Below are positions 1-64,000 of a DNA stretch of 64,000 nucleotides, one piece after another; position 1 is the first letter of the stretch, and each line of letters starts with the position of its first letter. The notes under the pieces are model-generated. The model did not search any database, was not told the DNA's origin, and saw only the letters and a program-made list of their open reading frames with translations. The position numbers and the translations under genes are program-made. The stretch is from a bacterium. GTDB lineage: Bacteria > Desulfobacterota > Desulfocorpusculales > Desulfocorpusculum. The stretch spans positions 62,001 to 126,000 of the forward strand of contig JBBFLE010000001.1 in the NCBI GenBank assembly GCA_037481695.1, read 5' to 3'.

Positions 1-826
1 TGGGCACCTCTATTGTTTCGTCTTTTTCTATGCGGCTGGTCAAAGCGCAACCATAACGCCTCTTTATTCTCTCTGCCTCCACCATGGGAGTTCGCAATCC
101 CACCGCTATGTCGCTGGTGATGTGATTGCCACCCACGGCCAGCACAGCAGTATGTTTCAGGCTGCCTCCGTGAAACACGGCTATGTCTGTGGTGCCTCCT
201 CCGATGTCCACCAGAGCCACACCGAGCTCTTTTTCGTCCGGCGCCAGTGTGGCCTCGCTGGAGGCCAGTTGCTGCAAAGCTATGTCCACCACGTCCAAAC
301 CAGCCCTATGGGCGCTGCGTATGATGTTTTGGGCCGAGGTGACAGCTCCGGTGACGATGTGCACCTTGGCCTCCAGCCTTACCCCGGACATGCCAAGGGG
401 GTCCATTATGCCGTCTTGATCATCCACGATGAATTCCTGGGGTATCACGTGGATGACCTCCCGATCCATGGGTATGGAGACCGCCTTGGCTGCATCTATT
501 ACCCGCCGCACATCCTGCTGGGTAACCTCTCCATCTTTTATGGCAATGACCCCGTGACTGTTGAAGCCCTTTATGTGCCCCCCCGCAATTCCGGCGAAGA
601 CTCTGGTAATCTCGCATCCAGCCATCAGTTCAGCTTCTTCCAGAGCCTTCTGGATGGAGTTGACGGTGCTGTCGATGTTCACCACAACGCCTTTTCGAAG
701 CCCCTTGGAAGGGTGAGATCCTATGCCCACTATGTCTATCCCCCCCTCGGTGACCTCTCCCACTATGACGCATATCTTGGTGGTGCCAATGTCCAGTCCC
801 ACCACTAGGTTGCTGTGCTTGGCCAT
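1..826 (-). CDS. ftsA: Cell division protein FtsA (N-terminal part; runs off left edge)
   Basis: Actin-like ATPase that tethers FtsZ to the inner membrane and recruits later divisome proteins. About 275 N-terminal residues are visible, opening MAKHSNLVVGLDIGTTKICV. The first phosphate-binding loop of the actin fold (GLDIGTTK) is seen, then the 1C subdomain region, then the second phosphate loop (LVDIGGGTTD). The reading frame stays open to base 1, so the C-terminal half and membrane-targeting helix lie outside the window. ATG at 826 is the natural start, with upstream ftsQ ending at 896. It closes the visible dcw cluster, and ftsZ would be expected next beyond the edge. The family call is firm; only the missing C-terminus is unknown. 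Confidence 0.95.
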   Translation of the reverse strand, partial: MAKHSNLVVGLDIGTTKICVIVGEVTEGGIDIVGIGSHPSKGLRKGVVVNIDSTVNSIQKALEEAELMAGCEITRVFAGIAGGHIKGFNSHGVIAIKDGEVTQQDVRRVIDAAKAVSIPMDREVIHVIPQEFIVDDQDGIMDPLGMSGVRLEAKVHIVTGAVTSAQNIIRSAHRAGLDVVDIALQQLASSEATLAPDEKELGVALVDIGGGTTDIAVFHGGSLKHTAVLAVGGNHITSDIAVGLRTPMVEAERIKRRYGCALTSRIEKDETIEVP

Positions 827-895
827 GGTCTCCCGCCCTTTCCCTGGAACAAGACCACTTCTTGAAATTCGCTCCAAAACACCTCTGCCCCCCCC

Positions 896-1672
896 TCAAC
901 CGCTGAACTTCACGGTGGCCCGGCCAGGGTGTCTCAAGTCTATCCTGACCACATTTTGCAGCCGCCCTTCTTTGGAGAGATGCTCCAGGATCTTCTCCAG
1001 CCTCTTTACCCTCTGGGAAAGCTCCCCGAACCCCAACAAGACCTCTGGCGGACCTCCCTGAAGTGCCAGACGAAGACCCGTGTCCGGGTCCACCCCTATT
1101 TCCTGGGCCGCCCATTTGGCCTGCTGCGCCAACAAGGCGGCCAAGGCCATTCCCTCCAGCACCACCCTTCTGCAGGCATCGGCTCTGGTTTCCAGGTCCT
1201 CCAGCCTCAATCCCACCAAGGTGACCCATTCCCCAGGAGGAGGCCGATCATATGCTGGAAAGATGTTCCCCGAAGCATCCACCAGGAATAACTTCCCTTG
1301 TACCAGAACTCTGGCCACCGGTTTTCGTTCCTGGATGCGGATGCGCAAGGTACTGGGAAAACTGCGCTCCACCCATGCTCTTTCCACCCAGGGATGTGCT
1401 TCCAACCTCTGGCGGATTGCCGAAGGGCTGGTCTGCAGCAATGACTCCCCTGGCTTGACTCCACCCAACTGGAGCACCTCCCTCCTTTCCAGGCGTCCGT
1501 CTGTAGTTACTTCCACCCTCTTGAGGGAAAGCATGGGACTCCAGGCCAAAAGTTGGCACCCGCCAGTCAAGAGCACCAGAAAACCAGCTATCATTGCCAG
1601 CCGAACGCTCCATCGCCTCAGGCGAGCTTCCCAAGGCACTCTCAGGGTTGGAGGCTGGCTTGGATCCTTCAA
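896..1672 (-). CDS. ftsQ: Cell division protein FtsQ
   Basis: Single-pass divisome scaffold that links FtsL/FtsB to FtsA/FtsW/FtsI at the septum. The 258-residue protein has a short basic cytoplasmic tail, one transmembrane helix (about residues 25-47, AMIAGFLVLLTGGCQLLAW), a POTRA-type domain starting SLKRVEVTTDG, and a beta domain ending RIDLRHPGRATVKFSG. The start is TTG at 1672. It overlaps the murB stop as TTGA and has GGGGAGG a few bases upstream, so translational coupling is likely. Length and position between murB and ftsA are typical; no ddl gene is inserted here. Confidence 0.92.
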   Translation of the reverse strand: MKDPSQPPTLRVPWEARLRRWSVRLAMIAGFLVLLTGGCQLLAWSPMLSLKRVEVTTDGRLERREVLQLGGVKPGESLLQTSPSAIRQRLEAHPWVERAWVERSFPSTLRIRIQERKPVARVLVQGKLFLVDASGNIFPAYDRPPPGEWVTLVGLRLEDLETRADACRRVVLEGMALAALLAQQAKWAAQEIGVDPDTGLRLALQGGPPEVLLGFGELSQRVKRLEKILEHLSKEGRLQNVVRIDLRHPGRATVKFSG

Positions 1673-2622
1673 TCATCCTCCCCCACAATCCTTACTTCTG
1701 GTTCCAGATAAACGCCGCTTTGTTCCAAGACTTTCTCTTGGATTTCCTTTATCAGTCCCACTATGTCCACGGCCCTGGCTCCTCCCTTGTTGAGAATGAA
1801 GTTGGCATGCTTTTGGGAGACAACTGCCCCTCCCCTGGTAAGTCCCTTGAGCCCGGCCTGTTCGATGAGCCTACCTGCAAAATCCCCAGGGGGATTCTTG
1901 AAAATGGAGCCGGCGCTGGGTTTTCCGAGTGGCTGTGAGGCCTGACGGCGTCTCATGTGTGCTCTGATCTCCTCGCGCACCTCTGTGGTCTTTCCCAAGC
2001 CAAGGGCCAGGGTTACCTCCAAGAGGATGCTTCTCTGAGGCAGGCTCAGGCTACGATAAGCAAATCTCAGGTGTTCCCGGGATCTGCTAACCAGCCCCGT
2101 GTCCGGATCAAACCACTTGACTTCCTGCACCAAATTGCCGATTCCTTTTTGGGAGGTGCCGGCATTCATGGCAACCGCTCCTCCCAATCTGCCAGGGATC
2201 CCGGCCAGGAACTCCATCCCCTCCCAACCTCTGTGCACAGCTTCCCTGAGAAGCCTTTTGAGAGGACAGCCGGCCTGAACCCTTACCAGAGCAACTTTGC
2301 CAGAATCCAGTACCCAAAAGCTCCCCATGGCGGTACCCAAGCGCACAACGACCCCTCTTATGCCGCCGTCGCGCACCACCAGGTTGCTGCCTCCACCTAC
2401 CACCACCCAGGGAACCCCATTATGCATGCACCAGTCTATGAGTCTCTCCACCTCAGAGGGGCTCGCAGGCTCCACCAGGGCATCTGCGGGTCCTCCCACC
2501 TTCAGGGTGGTGAATTCTCTCATGTCCGCCTGAAAACTCACCCTGCCAGGCAAAAGCCTTTGCAGTTCATGAAATGGCCACAGCTGCTTAATGCTTTTGC
2601 TCATGGCAAACCCGCAACTCAA
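1669..2622 (-). CDS. murB: UDP-N-acetylenolpyruvoylglucosamine reductase MurB
   Basis: FAD- and NADPH-dependent reduction of UDP-GlcNAc-enolpyruvate to UDP-MurNAc in the cytoplasm, the second committed step of peptidoglycan synthesis. The 317-residue protein shows the FAD-binding segments TTLKVGGPADALVEP and VVGGGSNLVVRDGG. The catalytic serine region SAGSIFKNPPG, the QKHANFILN motif and the C-terminal glutamate in LEPEVRIVGE fit a MurB of the SAGSIFKNP type. The start is TTG at 2622, overlapping the murC stop (TTGA), with GGGGAGG seven bases upstream. An in-frame ATG at 2604 is possible but has no comparable ribosome binding site. Confidence 0.95.
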   Translation of the reverse strand: MSCGFAMSKSIKQLWPFHELQRLLPGRVSFQADMREFTTLKVGGPADALVEPASPSEVERLIDWCMHNGVPWVVVGGGSNLVVRDGGIRGVVVRLGTAMGSFWVLDSGKVALVRVQAGCPLKRLLREAVHRGWEGMEFLAGIPGRLGGAVAMNAGTSQKGIGNLVQEVKWFDPDTGLVSRSREHLRFAYRSLSLPQRSILLEVTLALGLGKTTEVREEIRAHMRRRQASQPLGKPSAGSIFKNPPGDFAGRLIEQAGLKGLTRGGAVVSQKHANFILNKGGARAVDIVGLIKEIQEKVLEQSGVYLEPEVRIVGEDD

Positions 2623-4022
2623 TCTCCGGCCTCCCCAGGCCGGTTTCCATGCCCCAGCCTCTGGATCAATTCATCTCCCACTTTCCAAACATCTCCAGCC
2701 CCCAGTGTCAGAACCACATCCCCAGGCATCAGCCTTTTCATCACCTCTTCCACAAGCTCTGCTGTGGTTTGCACATAGTGGGCGTCCCTATGGCCCGCCT
2801 GCCTGATGGACCTGCAAAGTCCCTGACCGCTCACCTGCGGGTCAGGATCTTCCCCCGCCCCATAGATGTCCATCACAAAAAGAGTGTCAGCCTCGTGAAA
2901 TGCCGTAAGGAAATCATTGTACAGGTGGATGGTGCGGGTGTATCTGTGAGGCTGGAAGATCACCAGGAGCCTTTTTCCCCAGCTGGACTTGGCAGCCTGC
3001 AATGTGGCGCGGATCTCTGAAGGATGATGGCCGTAATCATCCACCACCGTGATGTTGTCTATGGTGGCCTTTACCTGGAAACGCCTTTGCACGCCTTGAA
3101 AGCCCTTGAGAGCCTCCTGAATCTTGCTGAAATCCACCTCCAGTTCCAGTGCAACCCCTGTGGCAGCCAGTGCGTTTAACACATTGTGAAGACCCGGAAG
3201 GGGCACAAAAAGATCCCCCAGTTTTTTCCTGTGAATGGAAACAGAGAAAGCGCTGTTGGTGCCACAGAATCTCAGCTCGTGAGCCTGCACATCGGCCTGA
3301 GGGTTCATTCCGTAGGTGAGAACTCTTTTTTCTATCTTGGGCAACAAAGAGGGAATATGAGGATCATCCAGGCAAAGCACCGCCACTCCGTAGAAGGGGA
3401 TCCTGTTTATGAATTCCAGAAAGGTATCCTGAATGTGGGCCAGGTCCCTGTAGTGGTCCAAATGCTCTCTGTCTATGTTGGTCACCACGGCCACGGTGGG
3501 CGAAAGACGCAGAAAGGAGCCGTCGCTCTCATCCGCTTCGGCCACCAGGTACTCTCCCTGCCCCAATTTGGCTCCACCCCCCAAGCCCTGAAGCTTGCCC
3601 CCCACCACTGCCGTAGGATCCAGGCCTGCCTGAGCCAACACAGCGGCTATCATGGATGTGGTGGTGGTCTTTCCATGGGCTCCGGCCACCGCGATGCCGT
3701 ACTTGAGTCTCATGAGTTCGGCCAGCATCTCGGCCCTTCTGATCACCGGGATGCCTTTTTCCCTGGCCGCCAGTATCTCAGGATTGTCAGGCCTTATTGC
3801 CGAAGAGTACACCACCACGTCTGCATCCTGGAGATTATTCATGGAATGGCCCTTATGAATCCGGGCTCCCAAGGAAGCCAGCCGGCGCGTGATGTCTGAT
3901 TCGGCTAGGTCAGAACCGCTGACCCCGTAACCCAGATTCAAGAGCAGCTCCGCGATTCCGCTCATGCCGATGCCGCCTATGCCTACAAAATGAATCTTGC
4001 TGTAGCGTTTGACCATTTTCAC
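2619..4022 (-). CDS. murC: UDP-N-acetylmuramate--L-alanine ligase MurC
   Basis: ATP-dependent addition of L-Ala to UDP-MurNAc, the first step of stem-peptide assembly, in the cytoplasm. The 467-residue protein has the Rossmann N-domain (FVGIGGIGMSGIAELL), the ATP loop GAHGKTTTTSM, the Mur-ligase EADESDGSF motif, NIDREHLDHY, and the C-domain stretch DDYGHHPSEI followed by FQPHRYTR, all typical of MurC. The GTG at 4022 overlaps the murG stop (GTGA). An ATG two codons later (4016) is also preceded by AAGGTG, so the exact start is ambiguous by two residues. Confidence 0.96.
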   Translation of the reverse strand: MKMVKRYSKIHFVGIGGIGMSGIAELLLNLGYGVSGSDLAESDITRRLASLGARIHKGHSMNNLQDADVVVYSSAIRPDNPEILAAREKGIPVIRRAEMLAELMRLKYGIAVAGAHGKTTTTSMIAAVLAQAGLDPTAVVGGKLQGLGGGAKLGQGEYLVAEADESDGSFLRLSPTVAVVTNIDREHLDHYRDLAHIQDTFLEFINRIPFYGVAVLCLDDPHIPSLLPKIEKRVLTYGMNPQADVQAHELRFCGTNSAFSVSIHRKKLGDLFVPLPGLHNVLNALAATGVALELEVDFSKIQEALKGFQGVQRRFQVKATIDNITVVDDYGHHPSEIRATLQAAKSSWGKRLLVIFQPHRYTRTIHLYNDFLTAFHEADTLFVMDIYGAGEDPDPQVSGQGLCRSIRQAGHRDAHYVQTTAELVEEVMKRLMPGDVVLTLGAGDVWKVGDELIQRLGHGNRPGEAGD

Positions 4023-5122
4023 CTTCGGGCCTCAACCATGGCTCTACACTCTCTTGCCATGGCCTGGGCAGCTTGGGGTTTTGCCAATGATCTGGCCGCA
4101 ACAGCCATGCCCTGAAGCCTCTGGGGCTCCGTGGCAAGTGCCTCCACCATGGCCGCCAGAGAGGCCCCTGAGAGATCTTTCTGTTCCAACATCACCGAGG
4201 CTCCTGCCTTCTGGAAGAGCATGGCATTTCTCTTCTGATGGTCGTCCACCGCGTAGGGAAAAGGCACCAGGATGGATGGACGCCCAAAAAGGGCCAGTTC
4301 AGCAAGACTGCTGGCCCCTGCTCTGCAGATGACCAAGTGAGCCCAGCTATAAGCAGAGTCCATATGATCTATGAAACGAACCACCTCATGGGCTATGCCC
4401 GATTCCTGGTAAGCTAGGTCAAGTTGTTTAAGCTGGGCCTCACCGGCCTGATGAAGCACCCTGAGGGGAAAAGGAAGACGGGCCAGCAATGGCAAGGCCT
4501 CCTGAACTGCCAGGTCTATGGCCCTGGCTCCCTGGCTCCCTCCAAAAACAAGCAGATGAAACTCTTCTTTCCTGGAAGCCTCCCACTGTAAAGAAGCGCA
4601 CTGAGTGGCAGCATCTTCCAGCTCTCTCCTGACAGGATTTCCCGTTACAGATGTTTTGCCAGGTGGGAACTGGGACCGTGTTTCCTCAAAGGCCAGGAAC
4701 ACCTTTTTGACAATTCTGCCCAGAATACGGTTGGTCCTGCCTGCAAAGGCATTCTGTTCAGCCACAGCAGTGGGAATCCCAGTCAGAGAAGCCAAGAGCA
4801 CCACCGGGCCGGCCACATATCCTCCCATGCCCACTACCAGATGGGGCCTAAATCCAGCCAAAATGCCCATGCAATGCCCGAAAACCCAAGGAAGCCCCAG
4901 GAAGGTTTTTACTTTCTCCTTCCAGGCAAGGCCCATCAGAGCCCTGGCAGGGATGCTCCTCAGGGTAAATCCGTGGGCAGGAACAACCCTGGCCTCTAAT
5001 CCACGAGAAGTCCCCACAAAAAGGACCTGATCTCCCGGATCTGATTCCTGAACTGCCTGGGCCAGGCTCAAGGCCGGAAACACATGCCCTCCTGTCCCAC
5101 CTGCGGCTATGAGCCACCTCAC
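4019..5122 (-). CDS. murG: UDP-GlcNAc transferase MurG (lipid II synthesis)
   Basis: Transfers GlcNAc from UDP-GlcNAc to lipid I on the inner face of the cytoplasmic membrane to give lipid II. The protein is about 367 residues of GT-B fold. The N-terminal glycine loop AAGGTGGHVFPAL is present, as is the VGMGGYVAGP segment. The UDP-GlcNAc site is in the C-domain (FGGSQGARAID, then VICRAGASSLAELALFGRPS). The open frame continues upstream through ftsW, but homology begins at GTG 5122 (VRWLIAAGG). That codon overlaps the ftsW stop as GTGA, which fixes the start. Confidence 0.95.
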   Translation of the reverse strand: MRWLIAAGGTGGHVFPALSLAQAVQESDPGDQVLFVGTSRGLEARVVPAHGFTLRSIPARALMGLAWKEKVKTFLGLPWVFGHCMGILAGFRPHLVVGMGGYVAGPVVLLASLTGIPTAVAEQNAFAGRTNRILGRIVKKVFLAFEETRSQFPPGKTSVTGNPVRRELEDAATQCASLQWEASRKEEFHLLVFGGSQGARAIDLAVQEALPLLARLPFPLRVLHQAGEAQLKQLDLAYQESGIAHEVVRFIDHMDSAYSWAHLVICRAGASSLAELALFGRPSILVPFPYAVDDHQKRNAMLFQKAGASVMLEQKDLSGASLAAMVEALATEPQRLQGMAVAARSLAKPQAAQAMARECRAMVEARR

Positions 5123-6243
5123 TGGCTTTCCTCCTCCCTTTGGGCCCGGGTGGAAAGCTGTATGAGAACACCCACGGCAACCAGATTCACCACCAAGGAA
5201 GAGCCTCCGTAACTCACAAAGGGCAGCACCATTCCCTTTGTGGGCAGTAACCCCATGGCCATGGCCATATTGCTTACCGCCTGAAGGCCTATCAAGGTCA
5301 CTATACCCATGGCCAGCAGGGATCCGAAGGGGTCCTTGATGGACAGGGCTATCTTGGCTCCGCCAACTATGAGAACCAAGAAAAGAAGGCACACTGCCAA
5401 GACGCCCAGTAATCCCCATTCCTCCCCTATCACGGCTATTATGAAATCCGTATGCGGCTCCGGCAGGAAAAAAAGCTTCTGCCTGCCCATTCCCAAACCC
5501 ATTCCCAGGAACCCTCCGTTGGCCAAGGCGTAACAGGACTGTTTTAGGTGATAGGCATCCTTGAGGGTTGCCTCCCAAGGGGAGAAAAAATACCGCAGGA
5601 AGGTTTCTATTCGCTCCATCTGATAGCCCTGAAGCCGGCTCACCATCAGCAAGGCTCCTGGTGCAAGGGCCAGGATCATGTATGCCAGCCTGACCCCTGC
5701 CAGGAACATCATCACAAAGCAAATGGCCCCCACCACCAGTGCTCCACCCAGGTCAGGCTCTTTTAGCAACAACCCCATCATGAGCAAAGCCACCAATACA
5801 TGGGGTAGGAAACCTACCCTGAAGCTCTTTATGGTGCCTCTCTCCCTTTTCTTGGCCAGGGAATAGGCCAGGTAAAGTACCAGGGCCAGTTTGGCGGCCT
5901 CAGAAGGCTGGAAACTGAACCATCCCAGGGAGATCCACCTGTACACCTTGGCATTGGGATGAGACAGCCATGGCATCAAAACAGCTGCCAGAGCTGCCAG
6001 GCTCAGTATCAGGGCCGGATAAACCAGATGGCGGTATCTCTCGTAAGGAATGTTCATGGTGACCACCATCAAGACCACACCCAGCAAAGCCAACAGGCTT
6101 TGCCGCTTTATGAAATGGAAGGGGTCTCCGAATCTTTCCTGAGCCAGGACGCAACTGGCGCTGTAGCTCATGACTATGCCGATGCACACCAGGGCCAGCG
6201 CGGCCACCAGAATCGTGTAGTCATATCTTCGGATTCGTTCCAC
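5119..6243 (-). CDS. ftsW: Peptidoglycan glycosyltransferase FtsW (SEDS family)
   Basis: Septal SEDS-family lipid II polymerase that works with FtsI. The 374-residue polytopic membrane protein has roughly ten hydrophobic segments. SEDS landmarks are visible: GWFSFQPSEAAKLALVLYLA, the essential aspartate in LLLKEPDLGGALV, and SNMAMAMGLLPTKGMVLPFV near the C-terminus. Upstream in-frame codons overlap murD. GTG at 6243, ten bases after the murD stop and preceded by GAGAGGGAG, is the better start. It is translationally coupled to murG downstream. Confidence 0.95.
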   Translation of the reverse strand: MERIRRYDYTILVAALALVCIGIVMSYSASCVLAQERFGDPFHFIKRQSLLALLGVVLMVVTMNIPYERYRHLVYPALILSLAALAAVLMPWLSHPNAKVYRWISLGWFSFQPSEAAKLALVLYLAYSLAKKRERGTIKSFRVGFLPHVLVALLMMGLLLKEPDLGGALVVGAICFVMMFLAGVRLAYMILALAPGALLMVSRLQGYQMERIETFLRYFFSPWEATLKDAYHLKQSCYALANGGFLGMGLGMGRQKLFFLPEPHTDFIIAVIGEEWGLLGVLAVCLLFLVLIVGGAKIALSIKDPFGSLLAMGIVTLIGLQAVSNMAMAMGLLPTKGMVLPFVSYGGSSLVVNLVAVGVLIQLSTRAQREEESQ

Positions 6244-6253
6244 TTGCTCCCTC

Positions 6254-7627
6254 TCAGAGCGCCCTGGTTTTCTTCTCCAGGCGCAGGACCACTTCTTTGA
6301 AGTGGCGCCCCCTCTCCTCATAGTTCTTGTATTGATCGAAACTGGAACAGGCAGGAGACAGCAATACCGTGTCCCCAGGCCTGGCCAGTGAAAAAGCCAG
6401 CTTCACAGCCTCCTCCATATCCTTGACCATGTGCACGGGTATGGTCTTGGGAAGGGAGTTGCGAATTCTCTCGGCAGACTCCCCCAACAACACGACGGCC
6501 CGGGCTTTGTTCTTCAGGGGTTCCCCCAGCGGCTTGAAGTCTATTCCCTTGTATTTTCCCCCTCCTATCCAGACCACTTTGCCCTCTGGGGCCAAAATAC
6601 CCGGTATGGCTGCCCCCACATTGGTGGCTTTGGAGTCATTCACAAAGCTTATCCCTTCCAACTCGGCCACCTTCTCCATGCGATGCTCCAAGCCCTTGAA
6701 TTCCTCCAGAGTCCTGGAAATGGCCCACAACGGACAACCCATGGCCCAAGCGCAAAGCGCTGCGGCCATGCTGTTTTGTGCCCCATGTGGTCCGCCAAGA
6801 GATCTGTTTTGCAAGGCAAGCACATGTCTGTCTGCTCCCAGAACCAGCTCCATCTGGCCTTCTTTGAGCCTTGCCGTACCTCTTTTTCCATCCAGGCTGA
6901 AACCCCATACCTCCATGGGTGGATCTGGAGGAAGAGCCCTGAGGGCCTCTGGGTCGTCCAGGTTTACCACGGCCACGTCTCCTTTGCCTTGCATGGCGAA
7001 TATCCTTGACTTGGCCCTTCGATAGTCTTCCATGGTGGGATGCCGGTCCAGGTGGTCTTCGGTCAAGTTCAGAAGAGCTGCCACCTTGGGTCTGAAAAGC
7101 TCTGTTGCTTCCAGTTGAAAGCTGCTGACCTCCACCACTGCCACCTCTGGGTCAAGTCCTGAATTCAGGACCTGGATCAAGGGGTTGCCTATGTTACCCC
7201 CTACAAAAACTTTTTTCCCCCAGGTTTCCAGGATCATGCCCACCAAGGTAGTTGTGGTGGTTTTTCCATTGGTCCCTGTGACAGCCACCATGGGCGCCTT
7301 GAGATACCAGGAGGCCAGCTCCAGCTCCCCCACCACCGGACAACCCCTCTTGAGGGCATCTTTGAGAAGCCCCATGTCAAGGGGCACGCCGGGGCTCACC
7401 ACTATGCCCTGGGCCCAATGGAAGCTCTCCTCCTTATGTGGCCCGAACTCCAGGCCTATCCCTAATGGCTCCAGCTCCTGGCGCAAGCCCGGAAAACTGC
7501 TCTCCTCTGCCATGTCCACCAACCGCACAATGGCTCCTCGGCCACTAAGAAAACGAGCCACAGCCCTGCCTGTTCGGGCTGCCCCCACCACCAGGATCCT
7601 CATTCCTTTCAATTCCCAAGGTCTCAT
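6254..7627 (-). CDS. murD: UDP-N-acetylmuramoylalanine--D-glutamate ligase MurD
   Basis: Adds D-glutamate to UDP-MurNAc-L-Ala in the cytoplasm. About 457 residues: N-terminal Rossmann domain (MRILVVGAARTGRAVARFL), ATP loop GTNGKTTTTTLVG, LNLTEDHLDRH in the central domain, NDSKATNVGAA before the C-domain, and a C-terminal SPACSSFDQYKNYEERG block diagnostic of MurD. ATG at 7627 matches the usual MurD N-terminus. A TTG at 7642 would add five residues without support. It sits between mraY and ftsW in the standard dcw order. Confidence 0.95.
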   Translation of the reverse strand: MRPWELKGMRILVVGAARTGRAVARFLSGRGAIVRLVDMAEESSFPGLRQELEPLGIGLEFGPHKEESFHWAQGIVVSPGVPLDMGLLKDALKRGCPVVGELELASWYLKAPMVAVTGTNGKTTTTTLVGMILETWGKKVFVGGNIGNPLIQVLNSGLDPEVAVVEVSSFQLEATELFRPKVAALLNLTEDHLDRHPTMEDYRRAKSRIFAMQGKGDVAVVNLDDPEALRALPPDPPMEVWGFSLDGKRGTARLKEGQMELVLGADRHVLALQNRSLGGPHGAQNSMAAALCAWAMGCPLWAISRTLEEFKGLEHRMEKVAELEGISFVNDSKATNVGAAIPGILAPEGKVVWIGGGKYKGIDFKPLGEPLKNKARAVVLLGESAERIRNSLPKTIPVHMVKDMEEAVKLAFSLARPGDTVLLSPACSSFDQYKNYEERGRHFKEVVLRLEKKTRAL

Positions 7628-7667
7628 CTGCCTTATGGCCAAGCCTTTGAGCCCCCCATGGAAGCCT

Positions 7668-8744
7668 TTACCTCAACTTCAGGGTGCTTATGGCCAGCAA
7701 CCCAAGAAAAATGGAAAGAATCCAGAATCTTACTATGATCTTGGGTTCTGCCCAGCCCTTCATCTCAAAGTGATGGTGAATGGGGGCCATACGAAATATG
7801 CGCTTTCTTCTCAGCTTGAAGGAGGAGACCTGAAGGATCACCGAGAGGGCTTCCACAACGAATATGCCCCCCACGATGGCCAGCAGAATCTCATGCTTGG
7901 TAACCACGGCCACAGCCCCCAGGGCAGCTCCCAGGGACAGGGATCCCACATCCCCCATGAACACCTCGGCTGGGTAGGCGTTGAACCAAAGGAAACCCAT
8001 CCCCGCCCCCACCAGGGCACCGCACAAGACAGATAGTTCCCCCACACCAGCCACATAAGGGATTTGAAGGTACTGGGCTGTCTTGATGTTGCCACTGAGA
8101 TAAGAAAAAAGTAGATAGGTCCCCGCTGCTATGGTCACAGGGCCTATGGCAAGCCCGTCCAGCCCATCTGTGAGGTTCACGGCATTGGCGGCTCCCACTA
8201 TCACAAAAAGGGCGAAAGGTATGTAAAAGGCTCCCAGGTCAGGCTGGATCTCCTTGAAGAAAGGCACGCTCAGCTTGGTAGAGAAAGCAGGATAGTGAGC
8301 CAGAACCAGACCCGTGACTCCTGCGATGAGAAATTCCAGGACCAGTCTCAGCTTCCCGCTTAGGCCCTTGTGGCTTCTCTTTCTGACCACCCTGAGGTCA
8401 TCCAGGAAGCCTACTGCTCCAAATCCCAAGGTGGTCCAAAGAACCAACCAGATGTACACGTTTGTGAGATCAGCCCACAACAGTGTGGCTGTCACGGCCG
8501 ACAAGAGAATGAGCAGCCCCCCCATGGTGGGGGTACCTTCCTTGCTCAGGTGGGTGGCCGGTCCGTCAGGCCGAATTGACTGCCCGATGGAGAGCCTCCT
8601 GAGCTTATCTATTGCCCATGGCCCTACCAGCCAGCAAATGAGCAGGGCTGTAACAATGGCGTAGATGGTCCTGAAAGTTATGTATCTGAACACGTTGAAA
8701 AACGTGTTGTAGTCCACTAGAGAGTAAAGAAGATGATAGAGCAT
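7668..8744 (-). CDS. mraY: Phospho-N-acetylmuramoyl-pentapeptide-transferase MraY
   Basis: Integral membrane enzyme that transfers phospho-MurNAc-pentapeptide to undecaprenyl phosphate, forming lipid I. The 358 residues match the family norm of about 360, with around ten transmembrane helices. Signature loops are intact: GFLDDLRVV with the Mg-binding aspartates, [28 protein letters not shown], and [12 protein letters not shown] near the C-terminus. It begins three bases after the murF stop, consistent with co-translation. Confidence 0.97.
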
Positions 8745-8747
8745 GAT

Positions 8748-10178
8748 TCAGTCAGCCTCTGACAAGAAGCCCTTGAGGGCCTCCACTACTTTCTCCATGG
8801 CAGCAGCCCTGGATCCTTTTACCAGGATTCTGTCCCCAGGGAGCATCACATCCCGCAGGATCTCCCAAGCTTCCTCACAATTGCTGGCCATTAAAATGTG
8901 CATCTGTCCATCCCCGGCTGCATCATGGGCCCCCTGAGCGACCCAGGCAGCCCATTTCCCCACAGCCAAGAGCACCTTTACGCCCAGGCGGGCAGCTGTC
9001 TCCCCGAGCTCCCTGTGTGCACAGGGCGCCGCTGCTCCAAGCTCGCGCATATCTCCCAGCACTGCAACGGTTCTGCCTGAGCCTCCCTTGCAAAGAAGCT
9101 CCAGGGCCGCAGCCATGGAAACCGGGTTGGCATTATAGGTGTCGTCTATGAGAACACCCCCCCGGGACAGGTTCATGACCTTGAGCCTTCCTTCAAAGGC
9201 CGAAAAACCTTCCAGGGCATCCTTGATCTCATCCAGGGCCGCTCCCAGGACCCATGCAGCAGCAGAAGCGGCCAGGGCGGCCCTTACCATGGGCATCCCA
9301 GGGGTCTTCAAATGCAAATTGCAGGACTCTCCTGCCAGCTCTAGGCTCAATTCAGCTCCTGAGTCCCGAAAAGGCCTCACATCCACTGCCCTTACCGTGG
9401 CCCCTGGTGCAAAGCCAAAGCTCACCTTGTGGGCTTGACAGCCCCTGGCAAGCCGTACGATCCAGGAGTCATCCAGGTTCACCAGTGCCGTACCATCAGT
9501 GCCCAAGGCATGGAACAGCTCCCCCTTTTCCCTGGCCACACCTTCAAGGGAGCCCAGGCCTTCCAAGTGAGCAGGGGCCACCTGGGTTATCAGACCCAGT
9601 TGGGGACGGGCTATCTGACAGAGCCTTGCTATTTCTCCAGGCTCATTCATGCCCATCTCCAACACCACCGCCCTGTGATGCCGCCTGAGCCCCAAGAGTG
9701 TCAAAGGCAATCCTATGCGATTGTTCAGATTCCCCTTGTTCTTCAGTACAGTGCGGCTTCGCTCCAATATGGAGGCCAACATCTCCTTGGTGGTTGTCTT
9801 TCCATTGCTTCCTGTTATTCCCACCACAGGAGCTCCGTGGAGCTGCCTCCAAGTCCTGGCGATCTCCCCCAGGGCAAAAAGGGTGTCCTGCACCTCCACC
9901 AAGGCACATCTCGAGGCCTGGGGCCTGTGTATCAGTTCTCTTAGCCGCCCTTTTTCCATGAGGACCCCGCAGGCTCCCTTGGCCATTGCTGAAAGCGCAA
10001 AATCATGTCCGTCAAAACGCTCTCCCTTGAGGGCCACAAAAAGTTCCCCAGGCAGCAGAGTGCGGGTATCCGTGGAGATCCCAAGAGGTCTCATGGCAGG
10101 GTCTCCGGCCAAGAGGGTGCCTCCCGTGGCCTCCAGAATCTCCCCCAGGTTTAGAAACTCGTGTGGTGCAATACTCAT
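8748..10178 (-). CDS. murF: UDP-MurNAc-tripeptide--D-Ala-D-Ala ligase MurF
   Basis: Adds the D-Ala-D-Ala dipeptide, the last cytoplasmic step of the precursor pathway. The 476-residue protein has the N-terminal substrate-binding domain, ATP loop VGITGSNGKTTTKEML, the MGMNEPGEIARLC motif of MurF, DDTYNANPVSM at the start of the C-domain and AVLGDMRELG. The ATG start overlaps the murE stop as ATGA, implying translational coupling. Confidence 0.96.
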   Translation of the reverse strand: MSIAPHEFLNLGEILEATGGTLLAGDPAMRPLGISTDTRTLLPGELFVALKGERFDGHDFALSAMAKGACGVLMEKGRLRELIHRPQASRCALVEVQDTLFALGEIARTWRQLHGAPVVGITGSNGKTTTKEMLASILERSRTVLKNKGNLNNRIGLPLTLLGLRRHHRAVVLEMGMNEPGEIARLCQIARPQLGLITQVAPAHLEGLGSLEGVAREKGELFHALGTDGTALVNLDDSWIVRLARGCQAHKVSFGFAPGATVRAVDVRPFRDSGAELSLELAGESCNLHLKTPGMPMVRAALAASAAAWVLGAALDEIKDALEGFSAFEGRLKVMNLSRGGVLIDDTYNANPVSMAAALELLCKGGSGRTVAVLGDMRELGAAAPCAHRELGETAARLGVKVLLAVGKWAAWVAQGAHDAAGDGQMHILMASNCEEAWEILRDVMLPGDRILVKGSRAAAMEKVVEALKGFLSEAD

Positions 10179-11695
10179 GGGCCCTTTTCCAGCAAAGCTC
10201 TTCTGGCAACTTCCCTGTCGTCAAAGGGTATTCTTTTGTTGCCCAGAATCTGGTAATTCTCATGGCCTTTGCCTGCTATGAGCACCACATCTCCTGGGCA
10301 GGCATGCCCCACAGCCCACCTTATGGCCTCTTGCCTGTCCTCCAATATCGTGTAAGCAGGAACATCTATGCTCTGATGAGCATCTATCCTGCTCAGCCTT
10401 GTGCCTTGAAATCCCTTCACAATCTCTTGGATGATGGCCATGGGCTCCTCGTTTCTGGGGTTGTCGCTGGTGACAACTGCCAGATCGCAATGACGCGCAG
10501 CAGCCTGTGCCATCATGGGGCGCTTTCCACGATCCCTGTCACCGCCGCACCCGAAGACCACTATCAGCTTTGCGGAGGCCAGTTTTCTGGCAGTGGCCAG
10601 TGCTCTGTCCAGGGCATCGGGGGTGTGTGCATAGTCCACAAGCACAGTGAATCCAGAAGGCAAGTCGGGTCCATCAATCCGCTCCATCCGGCCAGGTACA
10701 GGCTTGAGCCTTCGTATCCCTTCTCGCCATTTCTCAGGTTCCACTCCCAGGGCCCACGCACATCCGCAGGCGGCCACCACGTTGAGCACGTTGGGCTCCC
10801 CAATCAAAGGGCTCTCCAGAGAGATCCTGCCTTCGGGGAAATCCAGGAGTATCCGACTGCCATCCCTACCCCCTTTCCATTCCAGGGCCTTCACATCCCC
10901 TTCACTTCCCAGCCCGTACCAAATGACCCTGGAGGAACACACCTGTGAGATCACAGGCGAGGCTGGATCATGCAGGTTTAAGAAGGCCCATCCCCCTTGG
11001 GATTCACTCTTTAGGTGCTCCTTGAAAAGGGTGGTCTTGGCCTCCAGGTAGGCCTCCATGCTTCCATGGTAGTCCAGATGATCCCTGGTAAGATTTGTGA
11101 AGATCCCCACCTGGAATCTGCAACCCAGCACCCTTTTCTGTTCCAGGGCATGGCTTGTGACCTCCATGACCACGTGGGAAATTCCCTGCCTGCTCATCTG
11201 GGCCAGGAGTCTTTGCAACTCAATGGAGTCGGGGGTGGTGTTGGAAGCTGGCAGAACATGGCCGCCCCATCTATAGGCGATGGTGCCCAAGACACCCACC
11301 TGGTGCCCCGCCGCCTCCAGAATAGCTTCCAAGACGTGGGCGGTTGTTGTCTTGCCATTGGTGCCGGTGATACCTATGAGCTTGAGGTGATTTGCAGGCT
11401 CACCGTAAAAACGGGCTGCCAGATGAGCCATGGCCCTCCTGCTGTCTGCAACTCGCAACTGTGTAAGCGTCTTGCACACGGGGTCTTGAAATCTTTCCAC
11501 TACCGCAGCCACCGCTCCTCTTTGGGCGGCCTCTTGCAGGTAATCATGACCGTCTTGGGCTGTGCCGGGCACTGCAACAAAAAGGTCACCTGGCTGGACC
11601 CTGCCCGAATGGGAAGCCAGTCCCTTTACCTCCACATCCAGATCCCCTCGCACCTCGAGGATCTCCGGCAACGTGGCCAGTTCGCGCAGCCTCAC
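10175..11695 (-). CDS. murE: UDP-MurNAc-L-Ala-D-Glu--meso-DAP ligase MurE
   Basis: Adds the third stem-peptide residue. About 506 residues with ATP loop GITGTNGKTTTAH and NLTRDHLDYHGSMEAY. The C-domain holds the DNPR-type motif (TSDNPRNEEP), which in characterised MurE enzymes marks meso-diaminopimelate specificity, so a Gram-negative A1-gamma peptidoglycan is inferred. The frame is open to an ATG at 11752. However, GTG at 11695 (VRLRELATL) has GGGAGGAA six bases upstream and matches the usual MurE N-terminus, so it is preferred. The ftsI gene ends at 11807. Confidence 0.94.
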   Translation of the reverse strand: MRLRELATLPEILEVRGDLDVEVKGLASHSGRVQPGDLFVAVPGTAQDGHDYLQEAAQRGAVAAVVERFQDPVCKTLTQLRVADSRRAMAHLAARFYGEPANHLKLIGITGTNGKTTTAHVLEAILEAAGHQVGVLGTIAYRWGGHVLPASNTTPDSIELQRLLAQMSRQGISHVVMEVTSHALEQKRVLGCRFQVGIFTNLTRDHLDYHGSMEAYLEAKTTLFKEHLKSESQGGWAFLNLHDPASPVISQVCSSRVIWYGLGSEGDVKALEWKGGRDGSRILLDFPEGRISLESPLIGEPNVLNVVAACGCAWALGVEPEKWREGIRRLKPVPGRMERIDGPDLPSGFTVLVDYAHTPDALDRALATARKLASAKLIVVFGCGGDRDRGKRPMMAQAAARHCDLAVVTSDNPRNEEPMAIIQEIVKGFQGTRLSRIDAHQSIDVPAYTILEDRQEAIRWAVGHACPGDVVLIAGKGHENYQILGNKRIPFDDREVARRALLEKGP

Positions 11696-11806
11696 GCCTG
11701 CTTCCTCCCGCACTGCAGCTTCCCCGGGCAAAGGCGCCTTTGGAACAGGCACTCTTCATGTCCCTGGGAAAGCTTCGGGGCCGGGTCTGCCCCCAATTGT
11801 TTTTAG

Positions 11807-13573
11807 TTACTGAAGGGTCGAGGAGGCCCCTCCCCGAGTCATCCGGCCCTTTTCACGGGCCAAAAACTGCTCCTCAGGGTAGATTCCCAAAATGCCCAAG
11901 GAGTCCCTCACTATCTCCCTGAACACAGGGGCAGCAACCTGGCCTCCATAAATGTTTCCTTGAGGCTCATCCAAGGCCACCAGCACACACACTCTAGGCG
12001 CCTTGGCCGGGGCGAAGCCCACAAAAGAAGCCAGGTATTTGCCCTTGAGATAGCCACCGTGACGTGGATCGGGCTTCTGGGCCGTGCCGGTCTTACCAGC
12101 CACCTGAAATCCTTCCACGGCTGCCTGTGCACCAGTGCCATCTGGGGAGACCACAGCCATGAGCATATCGGTGATCTGGCGGACCGTCTCGGGTGACACC
12201 ACGGAGCCCAACTCCTGGGGGGCGCGGCGCTCCACGGTGTTGCCCTGGGCGTCGAGGATCTCTTTAACCACAAACGGACGCATCAGGCGTCCGCCATTGG
12301 CCAAAGCACAGAAGGCGTTTGTCAGCTGCAGGGGCGTGACAGCCACCCCCTGGCCAAAAGAGATGTTGGCCAGCTCTATGGGAGCCCACTTAGGGGGCCT
12401 CAAGAGCCCTGAAGCCTCTCCAGGGATGTCCACTCCACTGGGCCGCCCGAAGCCAAAGTTCCGAATATAAGGATAGAGCCGTTCGGCCCCCATGGATAGA
12501 CCAATCTTTGCTGCCCCGATATTACTGGATTTTTGGATCACACCCACTAGGCTCAGTGTGCCGTAATGGTGGACATCGTGAATAACCTTGTCGTGGACTC
12601 GGTAAGCTCCGTTTTCGCAGAAAAGAACGTCCGTGGGCTTCCAGAGCTTTTCTTCCAGGGCTGCAGCCACCAGTATGGGCTTGAAAACAGAGCCTGGCTC
12701 GTAAGCATCTGCCACACAGCGGTTTCTAAGGGTCTCTTTGGGATATTGGAGGTACGTGTTGGGGTTGAAACGGGGAACAGTAGCCATGGCCAGGATCTCT
12801 CCTGTCCTGGGATCCATGACCACGGCCACGCCTCCTTTGGCCTTGGCCGCCTCAACCCCCTCCTGAAGGCGCTGCTCGGCACAGTGCTGGATCTCTTTGT
12901 GTATGGTCAAGACCAAGTTATGCCCGTCTTTGCGTGCCACTATCAGCCCTTCTGCCGAGGCCAGCGGCCTTCCCAAGGCATCCTGATCCACCACCAGCCT
13001 GTTGGTCTCTCCCCTGAGCAATCGGTCATACTGATACTCGATCCCATCCAGGCCCTGGCCGTCCACACCCACGAACCCCAGAAGATGAGCCCCCAGCTCC
13101 AGATTAGGGTAAAAACGCCTGGTTTCTTGCACTATCCCTACTCCCGGGAGGCCCAAGGCCCTTACCCTTGCGCTCACCGTGGGTACAACCTGCCGTTTCA
13201 GCCAGACAAAAGGGCTTTCCTGACGAAGCTTCTTGAGAATGACCTCACTGTCCATCTCAAGAACAGGGGCCAATCTTTTAGCTGTCCCTACAGGGTCTTC
13301 CAGACGGCCTGGTCTGGCATAAATGGAATCCACGGGTATGCTGATGGCCAGGTCTTCCCCATTTCGATCATAGATGCTGCCTCGGGCAGGCAGTACAGTT
13401 ATCTCCCGTTGATAGATCCTTTGCACCTCCTGGCGAAGCCTCTCGCCGTGATGGATCTGTATCCTGTAGGATTGAAAAACCACCCCCGCCAATCCCAGGC
13501 TCATTAAAGCCAGTAGCAACAGGAACCTCATACGCATCCAGTCTCGCCTTTGCCGCTCTCGCTTGTTTCTCAT
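11807..13573 (-). CDS. ftsI: Septal transpeptidase FtsI (class B PBP3)
   Basis: Class B penicillin-binding protein that cross-links septal peptidoglycan together with FtsW. The 588 residues comprise a basic tail, one transmembrane anchor (about 16-36), the pedestal domain beginning RGSIYDRNG, and the transpeptidase domain. The three catalytic motifs are SVFK (Ser295, Lys298), SSN (349-351) and KTG (494-496). No C-terminal PASTA domains are present. It starts by ATGA overlap with ftsL. Confidence 0.95.
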   Translation of the reverse strand: MRNKRERQRRDWMRMRFLLLLALMSLGLAGVVFQSYRIQIHHGERLRQEVQRIYQREITVLPARGSIYDRNGEDLAISIPVDSIYARPGRLEDPVGTAKRLAPVLEMDSEVILKKLRQESPFVWLKRQVVPTVSARVRALGLPGVGIVQETRRFYPNLELGAHLLGFVGVDGQGLDGIEYQYDRLLRGETNRLVVDQDALGRPLASAEGLIVARKDGHNLVLTIHKEIQHCAEQRLQEGVEAAKAKGGVAVVMDPRTGEILAMATVPRFNPNTYLQYPKETLRNRCVADAYEPGSVFKPILVAAALEEKLWKPTDVLFCENGAYRVHDKVIHDVHHYGTLSLVGVIQKSSNIGAAKIGLSMGAERLYPYIRNFGFGRPSGVDIPGEASGLLRPPKWAPIELANISFGQGVAVTPLQLTNAFCALANGGRLMRPFVVKEILDAQGNTVERRAPQELGSVVSPETVRQITDMLMAVVSPDGTGAQAAVEGFQVAGKTGTAQKPDPRHGGYLKGKYLASFVGFAPAKAPRVCVLVALDEPQGNIYGGQVAAPVFREIVRDSLGILGIYPEEQFLAREKGRMTRGGASSTLQ

Positions 13574-13908
13574 GGCAGCCTGACCACCTCTCGGGGCTTG
13601 GGATGGCGCAGGTGAAACCTCTTGCGGGCTGCTTCCTCAAGAGCCTTAGGCGATGTGAAAGTGGCCCAGGTCAGCCTCAGGGTCCTGTGTTCCATTTGGA
13701 TCCTGGCCTGCTCCCTTTGGACTTCCTCCAGAAGATATCGTTCTCGCAGCACGGAAGCCTTGCTCCACACACACAAGATGCAACCAGCCAAGAAAGTCAG
13801 CAGCAAAATGAGAATATGCACAAGATTCACATGCACCGGCAGCAAGCAGCTTATGTCCCTGGGAACGGCCCTGTTCTGTTTGGCTGGGGCAAGCACAATG
13901 GATTCCAT
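13570..13908 (-). CDS. ftsL: Cell division protein FtsL-like
   Basis: Small bitopic divisome protein that pairs with FtsB and FtsQ and activates FtsW/FtsI. The 112 residues have a short cytoplasmic segment, one transmembrane helix (about 28-48, VHILILLLTFLAGCILCVW), then a predicted coiled coil (LRERYLLEEVQREQARIQMEHRTL) and a short tail. Sequence conservation in this family is low. The call rests on size, topology and its place between rsmH and ftsI. Its stop overlaps the ftsI start. The 174 bases between it and rsmH hold nothing recognisable. Confidence 0.82.
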   Translation of the reverse strand: MESIVLAPAKQNRAVPRDISCLLPVHVNLVHILILLLTFLAGCILCVWSKASVLRERYLLEEVQREQARIQMEHRTLRLTWATFTSPKALEEAARKRFHLRHPKPREVVRLP

Positions 13909-14082
13909 ATCAGTTTCCCCCCATCTTGTCCCAGGAGGCAGAAGGGATCTGCGGCCTGGGCCACGATCCCCGGTAATTGGAACACATATGGCGCGCCCAA
14001 AAACCTTTGGAATCCCAAAAGGAGATGGGAGCTGTTCTGAACAAGCTCTGTTGCTGAGGCAGCATCTGTTCTCTGGCCTCCA

Positions 14083-15207
14083 TCAATGGCCCTTGATCCA
14101 GGCGTCACACTCCTGGGTTCTTTCCAAGACCCTGAGCTTGGCGCTTCTGGCACTTGGGTTTCTCTTCACCTCCTCTGCAGAAGGGGTCATGGGCTTTCGG
14201 GTGATGACTCTAAAGGGGCTTTGGAGAGATGCCTTGTCTCTCATCATGGACTTGACCAGCTTGTCCTCCAAGGAGTGATAAGTGATGACACAGAGCCTCC
14301 CGCCCGGCTCCAGGCAACGTGTGGCTGCCTCCAAACCCCTGGCGATATTGGAGAGTTCTTGGTTGACCTCCATCCTCAGAGCCTGGAACACCCTGGTGGC
14401 AGGATGAATGCGGGTGCTGCGAGGGGGCACGGCTCTGGAGACCAGCTCAGCCAGTTGGCTGGTCGTCTGTATGGGCCTGGCCCGTACGATGGCCCTGGCT
14501 ATTCTGCCAGCCCAAGGCTCCTGTGCCTTGCTTCTGAACAAATCCCTGAGCTCATTTTCTGACCAGAAGTTCACTATCTGATGGGCCGTGATGGGATCAT
14601 CAGGATCAAAGCGCATGTCAAGGGGACCACATCCCCTGAAGGAGAAACCTCTTGTGGCTGAGGTGAGCTGCTCATAGGAGGCTCCCAGATCTAGCAGAAT
14701 CCCCTTGACCTCCAAGAACCCAGCTTCGTTTAGGATTTGCCGTACATCAGCGTAATTTCCCCTTTGGAGCACCACCCGCTCCTTGAAACAGGACAGGTTT
14801 TGCTTGGCCCGAGCAAGAGCCTCTGGATCCTTGTCGATGCCTATTAGCTGCCCAGAGGGGGAACTGCGCTCCAAGATTATCCTGGCATGTCCACCGGAAC
14901 CCACCGTCCCGTCCACGAAAACACCCCCCTGGGGCCCGACATTGAGTGCTCTTGCAACCTCCTCTGCCATCACCGGAACATGGAGCTGCCCAGGATTCCC
15001 TGCCGGGGATTGGCTCTGACCTCCCAGACCTCTTGGTTTCACAACCCGTCTCAAGCTCCCGGAGGATCTCCTGGGGGCCAGCCCCATTGCAGAGCGTATG
15101 GGAACACCAGAGCCATAAAACCCCACTGTTATCACCTGCCTGGCCAAGACAGGAGCTCTCCTTTGAGGTCCCCGCCTAAATTGAGGGCGTTGAATCTCAA
15201 TTCTCAT
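14083..15207 (-). CDS. rsmH: 16S rRNA (cytosine1402-N4)-methyltransferase RsmH (MraW)
   Basis: SAM-dependent N4-methylation of C1402 in the ribosomal decoding centre. The SAM-binding motif VDGTVGSGGHARIIL is followed by LGASYEQLTSATRGFSFR, the RAIVRARP region and ITYHSLEDKLVKSMMR near the end, all classic RsmH. The open frame is 374 residues, about 70 longer than usual. Conserved homology starts at HVPVMAEEV (about residue 76). The ATG at 15207 overlaps the mraZ stop (ATGA) but lacks a clear ribosome binding site. Either the arginine/glycine-rich N-terminal 75 residues are a real extension, or a downstream GTG (near 15039) is used. Function is certain, start is not. Confidence 0.93.
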   Translation of the reverse strand: MRIEIQRPQFRRGPQRRAPVLARQVITVGFYGSGVPIRSAMGLAPRRSSGSLRRVVKPRGLGGQSQSPAGNPGQLHVPVMAEEVARALNVGPQGGVFVDGTVGSGGHARIILERSSPSGQLIGIDKDPEALARAKQNLSCFKERVVLQRGNYADVRQILNEAGFLEVKGILLDLGASYEQLTSATRGFSFRGCGPLDMRFDPDDPITAHQIVNFWSENELRDLFRSKAQEPWAGRIARAIVRARPIQTTSQLAELVSRAVPPRSTRIHPATRVFQALRMEVNQELSNIARGLEAATRCLEPGGRLCVITYHSLEDKLVKSMMRDKASLQSPFRVITRKPMTPSAEEVKRNPSARSAKLRVLERTQECDAWIKGH

Positions 15208-15635
15208 GGCAAGTACTGAGCAAGCACGGTGCGCATCCGCTCCACGTTCTCCGGCTTGGGTTTCCAGAGCTGCGGAGACCAGATCTCAAATTTCTCCAGC
15301 AGCCCCACGAAGAGGGCCTCACGGCCCAACTGGGCATATTCACGTAGGTTAGCCGGGATGAGGATCCTGCCCTGGCGGTCCAGAGGGCATTCCTGAGCCC
15401 CGGAGATGAAGAATCTGCGAAATTGAACTGTCTCGGGTACAAAGCTGGGAAGGGTCTGGAGTCTCTGTTCCATCTCCATCCACTCCTCCATGGGGTACGC
15501 CACGAGACAAGGATCCAGATCATTGGTGATCATGAAGGCTTGATCATTTCGGCCGCTTATCACCTCCCGGAACTTGGAGGGTATGCTCACCCTTCCCTTG
15601 GGGTCTATGGCATGAGTGTAGCGGCCTCGAAACAT
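15204..15635 (-). CDS. mraZ: Transcriptional regulator MraZ
   Basis: DNA-binding dcw autoregulator with two tandem AbrB-like half-folds. The 143 residues begin MFRGRYTHAIDPKGRVSIPS; the second copy begins around LDRQGRILIPANLREYA. ATG at 15635 is chosen because the homology starts there and CAGGGGAG lies eight bases upstream. A GTG 12 codons earlier falls inside the operator repeats and is rejected. It is the first gene of the dcw operon, directly downstream of its own predicted binding sites (15658-15713). Confidence 0.95.
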   Translation of the reverse strand: MFRGRYTHAIDPKGRVSIPSKFREVISGRNDQAFMITNDLDPCLVAYPMEEWMEMEQRLQTLPSFVPETVQFRRFFISGAQECPLDRQGRILIPANLREYAQLGREALFVGLLEKFEIWSPQLWKPKPENVERMRTVLAQYLP

Positions 15636-15657
15636 GTAAACTCCCCTGGCTTGTTCT

Positions 15658-15713
15658 CCACTTTGAGCCACTTCACCCCACTTTTATCCCACTATAAACC
15701 ACTCTGCGCCACT
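15658..15713 (-). promoter_or_regulatory. MraZ operator: six AGTGG direct repeats
   Basis: On the minus strand six perfect AGTGG pentamers occur (plus-strand CCACT beginning at 15658, 15668, 15678, 15689, 15699 and 15709). Spacing is 10, 10, 11, 10 and 10 bases, about one helical turn. Established MraZ sites in enterobacteria are direct repeats of a TGGG-type pentamer with the same periodicity. The most upstream copy overlaps the -10 element and the others fall at the start site and in the leader, so repression by MraZ is inferred. Confidence 0.85.
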
Positions 15714-15739
15714 ATAAGGAGGCAATTTGTGGTTGTCAA
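15711..15739 (-). promoter_or_regulatory. Sigma-70 promoter of the dcw operon
   Basis: Reading the minus strand, TTGACA (15739-15734) is followed by a 17-base spacer and TATAGT (15716-15711). This is a consensus -35 with a five-of-six match at -10. Transcription would begin around 15704, giving a leader of about 70 bases before the mraZ ATG at 15635. The last five bases of the -10 region are shared with the first AGTGG operator repeat. Confidence 0.8.
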
Positions 15740-15908
15740 GAAAAAAATTGGGGTCATGTGAGGTCTTCAGAATGCTAACAGCAGAAAATGATCAGCACCA
15801 GAATCGGTGGTAAAAAGTGGGATATGATTTACGGCTTGACACAGATCCTTGGAGATGGTACGCAGGGAAAGGCCCTGGGCCCTTGCACGCTGTCTCAGGA
15901 GGTTCTCC

Positions 15909-16406
15909 ATGGTTCAACAGGAGCGCCGCAACACCATCAGGAGGGGCTCTGACCGAGCCTTAAAGCACACTGTGGAGATCCTGAAGTTGCTGGACCGTAT
16001 GTTCAAAGGCCAGAAGGTGGATTTCGGAGAATACTATGCGGACTTGGTGGGCATGCGTTCCAGCCTGGGCCGTCGGGAAGAGGACCGAGCCCTGGCCGAA
16101 GAGCTCTGCTCTGCCCTGGAAGCCCTGGCAGCTGATATCCAGGGGCTCACAGGGGAAAACAAGACGTTGCGCCGTGTGAGACTGACAAAGATGAGCGGCA
16201 AAAGGCATGCTGCTTTGGACTTGCAATCCTGTCTGGTGGGATGGGAGGAGTCCAGGCCTAGAGTTGGATCCAATTATACGGTTTTCAAGGATGAGGGAGG
16301 TGTCTTTAGATCCGCTGTTGTTATCAGGGTGGCCGAAGGGGAGTTCCAGACACGCAATTCCATCTACAAGGTGGAGATCTTGGAAGAGAGAGCCTTACCC
16401 AGCTAA
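15909..16406 (+). CDS. Hypothetical protein, helical N-terminus
   Basis: I do not recognise this 165-residue protein. It has no signal peptide or membrane segment. The first two thirds are charged and helical (for example KHTVEILKLLDRMFKGQKVD), the last third looks like alternating beta strands (SNYTVFKDEGGVFRSAVVIR). ATG at 15909 has GGAGG six bases upstream; an earlier in-frame ATG at 15849 lacks one. It is divergent from mraZ and followed by a good intrinsic terminator (16446), so it appears to be a monocistronic real gene. A TTGACA at 15835 could be its -35, but no good -10 follows. Confidence 0.7.
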   Translation: MVQQERRNTIRRGSDRALKHTVEILKLLDRMFKGQKVDFGEYYADLVGMRSSLGRREEDRALAEELCSALEALAADIQGLTGENKTLRRVRLTKMSGKRHAALDLQSCLVGWEESRPRVGSNYTVFKDEGGVFRSAVVIRVAEGEFQTRNSIYKVEILEERALPS

Positions 16407-16445
16407 GCTGGATCACTCCCCAAAATCCCTGAGGCTGGCGGCTAT

Positions 16446-16477
16446 GCCCGTAAGTACTCGGGCTATTTTCCTTTTTT
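16446..16477 (+). terminator. Intrinsic terminator after the 15909-16406 gene
   Basis: GCCCG (16446-16450), an eight-base loop and CGGGC (16459-16463) are followed by TATTTTCCTTTTTT, a T-rich tract. It lies 40 bases after the stop codon at 16406 and just before the convergent gene ending at 16484. The T-tract supports termination of plus-strand transcription only. Confidence 0.7.
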
Positions 16478-16483
16478 AAGACC

Positions 16484-17677
16484 TTAAACCACTCCTTCTT
16501 CCAATATTTTTTCTCCCCTGAAGATCCTGCCAACGTCCAAGGGGCTCAGATCCAGGCTCTGATATTTACCTGTGCGAATGAGCTCCGAGAGACCCTGCCC
16601 CACTGCAGGAGCCTGCTGCAATCCATGCCCGCTGAAGCCGGTGGCCACAAAGAAACCTTCCAGGCCCGGGTAATTGCCCAGCAGTCCATTTCGGTCCCAG
16701 GTACACATCTCGTAAAGGCCTGCCCATCCCCGCAAGAGCTTGACCCGCTCAAAGGCCCCCACCCAACGAAAGAGAGAAGGCCATATCTCATTCACAAAAA
16801 AATCCCTGTCCCAATCAAACCTGTATCCTGGCTTCTCCTCCCTGGACTTGCCCGTCAGGATTTTCTTGCCTGACTCATGTCGGAAATAAAGGGCCTCAGG
16901 GTCGATGACCAAGGGCAGATGGTAATCAAACTTTTCTGCTGGGTCAAAGCAATAGGCCATCCTTGGATGAGGTTCCACGGGTATCTCCAGCCCAGCGGTA
17001 AAAGCCAAATCCCCACTCCAGGCCCCGGCAGCCAGCACAACGCATCCTGCCTCCAAGATGCGGCCGTCCCTGGTCCTGACCCCCACCATGCGACTCCCCC
17101 TGCGAAGCAACTCCACCACATCCGCCTTGATGTAACGCATTCCCAGCGACCTGGCCTTGCGCAGATAACCCTGTAGCACACCATAGGGATCCGTGTAGCC
17201 CCCTTGGGGCCCCCAAGAAGCCCCAAGCAGGCCCTCTACCTTGAGATCTGGCACTATCTCCAAGATCTCCGAGGGCTTCAGAAGTTCCACCTGGACCCCA
17301 AGGGCCTTTTGGATCCCATGCTGACGCTGGATGCTCCCCCAGTTGCCATGATCTGCCAGGAAAAGGTAACCTCTTTGACGGAACTCTGCATGAGCGGGCT
17401 CCCCGTCAACCTCCATTTCCTGGTCGAACTGCTGGAATCTCTCCAGGCTGAAAAGACCTATACGGATGTTGATCTCTGCACTGAACTGCTGGCGGATTCC
17501 CCCTGCGCTTCGGGGTGTTGTGGCCAATTCATATGTGGGGTCTCTTTCCAGGAGGCCCACGGTGCCATCTATTCCATCCCTGAGAAGGTGGTAGGCTATG
17601 CTGGCTCCCATGACCCCGCCACCCACGATGAGCACATCCAGGGCTGTGCGACCCACCTCGTCCACCTTCCCTTGCAC
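16484..17677 (-). CDS. FAD-dependent oxidoreductase (DAO family, FOXRED1/sarcosine-oxidase-like)
   Basis: Likely an amine or amino-acid oxidoreductase of the D-amino-acid-oxidase superfamily. The roughly 397 residues begin with the FAD dinucleotide-binding loop DVLIVGGGVMGASIAYHLL, then LLERDPTYELATTPRSAGGIR, and a C-terminal FAD block GLYEMCTWDRNGLLGNYPG with FFVATGFSGHGLQQAPAVGQ. No signal peptide, so cytoplasmic. The start is a GTG (17677); another GTG at 17656 has a better-spaced AAGGGAAGG and may be the true one. It lies 74 bases downstream of a class III aminotransferase on the same strand, suggesting a shared amine or amino-acid catabolic pathway. The substrate cannot be assigned. Confidence 0.85.
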   Translation of the reverse strand: MQGKVDEVGRTALDVLIVGGGVMGASIAYHLLRDGIDGTVGLLERDPTYELATTPRSAGGIRQQFSAEINIRIGLFSLERFQQFDQEMEVDGEPAHAEFRQRGYLFLADHGNWGSIQRQHGIQKALGVQVELLKPSEILEIVPDLKVEGLLGASWGPQGGYTDPYGVLQGYLRKARSLGMRYIKADVVELLRRGSRMVGVRTRDGRILEAGCVVLAAGAWSGDLAFTAGLEIPVEPHPRMAYCFDPAEKFDYHLPLVIDPEALYFRHESGKKILTGKSREEKPGYRFDWDRDFFVNEIWPSLFRWVGAFERVKLLRGWAGLYEMCTWDRNGLLGNYPGLEGFFVATGFSGHGLQQAPAVGQGLSELIRTGKYQSLDLSPLDVGRIFRGEKILEEGVV

Positions 17678-17751
17678 CTTTGTTTACCTGCAATCTCTTT
17701 CTGGTGCCTCGTAACTCCACAGATAAGTCCAGGAAGCAGAATTCATGAGTT

Positions 17752-19041
17752 TCAATTCTCCTGTTCCAGTATTTTTTTCAAGATGCCCACACCATGGTCG
17801 ATCTCCTCTTTGCTTATGTTCAGTGCAGGAGCGAACTCCAGGGCGTTTCCCATGGATCTTATGATGAGGCCCTTCTGCCTGGCCTTATAAACCAGCCGAG
17901 CCATTCTCTCCATGGGGAAGGGGCTCCTGGTCTTCTTGTCTTGGGTCAAATCCAGAGCCAGCCACAGGCCTGTGCCCCTGGCCTCTCCCACCACAGGGTG
18001 ACATTCCAGCTCCTTCAACCTCTCCAGGAAATAACTCCCTGTTTCCATGGCCCTTTCCACCAGGTGTTCCCTTTCCATTATTTCCAGGTTCTTGAGGGCT
18101 GCAGCGCAGGCTACTGGATGGTTACCGTACGTGTGAAGATGGTTTAGAACCTGGATAGGCTCCACCACTTGTTTGCTGCAACCCACGGCTCCCAGGGGCA
18201 CGTAACCGCTGGAGATGCCCTTGGCCATGGTCATGAGGTCGGGTTTGATCTTGAAGTGTTCTATGCCGAACCAAAGCCCTGTTCTGCCAAAGCCACAGAT
18301 GACCTCGTCATCTATGAGCAACACTCCATACCTGTCGCAGATTTCCCTGACCAAGGGCCAGTATTCTTCGGGAGGTGCACATGCTCCAAAGCCCTGCTGG
18401 ATGGGCTCTCCTATGAAGGCCGACACCTGATCCGGGTCCTCAAAGAGGATTAGTTTCTCTATGTCCCTGGCGCAGGCCAGATCGCAGGCAGGATAGCTCA
18501 GGTGAATGGGGCAGCGATAGCAGTAAGGAGACTCTGCAAAGATCACGCCCGGACCCAGAGGTTCCATGATCTGCCGCATGGGCAATACGGTGCCCAGGGC
18601 TCTCAGGGCCCCACCCGTCACTCCGTGATACGCCCCCCTTCTGGAGATGATCTTGTGTCTTGTCTTTTCCCCCTTGAAGTGTTGTGAGTGACGGGCCAAC
18701 TTGAAGGCCGTTTCCACAGCTTCCGAGCCACCGCTCACAAAGGTGAACCATTGAAGCTCCCCAGGCACGAGCCCGGCCAGTTTCTGGGCCAACTCCAATG
18801 CGGGTTCATTGGCATATTGCATGGGAGTAATATAGGGAAGCTTCACAATCTGCTCGTAAACAGCCCGGGCTATCTCCTCCCTACCGTAGCCCACGTGCAC
18901 GGGCCTGGTGTTCCCCGCGGTCAGATCCAGGTACTTCTGACCCTGCTTGTCCCAAAGCCACACCCCTTCCCCCTTGACCATCACCAAGGCTCTTTCCCAC
19001 TCCGCTTTGGCCGTACGCTGTAAGATCAGATGTCCGCCCAT
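17752..19041 (-). CDS. Class III PLP-dependent aminotransferase (omega-amino acid type)
   Basis: Cytoplasmic fold-type I aminotransferase, 429 residues. Seen: the N-terminal LDLTAGNTRPVHVGYGREEI, the phosphate-binding VSGGSEAVETAFKLAR, the aspartate motif LLIDDEVICGFGRTG, and the Schiff-base lysine in TMAKGISSGYVPLGAVG. A cysteine-rich insertion (PYCYRCPIHLSYPACDLACA) occurs mid-protein; a related one is in the second aminotransferase at 61058. ATG 19041 is preceded by GGGGGTGA. Candidate substrates are beta- or omega-amino acids or amines. The adjacent FAD oxidoreductase downstream supports a catabolic role by inference only. Confidence 0.88.
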   Translation of the reverse strand: MGGHLILQRTAKAEWERALVMVKGEGVWLWDKQGQKYLDLTAGNTRPVHVGYGREEIARAVYEQIVKLPYITPMQYANEPALELAQKLAGLVPGELQWFTFVSGGSEAVETAFKLARHSQHFKGEKTRHKIISRRGAYHGVTGGALRALGTVLPMRQIMEPLGPGVIFAESPYCYRCPIHLSYPACDLACARDIEKLILFEDPDQVSAFIGEPIQQGFGACAPPEEYWPLVREICDRYGVLLIDDEVICGFGRTGLWFGIEHFKIKPDLMTMAKGISSGYVPLGAVGCSKQVVEPIQVLNHLHTYGNHPVACAAALKNLEIMEREHLVERAMETGSYFLERLKELECHPVVGEARGTGLWLALDLTQDKKTRSPFPMERMARLVYKARQKGLIIRSMGNALEFAPALNISKEEIDHGVGILKKILEQEN

Positions 19042-19044
19042 ACA

Positions 19045-19914
19045 TCACCCCCGTTTTCTACATTCTCTGTACATTTCCGCGGCATTGTAAGAACTCCTCA
19101 CTAGAGGCCCACTGGCTACAAAGGAAAATCCCATTTTCAGCCCTGTTTCTCTCCAGGAATCGAACTCCTCGGGTGGGACGTAACGCTCCACTGGCAGATG
19201 CTGCTTTGAGGGGCTCAAGTACTGACCCAGGGTCAGCAGCCTGCAGTCCTTGTCCAAGAGATCCTCCAAGACCTTTTGCACCTCCCAGGGTTCTTCCCCC
19301 AGGCCCAGCATGAGCCCGCTCTTGGTGAGAACTCCAGGAGCCAAGGCACGGGCCCTTTGCAGAAGCCCAAGAGACCTGCTGTAATCGGCCTGAGGTCTGA
19401 CTCTGGGATAAAGTCTTAAAACGGTCTCCAGATTGTGGTTCAAAACATGGGGCCCTGCTTCCAATACCTTGGAGAGGGACTCCTCTGAGCCCTTGAAGTC
19501 CGGCACCAAAACCTCCACCTTGGCTTGAGGCAAAATGGCTCGTATCTCCCTTATGGTCTTGGCGAAATGGGCCGCCCCGCCATCGGGGAGGTCATCCCTG
19601 GTGACCGAGGTGACCACCACATACTCCAGGCCCATGGAGCGAGCAGCCTCTGCCACCCTCCTGGGCTCATCAGGATCTGGCGGGCCCTGGGGCCCGTGGC
19701 CAACTGCGCAAAAGCCGCAGTTCCTAGTACAGCGGTCCCCAAGTATCAAGAAAGTGGCGGTGCTGTTGGAGAAGCACCTTCCCTGATTGGGACAGTGGGC
19801 CTCCTGGCAAACGGTGTGGAGCCGTGCTTGGTGGAGGAGGACTTCAACCCTCCTGTAAGTTGCCCCGGATGGCAGCCTTATTTTCAACCATGGCGGCTTG
19901 GGCTTGGTTTCCAT
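19045..19914 (-). CDS. lipA: Lipoyl synthase LipA
   Basis: Radical-SAM enzyme that inserts two sulfurs into octanoyl-lipoyl domains. About 289 residues from ATG 19914. The auxiliary cluster motif C-x4-C-x5-C (CQEAHCPNQGRC), the radical-SAM CxxxCxxC (CTRNCGFC) and the C-terminal RSSYNA that ligates the auxiliary cluster are all present. The frame stays open a further 93 residues up to 20193, overlapping lipB, including an ATG at 20178 with AGGTGAG upstream. I prefer 19914 because family homology begins at KPPWLKIRLP, but its ribosome binding site is weak. Downstream of lipB in a lipoate operon. Confidence 0.93.
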   Translation of the reverse strand: METKPKPPWLKIRLPSGATYRRVEVLLHQARLHTVCQEAHCPNQGRCFSNSTATFLILGDRCTRNCGFCAVGHGPQGPPDPDEPRRVAEAARSMGLEYVVVTSVTRDDLPDGGAAHFAKTIREIRAILPQAKVEVLVPDFKGSEESLSKVLEAGPHVLNHNLETVLRLYPRVRPQADYSRSLGLLQRARALAPGVLTKSGLMLGLGEEPWEVQKVLEDLLDKDCRLLTLGQYLSPSKQHLPVERYVPPEEFDSWRETGLKMGFSFVASGPLVRSSYNAAEMYRECRKRG

Positions 19915-20180
19915 GAGACTCAGGATACCACGAATCCCTCTGCTCTTGGACTGCTTTGCTTTCAGCCTTGTAACTCCTGGAAGAGAACTCTGTGGCCTGG
20001 AAGAGCCTCTGTTGCTGGTCTGTGGGAAAAAAACAAGGCCGAGCCCCCTTGTTTGAACAATTCCAGACCAGGGACCTGAAGGCTGGAATCCAATATCCCC
20101 CACACACCCTGGGCGGAAGATTGCCGGCCTCAGGCCTGGAGGGCTAGCCTCACCATATCTTAGGACGAGCTTACTCATGC

Positions 20181-20882
20181 TCACCTGGCACATCTAACAA
20201 GATCCACCAGTTCCTGCAGAGATATCTCCTCCAGACACACGTGGAAGACCGCCTCCATGTGAGACTTGGCGTGTTTTCGCACCTGCTCCATGGAGGCTCT
20301 TTTCCCCAGCCTTTCCATGGAGGTCATCCGGATACCTGGGAGGCCGCAAGGGTCTATCCATGAGAAAGGGGTCAAATCGGTTGCAACATTTAAAGCAAAT
20401 CCATGGAAACTTATGCCCCTTCGAACCGCTATGCCCACGCTTCCCAACTTTTCCATACCCACCCAAACCCCACGATTCAAGGAATTGCGGCAGGCCTCGA
20501 TCCCCCAATCCCTTGCTATCCCGATCATGACCTCTTCGAGTGCCCCCACGAAATCCACCACCTTCCAACCATTGGCTCTAAGATCAACCACAGGATAGCA
20601 AACCAGTTGTCCCGGGCCGTGGTACGTTATGAGCCCACCTCTTTCTACCACCCTGAGCTCATACCCTCTGGCCTTCAGAAAGGCCTCTTCCACCCTGAGG
20701 CCTGTGAGATCCCCCCTGCGCCCCACCGTGAAAACCGCTGGATGCTCCAAAAGCATCACCACATCAGGGCATCCTGGGTGATCCTTCCTGGCATCCACCA
20801 GGGCCAGCTGAAGTTCCCAGACCTGCTCATATTCCAGGGAGGGAATTTCCAGAACCCTCCATGTTCTGGTTTGTTTCACCAT
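20181..20882 (-). CDS. lipB: Octanoyltransferase LipB
   Basis: Transfers octanoate from acyl-carrier protein to lipoyl domains, supplying LipA. The 233-residue protein shows MLLEHPAVFTVGRRG, ERGGLITYHGPGQLVCYPVVD, the catalytic lysine region MEKLGSVGIAVRRGISFHG and the acyl-accepting cysteine in IDPCGLPGI. ATG at 20882 has AAGGG seven bases upstream; codons back to 20966 are open but not conserved. The pair with lipA implies lipoylated 2-oxoacid dehydrogenase or glycine-cleavage complexes elsewhere. Confidence 0.93.
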   Translation of the reverse strand: MVKQTRTWRVLEIPSLEYEQVWELQLALVDARKDHPGCPDVVMLLEHPAVFTVGRRGDLTGLRVEEAFLKARGYELRVVERGGLITYHGPGQLVCYPVVDLRANGWKVVDFVGALEEVMIGIARDWGIEACRNSLNRGVWVGMEKLGSVGIAVRRGISFHGFALNVATDLTPFSWIDPCGLPGIRMTSMERLGKRASMEQVRKHAKSHMEAVFHVCLEEISLQELVDLVRCAR

Positions 20883-21376
20883 GGCAACGCCCTTGAGAAA
20901 TGAACTCCAAGGAGTCCCAAGAGATGAAGACCTGAGCCAGGAAAGCAGCTCGCCTGGAGCGCCCAACTGAGTTTGGTGCCACTGTCATTTGTCTCAGATA
21001 TCATACCATGAGGACCTCTTTCCTTCCCAGACAGGCTCCTTGGGGCCTTGTGCTGTATCACTCCAATCCAGAGGGAAAACCCAGGCTCCACGGTGCGCAA
21101 AAGATAACCAGCGGTCAGCTCAAGATCCTGCCACAATTGCAACAACCAGACTTGACCGACAAACCGGGTTATGGTAAGCACTCTCGGCGGGGTTGCCTTT
21201 CAAGTTCCTCTTCCATTAGTGACCTTGAGCCGATCTTCCTGTGTCCGATCCTGTTGCTGAAATCCCCCGAGGCTCTGTTTTAATCACTGGACAAAGGAGG
21301 TGATGGGACAAAGAAGATGCCTATTCTTGGGCGTGGTTAGACTTGGAAATCGATCTGAAGGAAAGGAGGGTCCGCA
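20883..21376 (+). other. Intergenic region between divergent lipB and the AtoE-type transporter
   Basis: About 490 bases with no convincing gene. It must hold the promoters for both directions. A TTGACC at 21152 with a poor -10 seventeen bases on is the only promoter-like pair I see for the plus strand. Two AGGAGG-like sites lie near 21296 and 21364; the second serves the gene at 21377. Confidence 0.5.
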
Positions 21377-22771
21377 ATGGCGCAAAGGTCCGAGCAATCC
21401 ACTTTCGATTTCCTCAAAGAATGGGGCGATGCTCTCACCCGATGGTCGGAAAGATGGATCCCCGACGCCTTGGTAATAGTTTGGATCCTTAGCATAGCCA
21501 CCTTTATCATGGCCCTCGTATGGGGAGATACCACGCCCAAGGGTGCGGTGGTGGCCTGGGGCAAAGGATTCTGGGCACTGCTTTCTTTTGCCATGCAGAT
21601 GTGCCTCATCATGATGACAGGATATATCCTAGCCTGCTCGCCCCCTGTCAGGAAGCTCCTGGACGGGCTCTCGGGGCTCACCAATCCCCAAAAACCCTGG
21701 CAGGCCATAGTGGCCATGAGCCTCTTTTCCATGATAACGGCCTGGATCAATTGGGGCTTGAGCCTCATCTCCAGCGCCATGTTCGCCCTGTTCCTCGTGA
21801 GGCGTAACCCCAATAGCGATTACAGGCTCCTTGTGGCAGCAGCTTATCTAGGGTTAGGCTGCACCTGGCACTCCGGACTTTCGGGCTCGGCCACCTTGCT
21901 TGTGAACACCCCCAACAACTTCCTGATTCAGTCCAAACTCCTGGACAGCACCATCTCCACCACAGAGACCATATTTACCGGATTCAACCTTATCATGACC
22001 TTGATAGTGCTGGTGGTTATCACTGCGCTTATGGGTCTGATGCATCCCAGGCCAGAGAGAACCTACAAGGTGCAGCCTGAGCTCATGGAGAAGCTCAAGC
22101 TCTATGAGGCCCCCCAGAAGCCCACAGGGAAACTAAGCCCATCCCAGTGGATGAATTGGTGGCCTGGCTTCAATCTCATAGTTGGTATCGGTGGGCTCTT
22201 GTGGCTTCTTTGGGAGGTCTTGCAAAAAGGAGTGGCCCAGTCCATAAACCTGGACAACATTAACCTCTTCTTCCTCATGCTGGGAGTCTTGTTCCACTGG
22301 CGGCCTTGGAGCTTTCTCAAGGCCACCGAGGATGCCGGCAAGGCCGTTTGGGGTATAATAATCCAGTTCCCCTTCTATGCCGGAATCTTCGGGCTTTTCA
22401 AGTTCACGGCCCTGGCCACGGTGTTCACCAAGGCCTTTGTGGCCATCTCCACATCCGGAACTTACTTGCTTTTCACCTATTGGTATGCAGGGCTGCTCAA
22501 TTACCTGGTGCCTTCAGGGGGCTCTGAGTGGGCAATCACCGCCCCTTACCTGATCCCCGCAGCAAAAGAGCTGGGAGTCAGCATTCCCAAGACTGTGGTG
22601 ACCTATGCCTGGGGGGACATGATGACCGACATGATCCAGCCTTTCTGGGCCATAGCCATGCTGGCCGTAGCTAAACTGGAGTTCAGGGAGATAATGGGCT
22701 GGCTCATGATGGTTTTCTTTGTGTACTTCATAATAACCTCTATTGGATTTCTCATCTATCCCTGGATCTGA
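21377..22771 (+). CDS. Short-chain fatty acid transporter, AtoE family
   Basis: Polytopic permease, 464 residues with about twelve hydrophobic segments, matching the AtoE/short-chain fatty acid transporter family in length and in motifs: RWIPDALVIVWILSIATF near the start, AWINWGLSLISSAMFAL, YLGLGCTWHSGLSGSATLLV, NYLVPSGGSEWAITAPYLIP and YAWGDMMTDMIQPFWAIAML. Family members carry acetate, butyrate or acetoacetate-type acids across the inner membrane. GGAGG eight bases before ATG 21377 supports the start. Apparently monocistronic, ending at a strong hairpin. Confidence 0.9.
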   Translation: MAQRSEQSTFDFLKEWGDALTRWSERWIPDALVIVWILSIATFIMALVWGDTTPKGAVVAWGKGFWALLSFAMQMCLIMMTGYILACSPPVRKLLDGLSGLTNPQKPWQAIVAMSLFSMITAWINWGLSLISSAMFALFLVRRNPNSDYRLLVAAAYLGLGCTWHSGLSGSATLLVNTPNNFLIQSKLLDSTISTTETIFTGFNLIMTLIVLVVITALMGLMHPRPERTYKVQPELMEKLKLYEAPQKPTGKLSPSQWMNWWPGFNLIVGIGGLLWLLWEVLQKGVAQSINLDNINLFFLMLGVLFHWRPWSFLKATEDAGKAVWGIIIQFPFYAGIFGLFKFTALATVFTKAFVAISTSGTYLLFTYWYAGLLNYLVPSGGSEWAITAPYLIPAAKELGVSIPKTVVTYAWGDMMTDMIQPFWAIAMLAVAKLEFREIMGWLMMVFFVYFIITSIGFLIYPWI

Positions 22772-22781
22772 ACCGCATTTT

Positions 22782-22820
22782 CAGCCCGCATTGTTCCAGT
22801 TCAAGGAATAATGCGGGCTG
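22782..22820. terminator. Strong 16-bp hairpin between convergent genes
   Basis: Arms 22782-22797 and 22805-22820 pair over 16 positions with a single G-U wobble, separated by a seven-base loop; the outer eleven pairs (CAGCCCGCATT with AATGCGGGCTG) are perfect. It sits between the stop of the AtoE-type gene (22771) and the stop of the convergent helicase (22862). No T-tract follows on either strand, so it may stabilise mRNA 3' ends or act as a Rho-assisted stop rather than a textbook intrinsic terminator. Confidence 0.6.
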
Positions 22821-22861
22821 ACCTCATGAAATCCTGGAAAGAACTGATTTGTGCCCAAGGG

Positions 22862-25381
22862 CTAGGCGTAAATGGCAGGCTCTCTCTGGATCCGCCTGAG
22901 GGCAAGTTTTGCAGTATGGGCCAATGCGGGGTGGGTTTCTCCCAGATCGCAAAGCTGCCTCAAGTGATCAGCTGTTCTGAGGATCAGGGAAACCAGGTCT
23001 CCCTCATCCAGGCTCACAGAGCCCGTGAGCTCTCTCCAGCTAAGTCCCTTGGCCCAGAGATAAACTGCTGCAGCCGACCAAAATTGAAGCACAGGAGTCC
23101 TGAAACCCTCCTCGCTCAAGAGCCTGCCCATCTCGTGGATGGCCCAAAGAAGCTCATCAAAGGCCTCGGCCATTTCCCTCAGATCCTGCGCCCTGACCAA
23201 AACCTCTCGATCCCTGTCCAAAACAAATGGGGCCATGAGCCCTGCCAAGACCGAGGCCGGCCTGTCCTGGAACACCCCTTTTCTGATGGCCTCGGCCACC
23301 AGCACCGGATGGTCCAGCCTGAGCCTGGAAGCCCAACGCCCCTGTGGTGTAAGCCTGTTGTTCTCATCCACGAAGCCTGTGTTCTTGAGAAAAGTCAAAT
23401 GATCCAGGAAGCTCTCCCAGAGCCAACCCGAAACACTGGAATCACGTTTTTTCTTGCCCAGGCCCCAAAAGGATTTCTCCTTGGGCTTAACAGCAGCCTC
23501 TTTTCTTAGTTTTTCCCATGCTGCCTCATCCAGTGCTTCCAGTATGGCCTTGAGTGTTTCAGGGTCCTCGTCTGATGGGAGATCCAATCTTCGGGGCAAC
23601 AAGGCCCTGACATCCTTTAGATGTATTCCTCTTAGCACCAAAGAACCCTTTCTGATCTTGGGCCTTCGTCCCAGCCTGTGGGCCATGCAAAGGGGCTTAC
23701 CCCTTCTCTCTGCCATTCGGATGGCCACAAAGACAGATCCATTGCTGTGCAAAAAAAGTCTTCCCCTGGTGAGTCTTTCCTTGAGTAAAGGGGTGGAATG
23801 TTCCCAAAGAACACCTCTTGTCTTTTGCCTTTCAAAATTGCCTTGGAGTTGCTGCTGCCTCTGTGTCCACAGATCAATACCCTGCACTGTGGCTAGGGAA
23901 CGTTCCAGGATTCCCCTTATCTCCTCTGGTCCTTGGGAAAGCAGCAGATTCAACACCATGGAGAAGTTTATTTGTATCTGGCTCTTGAGGGGGTCTGGGG
24001 GGCTTCTAAGGAGGGTGGAAACTGCCATCAAATCCTGGTGGCGGCCAGGAAGAAAAAGAGCGAATCCAAGCCTGTCCTTACCCCTGCGGCCTGCTCTGCC
24101 TGTCATCTGTTGAAGCTCGGTGGCAGTGAGAGGCACAAACTCCCGTCCGTTGAACCTGTCACTTTGGGGAATGACCACGGTTCGGGCCGGAAAATCCACG
24201 CCCGCGGCCACCGTGGAGGTAGAAAATATGGCCTCCAGATGTCCTGAATTCATGAGCCTCTCCACCACCAGCTTCCACTGGGGCAGGTGGCCCGCATGAT
24301 GGGAAGCCACCTTGTGGCGTAACACAGGCCCGAATTGCTTGTGGCTTCTTAGGATGGGAAATTCTTTGAGTAGTGGCTCCACAGCCTCCCATATCAGTTC
24401 CTGTTCCCAAGGTGCTCTAGCCGGTGCCCTAAAGGATTCCACTGCCCTGTCGCAGTCAGCTCTGCTCTTGAGAAAGAATATGGCTGGAAGCATCTCTAGG
24501 TTTCTCAGTCCCTCCACTATCTCCTCGAAGCTAAAGGTCTTCTGAGTCCCTCGAGCCCCTGAGATTACTTCCCGAATGTACTTGGCTGCCTCTGGACCCA
24601 GTCCTCTTTTGGCCAAGAGCAATCCCAGACGGCCTTGAGGATCCAGGAAAAGCGGGTAAAGAGGCACTGGCCTGCCCTGAGATCTCACCAGGGCGCAAGC
24701 CTGACCCCTTATGCTCTCCAGCCAGGAACATATCTCCTCAGGATTTCCCACAGTGGCCGAAAGCAGCAAGAGCCTTACCCTCACAGGCAGATAAATCAGC
24801 ACCTCCTCCCACACTACCCCCCTTTCCGGATCGCTCAGATAATGGGCTTCATCCAGCACCACCAGGTCCACACCCAGATCCAAACCCTTGTCCATGGCGT
24901 CGTATAGCTGATTCCTCAGGATTTCCGTGGTACCTACTATGATGGGAGCCTCTGGGTTTTCCTTTCGGTCGCCTGTCAGGATACCCACCTTGGCCGCCCC
25001 GAACTCTCTGCAAAACTCCTCATACTTGGCATTGGAAAGAGCCTTTAGGGGGGATGCGTACCAGCTTCTACGGCCTGAGGCCAACATACGCGCCATGGCC
25101 TGGGAGGCGATCCAGGTCTTTCCCGCCCCTGTGGGAGCACTTACCAAAACATCTGAACTGGCTACCAACTCCAAAGAGGAGAGCTGAAAGGGATCCGGCT
25201 TGAAGGGGGCAGTTTCCGGCACCCCTATTTGTTGCAGGATTTTCTCCAGGGCTCGGCAGGGAACCAATGATCTAGGAGAGCCCTTACGGCCTGCTCCCCC
25301 TCTGGCTGCCTTGCCGGGGTTGCCTGGCCCTTTTCTGTGGTGAAAGGGGACAGCCCTTCTATTCCTCCCTGCTCTGCGCAA
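22862..25381 (-). CDS. Ski2-like DEAD/DEAH-box helicase
   Basis: Superfamily 2 RNA/DNA helicase, up to 839 residues. Motifs in order: Q-like PFQLSSLELV, Walker A SAPTGAGKT (82-89), motif Ia ASPLKALSNAKY, TGDRKENPEAPIIVGTTE, Walker B/motif II VVLDEAH (177-180), motif III LLLSATVGNP, then VASHHAGHLPQWK, ATSTVAAGVDFPAR-like motif V (FSTSTVAAGVDFPARTVV) and motif VI QMTGRAGRRGKDR. This order is the Ski2/Mtr4/HelY group. The C-terminal 350 residues are helical and of unclear detail. The first 40 residues are arginine/glycine-rich and overlap another small reading frame, so the true start may lie downstream, for example a TTG near 25266. Confidence 0.88.
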   Translation of the reverse strand: MRRAGRNRRAVPFHHRKGPGNPGKAARGGAGRKGSPRSLVPCRALEKILQQIGVPETAPFKPDPFQLSSLELVASSDVLVSAPTGAGKTWIASQAMARMLASGRRSWYASPLKALSNAKYEEFCREFGAAKVGILTGDRKENPEAPIIVGTTEILRNQLYDAMDKGLDLGVDLVVLDEAHYLSDPERGVVWEEVLIYLPVRVRLLLLSATVGNPEEICSWLESIRGQACALVRSQGRPVPLYPLFLDPQGRLGLLLAKRGLGPEAAKYIREVISGARGTQKTFSFEEIVEGLRNLEMLPAIFFLKSRADCDRAVESFRAPARAPWEQELIWEAVEPLLKEFPILRSHKQFGPVLRHKVASHHAGHLPQWKLVVERLMNSGHLEAIFSTSTVAAGVDFPARTVVIPQSDRFNGREFVPLTATELQQMTGRAGRRGKDRLGFALFLPGRHQDLMAVSTLLRSPPDPLKSQIQINFSMVLNLLLSQGPEEIRGILERSLATVQGIDLWTQRQQQLQGNFERQKTRGVLWEHSTPLLKERLTRGRLFLHSNGSVFVAIRMAERRGKPLCMAHRLGRRPKIRKGSLVLRGIHLKDVRALLPRRLDLPSDEDPETLKAILEALDEAAWEKLRKEAAVKPKEKSFWGLGKKKRDSSVSGWLWESFLDHLTFLKNTGFVDENNRLTPQGRWASRLRLDHPVLVAEAIRKGVFQDRPASVLAGLMAPFVLDRDREVLVRAQDLREMAEAFDELLWAIHEMGRLLSEEGFRTPVLQFWSAAAVYLWAKGLSWRELTGSVSLDEGDLVSLILRTADHLRQLCDLGETHPALAHTAKLALRRIQREPAIYA

Positions 25382-25652
25382 GTTCCTCCAAGCCCTCTCT
25401 CAGAAGCAAGGCCTCTTCCCAAAAGTCCTGCAGTGTGTAGACATCCGGCTCACAGGAAAGGTATTCCCACTCTCTTGCCACGCAAGACTTGGGAATCACA
25501 GCCTTTCTTTCCATGGGTTTCCTACCCCAGGAAAAAGATACAATGCTTATATGCTCTACCTTGAGCACGACTGAGCCTTCCTGCACCTGCCCCAAATCAC
25601 TCAAGGGCCCCGAAAAAAACAAAGGTTTAAGAAACTCCCCTTGCAAATCCAA
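25359..25652 (-). CDS. Small hypothetical protein upstream of the helicase
   Basis: A 97-residue frame with a TTG start. Composition is protein-like: predicted beta strands (SVVLKVEHISIVSFSWG) then an acidic helix (TLQDFWEEALLLREGLEEL). It would overlap the helicase start by 23 bases in a coupled arrangement. There is no recognisable family, and the start codon is weak with poor ribosome binding. An internal GTG is also possible. I list it because frame, composition and coupling look better than chance. Confidence 0.4.
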   Translation of the reverse strand: MDLQGEFLKPLFFSGPLSDLGQVQEGSVVLKVEHISIVSFSWGRKPMERKAVIPKSCVAREWEYLSCEPDVYTLQDFWEEALLLREGLEELAQSREE

Positions 25653-26036
25653 TCCTGGCTTCGGCCGCCTGAGTCCCCTTTTTCCCCAGGAGAGGATCCG
25701 AGGCTTGTTATTCCATGGAAATCCAACCTGTCAAAACACGATTACCCATTTCTCACCAAGGCATATCCCCCAGCTCAAAGCTGGTTTCCAAAGCTTTTTT
25801 TACATTATCACCTTCCCAAGAGCCTTGCCAGTCTAAGGAATTTCTTAAACTCGTCTCCAGCAGTCCTGGCACCCATCATTCATGATCAAATGTGGGATGA
25901 TAGACTCGGAGCTGCCACTGCTTTTTGGGGGAGGGCAATGCTAGAATAAGACCCGTTGGAAAAGGGGGCTGGGCTTCATGATGTGGTCAGCACGAGGGCG
26001 GAGGGTTGGGATGCTGAAGCGGGAAGGGAGGCTGTC
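25653..26036 (+). other. Intergenic region upstream of the TauE-type permease
   Basis: About 380 bases between divergent genes. A TAGAAT at about 25942 could serve as a -10 for the plus-strand permease, but no good -35 stands 16-18 bases before it. No repeats or RNA gene recognised. Confidence 0.4.
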
Positions 26037-27011
26037 ATGGAGTTCCTGCAAGTTACTTTCGCTGTTTCCGGGGTTACCACTTGGGTTTTCCTGCCACCCC
26101 TTGTGGCCTTCTTGGTTTCCACCCTTACATCCATGGGAGGGGTATCTGGCGCCTTTTTGCTTCTCCCATTTCAATTGAGCGTGCTTCACTTCACAGCCCC
26201 CTCGGTGAGCGCTACCAACTTTGTTTATAACATAGTGGCCATCCCCAGCGGGGTTTACAGGTACATCCGGGAGGGCCGAATGGCCTGGCCTCTTACCTGG
26301 GTGGTCCTATCGGGCACCCTGCCAGGGGTTTTTTTGGGGTATTACCTGCGGGTTCTTTATCTTCCCAATCCCAAGGCATTTAAGTTGTTTGTGGGGTGTG
26401 TGCTCCTTTACATAGGGGGAAGACTTCTTTACGAGATGACTCCCAGAGCCAAGAAGGGCAAGAAGGAAATGAAAGCCCTCGAAGAGAAATTCCAGGAGCA
26501 CGCCCGAAGACTCCGGGAAGCCCATGCAGCTCGTCTTTCAGCCGGTCTGCCTCCGGAGGCAGTGGTCAAGACCTTGGATTGGTCCCTCAAGAGGGTAGTG
26601 TACGAGTTCTGGGGACAGAGATTCTCTTTCAGCACACCAGGAATGTTTTTTCTGGCCTTTTTGGTGGGGGTGGTGGGAGGCACTTATGGAATAGGCGGCG
26701 GGGCCATAATCGCCCCCTTTTGCGTGGCTGTTTTTCAGCTTCCCGTGTATACGGTTGCAGGAGCTGCCCTCATGGGTACTTTTCTGACCTCCATCGCTGG
26801 AGTGGTTTTCTATAGCCTCATTCCCGCCACTTCAGGGCTGGCCACATCCCCTGATTGGGCCTTGGGCTTTCTTTTTGGGGTGGGGGGATTTGCGGGAATG
26901 TACTGTGGAGCCCGGCTTCAGAAATTCATGCCTCAAAGCGCCATCAAGCTGATCTTGGGATTTCTGATCATGGCCTTGGCAGCAAATTACATAGTGCAAT
27001 TTTTCTGCTGA
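26037..27011 (+). CDS. TauE/SafE family membrane permease (sulfite exporter-like)
   Basis: Inner-membrane protein of 324 residues, two repeats of about four helices each. Typical features: VAFLVSTLTSMGGVSGAFLLLP in the first half and VGVVGGTYGIGGGAIIAPF in the second, the paired glycine-rich loops of the family. A long charged cytoplasmic linker (about residues 130-185, MTPRAKKGKKEMKALEEKFQ onward) separates the halves. Characterised members export sulfite, sulfoacetate or other organosulfonates; the substrate here is not determinable. ATG 26037 has GGGAGG six bases upstream; the open frame extends to 25956 without support. Confidence 0.88.
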   Translation: MEFLQVTFAVSGVTTWVFLPPLVAFLVSTLTSMGGVSGAFLLLPFQLSVLHFTAPSVSATNFVYNIVAIPSGVYRYIREGRMAWPLTWVVLSGTLPGVFLGYYLRVLYLPNPKAFKLFVGCVLLYIGGRLLYEMTPRAKKGKKEMKALEEKFQEHARRLREAHAARLSAGLPPEAVVKTLDWSLKRVVYEFWGQRFSFSTPGMFFLAFLVGVVGGTYGIGGGAIIAPFCVAVFQLPVYTVAGAALMGTFLTSIAGVVFYSLIPATSGLATSPDWALGFLFGVGGFAGMYCGARLQKFMPQSAIKLILGFLIMALAANYIVQFFC

Positions 27012-27312
27012 AGTAAGGACATTACAGGAAAGCTGCGGGCTTTGTCTCCAAGGCAGTAGGTTTTGTGCTGCCCCTCCCAAAAGAAATCTCCAAACCAATG
27101 ACTCATCTCCAAAGGGCATTGCTTGGAGCAGCCATGATGCTTTAAGTGGCTTGACATAAAAAGGCCCATGGGGACTAAAGACCAGAGTCTGTGTTTCCGA
27201 TAAGAACTTGGGGAAAAGGACCCTGAAGGGATTTGTAAGGCCAGTGGACTACGAATTTCTAAACACGCTTTTCACTTGACCTCCATTGCTGGAGCCCTTT
27301 TGGAGGAGACAG
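27012..27312 (+). other. Intergenic region before the signalling operon
   Basis: Three hundred bases without a gene. A TTGACA at 27151-27156 is a perfect -35, but the element 17 bases on (ACTAAA) matches -10 poorly, so the promoter of the downstream three-gene signalling operon is only suggested. GGAGGAG at 27302 is the ribosome binding site of the next gene. Confidence 0.4.
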
Positions 27313-29877
27313 ATGGGAGCCCTGGCAGAAAAGAAGGAAATTTCAGGGACAGGCCCCCTTGGAAAGGAATCCCAGGATAAAGTTGAAGGAACTGCTATAC
27401 GTTTTGATTCCACTGGGGGAACATGCCGGGTGCTGGTGGTAGATGACGAGGAGCCAGTGCGGGTTCTTCTGGCCCGGATCCTAAGGCCTGAGGGGTACCT
27501 GGTGGAGCTGGCCTCCTGTGCCTCAGAGGCAAGGCAGCTCATGGCCCAGCGATCCTTTGACTTGGTGCTTTGCGACCTTACCATGCCAGGTGAATCCGGC
27601 ATGGATCTGGCCGGCTGGATTCTCCAAAACAAGCCCTCCAGTGCCCTGATCATAGTCTCGGTGGTCTCGGATCCCAGGATGGCAGAGAAACTCCTGGACT
27701 TGGGAGTATATGGATATGTTCCCAAGCCTTTCACACAGGAGGCCATCCTCATAGCCATGGCTGGAGCCCTGAAGCGCAAGAAACTGGAGGAAGAAAACGC
27801 AAGCTACAGGAGATGCCTGGAGAAAAAAGTAGAAGAAAAAACCGCCAGCTTGCAATCCACCATAGTAAAACTGCGCAAGGCCCAGCAAGCCCTTAAAAGA
27901 AGCCGGGAAAGGTACCGCAGCTTGTTCGAGGGTGTGCCCATTGGGATCTTCCGCACAACCCCTCAAGGAAGAATTCTAGATGCCAACAGCGCCCTTGTTC
28001 ACATGCTGGGGTTTACCAACAAGCAGGAGCTCCTTCGGACCAATGCTGTCAAGCTCTACGCAGATCCGTCGGAACGCCTGAGGTGGAAACAGGCCATCCA
28101 ACAGGCAGGCGTGGTGAAGGGATTCCACAAGGAACTCAGGCGAAATGACGGGAAAACCATCTGGGTGGAGGACAACACCAGGGCTGTGAGGAACAACAAG
28201 GGGCAGATCATCTGCTTCGAGGGCACCATTGAAGATATAACCCAGAGAAAGCTCATGGAGCTGGCCCTAAAGAGCAGCCAGCAGCGCTTCCAGGAGCTTT
28301 TTGATCTGGCTCCTGTGGGTTACTTCGAATATGACCGCTACGGCCGAATATTCAACGTGAACCGCACCCAGCAGGAGATGCTCGGTTACAGCAGGGAAGA
28401 GCTCATAGGGCGCTATGTCTGGGAATTGTTCGCGGAGCCCGAGCCTGGACGAAGCCAGATCCTGGCCAAATTGGCAGGGGCTTTGCCTCCAGCCCATGGC
28501 CTGGAGAGGTACTACAGGCGCAAAGACGGCTCATTGCTGGTGGGATTGATCCAGGACAAGCTCCTCTTGGATGCCCAAGGCAGGGTTCAGGCCATACGCT
28601 GTACTGTTCAGGACATCACGAAGCGCAAGGCCATGGAAGACAGCCTCAGGAAGGCCCACGACGAGAAAGAGCTCCTTCTTTCGGCCATATCTTCGATCCT
28701 GATAGGGGTATCCAAGCATGCGATGGTGACAGAGTGGAACCAGGCCGCTACACGCATCTTGGGACTAAGCAAGGAGCAGGCCCTTGGAGTCCATCTCAAA
28801 GACCTGGACGTAAAGTGGGATATGAGATCTGTGGAAGAAGGGTTCAAGCGATGTTTGGAGTCCAGGGAGTTATACCGTTTAGAGGAAATCACCTTTACGA
28901 GCCAGGAAGGCAAGGAAGGTTTTCTCAGCTTGAGTTTCAGTCCCATGGGGCGGCCTGGGGAAGACCCGGATGGAGTTCTTATCCTTGGGGAGGATATCAC
29001 CCAGAGAAGAATCATGGAAAGACAGCTGGTGCAGGCTCAAAAACTGGAATCCATTGGTCAGCTGGCAGCAGGCATAGCTCATGAGATAAATACCCCCATT
29101 CAGTACATAGGCGACAACACACGCTTTCTCCAAGAAGCCTGGAAGGAAATTCTTCCTTTTCTGGAAAACTGCATGGATCTTATAAGGCGCACCAAGCAGG
29201 AGCCAGAAGGTGTTTATGATTTGCTCAAGGGCCTTGAAACTTCTGCGGAGAAAGCCGATCTGGATTACTTGAGGGAGGAGATTCCCAAGGCAGTGGAACA
29301 GAATCTATATGGCGTGGAGAGGGTAAGCCGCATCGTGAGGGCCATGAAGGAGTTCTCTCACCCCGGGAAGAGGGAAAAGAGCAGCGTGGACATCAACAAG
29401 GCCCTGGAGAGCACCATCACGGTCTCCAGGAACGAGTGGAAGTACGTGGCCGAACTGGTGACCGAGCTGGATCCCTCCCTTCCACTGGTACAATGCGATC
29501 TAGGGGAAATCAACCAGGTGTTCTTGAATCTCATAATCAATGCTGCACATGCCATCGGGGATGTTGTGAAACAATCCTCTCAGGAAAAAGGGCTCATAAG
29601 GATCTCCACCCATAACAAAGGATCATGGGTGGAAGTCAGAATTCAGGATACTGGCACAGGCATTCCCGAGGCCATTCGTTCCAAGATCTTTGATCCCTTT
29701 TTCACCACCAAGGAGGTGGGAAGGGGCACAGGCCAGGGCCTGGCCATATGCCACTCGGTGATAGTCAACAAACTGGGAGGCAGTCTGGACTTCGAAAGTG
29801 AAGTGGGTGTGGGAACCACTTTCATCATAAGAATTCCGGCTGTGGTCCCGGAAAGTGCTAGCAGGAAAGCATCATGA
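27313..29877 (+). CDS. Hybrid sensor histidine kinase: REC-PAS-PAS-PAS-HisKA-HATPase
   Basis: Soluble sensor kinase of about 854 residues with no membrane segment. N-terminal receiver domain (about 38-155, phosphoacceptor Asp88 in LVLCDLTMPG), a coiled-coil linker (155-200), and three PAS domains with PAC-like ends (about 200-318, 322-445, 452-568; the ends read GTIEDITQRK, TVQDITKRK and GEDITQRR). HisKA follows with phospho-histidine His590 in AAGIAHEINTPIQYIGDN, then HATPase (N-box NLIINAAHAIGD, G-boxes DTGTGIPE and GRGTGQGLAI). ATG 27313 has GGAGGAG six bases upstream and is preferred over TTG 27286. Its stop overlaps the next gene as ATGA, so phosphotransfer to the two downstream receivers is a reasonable inference. 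Confidence 0.93.
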   Translation: MGALAEKKEISGTGPLGKESQDKVEGTAIRFDSTGGTCRVLVVDDEEPVRVLLARILRPEGYLVELASCASEARQLMAQRSFDLVLCDLTMPGESGMDLAGWILQNKPSSALIIVSVVSDPRMAEKLLDLGVYGYVPKPFTQEAILIAMAGALKRKKLEEENASYRRCLEKKVEEKTASLQSTIVKLRKAQQALKRSRERYRSLFEGVPIGIFRTTPQGRILDANSALVHMLGFTNKQELLRTNAVKLYADPSERLRWKQAIQQAGVVKGFHKELRRNDGKTIWVEDNTRAVRNNKGQIICFEGTIEDITQRKLMELALKSSQQRFQELFDLAPVGYFEYDRYGRIFNVNRTQQEMLGYSREELIGRYVWELFAEPEPGRSQILAKLAGALPPAHGLERYYRRKDGSLLVGLIQDKLLLDAQGRVQAIRCTVQDITKRKAMEDSLRKAHDEKELLLSAISSILIGVSKHAMVTEWNQAATRILGLSKEQALGVHLKDLDVKWDMRSVEEGFKRCLESRELYRLEEITFTSQEGKEGFLSLSFSPMGRPGEDPDGVLILGEDITQRRIMERQLVQAQKLESIGQLAAGIAHEINTPIQYIGDNTRFLQEAWKEILPFLENCMDLIRRTKQEPEGVYDLLKGLETSAEKADLDYLREEIPKAVEQNLYGVERVSRIVRAMKEFSHPGKREKSSVDINKALESTITVSRNEWKYVAELVTELDPSLPLVQCDLGEINQVFLNLIINAAHAIGDVVKQSSQEKGLIRISTHNKGSWVEVRIQDTGTGIPEAIRSKIFDPFFTTKEVGRGTGQGLAICHSVIVNKLGGSLDFESEVGVGTTFIIRIPAVVPESASRKAS

Positions 29878-31091
29878 AGCCCAGGCTCCTTTTTGTGGAT
29901 GACGAAAGCAATATTTTGCAAGGACTTGCCAGGATGCTTCGCCCCATGCGGCAAAGATGGGATATGGCCTTTGCAGGAGGGGGCAAGGAAGCTTTGGAGC
30001 TATTGGCCAGGGATCATTTCGATGTGATAGTAACGGACATGCGCATGCCTGGCATGGACGGCTCCAAGCTGTTGGAAAAAGTCAGGGAGCTCTACCCCCA
30101 CATGGTTCGCATAGTACTTTCAGGCCACTCGGATCAGGTGATGATACTTCGCTCGGTGGAGGCAGCTCACCAATACCTTGCCAAGCCTTGCGATGCAGAG
30201 CTACTGGTGGAGACCGTGGAAAGAGCCCTGGAGCTCAGGAGGCTCCTGTCAAGCCAGGAGGTTCAGGCTTTGGTCTCCAGTCTGGGAGCACTTCCCAGCC
30301 TGCCTTCCCTTTATCGGGAGATAATGGCAGAGCTTCAAGCCCCCGAGCCTTCTCCCCAGAAGGTGGGAGAGATTGTGGCCCGAGATTTTGCCATGGCAGC
30401 AAAGATCCTTCAACTGGTAAACTCGGCGTTTTTCGGGCTATTCCGGGAAGTCCACCATCCAGTGGAGGCAGTGCGGTACCTGGGCATAGAAACCATCAAG
30501 GCCCTTGTACTTTCCCTTCACCTTTTCTCTGAGTTGAAGCCCGGGCTCTTGCAGGGCTTTTCAGCCGAAAAATTGTGGGAGCACAGTTTTCAGGTTGCAA
30601 TGGCAGCCAAACGCATAGCCTGGAGGGAAACCCACGATCCTAGCACCTGTGAGGCAGCCTTCACCTCAGGTCTATTGCATGACACGGGCCGCCTGGCCTT
30701 GGCCGCCTCTTTGCCGGATCAATACACTCAGGTGCTCAAAAAGGCCCAAGAGACCTCAATGATGCTTTGGAAAGTGGAAACCGAAGCCCTGGGGGCTTCC
30801 CATACAGAGGTGGGAGCTTACCTCATGGGCATCTGGGGGCTACCTCAGGACATAGTGGAGACCATTTGTTTTCACCACTGTCCATCCAGGAGCTTGCATG
30901 CCAAGGCGGGTTTCTCTGCCATCACCTCGGTCCATGCAGCGGAAGCCTTGCTTCAGGACCCCGAGGAAACATGCTCCCAAGAGGGGCAAGAGTGCATAGA
31001 TCGAGATTACCTCCTGACAGTGGGCAAACTTGGGGAATTGCCAGAGTGGGATATGCTGTGCAGGGAGGTGGGAGGAGAGGCCCATGGTTGA
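29874..31091 (+). CDS. Response regulator with HDOD output domain
   Basis: 405-residue protein with an N-terminal receiver domain (Asp55 in VIVTDMRMPGMDG, conserved Lys in YLAKPCDAE) and a C-terminal HDOD domain from about residue 130 (LGALPSLPSLYREIMAELQ, ILQLVNSAFFGL, SGLLHDTGRLALA). HDOD domains are HD-related but usually lack full catalytic residues and act as signalling platforms in motility, chemotaxis or stress pathways. Coupled to the upstream kinase by ATGA overlap and to the next gene by an eight-base overlap. Cytoplasmic. Confidence 0.93.
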   Translation: MKPRLLFVDDESNILQGLARMLRPMRQRWDMAFAGGGKEALELLARDHFDVIVTDMRMPGMDGSKLLEKVRELYPHMVRIVLSGHSDQVMILRSVEAAHQYLAKPCDAELLVETVERALELRRLLSSQEVQALVSSLGALPSLPSLYREIMAELQAPEPSPQKVGEIVARDFAMAAKILQLVNSAFFGLFREVHHPVEAVRYLGIETIKALVLSLHLFSELKPGLLQGFSAEKLWEHSFQVAMAAKRIAWRETHDPSTCEAAFTSGLLHDTGRLALAASLPDQYTQVLKKAQETSMMLWKVETEALGASHTEVGAYLMGIWGLPQDIVETICFHHCPSRSLHAKAGFSAITSVHAAEALLQDPEETCSQEGQECIDRDYLLTVGKLGELPEWDMLCREVGGEAHG

Positions 31092-32289
31092 GGAACGGAT
31101 TCTCTTGGTGGATGACGAAACCAATGTGCTGTCAGCTTTGGAAAGACGGTTGCGAAGCCGCTTTCGCATAGATACCTCCTCGCATCCTCTTGAGGCTCTG
31201 GAGAAGGTCAAGGCCGTGGGCCCATACGCTGTGGTGGTCTCGGATCTGCGGATGCCGGAGATGAATGGAACGCAACTGCTTAGAAAAATAAAAGAGTTGT
31301 CCCCAGAGACTGTCCGCATAATGCTGACTGGTTACGCTGACCTGGACACTGCCATGGAAGCAGTAAACGAGGGAAATGTGTTTCGCTTTCTCACCAAGCC
31401 TTGTCCAGCGGAAGTCCTGGAGAGGACCATCGGGGCAGGCCTGGAGCAGTACAGGTTGGTGCGCGCCGAGCGGGAGCTGCTGGAGCAGACCCTGAAAGGC
31501 AGCATCCGAGTCCTCACGGAGTTGCTCTGTCTGCTCCATCCCGAGGCCTTCGAACGTTCCCACAGAGTCACCCGGCTTGCAGCCCAGGTGGCGAGAGTCA
31601 TGGAGTTGAAGGAAATCTGGAAGGTGGAGACCGCTGCCTTGCTCTCCCAAATCGGATGGGTTACCCTGCCTGAGCAACTCCTGGAGAAGCTCAAAGAGGA
31701 AACGCAGCTTTCTGGTGAGGAGCAGCGTCTTTTTGAGCGGCACCCTTTTGTGGCCTCCAATCTCATCGCACACATCCCCAGGCTGGGGGAAATAGCAGAG
31801 ATAATCAGCCTTCAAGAAAAGCGCTTCGATGGCTCAGGTTTTCCTGAGGGTCCGCTGATCGGTGAGGACATCCCAGTGGAGGCCAGGATTCTGAAGGCCA
31901 TTCTGGACTTCGATCTACTGACTCAGAAGGGCCAGACCAGGGAGCAGGCTTTGGAGACACTGAGAAGCCGCACCGGTTGGTACGATCCCACGGTGCTCGC
32001 GGCCCTGGATGCTGTTCTCAACGCCTCCAATAAGTATGTGGTGAAGGCCCTGGCCTTAGCTGAGTTGACGCCGGGAATGATCCTGGGGGAGGACGTAAAG
32101 AGCAAAGAGGGGACCCTTCTTCTGGCCAAGGGTCGTCACATCACACAACCCATCCTGGAGCGGCTGGGTGCGGTGGCAAGAGCCTATGGTCTGGAAGAAC
32201 CTCTGCGGGTCCTGGTGCCCATGGAATGGGTGCTCCAGGGTGAGGCAACCCCTTGTTCGCCACCTTGGACCTCCACCAAAGCATTGTAG
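31084..32289 (+). CDS. Response regulator with degenerate HD-GYP domain
   Basis: 401-residue protein with a receiver domain (Asp54 in VVVSDLRMPEMNG) followed by an HD-GYP-like fold. The metal-binding residues expected for c-di-GMP phosphodiesterase are missing: the HD pair is Ser188-Gln189 (LLSQIGW), the later HHE is LQE (243-245) and GYP is GFP (FDGSGFPEG). Only the overall layout and the HP motif at 220-221 remain. The C-terminus (LTPGMILGEDVKSKEGTLLL) is a small beta domain common to this regulator type. It is therefore probably a non-enzymatic sensor or partner protein. Translation overlaps the HDOD gene. Confidence 0.88.
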   Translation: MVEERILLVDDETNVLSALERRLRSRFRIDTSSHPLEALEKVKAVGPYAVVVSDLRMPEMNGTQLLRKIKELSPETVRIMLTGYADLDTAMEAVNEGNVFRFLTKPCPAEVLERTIGAGLEQYRLVRAERELLEQTLKGSIRVLTELLCLLHPEAFERSHRVTRLAAQVARVMELKEIWKVETAALLSQIGWVTLPEQLLEKLKEETQLSGEEQRLFERHPFVASNLIAHIPRLGEIAEIISLQEKRFDGSGFPEGPLIGEDIPVEARILKAILDFDLLTQKGQTREQALETLRSRTGWYDPTVLAALDAVLNASNKYVVKALALAELTPGMILGEDVKSKEGTLLLAKGRHITQPILERLGAVARAYGLEEPLRVLVPMEWVLQGEATPCSPPWTSTKAL

Positions 32290-32339
32290 CTCCAGCACCA
32301 AAGCTGATTCGCCTCGGGCCAGCAGAGGTGTGGATCTTT

Positions 32340-32413
32340 TGGCAGACGGGCCAGGATTCGAACCTGGATAGTGGGATCCAAAGTCCCAAGTCCTGCCGTT
32401 GGACGACCCGTCT
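32340..32413 (-). tRNA. tRNA-Gln (anticodon TTG), CCA encoded
   Basis: A full cloverleaf can be drawn on the minus strand. Acceptor AGACGGG/CCCGTCT, then TC, D-arm GTCC/GGAC, anticodon stem TGGGA/TCCCA with loop CTTTGGA (anticodon TTG, reading CAA), T-arm CCAGG-TTCGAAT-CCTGG, discriminator G and an encoded CCA at 32340-32342. Length is 74 bases. It is convergent with the response-regulator gene ending at 32289. Confidence 0.95.
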
Positions 32414-32589
32414 GCAGTTCCCAAACGGCCTGTTCTTTAAATTCATTATGCTATCACAACCTGGACCAGCCCCACAACAACCCAGCCCTGGAACCTTCCC
32501 CCAAGTCTGACAGCCCTCTAGCCTGGTCCATTTCCCAGGATCCGTGATGTCGGGGCTACGCCCCAGAGCCCCCTTACCCATCCCCAGGC

Positions 32590-33543
32590 CTATCGAATCA
32601 AAACCCTGACCTGTCCCTTTCTTTCCACTTGCAGATTCTCTGCTGTGCCAAGCCTCGAGCTTAGATCCTCGCCGTCGGCCTGCACAGGGCTCTTTCTTGG
32701 TAGCCGGATCTCCAACCTCCTGGCTTTTACCCTCCACCAGTGATCTTGCAGGCCGAGCTTGGCAAAGGGTCTGGCCCGGGTGGCCATGAGCTCCACATAG
32801 TGACGCATGTGGCTGAAAATGGTCACCTCCAAGAGCCCATCACCCAGGCTGGCCCTGGGCTCCATGAGAGCGCCTGCAGCGTAATAGGGGGTGTTTGTAA
32901 GAGCCAGCACCCTTGCCCCACCCACCAATTTCTCAAATCTTCCTCCAGAGGCATCCTCCCAGCTCAATAGCGTGCCCTCAGGTATGCGCTCTGCCATGAG
33001 ACTCATCCATACGGCTATGTACAAGGCAAAGTAAAAGGCCCTCTTGCCCATGTGCTGCCTGGCCTCTATCCATTGGCGGATGCGGCAGAATCTCTTTACC
33101 ACGGCTGCATCTAGCCCCAGGCTGGAGTAATTGCTGAAACAGAGCTTGTCCCCAAGGCCCCAAAGATCCACCTCAACGGTCTTTTCCCCTTGCACATAGG
33201 CCAGAACCTCTTCTGGATGCCACGGTCTTCCTTCATAAAGACCCAGACTTCTGGCCATGTCGTTTCCGGTTCCCAGCGGCACGATCCCCACAGGCATGGA
33301 CAGCCCCAAATGCCAACAGGCCTCCAGCACCTGGCTCACCGTTCCATCCCCCCCTACCACCACCAGGCTCTTCATTCCGGGTGCCATGAGACCTATCTGT
33401 TCCTGCAGGTTCCACTTTCTGGTGGGCTCCACAAGCAACTTGTCCTCAGGTCCCAGTCTGGAACTCAGCTCCCTCAAGGCAAAGAGGAACTGGGCTCCTT
33501 TTCTGTTGCCGGCGTGCGGATTTACCAGAATCAGGGCCCTCAT
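32590..33543 (-). CDS. Diacylglycerol/lipid kinase, YegS/BmrU-like
   Basis: ATP-dependent lipid kinase of the DAGK catalytic-domain family, 317 residues. Seen: ALILVNPHAGNRKGAQ at the N-terminus, the signature VVVGGDGTVSQVLEA, and VGIVPLGTGNDMARSLG, then the C-terminal beta-sandwich with GDGLLEVTIFSHM and the short QADGEDL motif near the end. No membrane helix is evident. The substrate (diacylglycerol, phosphatidylglycerol or a sphingoid base) cannot be assigned. It follows the CNNM-like gene on the same strand by about 50 bases. Confidence 0.92.
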   Translation of the reverse strand: MRALILVNPHAGNRKGAQFLFALRELSSRLGPEDKLLVEPTRKWNLQEQIGLMAPGMKSLVVVGGDGTVSQVLEACWHLGLSMPVGIVPLGTGNDMARSLGLYEGRPWHPEEVLAYVQGEKTVEVDLWGLGDKLCFSNYSSLGLDAAVVKRFCRIRQWIEARQHMGKRAFYFALYIAVWMSLMAERIPEGTLLSWEDASGGRFEKLVGGARVLALTNTPYYAAGALMEPRASLGDGLLEVTIFSHMRHYVELMATRARPFAKLGLQDHWWRVKARRLEIRLPRKSPVQADGEDLSSRLGTAENLQVERKGQVRVLIR

Positions 33544-33594
33544 GAATTCCCATTTCCTCCTTTGATCCAGTGGCTCAGGCCATGATTCATCTGC

Positions 33595-34650
33595 TCAACT
33601 CCCACCTCTGTTACTCTTGGGTCCTTCCAGAATGCTTTTCCCACGCTGTCTGGCTTCTTTCTGTAGATCCACCGAGAGATCAGACTCATCAACTATCTCT
33701 TGGCCCAAGATGCTTTCCAACACATCCTCCAATGTGACCACTCCTGCCACACCCCCGAACTCGTCTACCACAACAAAAAGGTGTTCCCTGCGTTCTATGA
33801 ACTGTTGCAACAGTATGTCGGCGCTGGCCATTTCCGGCACCATGTGAACCGGCCTGAGGAAGTCCGAAAGCAGTTTCTCTTCTGCCCCTTCTGCAAGTGC
33901 GACCAGCACATCCCTCCTGTGGACCAGCCCAACTATGCTATCCAACTCCCCCTGGTGCAAAGGCACCCTGCTATGAGGCCAGGGCCACAAGGGGGATGCC
34001 TCTTTAGCCTCTTTGAGGCTCAAGTCCTTGCAGAGGGCAAAAACTACGGTGCGCGGCGTCATAATTTGTCTGGCGGTCACGTTTCTGAGGCTCAGGATGT
34101 TCTTTATGACAACCTCCTCCATGCTCCTCAAAACTCCTGACTTGCGCCCCAGTCTAGCCATGAGCTGGAGTTCCTCCACCGATATTCTCCTGTCCTTGGA
34201 CTGTCCCATCCACCTGGTCAACAGCTCGCTGGCAACAGTAACAGGCCAAAGGATCCAGGTCAGTATTTCCAATGGCCATACCAATGGCCTTGCCAAACCC
34301 CTCGCGTACCTCACCCCCAGGGTCTTTGGTACAACCTTGGAAAAAAAGAGAATCCCTGCGGCATATATTGCAGAGAAAAACGGCAGCCATCCCCCCCCCA
34401 GCACCGAGACGGCCAGTGCCCCCACAAAGGCAGAACCCACGGTGTCGCCCAAGGTATCCAGGGTCAGGATGGCCGAAACCGGCTTTGAGATATTCTCCCT
34501 CATGGCCCGAAGCAGTCTCCCTGACCTGTTTCCTTTGCTGGCCAATAGCTCTACGTATGAGTAAGGCACGGAGTAAAGAACGGCCTCGCAAAGGGAACAG
34601 AAAAAGGAAATAGCCATGACCGTCGCCAAGGCGAGAAAAAGCTCTTGCAT
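33595..34650 (-). CDS. CNNM/DUF21 membrane protein with CBS pair
   Basis: 351-residue membrane protein of the CNNM/CorC/HlyC group. An N-terminal DUF21 domain with about four membrane segments (LALATVMAISFFCSLCEAV onward), then a CBS-domain pair (ARQIMTPRTVVFAL, VHRRDVLVAL, VVVDEFGGVAGVVTLEDVLE). The usual C-terminal CorC_HlyC domain of about 80 residues is absent: the protein ends shortly after the second CBS. Family members are implicated in magnesium or cobalt homeostasis and respond to nucleotides through CBS; the precise role here is unknown. Confidence 0.9.
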   Translation of the reverse strand: MQELFLALATVMAISFFCSLCEAVLYSVPYSYVELLASKGNRSGRLLRAMRENISKPVSAILTLDTLGDTVGSAFVGALAVSVLGGGWLPFFSAIYAAGILFFSKVVPKTLGVRYARGLARPLVWPLEILTWILWPVTVASELLTRWMGQSKDRRISVEELQLMARLGRKSGVLRSMEEVVIKNILSLRNVTARQIMTPRTVVFALCKDLSLKEAKEASPLWPWPHSRVPLHQGELDSIVGLVHRRDVLVALAEGAEEKLLSDFLRPVHMVPEMASADILLQQFIERREHLFVVVDEFGGVAGVVTLEDVLESILGQEIVDESDLSVDLQKEARQRGKSILEGPKSNRGGS

Positions 34651-34800
34651 GCCTTATCACCCCCACCAAGGATCTTAATATTTGGCCACCTAATTCCTTG
34701 GGACGCAAGGCCCTGTCAGCTTCCAAATGGCTTGGGGATTCTTGGGCCTGTTGAGGTAATGGGCCCTCTTGTGCTAAAAAGAGTCTCTCAGGAGGCTTCC

Positions 34801-36150
34801 ATGGATCAGATACGCTACTACAGTACCGCAGGCAAAGCACCCCTTGTGAGCTTCAGTGAGGCCCTCTTCCAGGGCCAGGCCCCGGATGGAGGCCTATACA
34901 TGCCAGAGAAAATTCCCAGGTGGACCAGGAAGGAGATCTGGTCCCTGAGGGGAAAATCTTACAGCCAGGTGGCCTTCGAGGTGCTCAGAAGATTCCTTAA
35001 GGCTGACATGCCCGAAGAAGTCTTGTGGAACATAACCCAGGAGGCGTACGATTTCCCTGTTCCTGTGGAGAGGGTTGTGCACAGACGCTATCTGCTCAGG
35101 CTGGACAGAGGACCCACAGCCTCTTTCAAGGATTTTGCCGCCAGGTTTCTGGCCAGAGCCATGCAATACCTGGGGCTGGAGAGGCAGGAAAAAAGAATCA
35201 TCCTGGTGGCTACATCAGGAGACACCGGCAGCGCCATAGCCAACGCCTTCCATGGCCTTGAAGGCCTGAGTGTGGTGGTGCTCTATCCCAGAGGGGAGGT
35301 CAGCCTAAGGCAGGCAAAACAGATGAACACCTTGGGGGGGAATGTGGTGGCCGTGGCGGCAGAGGCCAAGTTCGATCAGCTTCAGGCCATGGCCATGAAG
35401 GCCTTCGAAGACCCAGACCTGGTACCCCTGAGGCTTACTTCGGCCAATTCCATAAACTGGGGGAGGCTCATGCCCCAGGTGGGCTATCATATGTATGGAT
35501 ATCTCTGTGTGGCAGAGGACCCCCAGGATCGCATCATTGATTCGGTGGCCTCGGGCAACTTCGGCAATGTAACAGCGGATTTTCTGGCCATGCGCATGGG
35601 AAAGCCTGTGGAGAAGATCGTGGTGGCCACCAATGAAAACGATGAGTTCCCGGCATTCATGGAAACCGGGCTTTACAGGCCCGTAAGGCCATCCAAGGCC
35701 TGCCTGTCCAATGCCATGAACGTGGGTAATCCCAGCAACATGCGGAGGATATTTGATCTGTACGGAGGGCGGGTTGACAGGGATGGGAACATCTCTCGAA
35801 TGCCCGACATGAATGCTCTTCGCCGTGACTCAACGGCCATCTCCATCTCTGATCACCTCACAAGGCTTACCATCAAGAGGGCTTATGAGGAATACGGGGT
35901 GTTGCTGGAACCCCACGGAGCAGTGGCCTGGGCGGCCCTCAACAGATACCTCTGGGAAAAAGAATTAAACACCTTGGCCCTGGCCACTGAGACAGCCCAT
36001 CCCGCCAAGTTCCCGGAGGTTCTCCAGGATCTGGGCATAAAAGTGGAGCCGCCTCCTTGCATGGCAGATCTGGAGCAAAGGCCTTCCAGGGAAATAAAGC
36101 TTTCGGCCGATTACCAGGAGTTGAAGGAGCTTTTGCTTTCCCTCAAGTGA
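34801..36150 (+). CDS. thrC: Threonine synthase
   Basis: PLP enzyme that converts O-phosphohomoserine to threonine in the cytoplasm. 449 residues, the long (fungal/proteobacterial) form. N-terminal MDQIRYYSTAGKAPLVSFSE, PLP lysine in PTASFKDFAARFLA, the phosphate loop ATSGDTGSAIANAF, and SANSINWGRLMPQVGYH. ATG 34801 has AGGAGG six bases upstream; the frame is open to 34645 but the extra 52 residues are not conserved. Divergent from the CNNM-like gene. Confidence 0.95.
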   Translation: MDQIRYYSTAGKAPLVSFSEALFQGQAPDGGLYMPEKIPRWTRKEIWSLRGKSYSQVAFEVLRRFLKADMPEEVLWNITQEAYDFPVPVERVVHRRYLLRLDRGPTASFKDFAARFLARAMQYLGLERQEKRIILVATSGDTGSAIANAFHGLEGLSVVVLYPRGEVSLRQAKQMNTLGGNVVAVAAEAKFDQLQAMAMKAFEDPDLVPLRLTSANSINWGRLMPQVGYHMYGYLCVAEDPQDRIIDSVASGNFGNVTADFLAMRMGKPVEKIVVATNENDEFPAFMETGLYRPVRPSKACLSNAMNVGNPSNMRRIFDLYGGRVDRDGNISRMPDMNALRRDSTAISISDHLTRLTIKRAYEEYGVLLEPHGAVAWAALNRYLWEKELNTLALATETAHPAKFPEVLQDLGIKVEPPPCMADLEQRPSREIKLSADYQELKELLLSLK

Positions 36151-36153
36151 GTC

Positions 36154-36999
36154 TCAGATCTTTACAACTTGCCCTTCTTTGGCTCCCTCCATCTGGAGCC
36201 CGGATCCCTTTTCACGGGCGTGGGCCACGGCCATAGCCACCAGCATGTCCACACCTTGATCCGTACGATCAGGGTCGTGGTGGGTCAGAAGAAGTCTGCC
36301 CACTTGGGCCTCCAGGGCCAGATCCACTGCGGAGACACAGTCTGAGTGGCCCCAGCCCCTCTTGGCTTCCATTTCCACAGGCAGGTACTGGGCATCATGT
36401 ATCAGCAGATCGGCTCCGCGGCAGAAACTCACGTAATCGGCTTGGGAACGCCCGTTCATGGGATGGCTGGTGAGCTCGTTGTCCGTGAGAAATACCAGTG
36501 TTTTTCTCCCCTCCCTGATCCTGAATCCCATGCCGCCTTGGGGATGCCTCAGTTCAATGCCTTCCACCACGGCTGAGCCGATTTCCAAGGCACCGTGGCT
36601 CAGCCTGGAGAGATTTTCTATGCGTTTACTCAAAGAATCAAACTCCACAGGAAAGACTCCATCCACCATTCCCTTGTTGAGAGTCATGCGAAGGCCTTCC
36701 ATGGCTCTCCTGCACCCGTCTATCTTAATGCGGGTGCCCTCAACATACACCGGAGCGAAAAAGGGAAAACCCATGATGTGATCCCAGTGAATATGGGTTA
36801 TCAGGATGTGGCAATCCACGGGACCCTCTTCTTGGGAAAGCGCCAGGCCCAGAGGCCTAATCCCGGATCCGGCATCCAGGATCAGCCTCTCCCCCCCCTC
36901 CAAAAGGACCTCCACACAGGTGGTGTTGCCTCCGAATCTCACAGTGTCAGGTCCAGGTGCTGCTATGGAACCCCTTGTCCCCCAGAAACGCACTTCCAT
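36154..36999 (-). CDS. MBL-fold metallo-hydrolase (cyclic phosphodiesterase-like)
   Basis: 281-residue metallo-beta-lactamase fold protein. N-terminal MEVRFWGTRGSIAAPGPDT and RFGGNTTCVEV are typical of the PhnP/phosphoribosyl-cyclic-phosphodiesterase-like or PDE-type branch. The metal motif HxHxDH is present as HIHWDH, with DAQYLP, a GHSDC segment and a final THHDPDRTD contributing further ligands. No signal peptide. It is convergent with thrC (three bases between stops). Substrate unknown; cyclic nucleotide or RNA-end phosphodiesters are candidates. Confidence 0.87.
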   Translation of the reverse strand: MEVRFWGTRGSIAAPGPDTVRFGGNTTCVEVLLEGGERLILDAGSGIRPLGLALSQEEGPVDCHILITHIHWDHIMGFPFFAPVYVEGTRIKIDGCRRAMEGLRMTLNKGMVDGVFPVEFDSLSKRIENLSRLSHGALEIGSAVVEGIELRHPQGGMGFRIREGRKTLVFLTDNELTSHPMNGRSQADYVSFCRGADLLIHDAQYLPVEMEAKRGWGHSDCVSAVDLALEAQVGRLLLTHHDPDRTDQGVDMLVAMAVAHAREKGSGLQMEGAKEGQVVKI

Positions 37000-37085
37000 A
37001 TTCTTTTATCCTTTGCCTCCACCCTGTCCGGGGCCTTGGGACAAGCCCTTTTGTTTCTCCGGGAGCTTTTCTGGGGTTGGGCTAT

Positions 37086-38837
37086 TCAGGCCAGATCAGC
37101 CCTCCAGCCGTGCCCTTCCCTCAACACCACGGCGGTCCTGGTACACACCGGGCACTCCAGGAAGGTTCCCTCCTTGGGATCTTCCCCCAGGGGAATGTGT
37201 GTGCTGCAGAAGGGGCAGGGCACGGACCCCTCGCCTTTAGCATAATCCTGAAGAATCCGGGCCACCTCGCCCTTGGCCCAAACCTCCAAGAAAAGATCCA
37301 CCATCTGGGGATCAAACTGTCGTCCTCTGTACTTTTTCAGCTCCACAACAGCCTCCCTGGGCTCCATGCTTTGCCTGTAAGGCCTGTGGCTGGTCATGGC
37401 ATCAAAGGCGTCGCACACGGCCAGCAGTCTTCCCTCCCAAGGCACATCGTCTCGGGCAAGTCCGAAGGGATATCCCTTGCCGTCCCACCTTTCCTGATGG
37501 AAAAGCACGTACGGCACAACGGGTTTCAAGAACTCCACGTCCTTGAGCATTCTGGCTCCATGCTCAGGATGAAGCTGCATCTTCTGATACTCCTCTGGGC
37601 TCAAGGGACCTGTTTTTCTGAGAATGGAGTCCTCCACCGCTATCTTACCCACGTCGTGAAGAATGCCTCCCATCTCAGTGTATTTGCGCTTCTGGGCATC
37701 ACAACCCATATGATCCACCATGGCCAAGGCCATGCGGGTCACCCTCCAGGTGTGCCCCACCGTGTAATGATCCCTGGCCTCTATGGCATTGGCCAGGACA
37801 GACAGGGTGTCCAAATAGGCCTGCTGGATCTGTTCCATGAACTGTATGTTCCTTATCTGGACCGAGGTGGGGGCGGCCATTGCCGTGAGAAGCTGAAGAT
37901 CATCCTGGGAGAAGGAACGTTTCTTTCTGAGCACATCCACGTAAAGGACCCCCATGGTCTGTCCCCTGTCCAAAAGAGGCACACAAAGAGCTGACTTGAT
38001 GCTCTGAAAACCGGGGATCTGGGCCTCTTTGCAAGGCTGCTGGCTCAAGGTGTCCTCTATGAGAAGACCTGCACCGTCCTGGAGAACCTGCTTGACTATG
38101 GTCTGGCTTACAAGCAAGTCTCCCAACTGCCCCAGTTGCGGGCGTGCCAGGGACAGGCGCAACTGTAGCTCCTTGGTGAGGGGATCCAGCATCATGACAA
38201 CAGCCCTGTCCGCATCCAGCACCTGGAGAATTTGTTCCAGCAGCCTCTGGAAAACCCCATTTAGGTCTTTTTCGTGGCTCAGCATTATATTGGTCTGATA
38301 GAGGGCCTGAAGCCTTGAGAGCTGTAGGGCTATGGCCGGGTCTTTGGGCTCAGTATCCCAGGGGGTCTTCACACCAGAGAGGGTTCGGGCCTTGATCCTT
38401 GCTGTGAGCTGATCTTGCAAGACCATGGTGGCTGTGGGATGCGCTCTTGGCCTCTGTGCAGGCGGCTCCTCGGTGAGGCGCATCCTTATTTTTCCGATGC
38501 GGATCTGGTCTCCGGGCTGCAGCCAGGCTTCCTCTACCCTCTGGTCATTGACAAAGGTGCCGTTTCGGCTCCCCAGGTCCCTGAGCACAAGGCCTCCCTG
38601 TTTGGGTTCTATTATGGCGTGGAAGCGTGATATGTTTTGATCTGTGAGCTGAAGGTCGTTGTCCGGGTGTCTGCCTATACGGAAGGAGGCATAAATCAGA
38701 TACCGGGATCCCTGAAACAGCCCTGACTCCACAAGCAGGGTTGGATACACCGCCCATACCTCCGATTCGGCCCTAAACCGAGATCTTAATCCTTGAGGAG
38801 CTTTTTTGTAAAGCTTCGGGGATTTCTCTTGAGGCAA
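37086..38837 (-). CDS. FHA-GAF-HD-GYP phosphodiesterase with C-terminal zinc ribbon
   Basis: 583-residue cytoplasmic regulator. FHA domain (about 50-120; FRIGRHPDNDLQL, SRFHAII, LGSRNGTFVN) reads phosphothreonine. A GAF domain (about 195-335) follows, then HD-GYP (about 345-515) with catalytic residues intact: HTWRVTRMA, LHDVGKIA, FHQERWDGKGYPFG. The C-terminus adds a CxxC-x18-CxxC zinc-ribbon-like element (CPFC...CPVC). Expected activity is c-di-GMP hydrolysis gated by GAF ligand and phospho-protein binding. The start is a TTG (38837) with GGAGG just upstream. Divergent from the acetyl-CoA transferase gene. Confidence 0.9.
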   Translation of the reverse strand: MPQEKSPKLYKKAPQGLRSRFRAESEVWAVYPTLLVESGLFQGSRYLIYASFRIGRHPDNDLQLTDQNISRFHAIIEPKQGGLVLRDLGSRNGTFVNDQRVEEAWLQPGDQIRIGKIRMRLTEEPPAQRPRAHPTATMVLQDQLTARIKARTLSGVKTPWDTEPKDPAIALQLSRLQALYQTNIMLSHEKDLNGVFQRLLEQILQVLDADRAVVMMLDPLTKELQLRLSLARPQLGQLGDLLVSQTIVKQVLQDGAGLLIEDTLSQQPCKEAQIPGFQSIKSALCVPLLDRGQTMGVLYVDVLRKKRSFSQDDLQLLTAMAAPTSVQIRNIQFMEQIQQAYLDTLSVLANAIEARDHYTVGHTWRVTRMALAMVDHMGCDAQKRKYTEMGGILHDVGKIAVEDSILRKTGPLSPEEYQKMQLHPEHGARMLKDVEFLKPVVPYVLFHQERWDGKGYPFGLARDDVPWEGRLLAVCDAFDAMTSHRPYRQSMEPREAVVELKKYRGRQFDPQMVDLFLEVWAKGEVARILQDYAKGEGSVPCPFCSTHIPLGEDPKEGTFLECPVCTRTAVVLREGHGWRADLA

Positions 38838-38928
38838 AGGCCTCCTTCCTTTATGATCTTGTACCAGGTTTCCTTGGGTAACATATCGGCAAGAGCAGCT
38901 CGGGACTTTAGAGAAGGACCTTTTTAAG

Positions 38929-40833
38929 ATGCCTGTTTCTTGGCCAGTTCTGTACCGCCAAAGAAGTGTGACTCTGGAGCGAGCACTGGAGAAGGTCAGG
39001 CGCGGCTCAAAGGTTTTTCTCGCAACAGCCTGCGCCGAGCCCCAATTCCTGGTCCAGGGACTGCTGGACAGGGCTGACCAGCTTCACGATGTGCAGCTTC
39101 TCCACTTCATCACCTTGGGAGATGCTCCCTATACGGATAAGAGGTTCGACACCAGGTTCCGTCACAACGCCTTTTTTGTGGGTCCCTCCACCCGAGACCC
39201 CATAAACCAGGGAAGGGCAGATTACACACCTGTTTTTATTTCAGAGATCCCAGGGCTCTTTCGCAGGGCAATAGTATCCATAGACGTGGCACTCATCCAG
39301 GTCTCCCCGCCCGATGCCCACGGCTTCGTGAGTCTGGGGGTCTCTGTGGACATAGTCAAGGCTGCGGTGGAATCAGCCAGGGTGGTCATAGCTCAGGTCA
39401 ACAGGGCCATGCCCAGAACCATGGGGGACACCTTCATTCACATCTCCAAGATTCACCAACTCGTGGAGCAGGACTGCCCCCTGATCCAGTTCCAGTATCC
39501 GCCCCTCGACCAGGTGGAAGAGCAGGTGGCCAGAAACGTGGCCCGCCTTGTGCATGATGGAGATACCATCCATGTGGGTATGGGGCACATCCCTCACGGG
39601 GTATTGTCTTTTCTCAAAGACAGGAAAGATCTCGGAGTGCACACAGAGGTGGTCTCGGACCAATTCGTGGAGCTGATTCAGTCTGGTTGCATCACAGGGG
39701 AGAAGAAAAGCCTCTATCCCGGCAAAATAGTCTGCAGCTTCTGTGTGGGCACCAGGCGTATCTACGACTATGTCCACGAAAATCCCCTCTTCATGTTTCT
39801 TCCAGCAGACGTGGTGTACAATCCCCTGGTGATAGCAAAAAACCAAAACATGGTTTCCATAGTAAGCGCTCAGGAGGTGGACCTGAGCGGTCAGGTCTGC
39901 TCGGAGTCCAGGGGCTTTCATTTTTATAGCGGATTGGGGGGCCGTCTGGATTTCATTCGGGGTGCTGCCATGTCCCAGGGGGGCAGATCCATAGTGGCAT
40001 TGACATCAACCAGTGCTGATGGTTCTTATTCGCGCATCGTGCCTTACCTGCAGGAAGGAGCAGGTGTGGTGGCCACCCGCGGGGACGTGAAATATGTTGT
40101 GACAGAGTACGGCATTGCATATCTTCACGGCAAGTCCATAAGGGAGAGGGCCATGGCTCTAATAAACATAGCCCACCCCAAATTCAGGAAGGAGCTTCTG
40201 GAGGAGGCCAAGCGCAGGTCATATGTTTATCAGGATCAGATCCTGGTGGAGACAGAGACCTTCGACTACCCTGAGGAGGAAACCAGGGAGTTGCTCAAAG
40301 ACGGCTCGGTGGTGACCATCAGGCCCATCAAACCCACAGACGAGCCTTTGCTTCAGGATTTCTTCTACTCCCACTCTGATGACACCATCTACAGGCGCTA
40401 CTTCAGGGCTGTCAGGGCAATGCCCCACTCCACTGCCCAGACACTGGTGAACCTGGATTACAGGTCGCGCATGGCCTTTGTGGCCACTGTGGGAGAGATT
40501 GGTCTGGAGAAAATAGTGGGTGTTGCCAGATATGCCCAGGAAAAAGAGGATCCACAAATGGTGGAGGTGGCTTACACCATCCATGATTCTTATCAGGGCA
40601 AGGGTCTGGGAAAACTGCTTCAAAATCGGCTGGAGGATTATGCCAGGAGAATGAATTTCAAGGGGGTTTCGGGATATCTCTTCCAAGACAACATGCCCAT
40701 GATAAAGCTCTTCTCCAGCAAGGGGGCCTATCACAAGGAGCGCATCGAGGGAGGAGTCTTGAGGGTCTGGCGTTATTTCCAGGAGCAGGAAGGATCTCAT
40801 ATGGGCCAGGAGGCCGCAACAAAGAAAGGATGA
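38929..40833 (+). CDS. Acetyl-CoA hydrolase/transferase fused to GNAT acetyltransferase
   Basis: 634-residue fusion. Residues about 10-440 are an acetyl-CoA hydrolase/4-hydroxybutyrate CoA-transferase fold: VSPPDAHGFVSLGVSVD, VGMGHIPHGVLSF, the predicted CoA-thioester glutamate in GVHTEVVSDQFVEL, and GGAMSQGG-like GAAMSQGGRSIVAL, YGIAYLHGKSIRERA. Residues about 460-620 are a GNAT domain (VTIRPIKPTDEPLLQDFF, SYQGKGLGKLLQNRLEDYA). Comparable fusions are known in Deltaproteobacteria. Likely role: CoA transfer among short acyl groups, with the GNAT part possibly acetylating a protein or sensing acetyl-CoA. Overlaps the next gene by ATGA. Confidence 0.9.
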   Translation: MPVSWPVLYRQRSVTLERALEKVRRGSKVFLATACAEPQFLVQGLLDRADQLHDVQLLHFITLGDAPYTDKRFDTRFRHNAFFVGPSTRDPINQGRADYTPVFISEIPGLFRRAIVSIDVALIQVSPPDAHGFVSLGVSVDIVKAAVESARVVIAQVNRAMPRTMGDTFIHISKIHQLVEQDCPLIQFQYPPLDQVEEQVARNVARLVHDGDTIHVGMGHIPHGVLSFLKDRKDLGVHTEVVSDQFVELIQSGCITGEKKSLYPGKIVCSFCVGTRRIYDYVHENPLFMFLPADVVYNPLVIAKNQNMVSIVSAQEVDLSGQVCSESRGFHFYSGLGGRLDFIRGAAMSQGGRSIVALTSTSADGSYSRIVPYLQEGAGVVATRGDVKYVVTEYGIAYLHGKSIRERAMALINIAHPKFRKELLEEAKRRSYVYQDQILVETETFDYPEEETRELLKDGSVVTIRPIKPTDEPLLQDFFYSHSDDTIYRRYFRAVRAMPHSTAQTLVNLDYRSRMAFVATVGEIGLEKIVGVARYAQEKEDPQMVEVAYTIHDSYQGKGLGKLLQNRLEDYARRMNFKGVSGYLFQDNMPMIKLFSSKGAYHKERIEGGVLRVWRYFQEQEGSHMGQEAATKKG

Positions 40834-41660
40834 GCCTGGTGAACTTCAGAGGTTTGATGAGTGCCCTTATATTCTTGGGGCTCCTCACACCACAAGCAGT
40901 GAGTGGGGAGGAAGTCAGGGGGGAGTGTTACGAATTCCTCTTCCAGGACTCAGATTTTTCCCTAGTCCAGGTGGAGGAGTTTGCCACCATGGCAGAGCAA
41001 AGGTGCCGAGAGCTGGCAAATGCTCTGGGCCTTTCCCCTCAGGGCCCCATCAGGGTTTATCTAAAGCCTGGAGAGGGAATAAGCTCCACCGTTGCTCACC
41101 GCAACAAGGCCATTGATCTTTTCTTTGCCATGCCCATCAAAGGCATAGAGGCCCCTTTGGTCCACGAGACAACCCACATTCTTCTGGATTCCCCACACCC
41201 TGTTTTGCGGGAGGGGATGGCCACGGCCATGGAGCAGAGCCTTGGGACCTTGAGAACACATCCCACGTATGGAGCTTCTCTGGAAGAATGGATAGCTGCC
41301 CTGAGATGCTCTGGCCGCCTGCTGCCCATGGAGGAGTTGGAGAGGCTGGATTGGCAGGGTGGAGGCTGGGAGATAAACCTGGTGGCTTACAACCAAAGCG
41401 GTTCTTTCCTTTCTTACCTCATGGAAAGCTACGGCCTGGAGGAGGTAATCTATACTCTCAAGTGGACCCAAAGGAGAGGCCTGATGCCCCTGGAGAGGAT
41501 CTCCCAGGCCAGATTTCAGCTTCCCCTCAAGGAGCTAGAGGCCCTTTGGCTGCAGAGCCTGGAATCCCGGGGAGAAACTGCCCTGGCCAGGGAACTTTGT
41601 AGCGCATTGGTACAAGGAAATCTTAAAAATTTTCTCGGCAAAAACCTTTCGTCCAAGTAA
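40830..41660 (+). CDS. Secreted HExxH putative metallopeptidase
   Basis: 276 residues with an N-terminal signal peptide (about 1-26; LMSALIFLGLLTPQAVSG). The HExxH zinc motif is LVHETTHILL, and a possible third ligand lies about 20 residues later in LREGMATAMEQ, a gluzincin-like arrangement resembling peptidase MA-type domains. Two cysteines in the mature N-terminus may pair. Expected location is the periplasm. No closer family is recognised and activity is unproven. The start overlaps the upstream CoA-transferase/GNAT stop, so co-expression is likely although the functional link is obscure. Confidence 0.72.
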   Translation: MSLVNFRGLMSALIFLGLLTPQAVSGEEVRGECYEFLFQDSDFSLVQVEEFATMAEQRCRELANALGLSPQGPIRVYLKPGEGISSTVAHRNKAIDLFFAMPIKGIEAPLVHETTHILLDSPHPVLREGMATAMEQSLGTLRTHPTYGASLEEWIAALRCSGRLLPMEELERLDWQGGGWEINLVAYNQSGSFLSYLMESYGLEEVIYTLKWTQRRGLMPLERISQARFQLPLKELEALWLQSLESRGETALARELCSALVQGNLKNFLGKNLSSK

Positions 41661-41669
41661 CTCTAGGGC

Positions 41670-42281
41670 TTAGGCGGGTTTCTCTGGAAGAGACGTATCC
41701 AGGCCCATGGCCCTCACGGCCTCAAGATCCCCTGGCAAGCCCCTTCCCATCAGGTGAGAGGCTACTTGTTCCTTGAGTTCCTTGGGCTTTCCCTGCAAGA
41801 GATCAGCTTTGCCGCTGATTCTCTCTGGCCTTACCTCCACAACCTTGCAGGCCTTATAGGCAGCCAAGTCCTGAGTAATTTCTTGAAACTTCTTTTCTCC
41901 CTCGTGCTTGGCCACCAGGGCATTGAGCACCTCTGTTTTGAGTTCTCCGTCTGGCACAACCCGGGCTGTTCCACGAATGATCACACAGCGGTAGAGCTGA
42001 TGTGTCCTGCATGGACTCTTCTGTGGGTTGAAGGCAACCTCCAAATATGCCAAGGGCTCGTCCACCTCAAAACAGACCCTGGCATCTCTGGCCATATTTT
42101 CCAACTTCTCCCCTTGGGGAGCGCAGTGGAAGTATACACAACCCTTGTGGAAGACGAAGTTCACCGGGGTTATATAAGGATAGCCTTCTTGGTCCAGGGT
42201 GGCCAATCGGCCTATCCTGCACCTGTTTAGGATCCGCACTATTTCTTCTGGATCTCTTATCTCACATTGAGCCCGGCGCAT
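41670..42281 (-). CDS. Pyridoxamine 5'-phosphate oxidase-related flavoprotein (NimA-like)
   Basis: 203-residue split-barrel flavin-binding protein: IGRLATLDQEGYPYITPVNF, the GCVYFHCAPQGEKLENM strand-loop, and VCFEVDEP. The closest named group is the 5-nitroimidazole resistance (NimA)-like family, of mostly unknown physiological role; an FMN or haem/F420-type cofactor is plausible. It begins 32 bases after the HdrB-like gene on the same strand, so it may be the last gene of the redox island. It is convergent with the secreted HExxH gene. Confidence 0.83.
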   Translation of the reverse strand: MRRAQCEIRDPEEIVRILNRCRIGRLATLDQEGYPYITPVNFVFHKGCVYFHCAPQGEKLENMARDARVCFEVDEPLAYLEVAFNPQKSPCRTHQLYRCVIIRGTARVVPDGELKTEVLNALVAKHEGEKKFQEITQDLAAYKACKVVEVRPERISGKADLLQGKPKELKEQVASHLMGRGLPGDLEAVRAMGLDTSLPEKPA

Positions 42282-42313
42282 GGGGGAGATTTTAAGCCCC
42301 AGAAGCCCTCAGT

Positions 42314-43186
42314 TCAAGCCCCCTTTTGAGCCTCCAGGGATCTCAAAAGGGGCCTTGGGTCCACAAGGTGCTTGCCAAGCCACTTCTCAGCCTTGGGGGA
42401 GCCTGCGGCCAAGCCCAAGAGTTCTGTTATGTAAAGCACAGGAAGTTCAGGAGTTTGTTTTCCTCTCATTTCCAGGTTCATCTGACACAGGGAGCAAAAA
42501 ACCACCAGGCATTGGGCCTTGGCCCTGATGGCGTAATGTCTGATTCTGTCCACCAGCCGATCTGAGGTCTCGGGCTTGGTCACGGCCAGACTGGCTCCGC
42601 AGCATTGCTTGGCATAGGGCCAGGACACCACCTCAGCCCCCAATGTGCGCACCAGATCTTCCAGGAATCTCTCATAGGGAGCCACGTCAAAACCGGTTAT
42701 CCACTCGGGACGGCTGAGCAAGCATCCGTAATACAGGGCGGCCCTCAGTCCATTAAGAGGTCTTTTCACAAGCCCTCTGAGCCCTTCCAGACCTATCCTC
42801 TCGAGCACCTCCAGGAAAAAACGCAGCCTGACCTTCCCTTGATATCGGCGGCCCAAAGCCTGTTCCACCTCCAGGGCCTTTTGCTCATGTTCCAGTATCT
42901 CCCTTTCGGCCTGTCTCAGCCGCACATAACAGCTGGGGCACATCACCATGAGTTCCTCAGCCCCTTGCTCCTCGGCCAAAAGAAGATTTCTGGCCGCAAG
43001 AAGAAGCGCCCAGCGGGGATGTGTTGAATGAGCCGGAGTGGAGCCGCAGCAGCTCCAATCCTCCAGGGGGAGCATCTCCAAGCCCAGCATAGAGGCAACT
43101 TCCATGAAGGACTCACCCATCTCCCTTGCGCTAGATTCCAGCGAGCAACCAGGATAATACCTAATAGCCCCATTACCCTTTACCAT
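42314..43186 (-). CDS. HdrB-like CCG-domain protein (heterodisulfide reductase subunit B type)
   Basis: About 290 residues with two CCG domains. First: YYPGCSLE, CCGSTPAH, CPSC. Second: YYGCLLSR, CCGASL, CSLC. In characterised HdrB these cysteines bind noncubane 4Fe-4S clusters that split disulfides. Cytoplasmic. ATG 43186 has GGGGG six bases upstream; it overlaps the HdrC-like gene by 14 bases. No HdrA flavoprotein is adjacent, so its electron source is probably the partner HdrC and something in the upstream respiratory genes. The dithiol/disulfide substrate is unknown. Confidence 0.9.
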   Translation of the reverse strand: MVKGNGAIRYYPGCSLESSAREMGESFMEVASMLGLEMLPLEDWSCCGSTPAHSTHPRWALLLAARNLLLAEEQGAEELMVMCPSCYVRLRQAEREILEHEQKALEVEQALGRRYQGKVRLRFFLEVLERIGLEGLRGLVKRPLNGLRAALYYGCLLSRPEWITGFDVAPYERFLEDLVRTLGAEVVSWPYAKQCCGASLAVTKPETSDRLVDRIRHYAIRAKAQCLVVFCSLCQMNLEMRGKQTPELPVLYITELLGLAAGSPKAEKWLGKHLVDPRPLLRSLEAQKGA

Positions 43187-43709
43187 TTCCAACCCCCATG
43201 ATCTTTCTGAGCTCAGAGAGCCTTCTCACCCTTTCGGGTAGCACCTTGAAACGCCCTTTCCAGATAAGTCTGACGCCGTTGATGAAATCCTGGAAAACAG
43301 TGCCCGTTCTAAGCTTGTATTTCACCCCCAGGCCCAGCTCATAGATTCTGCCCCTTTTCCTCAACTCTTCCAGAAACATCTTGTGAAAATCCGAAATGCG
43401 GCCCTCTGGCGGCTCCACCCCGCTTTCCAAGGCCATCTCCCTGAGTGTGTCCATGAGAGCCGGGATATGCACCCTGTTGGGACACTGGGAGACACAAGCA
43501 TGGCAACCCACGCACATCCAGATGGCACGACTCTGGAGAACCTTCTGTTTTTGTCCAAATTCCACCAGCCTCACCACCTGGGTTGGATGGTAGTCCATGT
43601 CCTCCACAACCGGACAGCCTCCGGCGCAGGTCAAACACTGGAAACACCCATCGAAACGCCTGCCGCTGCGGCGCTGGACTTCCTCTCTGAAATCCGGATC
43701 CACCTGCAT
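43173..43709 (-). CDS. HdrC-like 4Fe-4S protein (heterodisulfide reductase subunit C type)
   Basis: About 178 residues with two 4Fe-4S motifs, CFQCLTCAGGCP and CVGCHACVSQCP, the HdrC/DsrK/succinate-dehydrogenase-type spacing. It would pass electrons to the HdrB-like partner. An ATG at 43748 is in frame, but ATG 43709 has AAAGGGGAAG directly upstream, so I use it. There are no membrane helices, so any quinone link must be made by another subunit. The gene follows the TorD-like chaperone by about 120 bases and overlaps the HdrB-like gene. Confidence 0.9.
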   Translation of the reverse strand: MQVDPDFREEVQRRSGRRFDGCFQCLTCAGGCPVVEDMDYHPTQVVRLVEFGQKQKVLQSRAIWMCVGCHACVSQCPNRVHIPALMDTLREMALESGVEPPEGRISDFHKMFLEELRKRGRIYELGLGVKYKLRTGTVFQDFINGVRLIWKGRFKVLPERVRRLSELRKIMGVGNGKG

Positions 43710-43826
43710 GACACTTCCCCTTTGCACCACTAGTATAACCTTACTCATCCACTATGCAATGGTTTTTCTGGAGCCCCCCAATGTTCAAGGACCGGCTATG
43801 TACTTCATGCACAGAGGAACCTGAGG

Positions 43827-44393
43827 CTACGGGGTTTTCATATCAAGATTTCTCCCTTGAACCCCGGCCACCCTCCCAAGCAATGCCTTTGTTGCAAGGC
43901 TCAGGTATCTCAATTGGCACTGTTCCACAGCCTCGGCCAGGGAGTCAGCCAGAGATCTCAGATGCTCCCGAATAAACTCCATGCTGGCCCTGGCCGCTGT
44001 GTGTGCCTGTTTTGGATCTCCCAAGGCCTGTTTGAGCCTGAGATAGGCTACGAAGTCGGTCATGACCGCCACATGATCCGGAGGCTCCTTCAGCGAGGGG
44101 CTATAGGCAAAGGCCTCATAAAATCCTTTCAGTTGGGCCAGCATCTTCCCCGGCACCATTCCAGGGCCATGGCCCACTGCCCTGGGGCTCAGCATCCCGC
44201 CCGGGCCCAAAAGGGTATGGTAGAGCGCCTCATCCCCTTCCTGACAGGCTGCTATGGCAGCATTCTTGAGCTGCTGGTCTTGCACCTCAGAGGCCAAGGC
44301 AGTTATCTCCTTTTTCCAGCCCTTTTCCGGAGGAGTAAAAAGCAGGCTTATGAGACGCCACTCGGTGGCTTCCCGAAGGAGTTCTCTGTTCAT
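43827..44393 (-). CDS. TorD/DmsD-family molybdoenzyme chaperone
   Basis: All-helical protein of 188 residues. The TorD-family pattern is visible: an N-terminal helix (NRELLREATEWRLISLLFTPP), FYEAFAYSPSLKEPPDHVAVMTDF in the middle, and MEFIREHLRSLADSLAE. Such chaperones bind the Tat signal of a molybdopterin enzyme and help cofactor insertion before export. Its place directly after the gamma subunit supports service to the 46450-49896 catalytic subunit. ATG 44393 is preferred over an upstream GTG at 44402. Confidence 0.85.
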   Translation of the reverse strand: MNRELLREATEWRLISLLFTPPEKGWKKEITALASEVQDQQLKNAAIAACQEGDEALYHTLLGPGGMLSPRAVGHGPGMVPGKMLAQLKGFYEAFAYSPSLKEPPDHVAVMTDFVAYLRLKQALGDPKQAHTAARASMEFIREHLRSLADSLAEAVEQCQLRYLSLATKALLGRVAGVQGRNLDMKTP

Positions 44394-44423
44394 CCTAAGC
44401 ACACCTTTCAGACTTGCTGGATT

Positions 44424-45308
44424 TCACCTGGATGGGGCTTTGGCTTCCCGCAAGGGTATCCATCCGGTGCGCATTTTTCTGCCTCCAGCCTCTCCCTGAG
44501 CCCCATCCCAGATGGCTAGGGCAACATAGCGGCTCTTGGGAATATCCCTGCTCAGAACCACGCTCCATCCTTTCGGGGTGTGTCTTCCCAGGCCGTAAGA
44601 GCCAAAACCCCTGCCTGGGCTCACGGTGCCTGGGCCTTGGGCAACATATTCTTCCACCGGCATGGCCCTGGGCCCTGCCCTGTTGTTTCCCAGTGCCCGT
44701 GCAGGAAGGTATAGGCTCTCCATCTCCTTTTGCATGCCTGGATCTCTTTTCAAGGGGGGGGCCTGGTATGGGTAATGGTCCACCCAGGCGTTGGGGTACA
44801 GGGCCTGCAGCTCGTCTTTTCTTCCCTGGCTGAGGGCCTGCCAGGCTGCATTCCAGAAAAGAATTTCCACTGGTTTGCCCGGCTCACCCATCTGAGGTGC
44901 AGGAAGGGTGGCTCCTGCTTCCATGGGCACCTGCAAGGCGCAGGCATCCAGGAATCTACCGGGACCTGGAAGCTCGTCTCTCGTGGGGTCTTGCCACTGA
45001 AGCCTGAAGGCCACCAGTTTTCCATCCTCCAGTGCCCTGACACGCACCTCGGTGGTGGTTTCCTTCAACTGGCGGGGCTCCACAATGTCCTGCAGCAGAA
45101 GCTTTCCCACATACTCAGGGGCCCTTTGCCATGCGGGATCCTCAGGTTGGGATGGCACCTGCTCCACCCTGAGCATGAGTATCTCGGGGCTGGGAGCTTG
45201 AGGCTTTTGCCGACAACCGGCCCCAGCAGCCAAACCCATTACAAGGAAAAGAAAGGGTACCTTCCAGACTCCCTGTCTCACAATATGAATCATTCTTGAG
45301 CAGCTCAT
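44424..45308 (-). CDS. Haem-b-binding gamma subunit of type II DMSO-reductase-family enzyme (lipoprotein)
   Basis: 294 residues of the ethylbenzene-dehydrogenase-related haem-binding domain family. An N-terminal signal ends in a lipobox (LAAGAGC, Cys about 32), so an outer-leaflet membrane anchor in the periplasm is predicted. Seen: VRALEDGKLVAFRLQWQDPT, RFLDACALQVPMEAG, and the C-terminal GWSVVLSRDIP and VALAIWDGAQGEAGGRKMR, which match the domain that ligates haem b in EbdC/DdhC-type subunits. It would pass electrons from the beta subunit to a cytochrome. ATG 45308 has AGAGGTG upstream. Most such subunits are soluble, so the lipid anchor is notable. Confidence 0.83.
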   Translation of the reverse strand: MSCSRMIHIVRQGVWKVPFLFLVMGLAAGAGCRQKPQAPSPEILMLRVEQVPSQPEDPAWQRAPEYVGKLLLQDIVEPRQLKETTTEVRVRALEDGKLVAFRLQWQDPTRDELPGPGRFLDACALQVPMEAGATLPAPQMGEPGKPVEILFWNAAWQALSQGRKDELQALYPNAWVDHYPYQAPPLKRDPGMQKEMESLYLPARALGNNRAGPRAMPVEEYVAQGPGTVSPGRGFGSYGLGRHTPKGWSVVLSRDIPKSRYVALAIWDGAQGEAGGRKMRTGWIPLREAKAPSR

Positions 45309-45319
45309 GTTCACCTCTT

Positions 45320-46447
45320 TCAGGGGCAGTTCACCCTGGCTATCCCATACTTCTCGTCAAAGGCAGGCCTGATGTACACTGGCTCCTTGATGGGAACCCG
45401 GACTATCTCCTGCCCTTGCTCCGAGGCTCCCACCACAGTTTTCCCTCGTCGTCTCCATCGAGCCACGATCCTCTCGGTACAGCCCAAAAGACAAAGCAAT
45501 GCCTGCAGATCCGGATCCTCATGGGCTTGGGCGTAGGTCTTGAGGGCATCTTCCACCCCAGGGCCGAACATCTGTCTCAAGAAGTTAATGGGCACATGCA
45601 CCGGTGGGATATAGTACACATTGGGCTCAAGCCCGAACTGGGGGAAAAGGGGCTTGGCAACCTTCTTAATGTGGACCAGGAAGTCTATGGGATTTTCGTG
45701 ATCGGCCTGAGAAGGCGGATTGATCCATCCGGCCAGACGGATCTTTCCAATGCAGTTTAGGAAGCACTGCGGCTGGAGCCCCTGTTCCAACTTGGGATAG
45801 CATCCTATGCACTTCTCACTGGTCCCTCCAAGGGGGTTGAAAAAGGTCTTTTTGTAAGGACATGCCCGCACACACTCCTGGTATCCGTGACATCGACTCT
45901 GATCTATGAGGACTATCCCATCTTCCTGCCTCTTGTAGATGGAACCCCTGGGGCAAGCGGCCAGGCATGCCGGGAAGGTGCAATGATTGCAGATGCGAGC
46001 CAGATAGAAAAACCAGGCCATGTGCGGGACATGAAGCCCCAGGCCCCTGTCCACCATGCCTGCGCAGTCATCCTCACCCACATTGGGATAGGCATAATCC
46101 CTTTCCTGGGGTTGCCATCCCATAACGCGGGTTGCGGTGGGGGCTGCCTCGAAGATCGTCTGACCCACGTAGCGGTTTCCCACCCACCTCTGGGTCCCCA
46201 TCATCTGCAACAGCTTCAGATCCCAGGCAAGGGGATAGAAGCCGTACGGCTTGGACTCCACATTGTTCCAGAGCATGTACTCCTGGCCCTTGCCCGAAGT
46301 CCACGTGGTCTTGCAGGCAAGGGTGCAAGTCTGACATCCAATACATTTGTTGATGTCAAATACCGCTGCAAACTGTCTGCGGGGCCTTTTTTCAGGATAC
46401 CAGTAGGCCATTTCCCGTTGGATCTGCCAATTGTTGACCCTAGCCAT
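45320..46447 (-). CDS. Fe-S beta subunit of type II DMSO-reductase-family enzyme (NarH/NxrB/EbdB-like)
   Basis: 375 residues with four ferredoxin-type cysteine groups: [11 protein letters not shown] (35-45), [26 protein letters not shown] and [16 protein letters not shown]...C. In the third group a tyrosine stands where a cysteine would be, the NarH-like pattern associated with a 3Fe-4S cluster. The segment [20 protein letters not shown] is characteristic of this family. No signal of its own; it should be co-exported with the Tat-bearing alpha subunit. AGGAGG precedes ATG 46447. Two bases separate it from the alpha gene. Confidence 0.93.
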
Positions 46448-46449
46448 GA

Positions 46450-49400
46450 TCAGGCCTCCTCATCCCCCTGCACGAAGTTGCCGGAGAGGTATCTCTTCAT
46501 CTCATCCGACTCGTAACCAGGCCTTATCCCCATCTTTGCGGGCTGCCAAATTCCTTGGGCGCCTATACCCCCAGGCTCGGCCTTGCTGATTTTCACCATG
46601 GCTTCCCTGGGAGCACCCACAGGACAATGCACGTCAGGCAGGAAGCCTTTACCCAAAGACTGACCGAAAAGACCCTTGCGCACCAGGGAGTCTGTCATGA
46701 GGGTGGGTTTCAGCCATCCCCTGGTGGCCGACTGGTGGGAGCCGCTACGGAACATTCCCTGATAGCCCGTGCGAGGGTTCTTGGCCAGCCCGTCGGGACG
46801 GCTTCTTTGTCCCTCCAGGGATCCTGGGGTAGCGCCGTACATGTTAAACCACATCCTGGTTACCCCACGGGGGGTGCCTGGATAGTACCTGGCCCTGCAA
46901 AGCAACCTGGCAAACTCGTAGTCCCCCTGATTCTTCTCCCATCCCCTGAAGGGCCTGTCCTCTGGATCCGGATCCACCCAGACATAGTCACCATCCTGGA
47001 TGCCCAGGTCTTTTGCATCCTGGGGGTTCATGTCCACGTACCCCTCAGTCACAAAAGGAGAGCGTTTGTCCTCTCTGTGCAAGTCTCCAAAGGGCCCAAA
47101 CAGCATTGCCACCATGTCCGTGTCTATGGGAGTGGTGTGAGCACCGTGACGGTACTTGGGCGTGTGGAATATGAATCTGAAGCCTTTGTCAGCAAGAGGG
47201 TGAGCCGAGGCTTTCAACTCCCTCCAGGTCTTGACCACATTTCTTGCACAGCGGACCTCTGATGAGAGATCATCGGGCTGCACTCCGTATTGCTCTGGCC
47301 TGGAGCAGCGGATGGCTTCATGGGGAGGGGCCACTATCACGTTGGGCTCGTAGAAGGTGGAGTCCACGGGCTCCCTGTGTACTGGCAGATTCTCCCCGGC
47401 CTCTATGAACTCCTGCTCCTCACGATAGAACTCCAGCCTTCCGCTCTTGGTGTACCAGGGCCTGGAATCCGTCACCTGCTCGTACCCGACGGCCTTGGGG
47501 GTGGTGCGGCTGTTCATCAAGGCAGGAATACCTTCCTTGGCCCTGGCCTCCAGCTCCTCCATCCTGTACCCCCTGGTGTTGGTGGAGTTATCCAGTATTC
47601 TTTGCAGGTATGCTGCCGTGTTCCCCTGCCTGACGAAGCTCCAGTACTGGTTGAATCTATCATCCCCGGTCAACCCGGCCAGCTTCTCGGCCACCAGAGC
47701 CAGGACCTCTATGTCTCCCAGAGTATCGAAGACCCGTGGGAGCGCAGTGCGGGGAAAGACCTGCAGGAAGGGGTTGGTGACCGAGGCGGTGAGGTCAGGG
47801 TGCTTCAATTCAGCCCATGAGTCCACCCCGAAGACCACATCGGCCCACTCGCAGGAGGCTGTCCACCACCATTCGTTGACCGCGATCATTTCTATTCGTG
47901 GAAGCACGTTGACCACCGTGTTGTAGTGCCACTTCACGTTTCCCAGGATGGAATTGGCATTGGCAAACCACATGGCCTTGGTGGGACAGGGCATGTGGGT
48001 CCTGCCTGTGAGCATCTTGCGGCCCACCCGAAGAGGGTGATCTTCATGGTTGTAATAATGGGCAGACTCGGGTTTCCAGTACTGACGGACCCGAGCAGGC
48101 TTGGATGGGTCCAGCTGGATGTCAAAGGGGTCCTCATTTATGTACTGAGGAGCCCCATTGAAAAGCGCCACCCGGTAGTTGCCTGCATAGCTTCCCACAT
48201 TGCCCCCGATCCTGCCTATGTTGCCTGTGAGGGCGGCCAGAAGGAAAACGGCCCTGTCCTTGTTGTCGCTGTTGAAGAATTGATTGGGGCCCATACCCAA
48301 AGCAAACAGGGTGGTGCCTGGTTCCTTGGAGATGTGACGAGCCAGCTCTTCCACCTCTGCGGCCGGAGCCCAGGTCAGCTCCTCAGTGGTTCTGGGATCG
48401 AAATGTTCCACGTACTGTCTTATCAGATCAAATATTGGCCGGCATCTGATCTTGCTTCCGTCGGCCAACCTCACCTCCACCGAACCCTCCAGAAGAGGAT
48501 CCTCCAGGGGCGATCTTTTGCCCACTTGGTCCCTGGTCAAGGGTCTTGGCGCGCCCGCTGACCTGTCCCACCATACATAGTCCCCCCACTCCTGCCTTAG
48601 TTCCTGGGAGATCAACATGTCCGTCTGAGCCGCTGGAGAGGGTTCCTTTTCCCCTGGTGCCAGGACCCTGGTTTGGTTTGACAGAGGGGAGGGTGCAATG
48701 CCAAAGACATCTTGAGCCTTCAAGGTCTTGAGGGTGTCCATGCGCACAAGCAATGGAAGATCGGTCCATTCCTTGACATATTGCTGGTCCCAGAGTTTCT
48801 CCTTTAAGATCACATGGCAAAGCCCCAGGGCCAGGGCCGCGGTGGTGCCTGGACGTACAACTATCACCTGATCCCCTTTGCTGGCTGTGGCAGAGTATTC
48901 GCAGGCTATGACCACCACCTTGGCCCCTTGCACTCTGGCCTCGGTGAGCCAGTGGGCATCGGGCATCTTGGTGGTGATCCAGTTCATGCCCCAAACCAGG
49001 ATTGTCTTGGAGTGCTCCACAGCACTCAGGTCAAATTCCACGGTCTGCTGGCCTGTCACCATGGGATGGCCGGGAGGCAGGTCTGTGTGCCAGGAATAGT
49101 TGTCGAACCCTCGGGCACCCAAAGCCCGCATAGGATCCACCCCTCTTATCTTCTGATCCAATAGGGCCAGGGAATTGGCAAAACGATAGAATCCAAAGAC
49201 CCTGGTGATGCCCAGAAGGGGCATTCCCCCTCTGAACTTGAGGCACTGGGTGCCTGCCCCATCCATGGCAGCGATGACCTCCTGGTCGTAGTTCTGGGCC
49301 TTCAACAGGGCTGCACCCTGATCCCCCGAATAGGTCTCGGCTATGTTCTTGAGGGCAGCAGCCACCATACTGGCTGCCTGATCATGGCTTATGCGGACCC

Positions 49401-49896
49401 ACTCGTCCCGACCTCTGTTGAAAAAAATCTTGGGCGGCAGCCCGTTGGCCTCTCTTGGGAAACCGGCCTCCACCCAGCGCTTGAATCCGACTCTCACCAT
49501 ACAACCGCTGATGCGGCGGTCCCCGTAGATTCTCCTTGTGAGGGCAAGCCCCTTCTGGCAGATCCTGGGATCCCACCTGTGGGAGACCTGGTTGCCCATC
49601 AGATCCTGGGCTTCGCCATATCGCATGGTGGGCCCGATGCGCACCAGCACCCCGTTTCGGACATAGCCGTTGAGAAGACAATTGTGAGTGTCGTTGGGGG
49701 CGCAAAGAAAGGTGAACTTCCAGTCATATTTCCAAAGATCACGATAGGCCTTTTCCCAACCCCTCTGAGGATATACTGCCAGAGGATTGGTGATGGCCTC
49801 CAGGCCCCAGGCCTTAATGGCTGATAAAGCAAAGGCCCCGAACCCGGCTGCGCTCAAACTGCCAAGAAACTCTCTCCTGGAAAATCCTTTTTTCAT
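46450..49896 (-). CDS. Molybdopterin catalytic (alpha) subunit, type II DMSO reductase family
   Basis: 1148-residue Mo-bisMGD oxidoreductase with a twin-arginine signal ([18 protein letters not shown]), so the enzyme acts in the periplasm. The proximal Fe-S motif is CAPNDTHNC (65-73) with a further cysteine at 113 (RICQKG); Asp69 occupies the position of a usual cysteine. The Mo-ligand aspartate is predicted at Asp272 in [14 protein letters not shown], defining the type II group (nitrate reductase, nitrite oxidoreductase, ethylbenzene dehydrogenase, perchlorate/selenate reductase, DMS dehydrogenase). [20 protein letters not shown] and the C-terminal molybdopterin-binding [14 protein letters not shown] fit. 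The substrate is not deducible; the start motif resembles Nxr/archaeal pNar-type proteins more than NarG. Confidence 0.93.
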
Positions 49897-49959
49897 GGCT
49901 CGCTCCCTTATGCCACCCCTTTTGAGCTCTCTGGGGCAAGAGGATCAGGGGCCAAAGGA

Positions 49960-51648
49960 TTATTTCCCCTCTGGTGAGGCTGCCCCTTGCCCAGAACTGG
50001 CTTCCCACGTTCTTATGTAGCTGACTATGGCTTCTATCTCTGTTGAGGAAAGGGCCGGATGGGTGGCCTTGGGTTTGGCAAAGCCCTCCATCACGGTTCT
50101 CATCCGGCCCCTGCTTATGGTCTCGAAAAGATAAGTGTCGCTTGCTGCCAAGACTCCGGGGTTGTTGAGAGCCACCGCAAATTTGCCCTCTCCATTGGCC
50201 CCATGACAACCCGCGCAGTACGCGGCAAAGAGCTTGCCGCCAGCCTTCACGTCCCCCGAGGCCCACCGTCTGGGCTCATCCACCCCAGGTGGGGGGCTCA
50301 CTTTGCCTCCCAAGGTGCGCAGGTAAGCCACCACTTCCTTTATCTCGGCCTCCCTCAGCCCTCCTTCCTTCTCCCCCCAGGCCGGCATTCTGCGACCGGG
50401 GCGCCCGTGGGTAAGGGTCTGAATCAGGAATCTATCAGAAGCCAGGGCAAGAAAATCGGGATTTCCCACAGATGGGAAAAGGCTCATCCCTGGGTAGTGC
50501 CTGCCCTCTCCTTTCATGCCATGGCAGGCGGCGCAAAAGGTCCCATAAAGGGTGGCACCGTCTGTGGCAAACTCCCTCTCCCCAAGCCTCTCGGCCCTCA
50601 CCCTGTCCTTGGGCCAGTACGCCTCGGGCACATTGCTCCTGCGCAAGGAAAAGATGTACATGGTGAGCTGATCGATCTGCTCTTCGCTGAGCCCCATGGC
50701 GGGCATTGCAGAGCCTGGCACCACCCTGGGGGGATCCCTCAGGTGCTCTTTGTGCCAGTTCTCAAGGCTCTGCTCACCCCTTACTGCTGAGAAGTCTGTC
50801 CTGCCAGGATCCCGCTCGCCCGCCTTGGTAAGCTCCGGGCCATCGTCCCCTCCCACGCCGTTTACCTTGTGACAACCCCTGCAACCTAAAGAGTGAAAAA
50901 GAGCCTTGGCCTCCACCAGCCCCGGAGCCCCGACCCTGGAGTCCATGTAAACCTTGAGCTGTTCTCTGGAAACCTGGTCAATGGGACCAAAGGTCTCTCT
51001 CCAGAGCAGCTCCCCTGCTCGAGCCCTGTCCAGGTGTTTCTCGTACCAGTCTTGGTCATAACCTGTGGCTCCCACCCTCGAAAGATCCGGACCCTCCATT
51101 CCGTGCATACCCCCCACCCGAAGGGTACCGCCCCTGGAGTCCACCCTATGGCAGGCCAGACAGTCCAGTCTCTCCAATGCCCTTTTTCCCTGCTCCAGTA
51201 TCTGGCTGTTGGGAACCCTGAGGCTGGTATGACAGCTGCCGCAGCCCGAGTAAGAGTACTTCGTGGGGATCATGGGAAGCGGCCAGAACCTTACATTCCC
51301 ATGGGCGTCCGCCTCCTCAGTGGCATGGCCCTGGCCAGCATGGCAAACGGTGCAACCCAATTCCCCTGGATCGTGTACAACCTGCTTATGGGGCAAGGCC
51401 ACCTTGGGGCCCACCAGGGGAGCTTCACCAGGTGCCATGCCCACGTGGCAGCTCACGCACCGATCCACCACCCGAAGGCCCGGAACCACGATCTGCCGCA
51501 GCCTGATCTCTAAGGGACCGCTTTCACTGGTCACTGAGGCCTGGATGAGCCTCCAGGGTTTGAAGAGGCTTTCCTTGGCAGCAGCCGCAAGAAGAAGCCC
51601 CAGACAGGCAAGGCTGGAAAACAAGACCAGGTATTTGTTCTTTTTCAT
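49960..51648 (-). CDS. Periplasmic seven-haem cytochrome c
   Basis: 562 residues with an N-terminal signal anchor (LVLFSSLACLGLLLAAAA) and seven CXXCH motifs: CVSCH, CTVCH, CGSCH, CLACH, CRGCH, CAACH and CAGCH. The first four are clustered (about 64-175) in a compact multihaem region; the last three sit in separate class I cytochrome c-like domains (for example CAACHGMKGEG, CAGCHGANGEG) with downstream methionine candidates. It probably moves electrons between the Rieske/cytochrome b complex and the molybdoenzyme. It lies between cytochrome b (50 bases) and the alpha subunit (63 bases). Confidence 0.92.
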   Translation of the reverse strand: MKKNKYLVLFSSLACLGLLLAAAAKESLFKPWRLIQASVTSESGPLEIRLRQIVVPGLRVVDRCVSCHVGMAPGEAPLVGPKVALPHKQVVHDPGELGCTVCHAGQGHATEEADAHGNVRFWPLPMIPTKYSYSGCGSCHTSLRVPNSQILEQGKRALERLDCLACHRVDSRGGTLRVGGMHGMEGPDLSRVGATGYDQDWYEKHLDRARAGELLWRETFGPIDQVSREQLKVYMDSRVGAPGLVEAKALFHSLGCRGCHKVNGVGGDDGPELTKAGERDPGRTDFSAVRGEQSLENWHKEHLRDPPRVVPGSAMPAMGLSEEQIDQLTMYIFSLRRSNVPEAYWPKDRVRAERLGEREFATDGATLYGTFCAACHGMKGEGRHYPGMSLFPSVGNPDFLALASDRFLIQTLTHGRPGRRMPAWGEKEGGLREAEIKEVVAYLRTLGGKVSPPPGVDEPRRWASGDVKAGGKLFAAYCAGCHGANGEGKFAVALNNPGVLAASDTYLFETISRGRMRTVMEGFAKPKATHPALSSTEIEAIVSYIRTWEASSGQGAASPEGK

Positions 51649-51698
51649 TTCCTTGAGCCTCTTGGGAACCTGTTGAAATCAGCTCCCTCTTGTGCTTC

Positions 51699-53252
51699 TC
51701 AGTGCATGGGCCACTGGGAAGGAGACCAGTAGAATTCCCAGTTGGGGCCTCTGAAATAGGCCCCTATGATGGTCAGGACCACGTATCCGCAAAGAAAGCA
51801 GGTGAAAAGGGCCATGGCCCCGGCCCTGGTGGAGTTGAAACGTCTCACCACCCACACCGAATAGAGGGCGTAGATTCCGGTTATCAGGGTGCCTGGGTTA
51901 AACAGAGTCACAGCCAGTTGATGGATCTGGGGAAACCACTCCCTAAGCCAACCCTGGGAGATCGCCAGGGCCTCCACGGCCGAGACTGCCACTAGACCGA
52001 ACACGGCCGATTCCACCACCAGCCTGGGTCCCCCTGGCCCCCCGAACCAGAGTGCTGTGCCCTCCTGTTCCCTTTCCAGATAAGGAATCAGCCCCAAGCC
52101 CGCCACCACTATGGCCGGGATGCCTATACCGCCCATGAAGGCAGAGAAGGAGACCAGCTCCTGCAAACCCAAGAAATACCAGGGGGCCTTGGCTGGATTT
52201 TCAGGCACACTGGGATTGGCCAGCTCCTTCAAAGGGGCGTCCATCCAAAGCGACAACCCCACGCAAATGAGCGTGGTGAGCATGAACACAGCCAGCTCCG
52301 CGTAAAAGAGATGAGGCATGCTGGGGAGGGTGTTCTCGGGTCCATTGCCCACTGCTGGAGTCTTCCCTTTTAGCAAAGCCACCAACTGGTAGGTCTTCTG
52401 TGGAGCCTGGGTGAAAACCGGGTAAGTGCTTGGCCCCAAGGCACCCAGTCTCTGATCCACATCCCAGGGCCGTGCCAGCCCTCCATCCTTTCTGACTCTC
52501 CAGAAATGAACTCCCATGAGAATACCGACAGCCATTGGGAGAACCATGACATGGAGCACGTAGAACCTTATGAGGGCTTCCTCTCCCACCACATCCGAGC
52601 CCAAGAGCAGCTCCCTCTGGATTCCTCCTATGTCAAAAAACTCTGTGATGCCCAGGGCATCGGTCACCTCCCTGGGAGATTGAGCCACATTGGCTCCTAT
52701 GGTGGTGGCCCAGTACGCCAGCTGGTCCCATGGGAGCAGATATCCGGTGTAGGAAAGACCCAGGGTCAGTATCAGAAGCCCCATGCCCACCAGCCAGTTG
52801 AACTCCCTGGGGCTTCGGTATGCTGCGGTGTAAAACACCCTTGCCATGTGAAGGAAAACCCCCACAACCATCAGATTGGCCGCCCAGCGATGAATGTTTC
52901 GAATGAATTGGCCTGTGGGAACCACGAAGTGGATGTCCTTTATGGACTGGTATGCCACCTCTGGGTAGGGCTTGTAATAGAACATCAGCAGTATCCCGGT
53001 AAGCAGGGTTATGAAAAAGCATGCCGCACACACAAGCCCCAGACCCCAGGTGGTACTCCAGCGCAAGCTCCACCTGTGGGTTCGGGCCGGATGGAGGTGA
53101 AGGAAGAGATTCTCGAAAACAAATGAGGAGCGAGACCTGTCGGTGGTGGGCAGCCCCGTGCGTATGGCGCTTTCCACCACCAGCCTGGGCACAGCCTTGA
53201 GATTCGTGAGAAACACTCCAAGGGCCGGACTCTGTTGCTGGCCACTCATCAT
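51699..53252 (-). CDS. Cytochrome b of a Rieske/cytochrome b complex (b6f-type spacing)
   Basis: 517-residue polytopic quinol oxidoreductase subunit. Haem histidines pair as IHRWAANLMVVGVFLH (13 residues between) and HVMVLPMAVGILMGVH (14 between). The second spacing is that of the b6f rather than the bc1 group. The cytochrome b and subunit IV parts are in one chain; the usual PEWY Qo motif reads APWYFLGLQELVSF, with Glu replaced by Pro-Trp context. A long hydrophobic C-terminus (about 420-517) adds further helices. Its start overlaps the Rieske stop (ATGA), as expected for a coupled complex. Confidence 0.93.
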   Translation of the reverse strand: MMSGQQQSPALGVFLTNLKAVPRLVVESAIRTGLPTTDRSRSSFVFENLFLHLHPARTHRWSLRWSTTWGLGLVCAACFFITLLTGILLMFYYKPYPEVAYQSIKDIHFVVPTGQFIRNIHRWAANLMVVGVFLHMARVFYTAAYRSPREFNWLVGMGLLILTLGLSYTGYLLPWDQLAYWATTIGANVAQSPREVTDALGITEFFDIGGIQRELLLGSDVVGEEALIRFYVLHVMVLPMAVGILMGVHFWRVRKDGGLARPWDVDQRLGALGPSTYPVFTQAPQKTYQLVALLKGKTPAVGNGPENTLPSMPHLFYAELAVFMLTTLICVGLSLWMDAPLKELANPSVPENPAKAPWYFLGLQELVSFSAFMGGIGIPAIVVAGLGLIPYLEREQEGTALWFGGPGGPRLVVESAVFGLVAVSAVEALAISQGWLREWFPQIHQLAVTLFNPGTLITGIYALYSVWVVRRFNSTRAGAMALFTCFLCGYVVLTIIGAYFRGPNWEFYWSPSQWPMH

Positions 53253-53734
53253 GCCCTCCAGTAAGTTCCCTGGGGTACAGTGGAGCCTTGGTCCACCACA
53301 TAGCTGCCGTTACTGCCTGTGAGTTTCAACCAGGCAAGGGGCTTTGGGGCCGGGCCTTTTGTTACAGCTCCGTCCTGCCCGAAGAAAGACCCATGGCAGG
53401 GGCACTCGAAGCCTTCTCCCGAAGGCTTCACAACGCAACCCAGATGAGTGCACACCAGGGACAAGGCGTACACCCCGTCCCCTGTCCTGTAGAGCGCTAC
53501 GGCCCGTCCTGGAGGGATGAAAGGGGTCCCCAGGGGAAGGGACTCAGGAAGCCTCACCTTGAATTTCTTGCTGGGAGAAGGCATGACTGCGGGCCTGGGA
53601 AGCCGAAGCATTCCAATGAGCCCGAATCCCAAGGCTGAAGCGGCAGCAAGAAGAGAGGCCAGCCCGAGAAAGTCGCGTCTGACAACTGGCTCCGGCTCTA
53701 GTCTGGATCTCTCAGTCGATGATGTGGCTCTCAT
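53249..53734 (-). CDS. Rieske 2Fe-2S protein
   Basis: 161-residue Rieske subunit. A twin-arginine motif (VRRDFLGLASLLAAASALG) acts as the anchor and Tat signal. The 2Fe-2S ligands are CTHLGC and CPCHGS, with the proline-rich loop GPAPKPLAWL after them. It carries electrons from the quinol site of cytochrome b to a periplasmic acceptor, here presumably the seven-haem cytochrome. GGAGG five bases before ATG 53734. The stop overlaps cytochrome b. Upstream of it lies a 7-bp repeat array. Confidence 0.94.
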   Translation of the reverse strand: MRATSSTERSRLEPEPVVRRDFLGLASLLAAASALGFGLIGMLRLPRPAVMPSPSKKFKVRLPESLPLGTPFIPPGRAVALYRTGDGVYALSLVCTHLGCVVKPSGEGFECPCHGSFFGQDGAVTKGPAPKPLAWLKLTGSNGSYVVDQGSTVPQGTYWRA

Positions 53735-53838
53735 GTATGCCTCCTGCCTGTGGTTTCACCCTGTATCATTCACAGATCCTGGCTTGTTCCGTCTCATCCA
53801 GAATGTGCTATCAGGTCATCCAATACCCCTGCTCGGTA

Positions 53839-54186
53839 TTGCCTTTGCCTTTAACTCCGTGCTCCGTGCTGCTTTTGCCTTTAACTCTGTGCTCTGTGCC
53901 GTGTGCTGCTTCATCCCGCTCTGTGCCCTGTGCTCTGTGCTGCTTCTCCCCGCTCCGTGCCCTGTGCTGCCTTTCCCTTTGACTCTGTGCTCTGTGCCCT
54001 GTGCCCTGTGCTGCTTTTGCCTTTGACTCTGTGCTCTGTGCCCTGTGCTGCCTTTCCCTTTGACTCTGTGCTCTGTGCCCTGTACTGCTTTTGCCTTTAA
54101 CTCTGTGCTCTGTGCTCTGTGCCCTGTGCTGCTTCATCCCGCTCTGTGCCCTGTGCTCTGTGCTGCTTTTCCCCGCTCTGTGCTCC
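53839..54186. repeat. Composite tandem repeat of degenerate heptamers (YCTGTGC-type)
   Basis: About ten units in tandem. Each has a linker, then two to four 7-base copies of CTCTGTG/CCCTGTG, then CTGC. Two linker classes alternate irregularly: a 12-base one (TTTTGCCTTTRA or CTTTCCCTTTGA) and a 9-base one (TTCATCCCG or TTYTCCCCG). Unit lengths are 37, 34, 27, 44, 37, 37, 44 and 34 (53873 to 54166), so within a class they differ by exactly 7 bases. The two 34-base units (53910 and 54133) are identical. The array overlaps the last 17 codons of the upstream oxidoreductase gene. Confidence 0.9.
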
Positions 54187-56053
54187 AATTGCTCTGCAGG
54201 GTGACCCTCTCCATGGTAATGGCCCCCACAGGGCAGCGTCTGGCGCAGCAGGCGCATCTGATGCAACGATCCTCGTCTTTGAGGATGGCGCAATCCCATG
54301 GACCATCCACGCCAGGTAGATCTATCTCCAGATGGGTCAACTCCACCAGTTTCAAACAACTTGTGGGGCACACATCCACACAACCCCCACAAAGCAAGCA
54401 TCTGGAGGAGTCGAATATGGGAGTCACCCCGCAGTCCAGGCACCTGGAGGCCTCCAGCATTGCCTGTGACCTTGTGTATCCAAGCTCCACCTGAATGTCC
54501 GGCCTTTGAAGCCTTTGGTCCGGCTCCAGGAGTTGGACAGGCACACGGGCCTTGGCCTCGTACCCACGTTCCCTCTGGTAGCGGGGAATGGTTATGTAAG
54601 ATGTGGTCTGCTCCAGGCTGATCTGCCTGCCCGTGATGTACCTGTACACCGAGCGGGCCACGGCCTTGCCAGAAGCCACAGCGTCTATGAGAAGCCTGGT
54701 GCCATGGGCGATGTCCCCTGCGGCAAAGACCCCGGGGGCAGCGGTGGACAGAGTATCTTTGTCCACCTTTAGAAACCCTGGCTTCACAAGCCCCACCTCT
54801 TTTTCCCAGCCCTGGAGGAAGGAAAGATTGGGCGCCTGGCCCACGGCCAAAAGCACCGTGTCGCAGGAAATGGTCATGCGCATGGAGTCATCGAAAACAG
54901 GGGCGAATCTTCTCTGTTCGTCGTACACTCGGTGGCATTTGCGAAACTCTACCCCTTTGACCGCCCCACCCCCATCCCGTAGGATCCGAACTGGCCCCCA
55001 TCCATTTATCCTCTGGATGCCCTCTTGATCCCCTTCCAGTATCTCGGAGGTGTCTGCAGGCATCTCTTCCAATGTCTCCAGGGATACCAGCCTGACCTTC
55101 CCCATGCCCGGCATGCGGGCCGCGGTGCGGGCCGTGTCGTACGCGATCTGCCTGAGCACTGTCCTTGCCACGTCGTAGGCCACATTGCCTCCACCCACTA
55201 CCACCACTTCCCTGCCCACCTCCAGGGGCAGACCCAAAGCAACTGACCTAAGAAGATCCACCCCACCGTAGACCCCCGGCCCCGATTCCCCCTCCAGCCC
55301 CAGCCTCCTGGAGCCCTTGGCACCCACGGCTATGATCACTGCAGGGAAGTCCTTGCGCAGTTGAGCAAAGGAGACATGCTGCCCAACCATGACACCTGTT
55401 TGGATCTCCACTCCCAGTGCCCTTATGACATCTATCTCGCGGGTGATGATCTGCCTGGGAAGCCTGTAGCTGGGAACACCCACTGCCAGCATTCCACCCA
55501 CCACGGACTCACTTTCCAAGACCAAGGGCCGAAATCCCATCAAAGCCAGATCATGGGCTGCTGACAGACCTGCCGGCCCTCCCCCTATTATTGCCACCTG
55601 CTCTCCAGAGGCAGGCTTGAAGGCCCCCTGGACACCGCTTCGAAGCAGAGCTGCCATCTCTTCTGCATCCATGAAAAAACCAGGCTGGTATTGCCGCAGC
55701 CTGGATAGAAGCTCCTCAACAGGCCGAGCCTCTGGGCCGGCCTGTTCGCAGGCGAATCTTTTCAGGGAACGGATGGCCACAGGCTTGTCATATCCCACAA
55801 GGCTACCATGCTCATCCCATCGGGGCAGCTTGCCCCTGCGGCAGGCCGCCTCGCAGGGAGCTGCGCAGATGCGGCCGCAGATGGAGGCAAAGGGATTTGG
55901 TCCTCTTGCAATCAGGTAAGCATCCTCGAATCTGCCTTCTGCAATGGCCCTGATGTATCCCCTGGCGTCAGTGTGCACAGGGCAGGCCTCTTTGCACGGG
56001 ACAAGGAGGCTGTGGTATGTCTGGTCAGGAAGCAGGGCGGAGAGTCTCAGCAT
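54134..56053 (-). CDS. GltD-like FAD/NAD(P) oxidoreductase with two 4Fe-4S C-terminal clusters
   Basis: About 639 residues. The N-terminal alpha-helical Fe-S domain (PCKEACPVHTDARGYIRAIA, CGRICAAPCEAACRRG) is that of glutamate-synthase small subunits. FAD-binding IIGGGPAGLSAAHDLALMG and NAD(P)-binding VVVVGGGNVAYDVARTV follow, then AAGDIAHGTRLLIDAVASGK. A C-terminal ferredoxin domain has CLLCGGCVDVCP and CIRCACCARRCP. It should link NAD(P)H and low-potential Fe-S electrons to the Rieske/cytochrome b genes downstream. ATG 56053 follows AAAGGGGGG; an ATG at 56134 is also in frame. The last 17 residues (STERGKAAQ...) come from the repeat array and are probably not native. Confidence 0.9.
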   Translation of the reverse strand: MLRLSALLPDQTYHSLLVPCKEACPVHTDARGYIRAIAEGRFEDAYLIARGPNPFASICGRICAAPCEAACRRGKLPRWDEHGSLVGYDKPVAIRSLKRFACEQAGPEARPVEELLSRLRQYQPGFFMDAEEMAALLRSGVQGAFKPASGEQVAIIGGGPAGLSAAHDLALMGFRPLVLESESVVGGMLAVGVPSYRLPRQIITREIDVIRALGVEIQTGVMVGQHVSFAQLRKDFPAVIIAVGAKGSRRLGLEGESGPGVYGGVDLLRSVALGLPLEVGREVVVVGGGNVAYDVARTVLRQIAYDTARTAARMPGMGKVRLVSLETLEEMPADTSEILEGDQEGIQRINGWGPVRILRDGGGAVKGVEFRKCHRVYDEQRRFAPVFDDSMRMTISCDTVLLAVGQAPNLSFLQGWEKEVGLVKPGFLKVDKDTLSTAAPGVFAAGDIAHGTRLLIDAVASGKAVARSVYRYITGRQISLEQTTSYITIPRYQRERGYEAKARVPVQLLEPDQRLQRPDIQVELGYTRSQAMLEASRCLDCGVTPIFDSSRCLLCGGCVDVCPTSCLKLVELTHLEIDLPGVDGPWDCAILKDEDRCIRCACCARRCPVGAITMERVTLQSNWSTERGKAAQSTGHRAG

Positions 56054-56133
56054 GAGCCTTTTCCCCCCTTTGGAGGTTTTCCGTGGTTTCCTGTCTCTGA
56101 GTGGAAGTCTATTGAAGCCATGGGAAAAGCCCA

Positions 56134-56147
56134 TTGACTTAAGTCAA
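56134..56147. promoter_or_regulatory. FNR/ANR-like palindrome upstream of the redox operon
   Basis: TTGACTTAAGTCAA is a perfect 14-base palindrome of the form TTGAC-N4-GTCAA. Known CRP/FNR-family sites are TTGAT-N4-ATCAA (FNR) with TTGAC variants for ANR/FixK-type regulators. It is 80 bases upstream of the oxidoreductase ATG at 56053 and 280 bases past the alkylsulfatase stop. No good -10 is visible next to it, so position relative to the start site is unknown. Anaerobic or redox control is an inference. Confidence 0.55.
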
Positions 56148-56427
56148 GAGCTCACTTGAAACTTTCAACTTCTCGTGGCCGGCCATAAAGCCAGGGCAGA
56201 CTGGAGCCTCCAGGCTGAGCTCATCTGGATGACAAAATGCTAACCCTTGGCCTGGCATGCCCCACCCATGGACCTTCAGTTGGAGATATGCACGGTGGGT
56301 CCCATCAAGCCTTCAGTAGCCATTGGGCAAGCTTAAGAGCAGGGCCAAAAAACCCGGGCACTTAGCCGCAGGTTCCCACTGATTCCACCAAGAGGCTCTG
56401 CATGGAAAGGGCCTGTGGAAAAGGGGC
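56148..56427. other. Intergenic region upstream of the redox operon
   Basis: About 280 bases between the alkylsulfatase stop and the palindrome. No gene, RNA or clear promoter pair recognised on either strand. Confidence 0.5.
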
Positions 56428-58170
56428 TTAAGGCTCCTCGCTTTTGAAAAGCCCCAGAAACTGAGCCAGATCCAGGGCTGATCCCTGGATTTGCAGATCC
56501 CCTTTGGCATAGGCCAAAACAGGGTTTCTGAGCCCGGCTACGATTTCCTTCCACACCTTGGAGTCAACCCTCACCAGGGTCTTGGGTGGATCCTGGAAGC
56601 CTGAACGGATCTCAGCGACTCTTTTGCGGACATGGACCATGAACTCCTCGCCCGTATCTGGGAAAGAAAAGCCCACCATCTGATCCATGTTGGCGCTTTT
56701 GAGCGGGTCCAGATTGACACTCATGGCCGAGAAGATGGCAGCCAGAGGAATGGAGTGGATCAGCTCCGGATCCCTGGTTGGGACCTTTCCTATAGTGAGC
56801 TTGCCCTCTACCTCCAGGGCCTGGGTCAGATAGTAATTGCGGCCTGTGGCTGCAATCTGTCTCTGTGCAAGGGCTCTTAGGGCCGAGGCCTTGATGCCTC
56901 TGGCCTCCTTGGATTCAGGCTCCAGCCCTATCAGCAAGTCGGCCAGCTCCAGGGCCCACTGATGGTCCCCACGGGAAGCTGCCAACCTGGCCTGGCCCAA
57001 AAGAGCCTCCTGTCCCCCTGCCAGGTCGGCTATTCTTCTTGCCCTCTCGCGGATGGGCAGGGGATTTAGGTCCGTGGCATTGCCGCTGAACCAGCCCAGG
57101 TACCCATCAAAGATGGCCCGCACGGACCAGGCCACGGTGCCGTAGTACTCTTTCAGGTAAGGTTTCTCGGCCAGATGGGCAGGCAGCTTGACCCGCTCCA
57201 CTATCTCCTCAGGGGTGAGTCCCCGATTCATCCATCGGATGGTCTGATCGTGCACGAACTGGATGGCGTCGCGGTAGTCGGTCAAGGCCTCTAGAACGGC
57301 TTTCTGGCCCGTGATGGGTCTGGTGTGGTGGGGCACCAGGAATTGGGCATTCAACTGGCGCATCTTGTCCAGGCTTCTTACCCAGAGCATGACGTCGCGG
57401 TATGCGGTCCCTCGAATGGCGTAGAGATTGGGAAAGGACTTGTAGAAATTGTCTGCAGGCATGAGCACCCTTTTCTCCGGGAACCAGACAGCCACCTGAT
57501 CAGGGGTCTCTCCTGGAGCGTGGATGAGCAGGAGTCTCAAGCCCGCCACATCCAGCTCCATGAGCTCCCCTGAGAAGGTCTTGGTGGGGCGCACAAAGGC
57601 ATTCTTGGCCTCAGCGCTGAAGACAAGATGCGGCCCTATTCCGGCATTGATCAAGGCCCCTTCGGGCAGCAAGACTCCGAACTGCCTCATGGCTCTCTTG
57701 AAGGTGATATCCCGCGTGAGGTTGAGCACCCTGTCTATGTGATATTGGGTTGTCTCGTGGGCGTAGATCTCAGGGTGGTCTTCTCCGGCCATGACTCTTG
57801 TTCCATTTATGTGGTCTGTGTGAAAGTGAGTGTAGATTATTGCCTTCACGGGCTTGGTGGTGATGCCACTGAAGGCTTTTTTCACAGAGGCCGCAGCCTC
57901 CGCGCTTTCCATGGTATCCACGATGACTACGCCATCTGTACCCTCCAGCAGGATGGAATTGGCCAGACCGAATCCCACGGCAACGTAAACTCCTTCTGTG
58001 ACCCGGATCACCTCTTTGTTGAACTCCTCCAAGTGTGCAGCCAGATCCGGGGCTGCATCGAGGGATGTAGGTTCATGCTGTCTTTCACTGGGCTGCGGCC
58101 AAAGAATGAATACCAAGGCCATTACCAAGACTGCCAAAATCAAAAAAACCAAGGTACCTTTTCTTGACAT
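56428..58170 (-). CDS. Type III alkylsulfatase (SdsA1/BDS1-like MBL hydrolase)
   Basis: About 580 residues with an N-terminal membrane anchor/signal (LVFLILAVLVMALVFILWP), so periplasmic. The metallo-beta-lactamase part has THFHTDHINGTRVMAGE, YAHETTQYH, the alkylsulfatase signature HAPGETPDQVAVWFPEK and PADNFYKSFPNLYAIRG, then PHHTRPI. A helical dimerisation domain (GYLGWFSGNATDLNPLP, LADLLIGLEPES) and a C-terminal SCP2-like domain (QMVGFSFPDTGEEFMVHVR) complete the family architecture. It hydrolyses long-chain alkyl sulfates to alcohol and sulfate in characterised members. ATG 58170 has GGGGAG six bases upstream; the longer frame to 58257 has no such support. Confidence 0.9.
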   Translation of the reverse strand: MSRKGTLVFLILAVLVMALVFILWPQPSERQHEPTSLDAAPDLAAHLEEFNKEVIRVTEGVYVAVGFGLANSILLEGTDGVVIVDTMESAEAAASVKKAFSGITTKPVKAIIYTHFHTDHINGTRVMAGEDHPEIYAHETTQYHIDRVLNLTRDITFKRAMRQFGVLLPEGALINAGIGPHLVFSAEAKNAFVRPTKTFSGELMELDVAGLRLLLIHAPGETPDQVAVWFPEKRVLMPADNFYKSFPNLYAIRGTAYRDVMLWVRSLDKMRQLNAQFLVPHHTRPITGQKAVLEALTDYRDAIQFVHDQTIRWMNRGLTPEEIVERVKLPAHLAEKPYLKEYYGTVAWSVRAIFDGYLGWFSGNATDLNPLPIRERARRIADLAGGQEALLGQARLAASRGDHQWALELADLLIGLEPESKEARGIKASALRALAQRQIAATGRNYYLTQALEVEGKLTIGKVPTRDPELIHSIPLAAIFSAMSVNLDPLKSANMDQMVGFSFPDTGEEFMVHVRKRVAEIRSGFQDPPKTLVRVDSKVWKEIVAGLRNPVLAYAKGDLQIQGSALDLAQFLGLFKSEEP

Positions 58171-58524
58171 GGCTCTCCCCTCTACCAGAAGTCCCAGCCC
58201 GCAGTTTTGCCCAGGATCAATGATGCGGGGGCCGAGCCCCTCGATCCCCCAGCACATCTGTACATCTAGAGGTCTAGACTCCGCAAGGACCCAAGCACAG
58301 GCAGCATTGGAGCATGAGTCAGTTTATCCGAAGGTACCCCAACTCGGTGCGCATTTCTACTTACTCGTGCATGATACGGCCTGGCCTTCCATTTCTATTT
58401 AGACCCAGGTTCTTGTTATGCCTGGAATTGGTTCTTGCAGTTGACACAGAGCCTGGCTTTTTCTATATGGAGCATGAACTGGATGCCTGATGGATTTTAA
58501 GCTAACACCCAAGGGAAGAAAGCC
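58171..58524. other. Divergent promoter region, alkylsulfatase and D-aminoacylase
   Basis: About 350 bases between two divergent genes. It contains TCTAGA-GG-TCTAGA (58265-58278), a repeated palindromic hexamer that could be an operator near the alkylsulfatase start, and the plus-strand promoter at 58441. Nothing else is recognised. Confidence 0.4.
58441..58469 (+). promoter_or_regulatory. Sigma-70-like promoter of the D-aminoacylase gene
   Basis: TTGACA (58441-58446), a 17-base spacer and TATATG (58464-58469). The -35 is consensus and the -10 matches four of six positions. Predicted start near 58476, about 50 bases before the ATG at 58525, with AAGGGAAG as the ribosome binding site. Confidence 0.6.
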
Positions 58525-60117
58525 ATGTTTGACATCGTGATTCGTGGAGGCCTGATTGTAGATGGAACTGGCAAAGATGCATATCAGGCGGATTTGGGTA
58601 TTTTGGGTGACACGATCTCGGCCATTGGACAGATAGATGTTTCCATGGGCCGACTGAGCATAGATGCGCGCCATCTTGTGGTTTCGCCTGGGTTCATTGA
58701 CCCTCACACCCATTCCGACTTCACCATCCTTCTGGATCCCTCGGGTGAAAGCAAGATCCGCCAGGGTGTGACCACAGAGATAGCAGGAAACTGTGGTTAC
58801 TCAGTCTTTCCGGTAAATGCCGGACGGTTGTCTGAGGTGAAAGAATATGTGGATTTTTTCCCCGGCGGATTGACTTGGCAATGGCTCGATCATGAAGGTT
58901 TTGCCCGAGCCTTGCTAAATGCGGGCGGAATTGCCCCAAATTTTGCCTCTTTTGTGGGGCATGGAATGCTTCGCCTTGCTTCCATGGGCTTCTCGGATGA
59001 AACCCCCAAGAAAAAACAGCTCGATGAGATGTCGGAATATTTGACAAAGAATCTTGAGCAGGGTGCAGTTGGTCTTTCCCTGGGCCTTGCGTACGCTCCG
59101 GGATGCTATGCCGGCAAGGAAGAACTGGTTGCCCTGGGGAGGGTGGTCCAGGAGTTTAAAAACACCCTTGTCACGGTGCATCTAAGAGATGAGGCAGATC
59201 GTCTTGTTGAGGCCGTCTCGGAGATGGTGGAGTTGGCCCAGGAGACCGGCCTTCCCGTGCACCTTTCACATCATAAGGCCTCTGGCCCCACAAATTGGGG
59301 AAAGGTGAACAGGTCTTTGGAAATCATGGAGCAAGCCAACAGGCGAGGGCTGGAAATCACCTGCGATGTATATCCTTATGTGGCAGGAAACACCCTGATC
59401 AGTTATCTGTTCCCCAAGGAAGATCTGAATGAGGGCACCCGAGGATTGATGAGAAGGCTTGGACAAGCCTCGGAAAGGAGAAGAATCGCAAGATCTCTGG
59501 ATCTCACCGCCTCTCAGATGGGAGGATGGCAGAACATCTTCATAGCATCCGTAAAGAAGCCCCACAACAAGGCATGGGAAGGAAATAGCATGGTTCAAGT
59601 GGCCACAGGCAAGGGTTGTGATGAGGCCACAGCGTGCGTGGAGCTATTTGAAGAGGAGCAAGGAGCGGTCATGATCACCCTCTTCTTGATGAGGGAGGAT
59701 GATGTGGAGACGGTCTTGAGCCACCCTCTTTCCCTGGTTGCCTCGGACGGACAGATCCTGAGCGTCCAGGGCCCATTGAGTGAAGGGAAGCCTCATCCCA
59801 GAAATTTCGGGACCTTCCCCAGGGTGATCGCACGATACGTGAGGGAGAAAAGGACCCTCAGCCTCCCCCAGGCGATTCAGAAGATGACCTCCCAGGCTGC
59901 CAAGAGGTTTTTTCTAGAAAAACGAGGGCAGATCCAAGAGGGTTTCTATGCAGATCTCACGCTTTTTGACCTGGAAAGAATCCAGGACATGGCCACATTC
60001 CAGGATCCGAAACAATACCCTCAGGGAATAGAATACGTTTTGGTAAATGGTCAGATAGTCCTGGAAAGGGGAAAGAGAACCCCGGCCAGACCCGGCCGAA
60101 TCCTCAAACGCCAGTGA
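58525..60117 (+). CDS. N-acyl-D-amino-acid deacylase (D-aminoacylase family)
   Basis: 530-residue amidohydrolase-superfamily enzyme. Seen: MFDIVIRGGLIVDGTG, the metal motif PGFIDPHTHSDF, the cysteine ligand region EIAGNCGYSVFP, VHLRDEADRLVEAV, the metal-site VHLSHHKASG, and the late VASDGQIL aspartate. Family members remove the acyl group from N-acyl-D-amino acids or related D-glutamate/aspartate derivatives. Cytoplasmic. It is alone on this strand with its own promoter, next to the divergent alkylsulfatase. The exact amino acid is not determinable. Confidence 0.92.
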   Translation: MFDIVIRGGLIVDGTGKDAYQADLGILGDTISAIGQIDVSMGRLSIDARHLVVSPGFIDPHTHSDFTILLDPSGESKIRQGVTTEIAGNCGYSVFPVNAGRLSEVKEYVDFFPGGLTWQWLDHEGFARALLNAGGIAPNFASFVGHGMLRLASMGFSDETPKKKQLDEMSEYLTKNLEQGAVGLSLGLAYAPGCYAGKEELVALGRVVQEFKNTLVTVHLRDEADRLVEAVSEMVELAQETGLPVHLSHHKASGPTNWGKVNRSLEIMEQANRRGLEITCDVYPYVAGNTLISYLFPKEDLNEGTRGLMRRLGQASERRRIARSLDLTASQMGGWQNIFIASVKKPHNKAWEGNSMVQVATGKGCDEATACVELFEEEQGAVMITLFLMREDDVETVLSHPLSLVASDGQILSVQGPLSEGKPHPRNFGTFPRVIARYVREKRTLSLPQAIQKMTSQAAKRFFLEKRGQIQEGFYADLTLFDLERIQDMATFQDPKQYPQGIEYVLVNGQIVLERGKRTPARPGRILKRQ

Positions 60118-60197
60118 GATTGTGTCCTTGCCCAGAACCACACTTCCCTTGGCGGGGGGTCTTGTGGTATTCATTCATCAAAGAGGCCTGCTCGCCA

Positions 60198-60455
60198 TCA
60201 ACGATAGATCTCTTTCCTGTGCCCCACCTTCACAACAGTGACAGCTTGATCTTCATCTTGCACCGCATACACGATGCGATATCGTCCCTGCCTGAGGCGG
60301 TGGCGGTCAAGACCGGTCAGTTTTTCGCATCCCAAAGGGCGCGGATCATTAGCCAGCGATTTGATACGGGTCATGATCTTTCTCAAATCCTTCTTGGGAA
60401 TGCCTTCTAGATCCTTGTAAACTGACTCCTTCAGAAAAACGCTATATTCGGCCAT
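60198..60455 (-). CDS. RelE/ParE-family toxin
   Basis: 85-residue toxin of the RelE superfamily (YSVFLKESVYKDLEGIPKKD, PRPLGCEKLTGLDRHRLRQG, YRIVYAVQDEDQAVTVVKVGHR). The RQGRYRIVYAV strand and terminal GHRKEIY match RelE-like mRNA interferases. It overlaps the antitoxin gene by 14 bases, the usual toxin-second order. The catalytic core (Arg/Lys and terminal Tyr) looks complete, so it is probably functional. Convergent with the D-aminoacylase gene. Confidence 0.9.
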   Translation of the reverse strand: MAEYSVFLKESVYKDLEGIPKKDLRKIMTRIKSLANDPRPLGCEKLTGLDRHRLRQGRYRIVYAVQDEDQAVTVVKVGHRKEIYR

Positions 60456-60675
60456 CTTTCCTTAGCCTCATGAGCATCTCCTCGTAGGGGATCGAAGGCT
60501 CCTTGGCCCTTTGCTCAAAAGCAGCCAAGTCTTCGGCATCCTCGGCCAGGGCCTCTCTGACCGCATTGTTGACAAGCTCTGATATGGACTGGTTGGTCTC
60601 CACGGCCTTGAGCCGAAGCGCCTTGTGCAGATCGGCCTCCAGGTAAACGGTGGCCCTCTTGGTGCGTAGTGCCAT
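60442..60675 (-). CDS. Ribbon-helix-helix antitoxin (CopG-like)
   Basis: 77-residue antitoxin with an N-terminal RHH DNA-binding strand-helix-helix (KRATVYLEADLHKALRLKAV, then NQSISELVNNAVREALAED) and an acidic C-terminal tail that would neutralise the RelE-like toxin. ATG 60675 has GGAGG six bases upstream; the frame extends to 60717 but the extra codons are unlikely. Such proteins repress their own operon, and a promoter with an overlapping palindrome lies just upstream. Confidence 0.88.
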   Translation of the reverse strand: MALRTKRATVYLEADLHKALRLKAVETNQSISELVNNAVREALAEDAEDLAAFEQRAKEPSIPYEEMLMRLRKDGRI

Positions 60676-60706
60676 TGTGCCCTCCTTCTTTTTGATTTTA
60701 AAAAAC

Positions 60707-60735
60707 ACTATGGGCACTTAGCGTCGTGACGTCAA
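60707..60735 (-). promoter_or_regulatory. Promoter and candidate operator of the toxin-antitoxin pair
   Basis: On the minus strand TTGACG (60735-60730) and CATAGT (60712-60707) are separated by exactly 17 bases. The perfect palindrome TGACGTCA (60727-60734) overlaps the -35 and is a plausible RHH binding site. Start about 30 bases before ATG 60675. Confidence 0.6.
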
Positions 60736-61057
60736 GTCGTCTCATGCCAAACCCCAATGGGAATGGGCAGGACTCGTACCCCAGATTTGACACTTTTTGT
60801 CCATCAGTGTTTGGTAACACCTGGCTTTTCTTGATCTGGCCAAGCTAAGCCCAATCATTGCTTAGATGCGGTGAGGTTGGATTTGTGCCCCGAAGCCCTG
60901 TAATGTACGCTGATCATACTGGAATTAGGGAAAGAATCTACAGGGAAAATCAGGTGACATTTGGGCATGAATCAGCTCACCCACGACATGGTCAAGTTAG
61001 CCCGCATTATCCTCTGATGAGGAACCATGCCTGTCATTTTGGTGCCATCTGTGCCAA
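60736..61057. other. Intergenic region between toxin-antitoxin pair and aminotransferase
   Basis: About 320 bases with no gene or RNA recognised. It separates the divergent toxin-antitoxin promoter from the 3' end of the aminotransferase. Confidence 0.5.
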
Positions 61058-62386
61058 TCAACCCAGTATTTTTTCTATTGCCTCTCCTATGGCCTCCACG
61101 GCCAGTTGGAGCTCATCTTCCTGGATGATAAAGGGAGGGCCCAGGATGATCGCATCCCCGTCCAGGCCTGCAAAGCCCACTGACCTGTAGGTTATGATTC
61201 CCTTTGCAAAGAGATACTGCCATATCTTTTCGGCCACCTTCTCCTTTCTCGGATAGGGACGCATGCTCTCTTTTTCCGCAACCAACTCCACACCCCACAT
61301 CAAACCAATCCCTCTTATGTCTCCCACATGGGCTGAGCCTTCAAGAGCTTCACGCAACATGCCCTCTAGCACCTTTCCCATCTCGGCACAGCGCTCCACG
61401 AGCCCCTCCTCCTCTATGATCCTTACCACCGCCAGGCCGGCAGAGCAGGCCACCGGATGATGAGTGTAAGTGCCCCCATGCACAAAAGAGCCACTTCCCC
61501 TGGCCATGAGATCCCTGAACTCAGCCCTCAAACCCACTGCCGAGAGGGGCTGAACGCCCCCTGCGATCCCCTTTCCAAGAGTCACCAGGTCTGGGCTGAC
61601 CCCGTAGTGTTCGCTGGCGAACCATTTGCCTGTTCGACCCATGCCGCACATGACTTCATCCATTATGAGCAGGACTTCATAGCGGTCGCATATTTCCCTG
61701 ATACATTTCCAGTAGCCGGGCGGCGGTGGACAACAGGCCAGGCTGGCTCCGCTGACGGTCTCTGCCACAAAGGCCGAGACCACCGATGGGCCAACTCTTT
61801 GTATGGTCTCTTCCAGAAACCTGGCACATCTCAAACCACACTCAGGATGCACCAGACCAAAGGAACACCTCAGGCAATAGGGAGGGGGTATGTGAACCGC
61901 ATCTTTCATGAGGGGACCAAAGGGCGTCCTAAAAAAGCTTCTGCCTGTTGCTGCCAGGGCTCCCAGAGAGAGCCCGTGGTAGGAGTTCCACCTGCTGATC
62001 AAGACCTCCCGCCCCGGTCTTCCCTCTTCAAGATGTATCTGTCTGGCCATCTTGATGGCAGCCTCTACGGCCTCGGAGCCGGATGTGAGGAAGTAGAAAC
62101 ACTCTATGCCCGCTGGAGCGTGCCTGGAGAGACTTGCAGCAAGCTTCTCCACAGGATCGTTTGTGAACATGGTCCCGTGGACATATGACAGGCTGAGGAT
62201 GGCTTCCTTTACTGCACGGGCTATCTCCTCTCTGCCGTGTCCCACATTGGCCACCAGGGCTCCTCCGCTGGCATCCAGGTATCTTTTCCCCTCACTATCC
62301 TCTATCCAAACCCCCCGAGCCCTTAGCGCACGCGGCAGAGTCCCCCCCAATACCCTGTGGAAAACAGCGCTTGGTTCTAAATGCAT
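61058..62386 (-). CDS. Class III PLP-dependent aminotransferase (second copy type)
   Basis: 442-residue fold-type I aminotransferase. Seen: YLDASGGALVANVGHGREEI, phosphate loop LTSGSEAVEAAIKMARQ, LLIMDEVMCGMGRTGKWF, and the Schiff-base lysine in TLGKGIAGGVQPLSAVG. It has the same mid-protein cysteine insertion as the enzyme at 17752 (PYCLRCSFGLVHPECGLRCA), so the two are related but clearly diverged. ATG 62386 with AAGG five bases upstream is used; GTG 62392 is two codons earlier. It is divergent from a TRAP solute-binding gene, which suggests uptake and transamination of an amine or amino acid (inference). Confidence 0.88.
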   Translation of the reverse strand: MHLEPSAVFHRVLGGTLPRALRARGVWIEDSEGKRYLDASGGALVANVGHGREEIARAVKEAILSLSYVHGTMFTNDPVEKLAASLSRHAPAGIECFYFLTSGSEAVEAAIKMARQIHLEEGRPGREVLISRWNSYHGLSLGALAATGRSFFRTPFGPLMKDAVHIPPPYCLRCSFGLVHPECGLRCARFLEETIQRVGPSVVSAFVAETVSGASLACCPPPPGYWKCIREICDRYEVLLIMDEVMCGMGRTGKWFASEHYGVSPDLVTLGKGIAGGVQPLSAVGLRAEFRDLMARGSGSFVHGGTYTHHPVACSAGLAVVRIIEEEGLVERCAEMGKVLEGMLREALEGSAHVGDIRGIGLMWGVELVAEKESMRPYPRKEKVAEKIWQYLFAKGIITYRSVGFAGLDGDAIILGPPFIIQEDELQLAVEAIGEAIEKILG

Positions 62387-62865
62387 GGTCACCTTTCCCC
62401 CTTCCTTTAAACCCCAAGATGAGTTCCCCCTGGCATGTGACTTCTCCCAATGTATCTCTGATGCTGATCATTGGCAAAGACCTGATGGGTCAAGGGTTTC
62501 ACCCCAGGCCTTGTTTTTAAGGCATTTTCTCGATTTCAAACCCAGGCCATCCCAGATAAGAGGCCATGGTGCGGGCTGCCACCCACGGATCCATCCCAGA
62601 ATATACTCAAGTGGATCCTCCAATCCATTCATGGTGGACAACCGCGCCTAGCCTAAAAGCATGGAAGCCGAGACAAGGAAGTTTTGGAGAAAGTCGAAAA
62701 AAGCTTGACAAGCACACTGTATACAGTAGAGACTAGTCGCCGCCAGGGAAAGTCTCGGGAAAGCTTGTGACATCAGAGGGGGACAACCGTTTTTTGGTCA
62801 AACAAGGAAGACCCTATCCACCAGGGAAAAGGGCTTCCCAAAAATTAAGGAAGGGGGGACTGAAA
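62387..62865. other. Divergent control region, aminotransferase and TRAP operon
   Basis: About 480 bases without a gene. It holds the TRAP promoter and palindromic operator (62705-62732). Nothing recognised in the left half, which must also carry the aminotransferase promoter. Confidence 0.5.
62705..62732 (+). promoter_or_regulatory. Promoter with palindromic operator upstream of TRAP gene
   Basis: TTGACA (62705-62710) is a consensus -35; a weak -10 (TAGAGA, 62727-62732) stands 16 bases on. Between them lies the perfect 12-base palindrome ACTGTATACAGT (62716-62727). TGTATACA-type palindromes are typical of GntR/FCD-family repressors, so a substrate-responsive repressor blocking this promoter is inferred. 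The regulator gene is not in the window. Confidence 0.55.
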
Positions 62866-63921
62866 ATGAGGCGCTTACTTGGCAAAGGATCCATGGGGAT
62901 GATCGCGGGGTTTGCGGCGGCCTCTTTGCTCCTGGGCCTGTTTTTCTTGAGACCTGCCCAGGCCCAGATCAAGCTGAGTTACGCCAACTTCCCTCCTGCA
63001 CCCACCTTTCCCTGTGTGCAGATGGAAAGGTGGAAGGCAGAGGTGGAAAAGAGGACTGCTGGGAAGGTGAAGGTTGATACTTACCCGGGTGGCACCTTGC
63101 TGGGGGCCAAGAACATGTTCGATGGAGTGGCTGCAGGTACGGCTGACATAGGCTGCACATCCACTTCTTATTTCCCTGGCATGTTTCCCGTTGTGGAAGC
63201 AGTGGATCTTCCCCTGGGCTGGCCCAGCGCCACTGTGGCAAGCGTCTCCCTCTGGGAGCTGGTCCAGAAGTACATGCCCAAGGAGCTCGAGAAGTTCAAG
63301 GTTGTGACGATGTTTACTTGCCCTCCTGCCAACATCATGTCCATGAAACCCATCAAGAGCTTGGAGGATCTCAAGGGATACGAACTCAGGGCTTCGGGAA
63401 CAGGAGCCAAGATCCTTGAGCTTCTGGGGGCCAAGGCAGTTGGAATGCCTCAGTCCGACGTGCCCGAGGCCCTCCAAAAAGGGGTGATCAAGGGTAATGT
63501 CTCCTCCCTGGAGGTGATGAAGGATTTCAAATACGCAGAGTATTGTCGTCATGTCACGGCCAATGTGAATCTCTTCGTAGTTTCCTTCGCAGTTGTGATG
63601 AACAAGGCCAAATGGGAGAGCTTGCCCCAGGATGTGAAGAAGGTGATAGACGATCTAGGCCGGGAACAGGCTATCTGGACGGGCCAGTATGTGGACAACC
63701 ATGTGAAGGAAGCCATGAAGTGGTCCGTGGAGACGTACAAGGACCCAACGGTACAGGTCTACCAGCTCCCACCTCAGGAAGTCTCCAGGTGGTATGCACT
63801 ACTGAAGCCCATGACCGATCAGTATCTGGACAGCGTCTCGGGTAAGGGACTTCCGGCCAAGGCAATTCTGGATGATCTGCTGCAATTGAAAGACAAATAC
63901 ACCAAGGAATTCCCCAATTGA
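62866..63921 (+). CDS. TRAP-type transporter substrate-binding protein (DctP family)
   Basis: 351-residue periplasmic solute-binding protein. Signal peptide about 1-33 (MIAGFAAASLLLGLFFLRPAQA). Mature part begins IKLSYANFPPAPTFPCVQ and has GKVKVDTYPGGTLLGAKNMFDG, LEDLKGYELRASG (the family's ligand arginine region), GVIKGNVSS, and an expected conserved arginine in YELRASG that pairs with a substrate carboxylate. ATG 62866 with AAGGGGGG upstream is preferred to TTG-type extensions. The membrane subunits should lie past the right edge. Ligand unknown, probably a small organic or amino acid. Confidence 0.92.
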   Translation: MRRLLGKGSMGMIAGFAAASLLLGLFFLRPAQAQIKLSYANFPPAPTFPCVQMERWKAEVEKRTAGKVKVDTYPGGTLLGAKNMFDGVAAGTADIGCTSTSYFPGMFPVVEAVDLPLGWPSATVASVSLWELVQKYMPKELEKFKVVTMFTCPPANIMSMKPIKSLEDLKGYELRASGTGAKILELLGAKAVGMPQSDVPEALQKGVIKGNVSSLEVMKDFKYAEYCRHVTANVNLFVVSFAVVMNKAKWESLPQDVKKVIDDLGREQAIWTGQYVDNHVKEAMKWSVETYKDPTVQVYQLPPQEVSRWYALLKPMTDQYLDSVSGKGLPAKAILDDLLQLKDKYTKEFPN

Positions 63922-63944
63922 GGGCCATTTGTGAAAAGGCTTAC

Positions 63945-63974
63945 CCCAGGGGAGGGCCTTGCCCCTCCCTTGGG
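63945..63974 (+). other. GC-rich hairpin after the TRAP binding-protein gene
   Basis: Arms 63945-63956 and 63963-63974 (CCCAGGGGAGGG with CCCTCCCTTGGG) pair over 12 positions with one G-T mismatch, around a six-base loop. No T-tract follows. Such hairpins between dctP and the membrane subunit genes are thought to raise the binding-protein to permease ratio by partial termination or 3'-end protection. Confidence 0.55.
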
Positions 63975-64000
63975 TGAACCGCGAGGTACCTGATGATATC

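Follow-up and report, generated by a model that had tools for sequence, protein, structure and literature searches.

The best-described relative of the locus studied here is the nitrite oxidoreductase of Kuenenia stuttgartiensis (NXR-ABC, PDB 7b04), and the crystal structure of its α subunit, KsNXR-A, contains an FS0 of the 3Cys/1Asp type in which Asp71 coordinates the cluster (PMC8387239). NXR enzymes run in both directions in vitro, Asp or His ligands influence the potential of [4Fe-4S] clusters, and a tubule-forming NXR-T subunit has been reported for anammox bacteria (PMC8387239). The E. coli nitrate reductase NarGHI likewise belongs to the type II Mo-bisMGD enzymes and has the same five Fe-S clusters in a chain, but its FS0 is held by His/Cys/Cys/Cys and the enzyme is cytoplasmic, with the membrane subunit NarI. 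According to work cited in PMC8301774, a His-to-Cys mutation abolished NarGHI activity. Haloarchaeal NarG also has a His/Cys/Cys/Cys FS0 (PMC8301774), and a 2021 paper describes the FS0 histidine as one that subfamily II seems to conserve without exception (PMC8840923). According to the same paper, EPR shows FS0 as an S=3/2 species in NarGHI but did not reveal it in EbDH, DmsABC or SerABC.

Two further systems bear on the genes that accompany such an enzyme. The positive-side nitrate reductases of haloarchaea and Methanoperedens combine a Tat-exported NarG with a periplasmic b-type cytochrome protein, and a Rieske/cytochrome b complex is their likely electron donor (PMC4683180). According to work cited in PMC4683180, haloarchaea co-encode Rieske/cytochrome b and nitrate reductase, and the reaction is inhibited by antimycin A. 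In Kuenenia, a Rieske protein, cytochrome b and multihaem cytochrome c also occur together with a putative FAD/NAD(P) Fe-S oxidoreductase, in the Rieske/cytochrome b complexes Kustd1480-1485 and Kuste4569-4574; it has been proposed that these complexes reduce NAD(P)+ through quinol bifurcation (PMC12954380).

In the window, by which we mean the whole 64,000-nucleotide stretch of bacterial DNA analysed, positions 43827-56134 hold eight co-oriented genes that encode, in order, an FAD oxidoreductase, a Rieske protein, cytochrome b, a seven-haem cytochrome c, the α, β and γ subunits of an NXR-like enzyme and a NarJ-type chaperone (Table 1). The locus shares with Kuenenia NXR-ABC its three subunits, the 3Cys/1Asp positions of FS0, the Asp ligand of Mo, the substrate-site Asn and the Met/Lys ligands of haem b. 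It differs in that the α subunits are about 38-39% identical and in that the genes sit beside those for the Rieske protein, cytochrome b, cytochrome c and FAD oxidoreductase.

Table 1. Genes, motif and selected codons of the NXR-type locus (window coordinates).
Feature	Position	Strand	Basis
NXR-type Mo-bisMGD catalytic subunit (α/NxrA-like), 1148 aa	46450..49896	-	best solved relative 7b04_B NXR-A, E 7.7e-262
CAPNDTHNC motif, residues 65-73: predicted FS0 ligands Cys65, Asp69, Cys73 and substrate-site Asn68	49678..49704	-	alignment to KsNXR-A
Cys65 codon	49702-49704	-	
Asn68 codon	49693-49695	-	
Asp69 codon (GAC)	49690-49692	-	
Cys73 codon	49678-49680	-	
Cys113 codon, predicted fourth FS0 ligand	49558-49560	-	aligns with KsNXR-A Cys115
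Asp272, counterpart of KsNXR-A Mo ligand Asp275	49081..49083	-	alignment to 7b04_B
β subunit (NxrB/NarH-like, four Fe-S clusters), 375 aa	45320..46447	-	7b04_A NXR-B, E 1.5e-107, nearly full length
γ subunit (ethylbenzene-dehydrogenase-γ/NXR-C-like, haem b), 296 aa	44424..45314	-	7b04_C, E 5.5e-13; Pfam EB_dh 2.4e-16
NarJ/TorD-type assembly chaperone, 191 aa	43827..44402	-	Pfam Nitrate_red_del 2.8e-8
Cytochrome c, seven CxxCH motifs, 562 aa	49960..51648	-	Pfam Cytochrom_C 2.6e-38; CxxCH count
Cytochrome b of Rieske/cytochrome b complex, 517 aa	51699..53252	-	Pfam Cytochrome_B 2.4e-36
Rieske [2Fe-2S] protein, 161 aa	53249..53734	-	Pfam Rieske 1.5e-11
GltD-like FAD/NAD(P) and 4Fe-4S oxidoreductase, 666 aa	54134..56134	-	NCBIfam NF009410 7.5e-118, below cut-off

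An earlier note on this DNA had read the motif CAPNDTHNC in the Mo subunit, with a later cysteine at residue 113, and had placed Cys65 at the His position of NarG and Asp69 at its first Cys position. Both readings are borne out, the one by the 1148-aa open reading frame and the other by an ungapped alignment to KsNXR-A (7b04_B), in which Cys65, Asp69, Cys73 and Cys113 fall on Cys67, Asp71, Cys75 and Cys115 with a constant offset of +2 and Asn68 falls on Asn70. The interval that the note had given, 49585-49705, covers residues 65-73, but the Cys113 codon lies just below it. We looked in the NXR-A alignment and in a 41-member alignment for cluster cysteines elsewhere and for an Asp69 displaced from the ligand position, and found neither; Cys65, Asn68, Asp69, Cys73, Cys113 and Asp272 are invariant across the 41 members. 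We reject an error of sequencing or a decaying gene as the source of the motif, since it is kept in more than 80 loci.

Because the residues align with those of a crystal structure, we consider it very probable that Asp69 is a ligand of FS0; on this comparison it is a ligand and not a damaged site. An AlphaFold model of α built from the 41-row alignment (mean pLDDT 82.8, pTM 0.86) is metal-free and is not the basis of this assignment. Its best structural match is 7b04 (TM 0.89/0.91), with PcrA, EbdA and NarG behind, so that it clearly resembles type II members, and confidence is low in some stretches, among them residues 271-276 at the Mo site. In some ferredoxins, replacement of Cys by Asp yields a labile-iron or [3Fe-4S] site, and by that precedent FS0 might be a [3Fe-4S] cluster held by the three cysteines with Asp69 uninvolved. 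We regard this as highly improbable, given that the crystal structure of Kuenenia NXR-A shows Asp71, the counterpart of Asp69, as a ligand of the cluster (PMC8387239) and that all four ligand positions are invariant across the clade (41-member alignment). The 3Cys/1Asp arrangement is real but not new: it has been published, with a crystal structure, for the homologous Kuenenia enzyme, and the motif is thus an ordinary one for the family.

The other features of the subunits point to the same class. The N-terminus of α carries, by inspection, a twin-arginine motif (SRREFLG) and a hydrophobic stretch that together suggest a Tat export signal, and γ Met142 and Lys280, counted along the alignment to 7b04_C, correspond to Met155 and Lys305, which bind the haem there. 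The locus thus shows each of the NXR sequence features for which it was examined: the FS0 pattern Cys-x3-Asp-x3-Cys...Cys, an Asp ligand of Mo with the substrate Asn, an α-β-γ set with Met/Lys in γ, and a Tat motif. The NarG pattern His-x3-Cys-x3-Cys...Cys is absent, its first two positions being occupied by Cys and Asp, and α scores 136.2 against the curated NCBIfam narG model TIGR01580 (cut-off 1084.15). We are confident that the gene encodes the α subunit of a periplasmic NXR-type nitrate/nitrite oxidoreductase whose FS0 is predicted to be a [4Fe-4S] cluster ligated by Cys65, Asp69, Cys73 and Cys113, and nitrate/nitrite is the likely substrate couple. For the subclade to which α belongs (57-77% identity within it, ~40% to characterised NXR), we found no biochemistry.

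Type II molybdoenzymes vary widely in substrate, and this α could in principle belong to one that acts on chlorate, selenate or a hydrocarbon and merely resembles NXR. Consistent with such a reading, the NCBIfam type II models match α below their cut-offs; even its best NCBIfam match, TIGR03479 (DMSO reductase family type II), gives 309.2 against a cut-off of 984.75. Another substrate nonetheless seems improbable to us, as α, β and γ are all homologous to NXR and α retains the substrate-site Asn, which is Ile in ethylbenzene dehydrogenase (PMC8387239).

The earlier note had also suggested that the Asp motif may mark a lineage and that it recurs in nitrite-oxidoreductase-type relatives, as it does in Kuenenia NXR-A with its Asp71. 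When bacterial and archaeal genomes were scanned, at least 80 named loci were recovered whose α is 57-77% identical to that of the window; those listed span Acidobacteriota, Planctomycetota, Myxococcota, Pseudomonadota (Thioploca, Parabeggiatoa and Thiomargarita), Chloroflexota, Bacteroidota, Omnitrophota and other phyla. Among the matches listed, CAPNDTHNC or a near variant occurs in 86 ORFs. Reading the aligned columns at positions 65/69/73/113 in 148 type II rows, nine of them gapped or partial there, gave Cys/Asp/Cys/Cys in 87, His/Cys/Cys/Cys in 35 and four Cys in 17 of the 139 readable rows, the window protein being counted twice in the first class. His and Asp occur together in none of these 139 Mo-subunit rows. 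An apparent HDSxFxFxC in a few loci, picked up by regular expression, traced to an earlier His and vanished when the aligned columns were read.

In a tree of 38 hand-chosen representatives, the Asp class forms one side of a single branch (support 100/99) that is present in 100% of bootstrap trees. The His class likewise lies on one side of a single branch (99/97), and the four-Cys class is split; the tree is midpoint-rooted and does not give the order of events. Asp ligation, as predicted from these sequences, has the pattern of a trait that arose once and marks a lineage present in many phyla, in keeping with what the note had suggested. Its mention of archaeal-type relatives holds in part: haloarchaeal NarG proper is of the His/Cys/Cys/Cys type (PMC8301774), but a haloarchaeal NXR-like copy exists on Natronococcus occultus plasmid 2 (about 7841-11394), where an unannotated α gene, frameshifted in the record, is 48% identical and reads CTPNDTHNC. 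Genes for a β subunit and a chaperone follow this frameshifted α. The 2021 statement of an apparently complete conservation of the FS0 His (PMC8840923) does not hold for the sequences aligned here. Type II Mo subunits with a four-Cys FS0 (CAGNCTQAC, CSPNCTGAC and CHPNCTQSC; nine loci) are found in both halves of the midpoint-rooted tree.

We propose that the single oxygen ligand provided by Asp69 would substitute at FS0 for the single imidazole ligand of NarG. The lack of any row with both His and Asp fits the idea that one non-thiolate ligand suffices, and the existence of natural four-Cys members implies that no non-thiolate ligand is strictly required. By analogy, an effect of Asp on the potential of FS0 is plausible; the literature consulted yielded no value for the potential of an Asp-ligated FS0. 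Since FS0 in the sampled type II subunits has one His, one Asp or neither, and never both, redox tuning could be tested across natural classes.

The upstream genes suggest where the electrons of this enzyme come from. An FAD oxidoreductase, a Rieske protein, cytochrome b and a multihaem cytochrome c occur together, the gene content of an NAD(P)-linked Rieske/cytochrome b complex, and the set resembles the anammox complexes of this type, here apparently joined to an NXR. Whereas the two Kuenenia complexes are described without NXR subunits, the window set is contiguous with the αβγ genes. The 517-aa cytochrome b also matches NCBIfam ExtP (1.4e-73) and ExtQ (9.6e-20), both under the curated cut-off. 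The four genes upstream of α keep their order in 36 of the 80 listed named loci, across several phyla and mainly in relatives at least about 63% identical; of the other 44, 22 extend 5.7 kb or more beyond α on the upstream side and do not show the set, and the remaining 22 end too early for a judgement. We found no published description of the eight-gene cluster in the open literature, which does not prove that there is none. The FAD oxidoreductase and Rieske genes are separated by 399 bases, most of them occupied by a degenerate tandem-repeat array (53840-54170; periods 7, 22, 37 and 74) that also encodes the C-terminal residues of the FAD oxidoreductase. In one relative these two genes are nearly adjacent.

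Based on the Kuenenia enzyme, electrons would be exchanged among Mo, FS0, FS1-FS4 of β and haem b of γ, and gene order suggests that the seven-haem cytochrome c and the Rieske/cytochrome b complex, whose genes lie upstream, would be the next carriers in either direction. In the direction that we favor, the Rieske/cytochrome b unit would oxidise quinol and electrons would travel through cytochrome c, γ, β and FS0 to Mo, for a net transfer from quinol to nitrate, and the nitrite formed would be handed to NrfA. Such a periplasmic quinol-linked nitrate reductase would parallel the haloarchaeal and Methanoperedens enzymes, with the differences that haloarchaeal NarG uses His at FS0 (PMC8301774) and that the homology of α to these enzymes is distant.

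Because the genome encodes NrfA, nitrate reduction is probably the net direction. The opposite assignment, a physiological nitrite oxidoreductase that feeds electrons through cytochrome c to an oxidase, draws on the fact that the closest characterised relative is an NXR and on a cbb3-like oxidase subunit in the genome. We think it less likely: the same genome has NrfA, quinol-type NO reductase-like proteins and DsrAB, the Rieske/cytochrome b genes directly upstream suit quinol oxidation, and Beggiatoaceae carry relatives of the enzyme and reduce nitrate (PMC6052272). For the favored nitrate reductase, we infer both the direction and the coupling to NAD(P). More speculatively, and with considerable doubt, the eight genes might form one quinol-bifurcating module, in which a Rieske branch would feed the seven-haem cytochrome c and NXR-type nitrate reduction with its Asp-ligated FS0, and a low-potential branch would deliver electrons through the FAD/Fe-S oxidoreductase to NAD(P)+. 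If so, this would be a horizontally spread nitrate-respiring machine found in Acidobacteriota, Planctomycetota, Myxococcota and this deltaproteobacterial lineage.

In an rpoB tree of 24 rows with weak deep support, the genome groups with its family relative among same-phylum and deltaproteobacterial rows; one archaeal-labelled row forms a very long branch. Besides DsrAB-like proteins and the cbb3-like oxidase subunit, the genome encodes an NrfA-like protein with a CxxCK haem site (CLSCK) and two long COX1-family proteins, which in length and sequence resemble quinol NO reductases. The α gene is absent from two family relatives, one of them only 80% complete, and its nearest neighbour in the 38-representative tree is an Acidobacteriota protein with 76% identity; for these reasons the window copy was probably acquired horizontally. 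Elsewhere in the same genome (C10:16852-18126), a molybdopterin oxidoreductase frame of 907 aa contains one in-frame TGA and is possibly a selenocysteine formate dehydrogenase.
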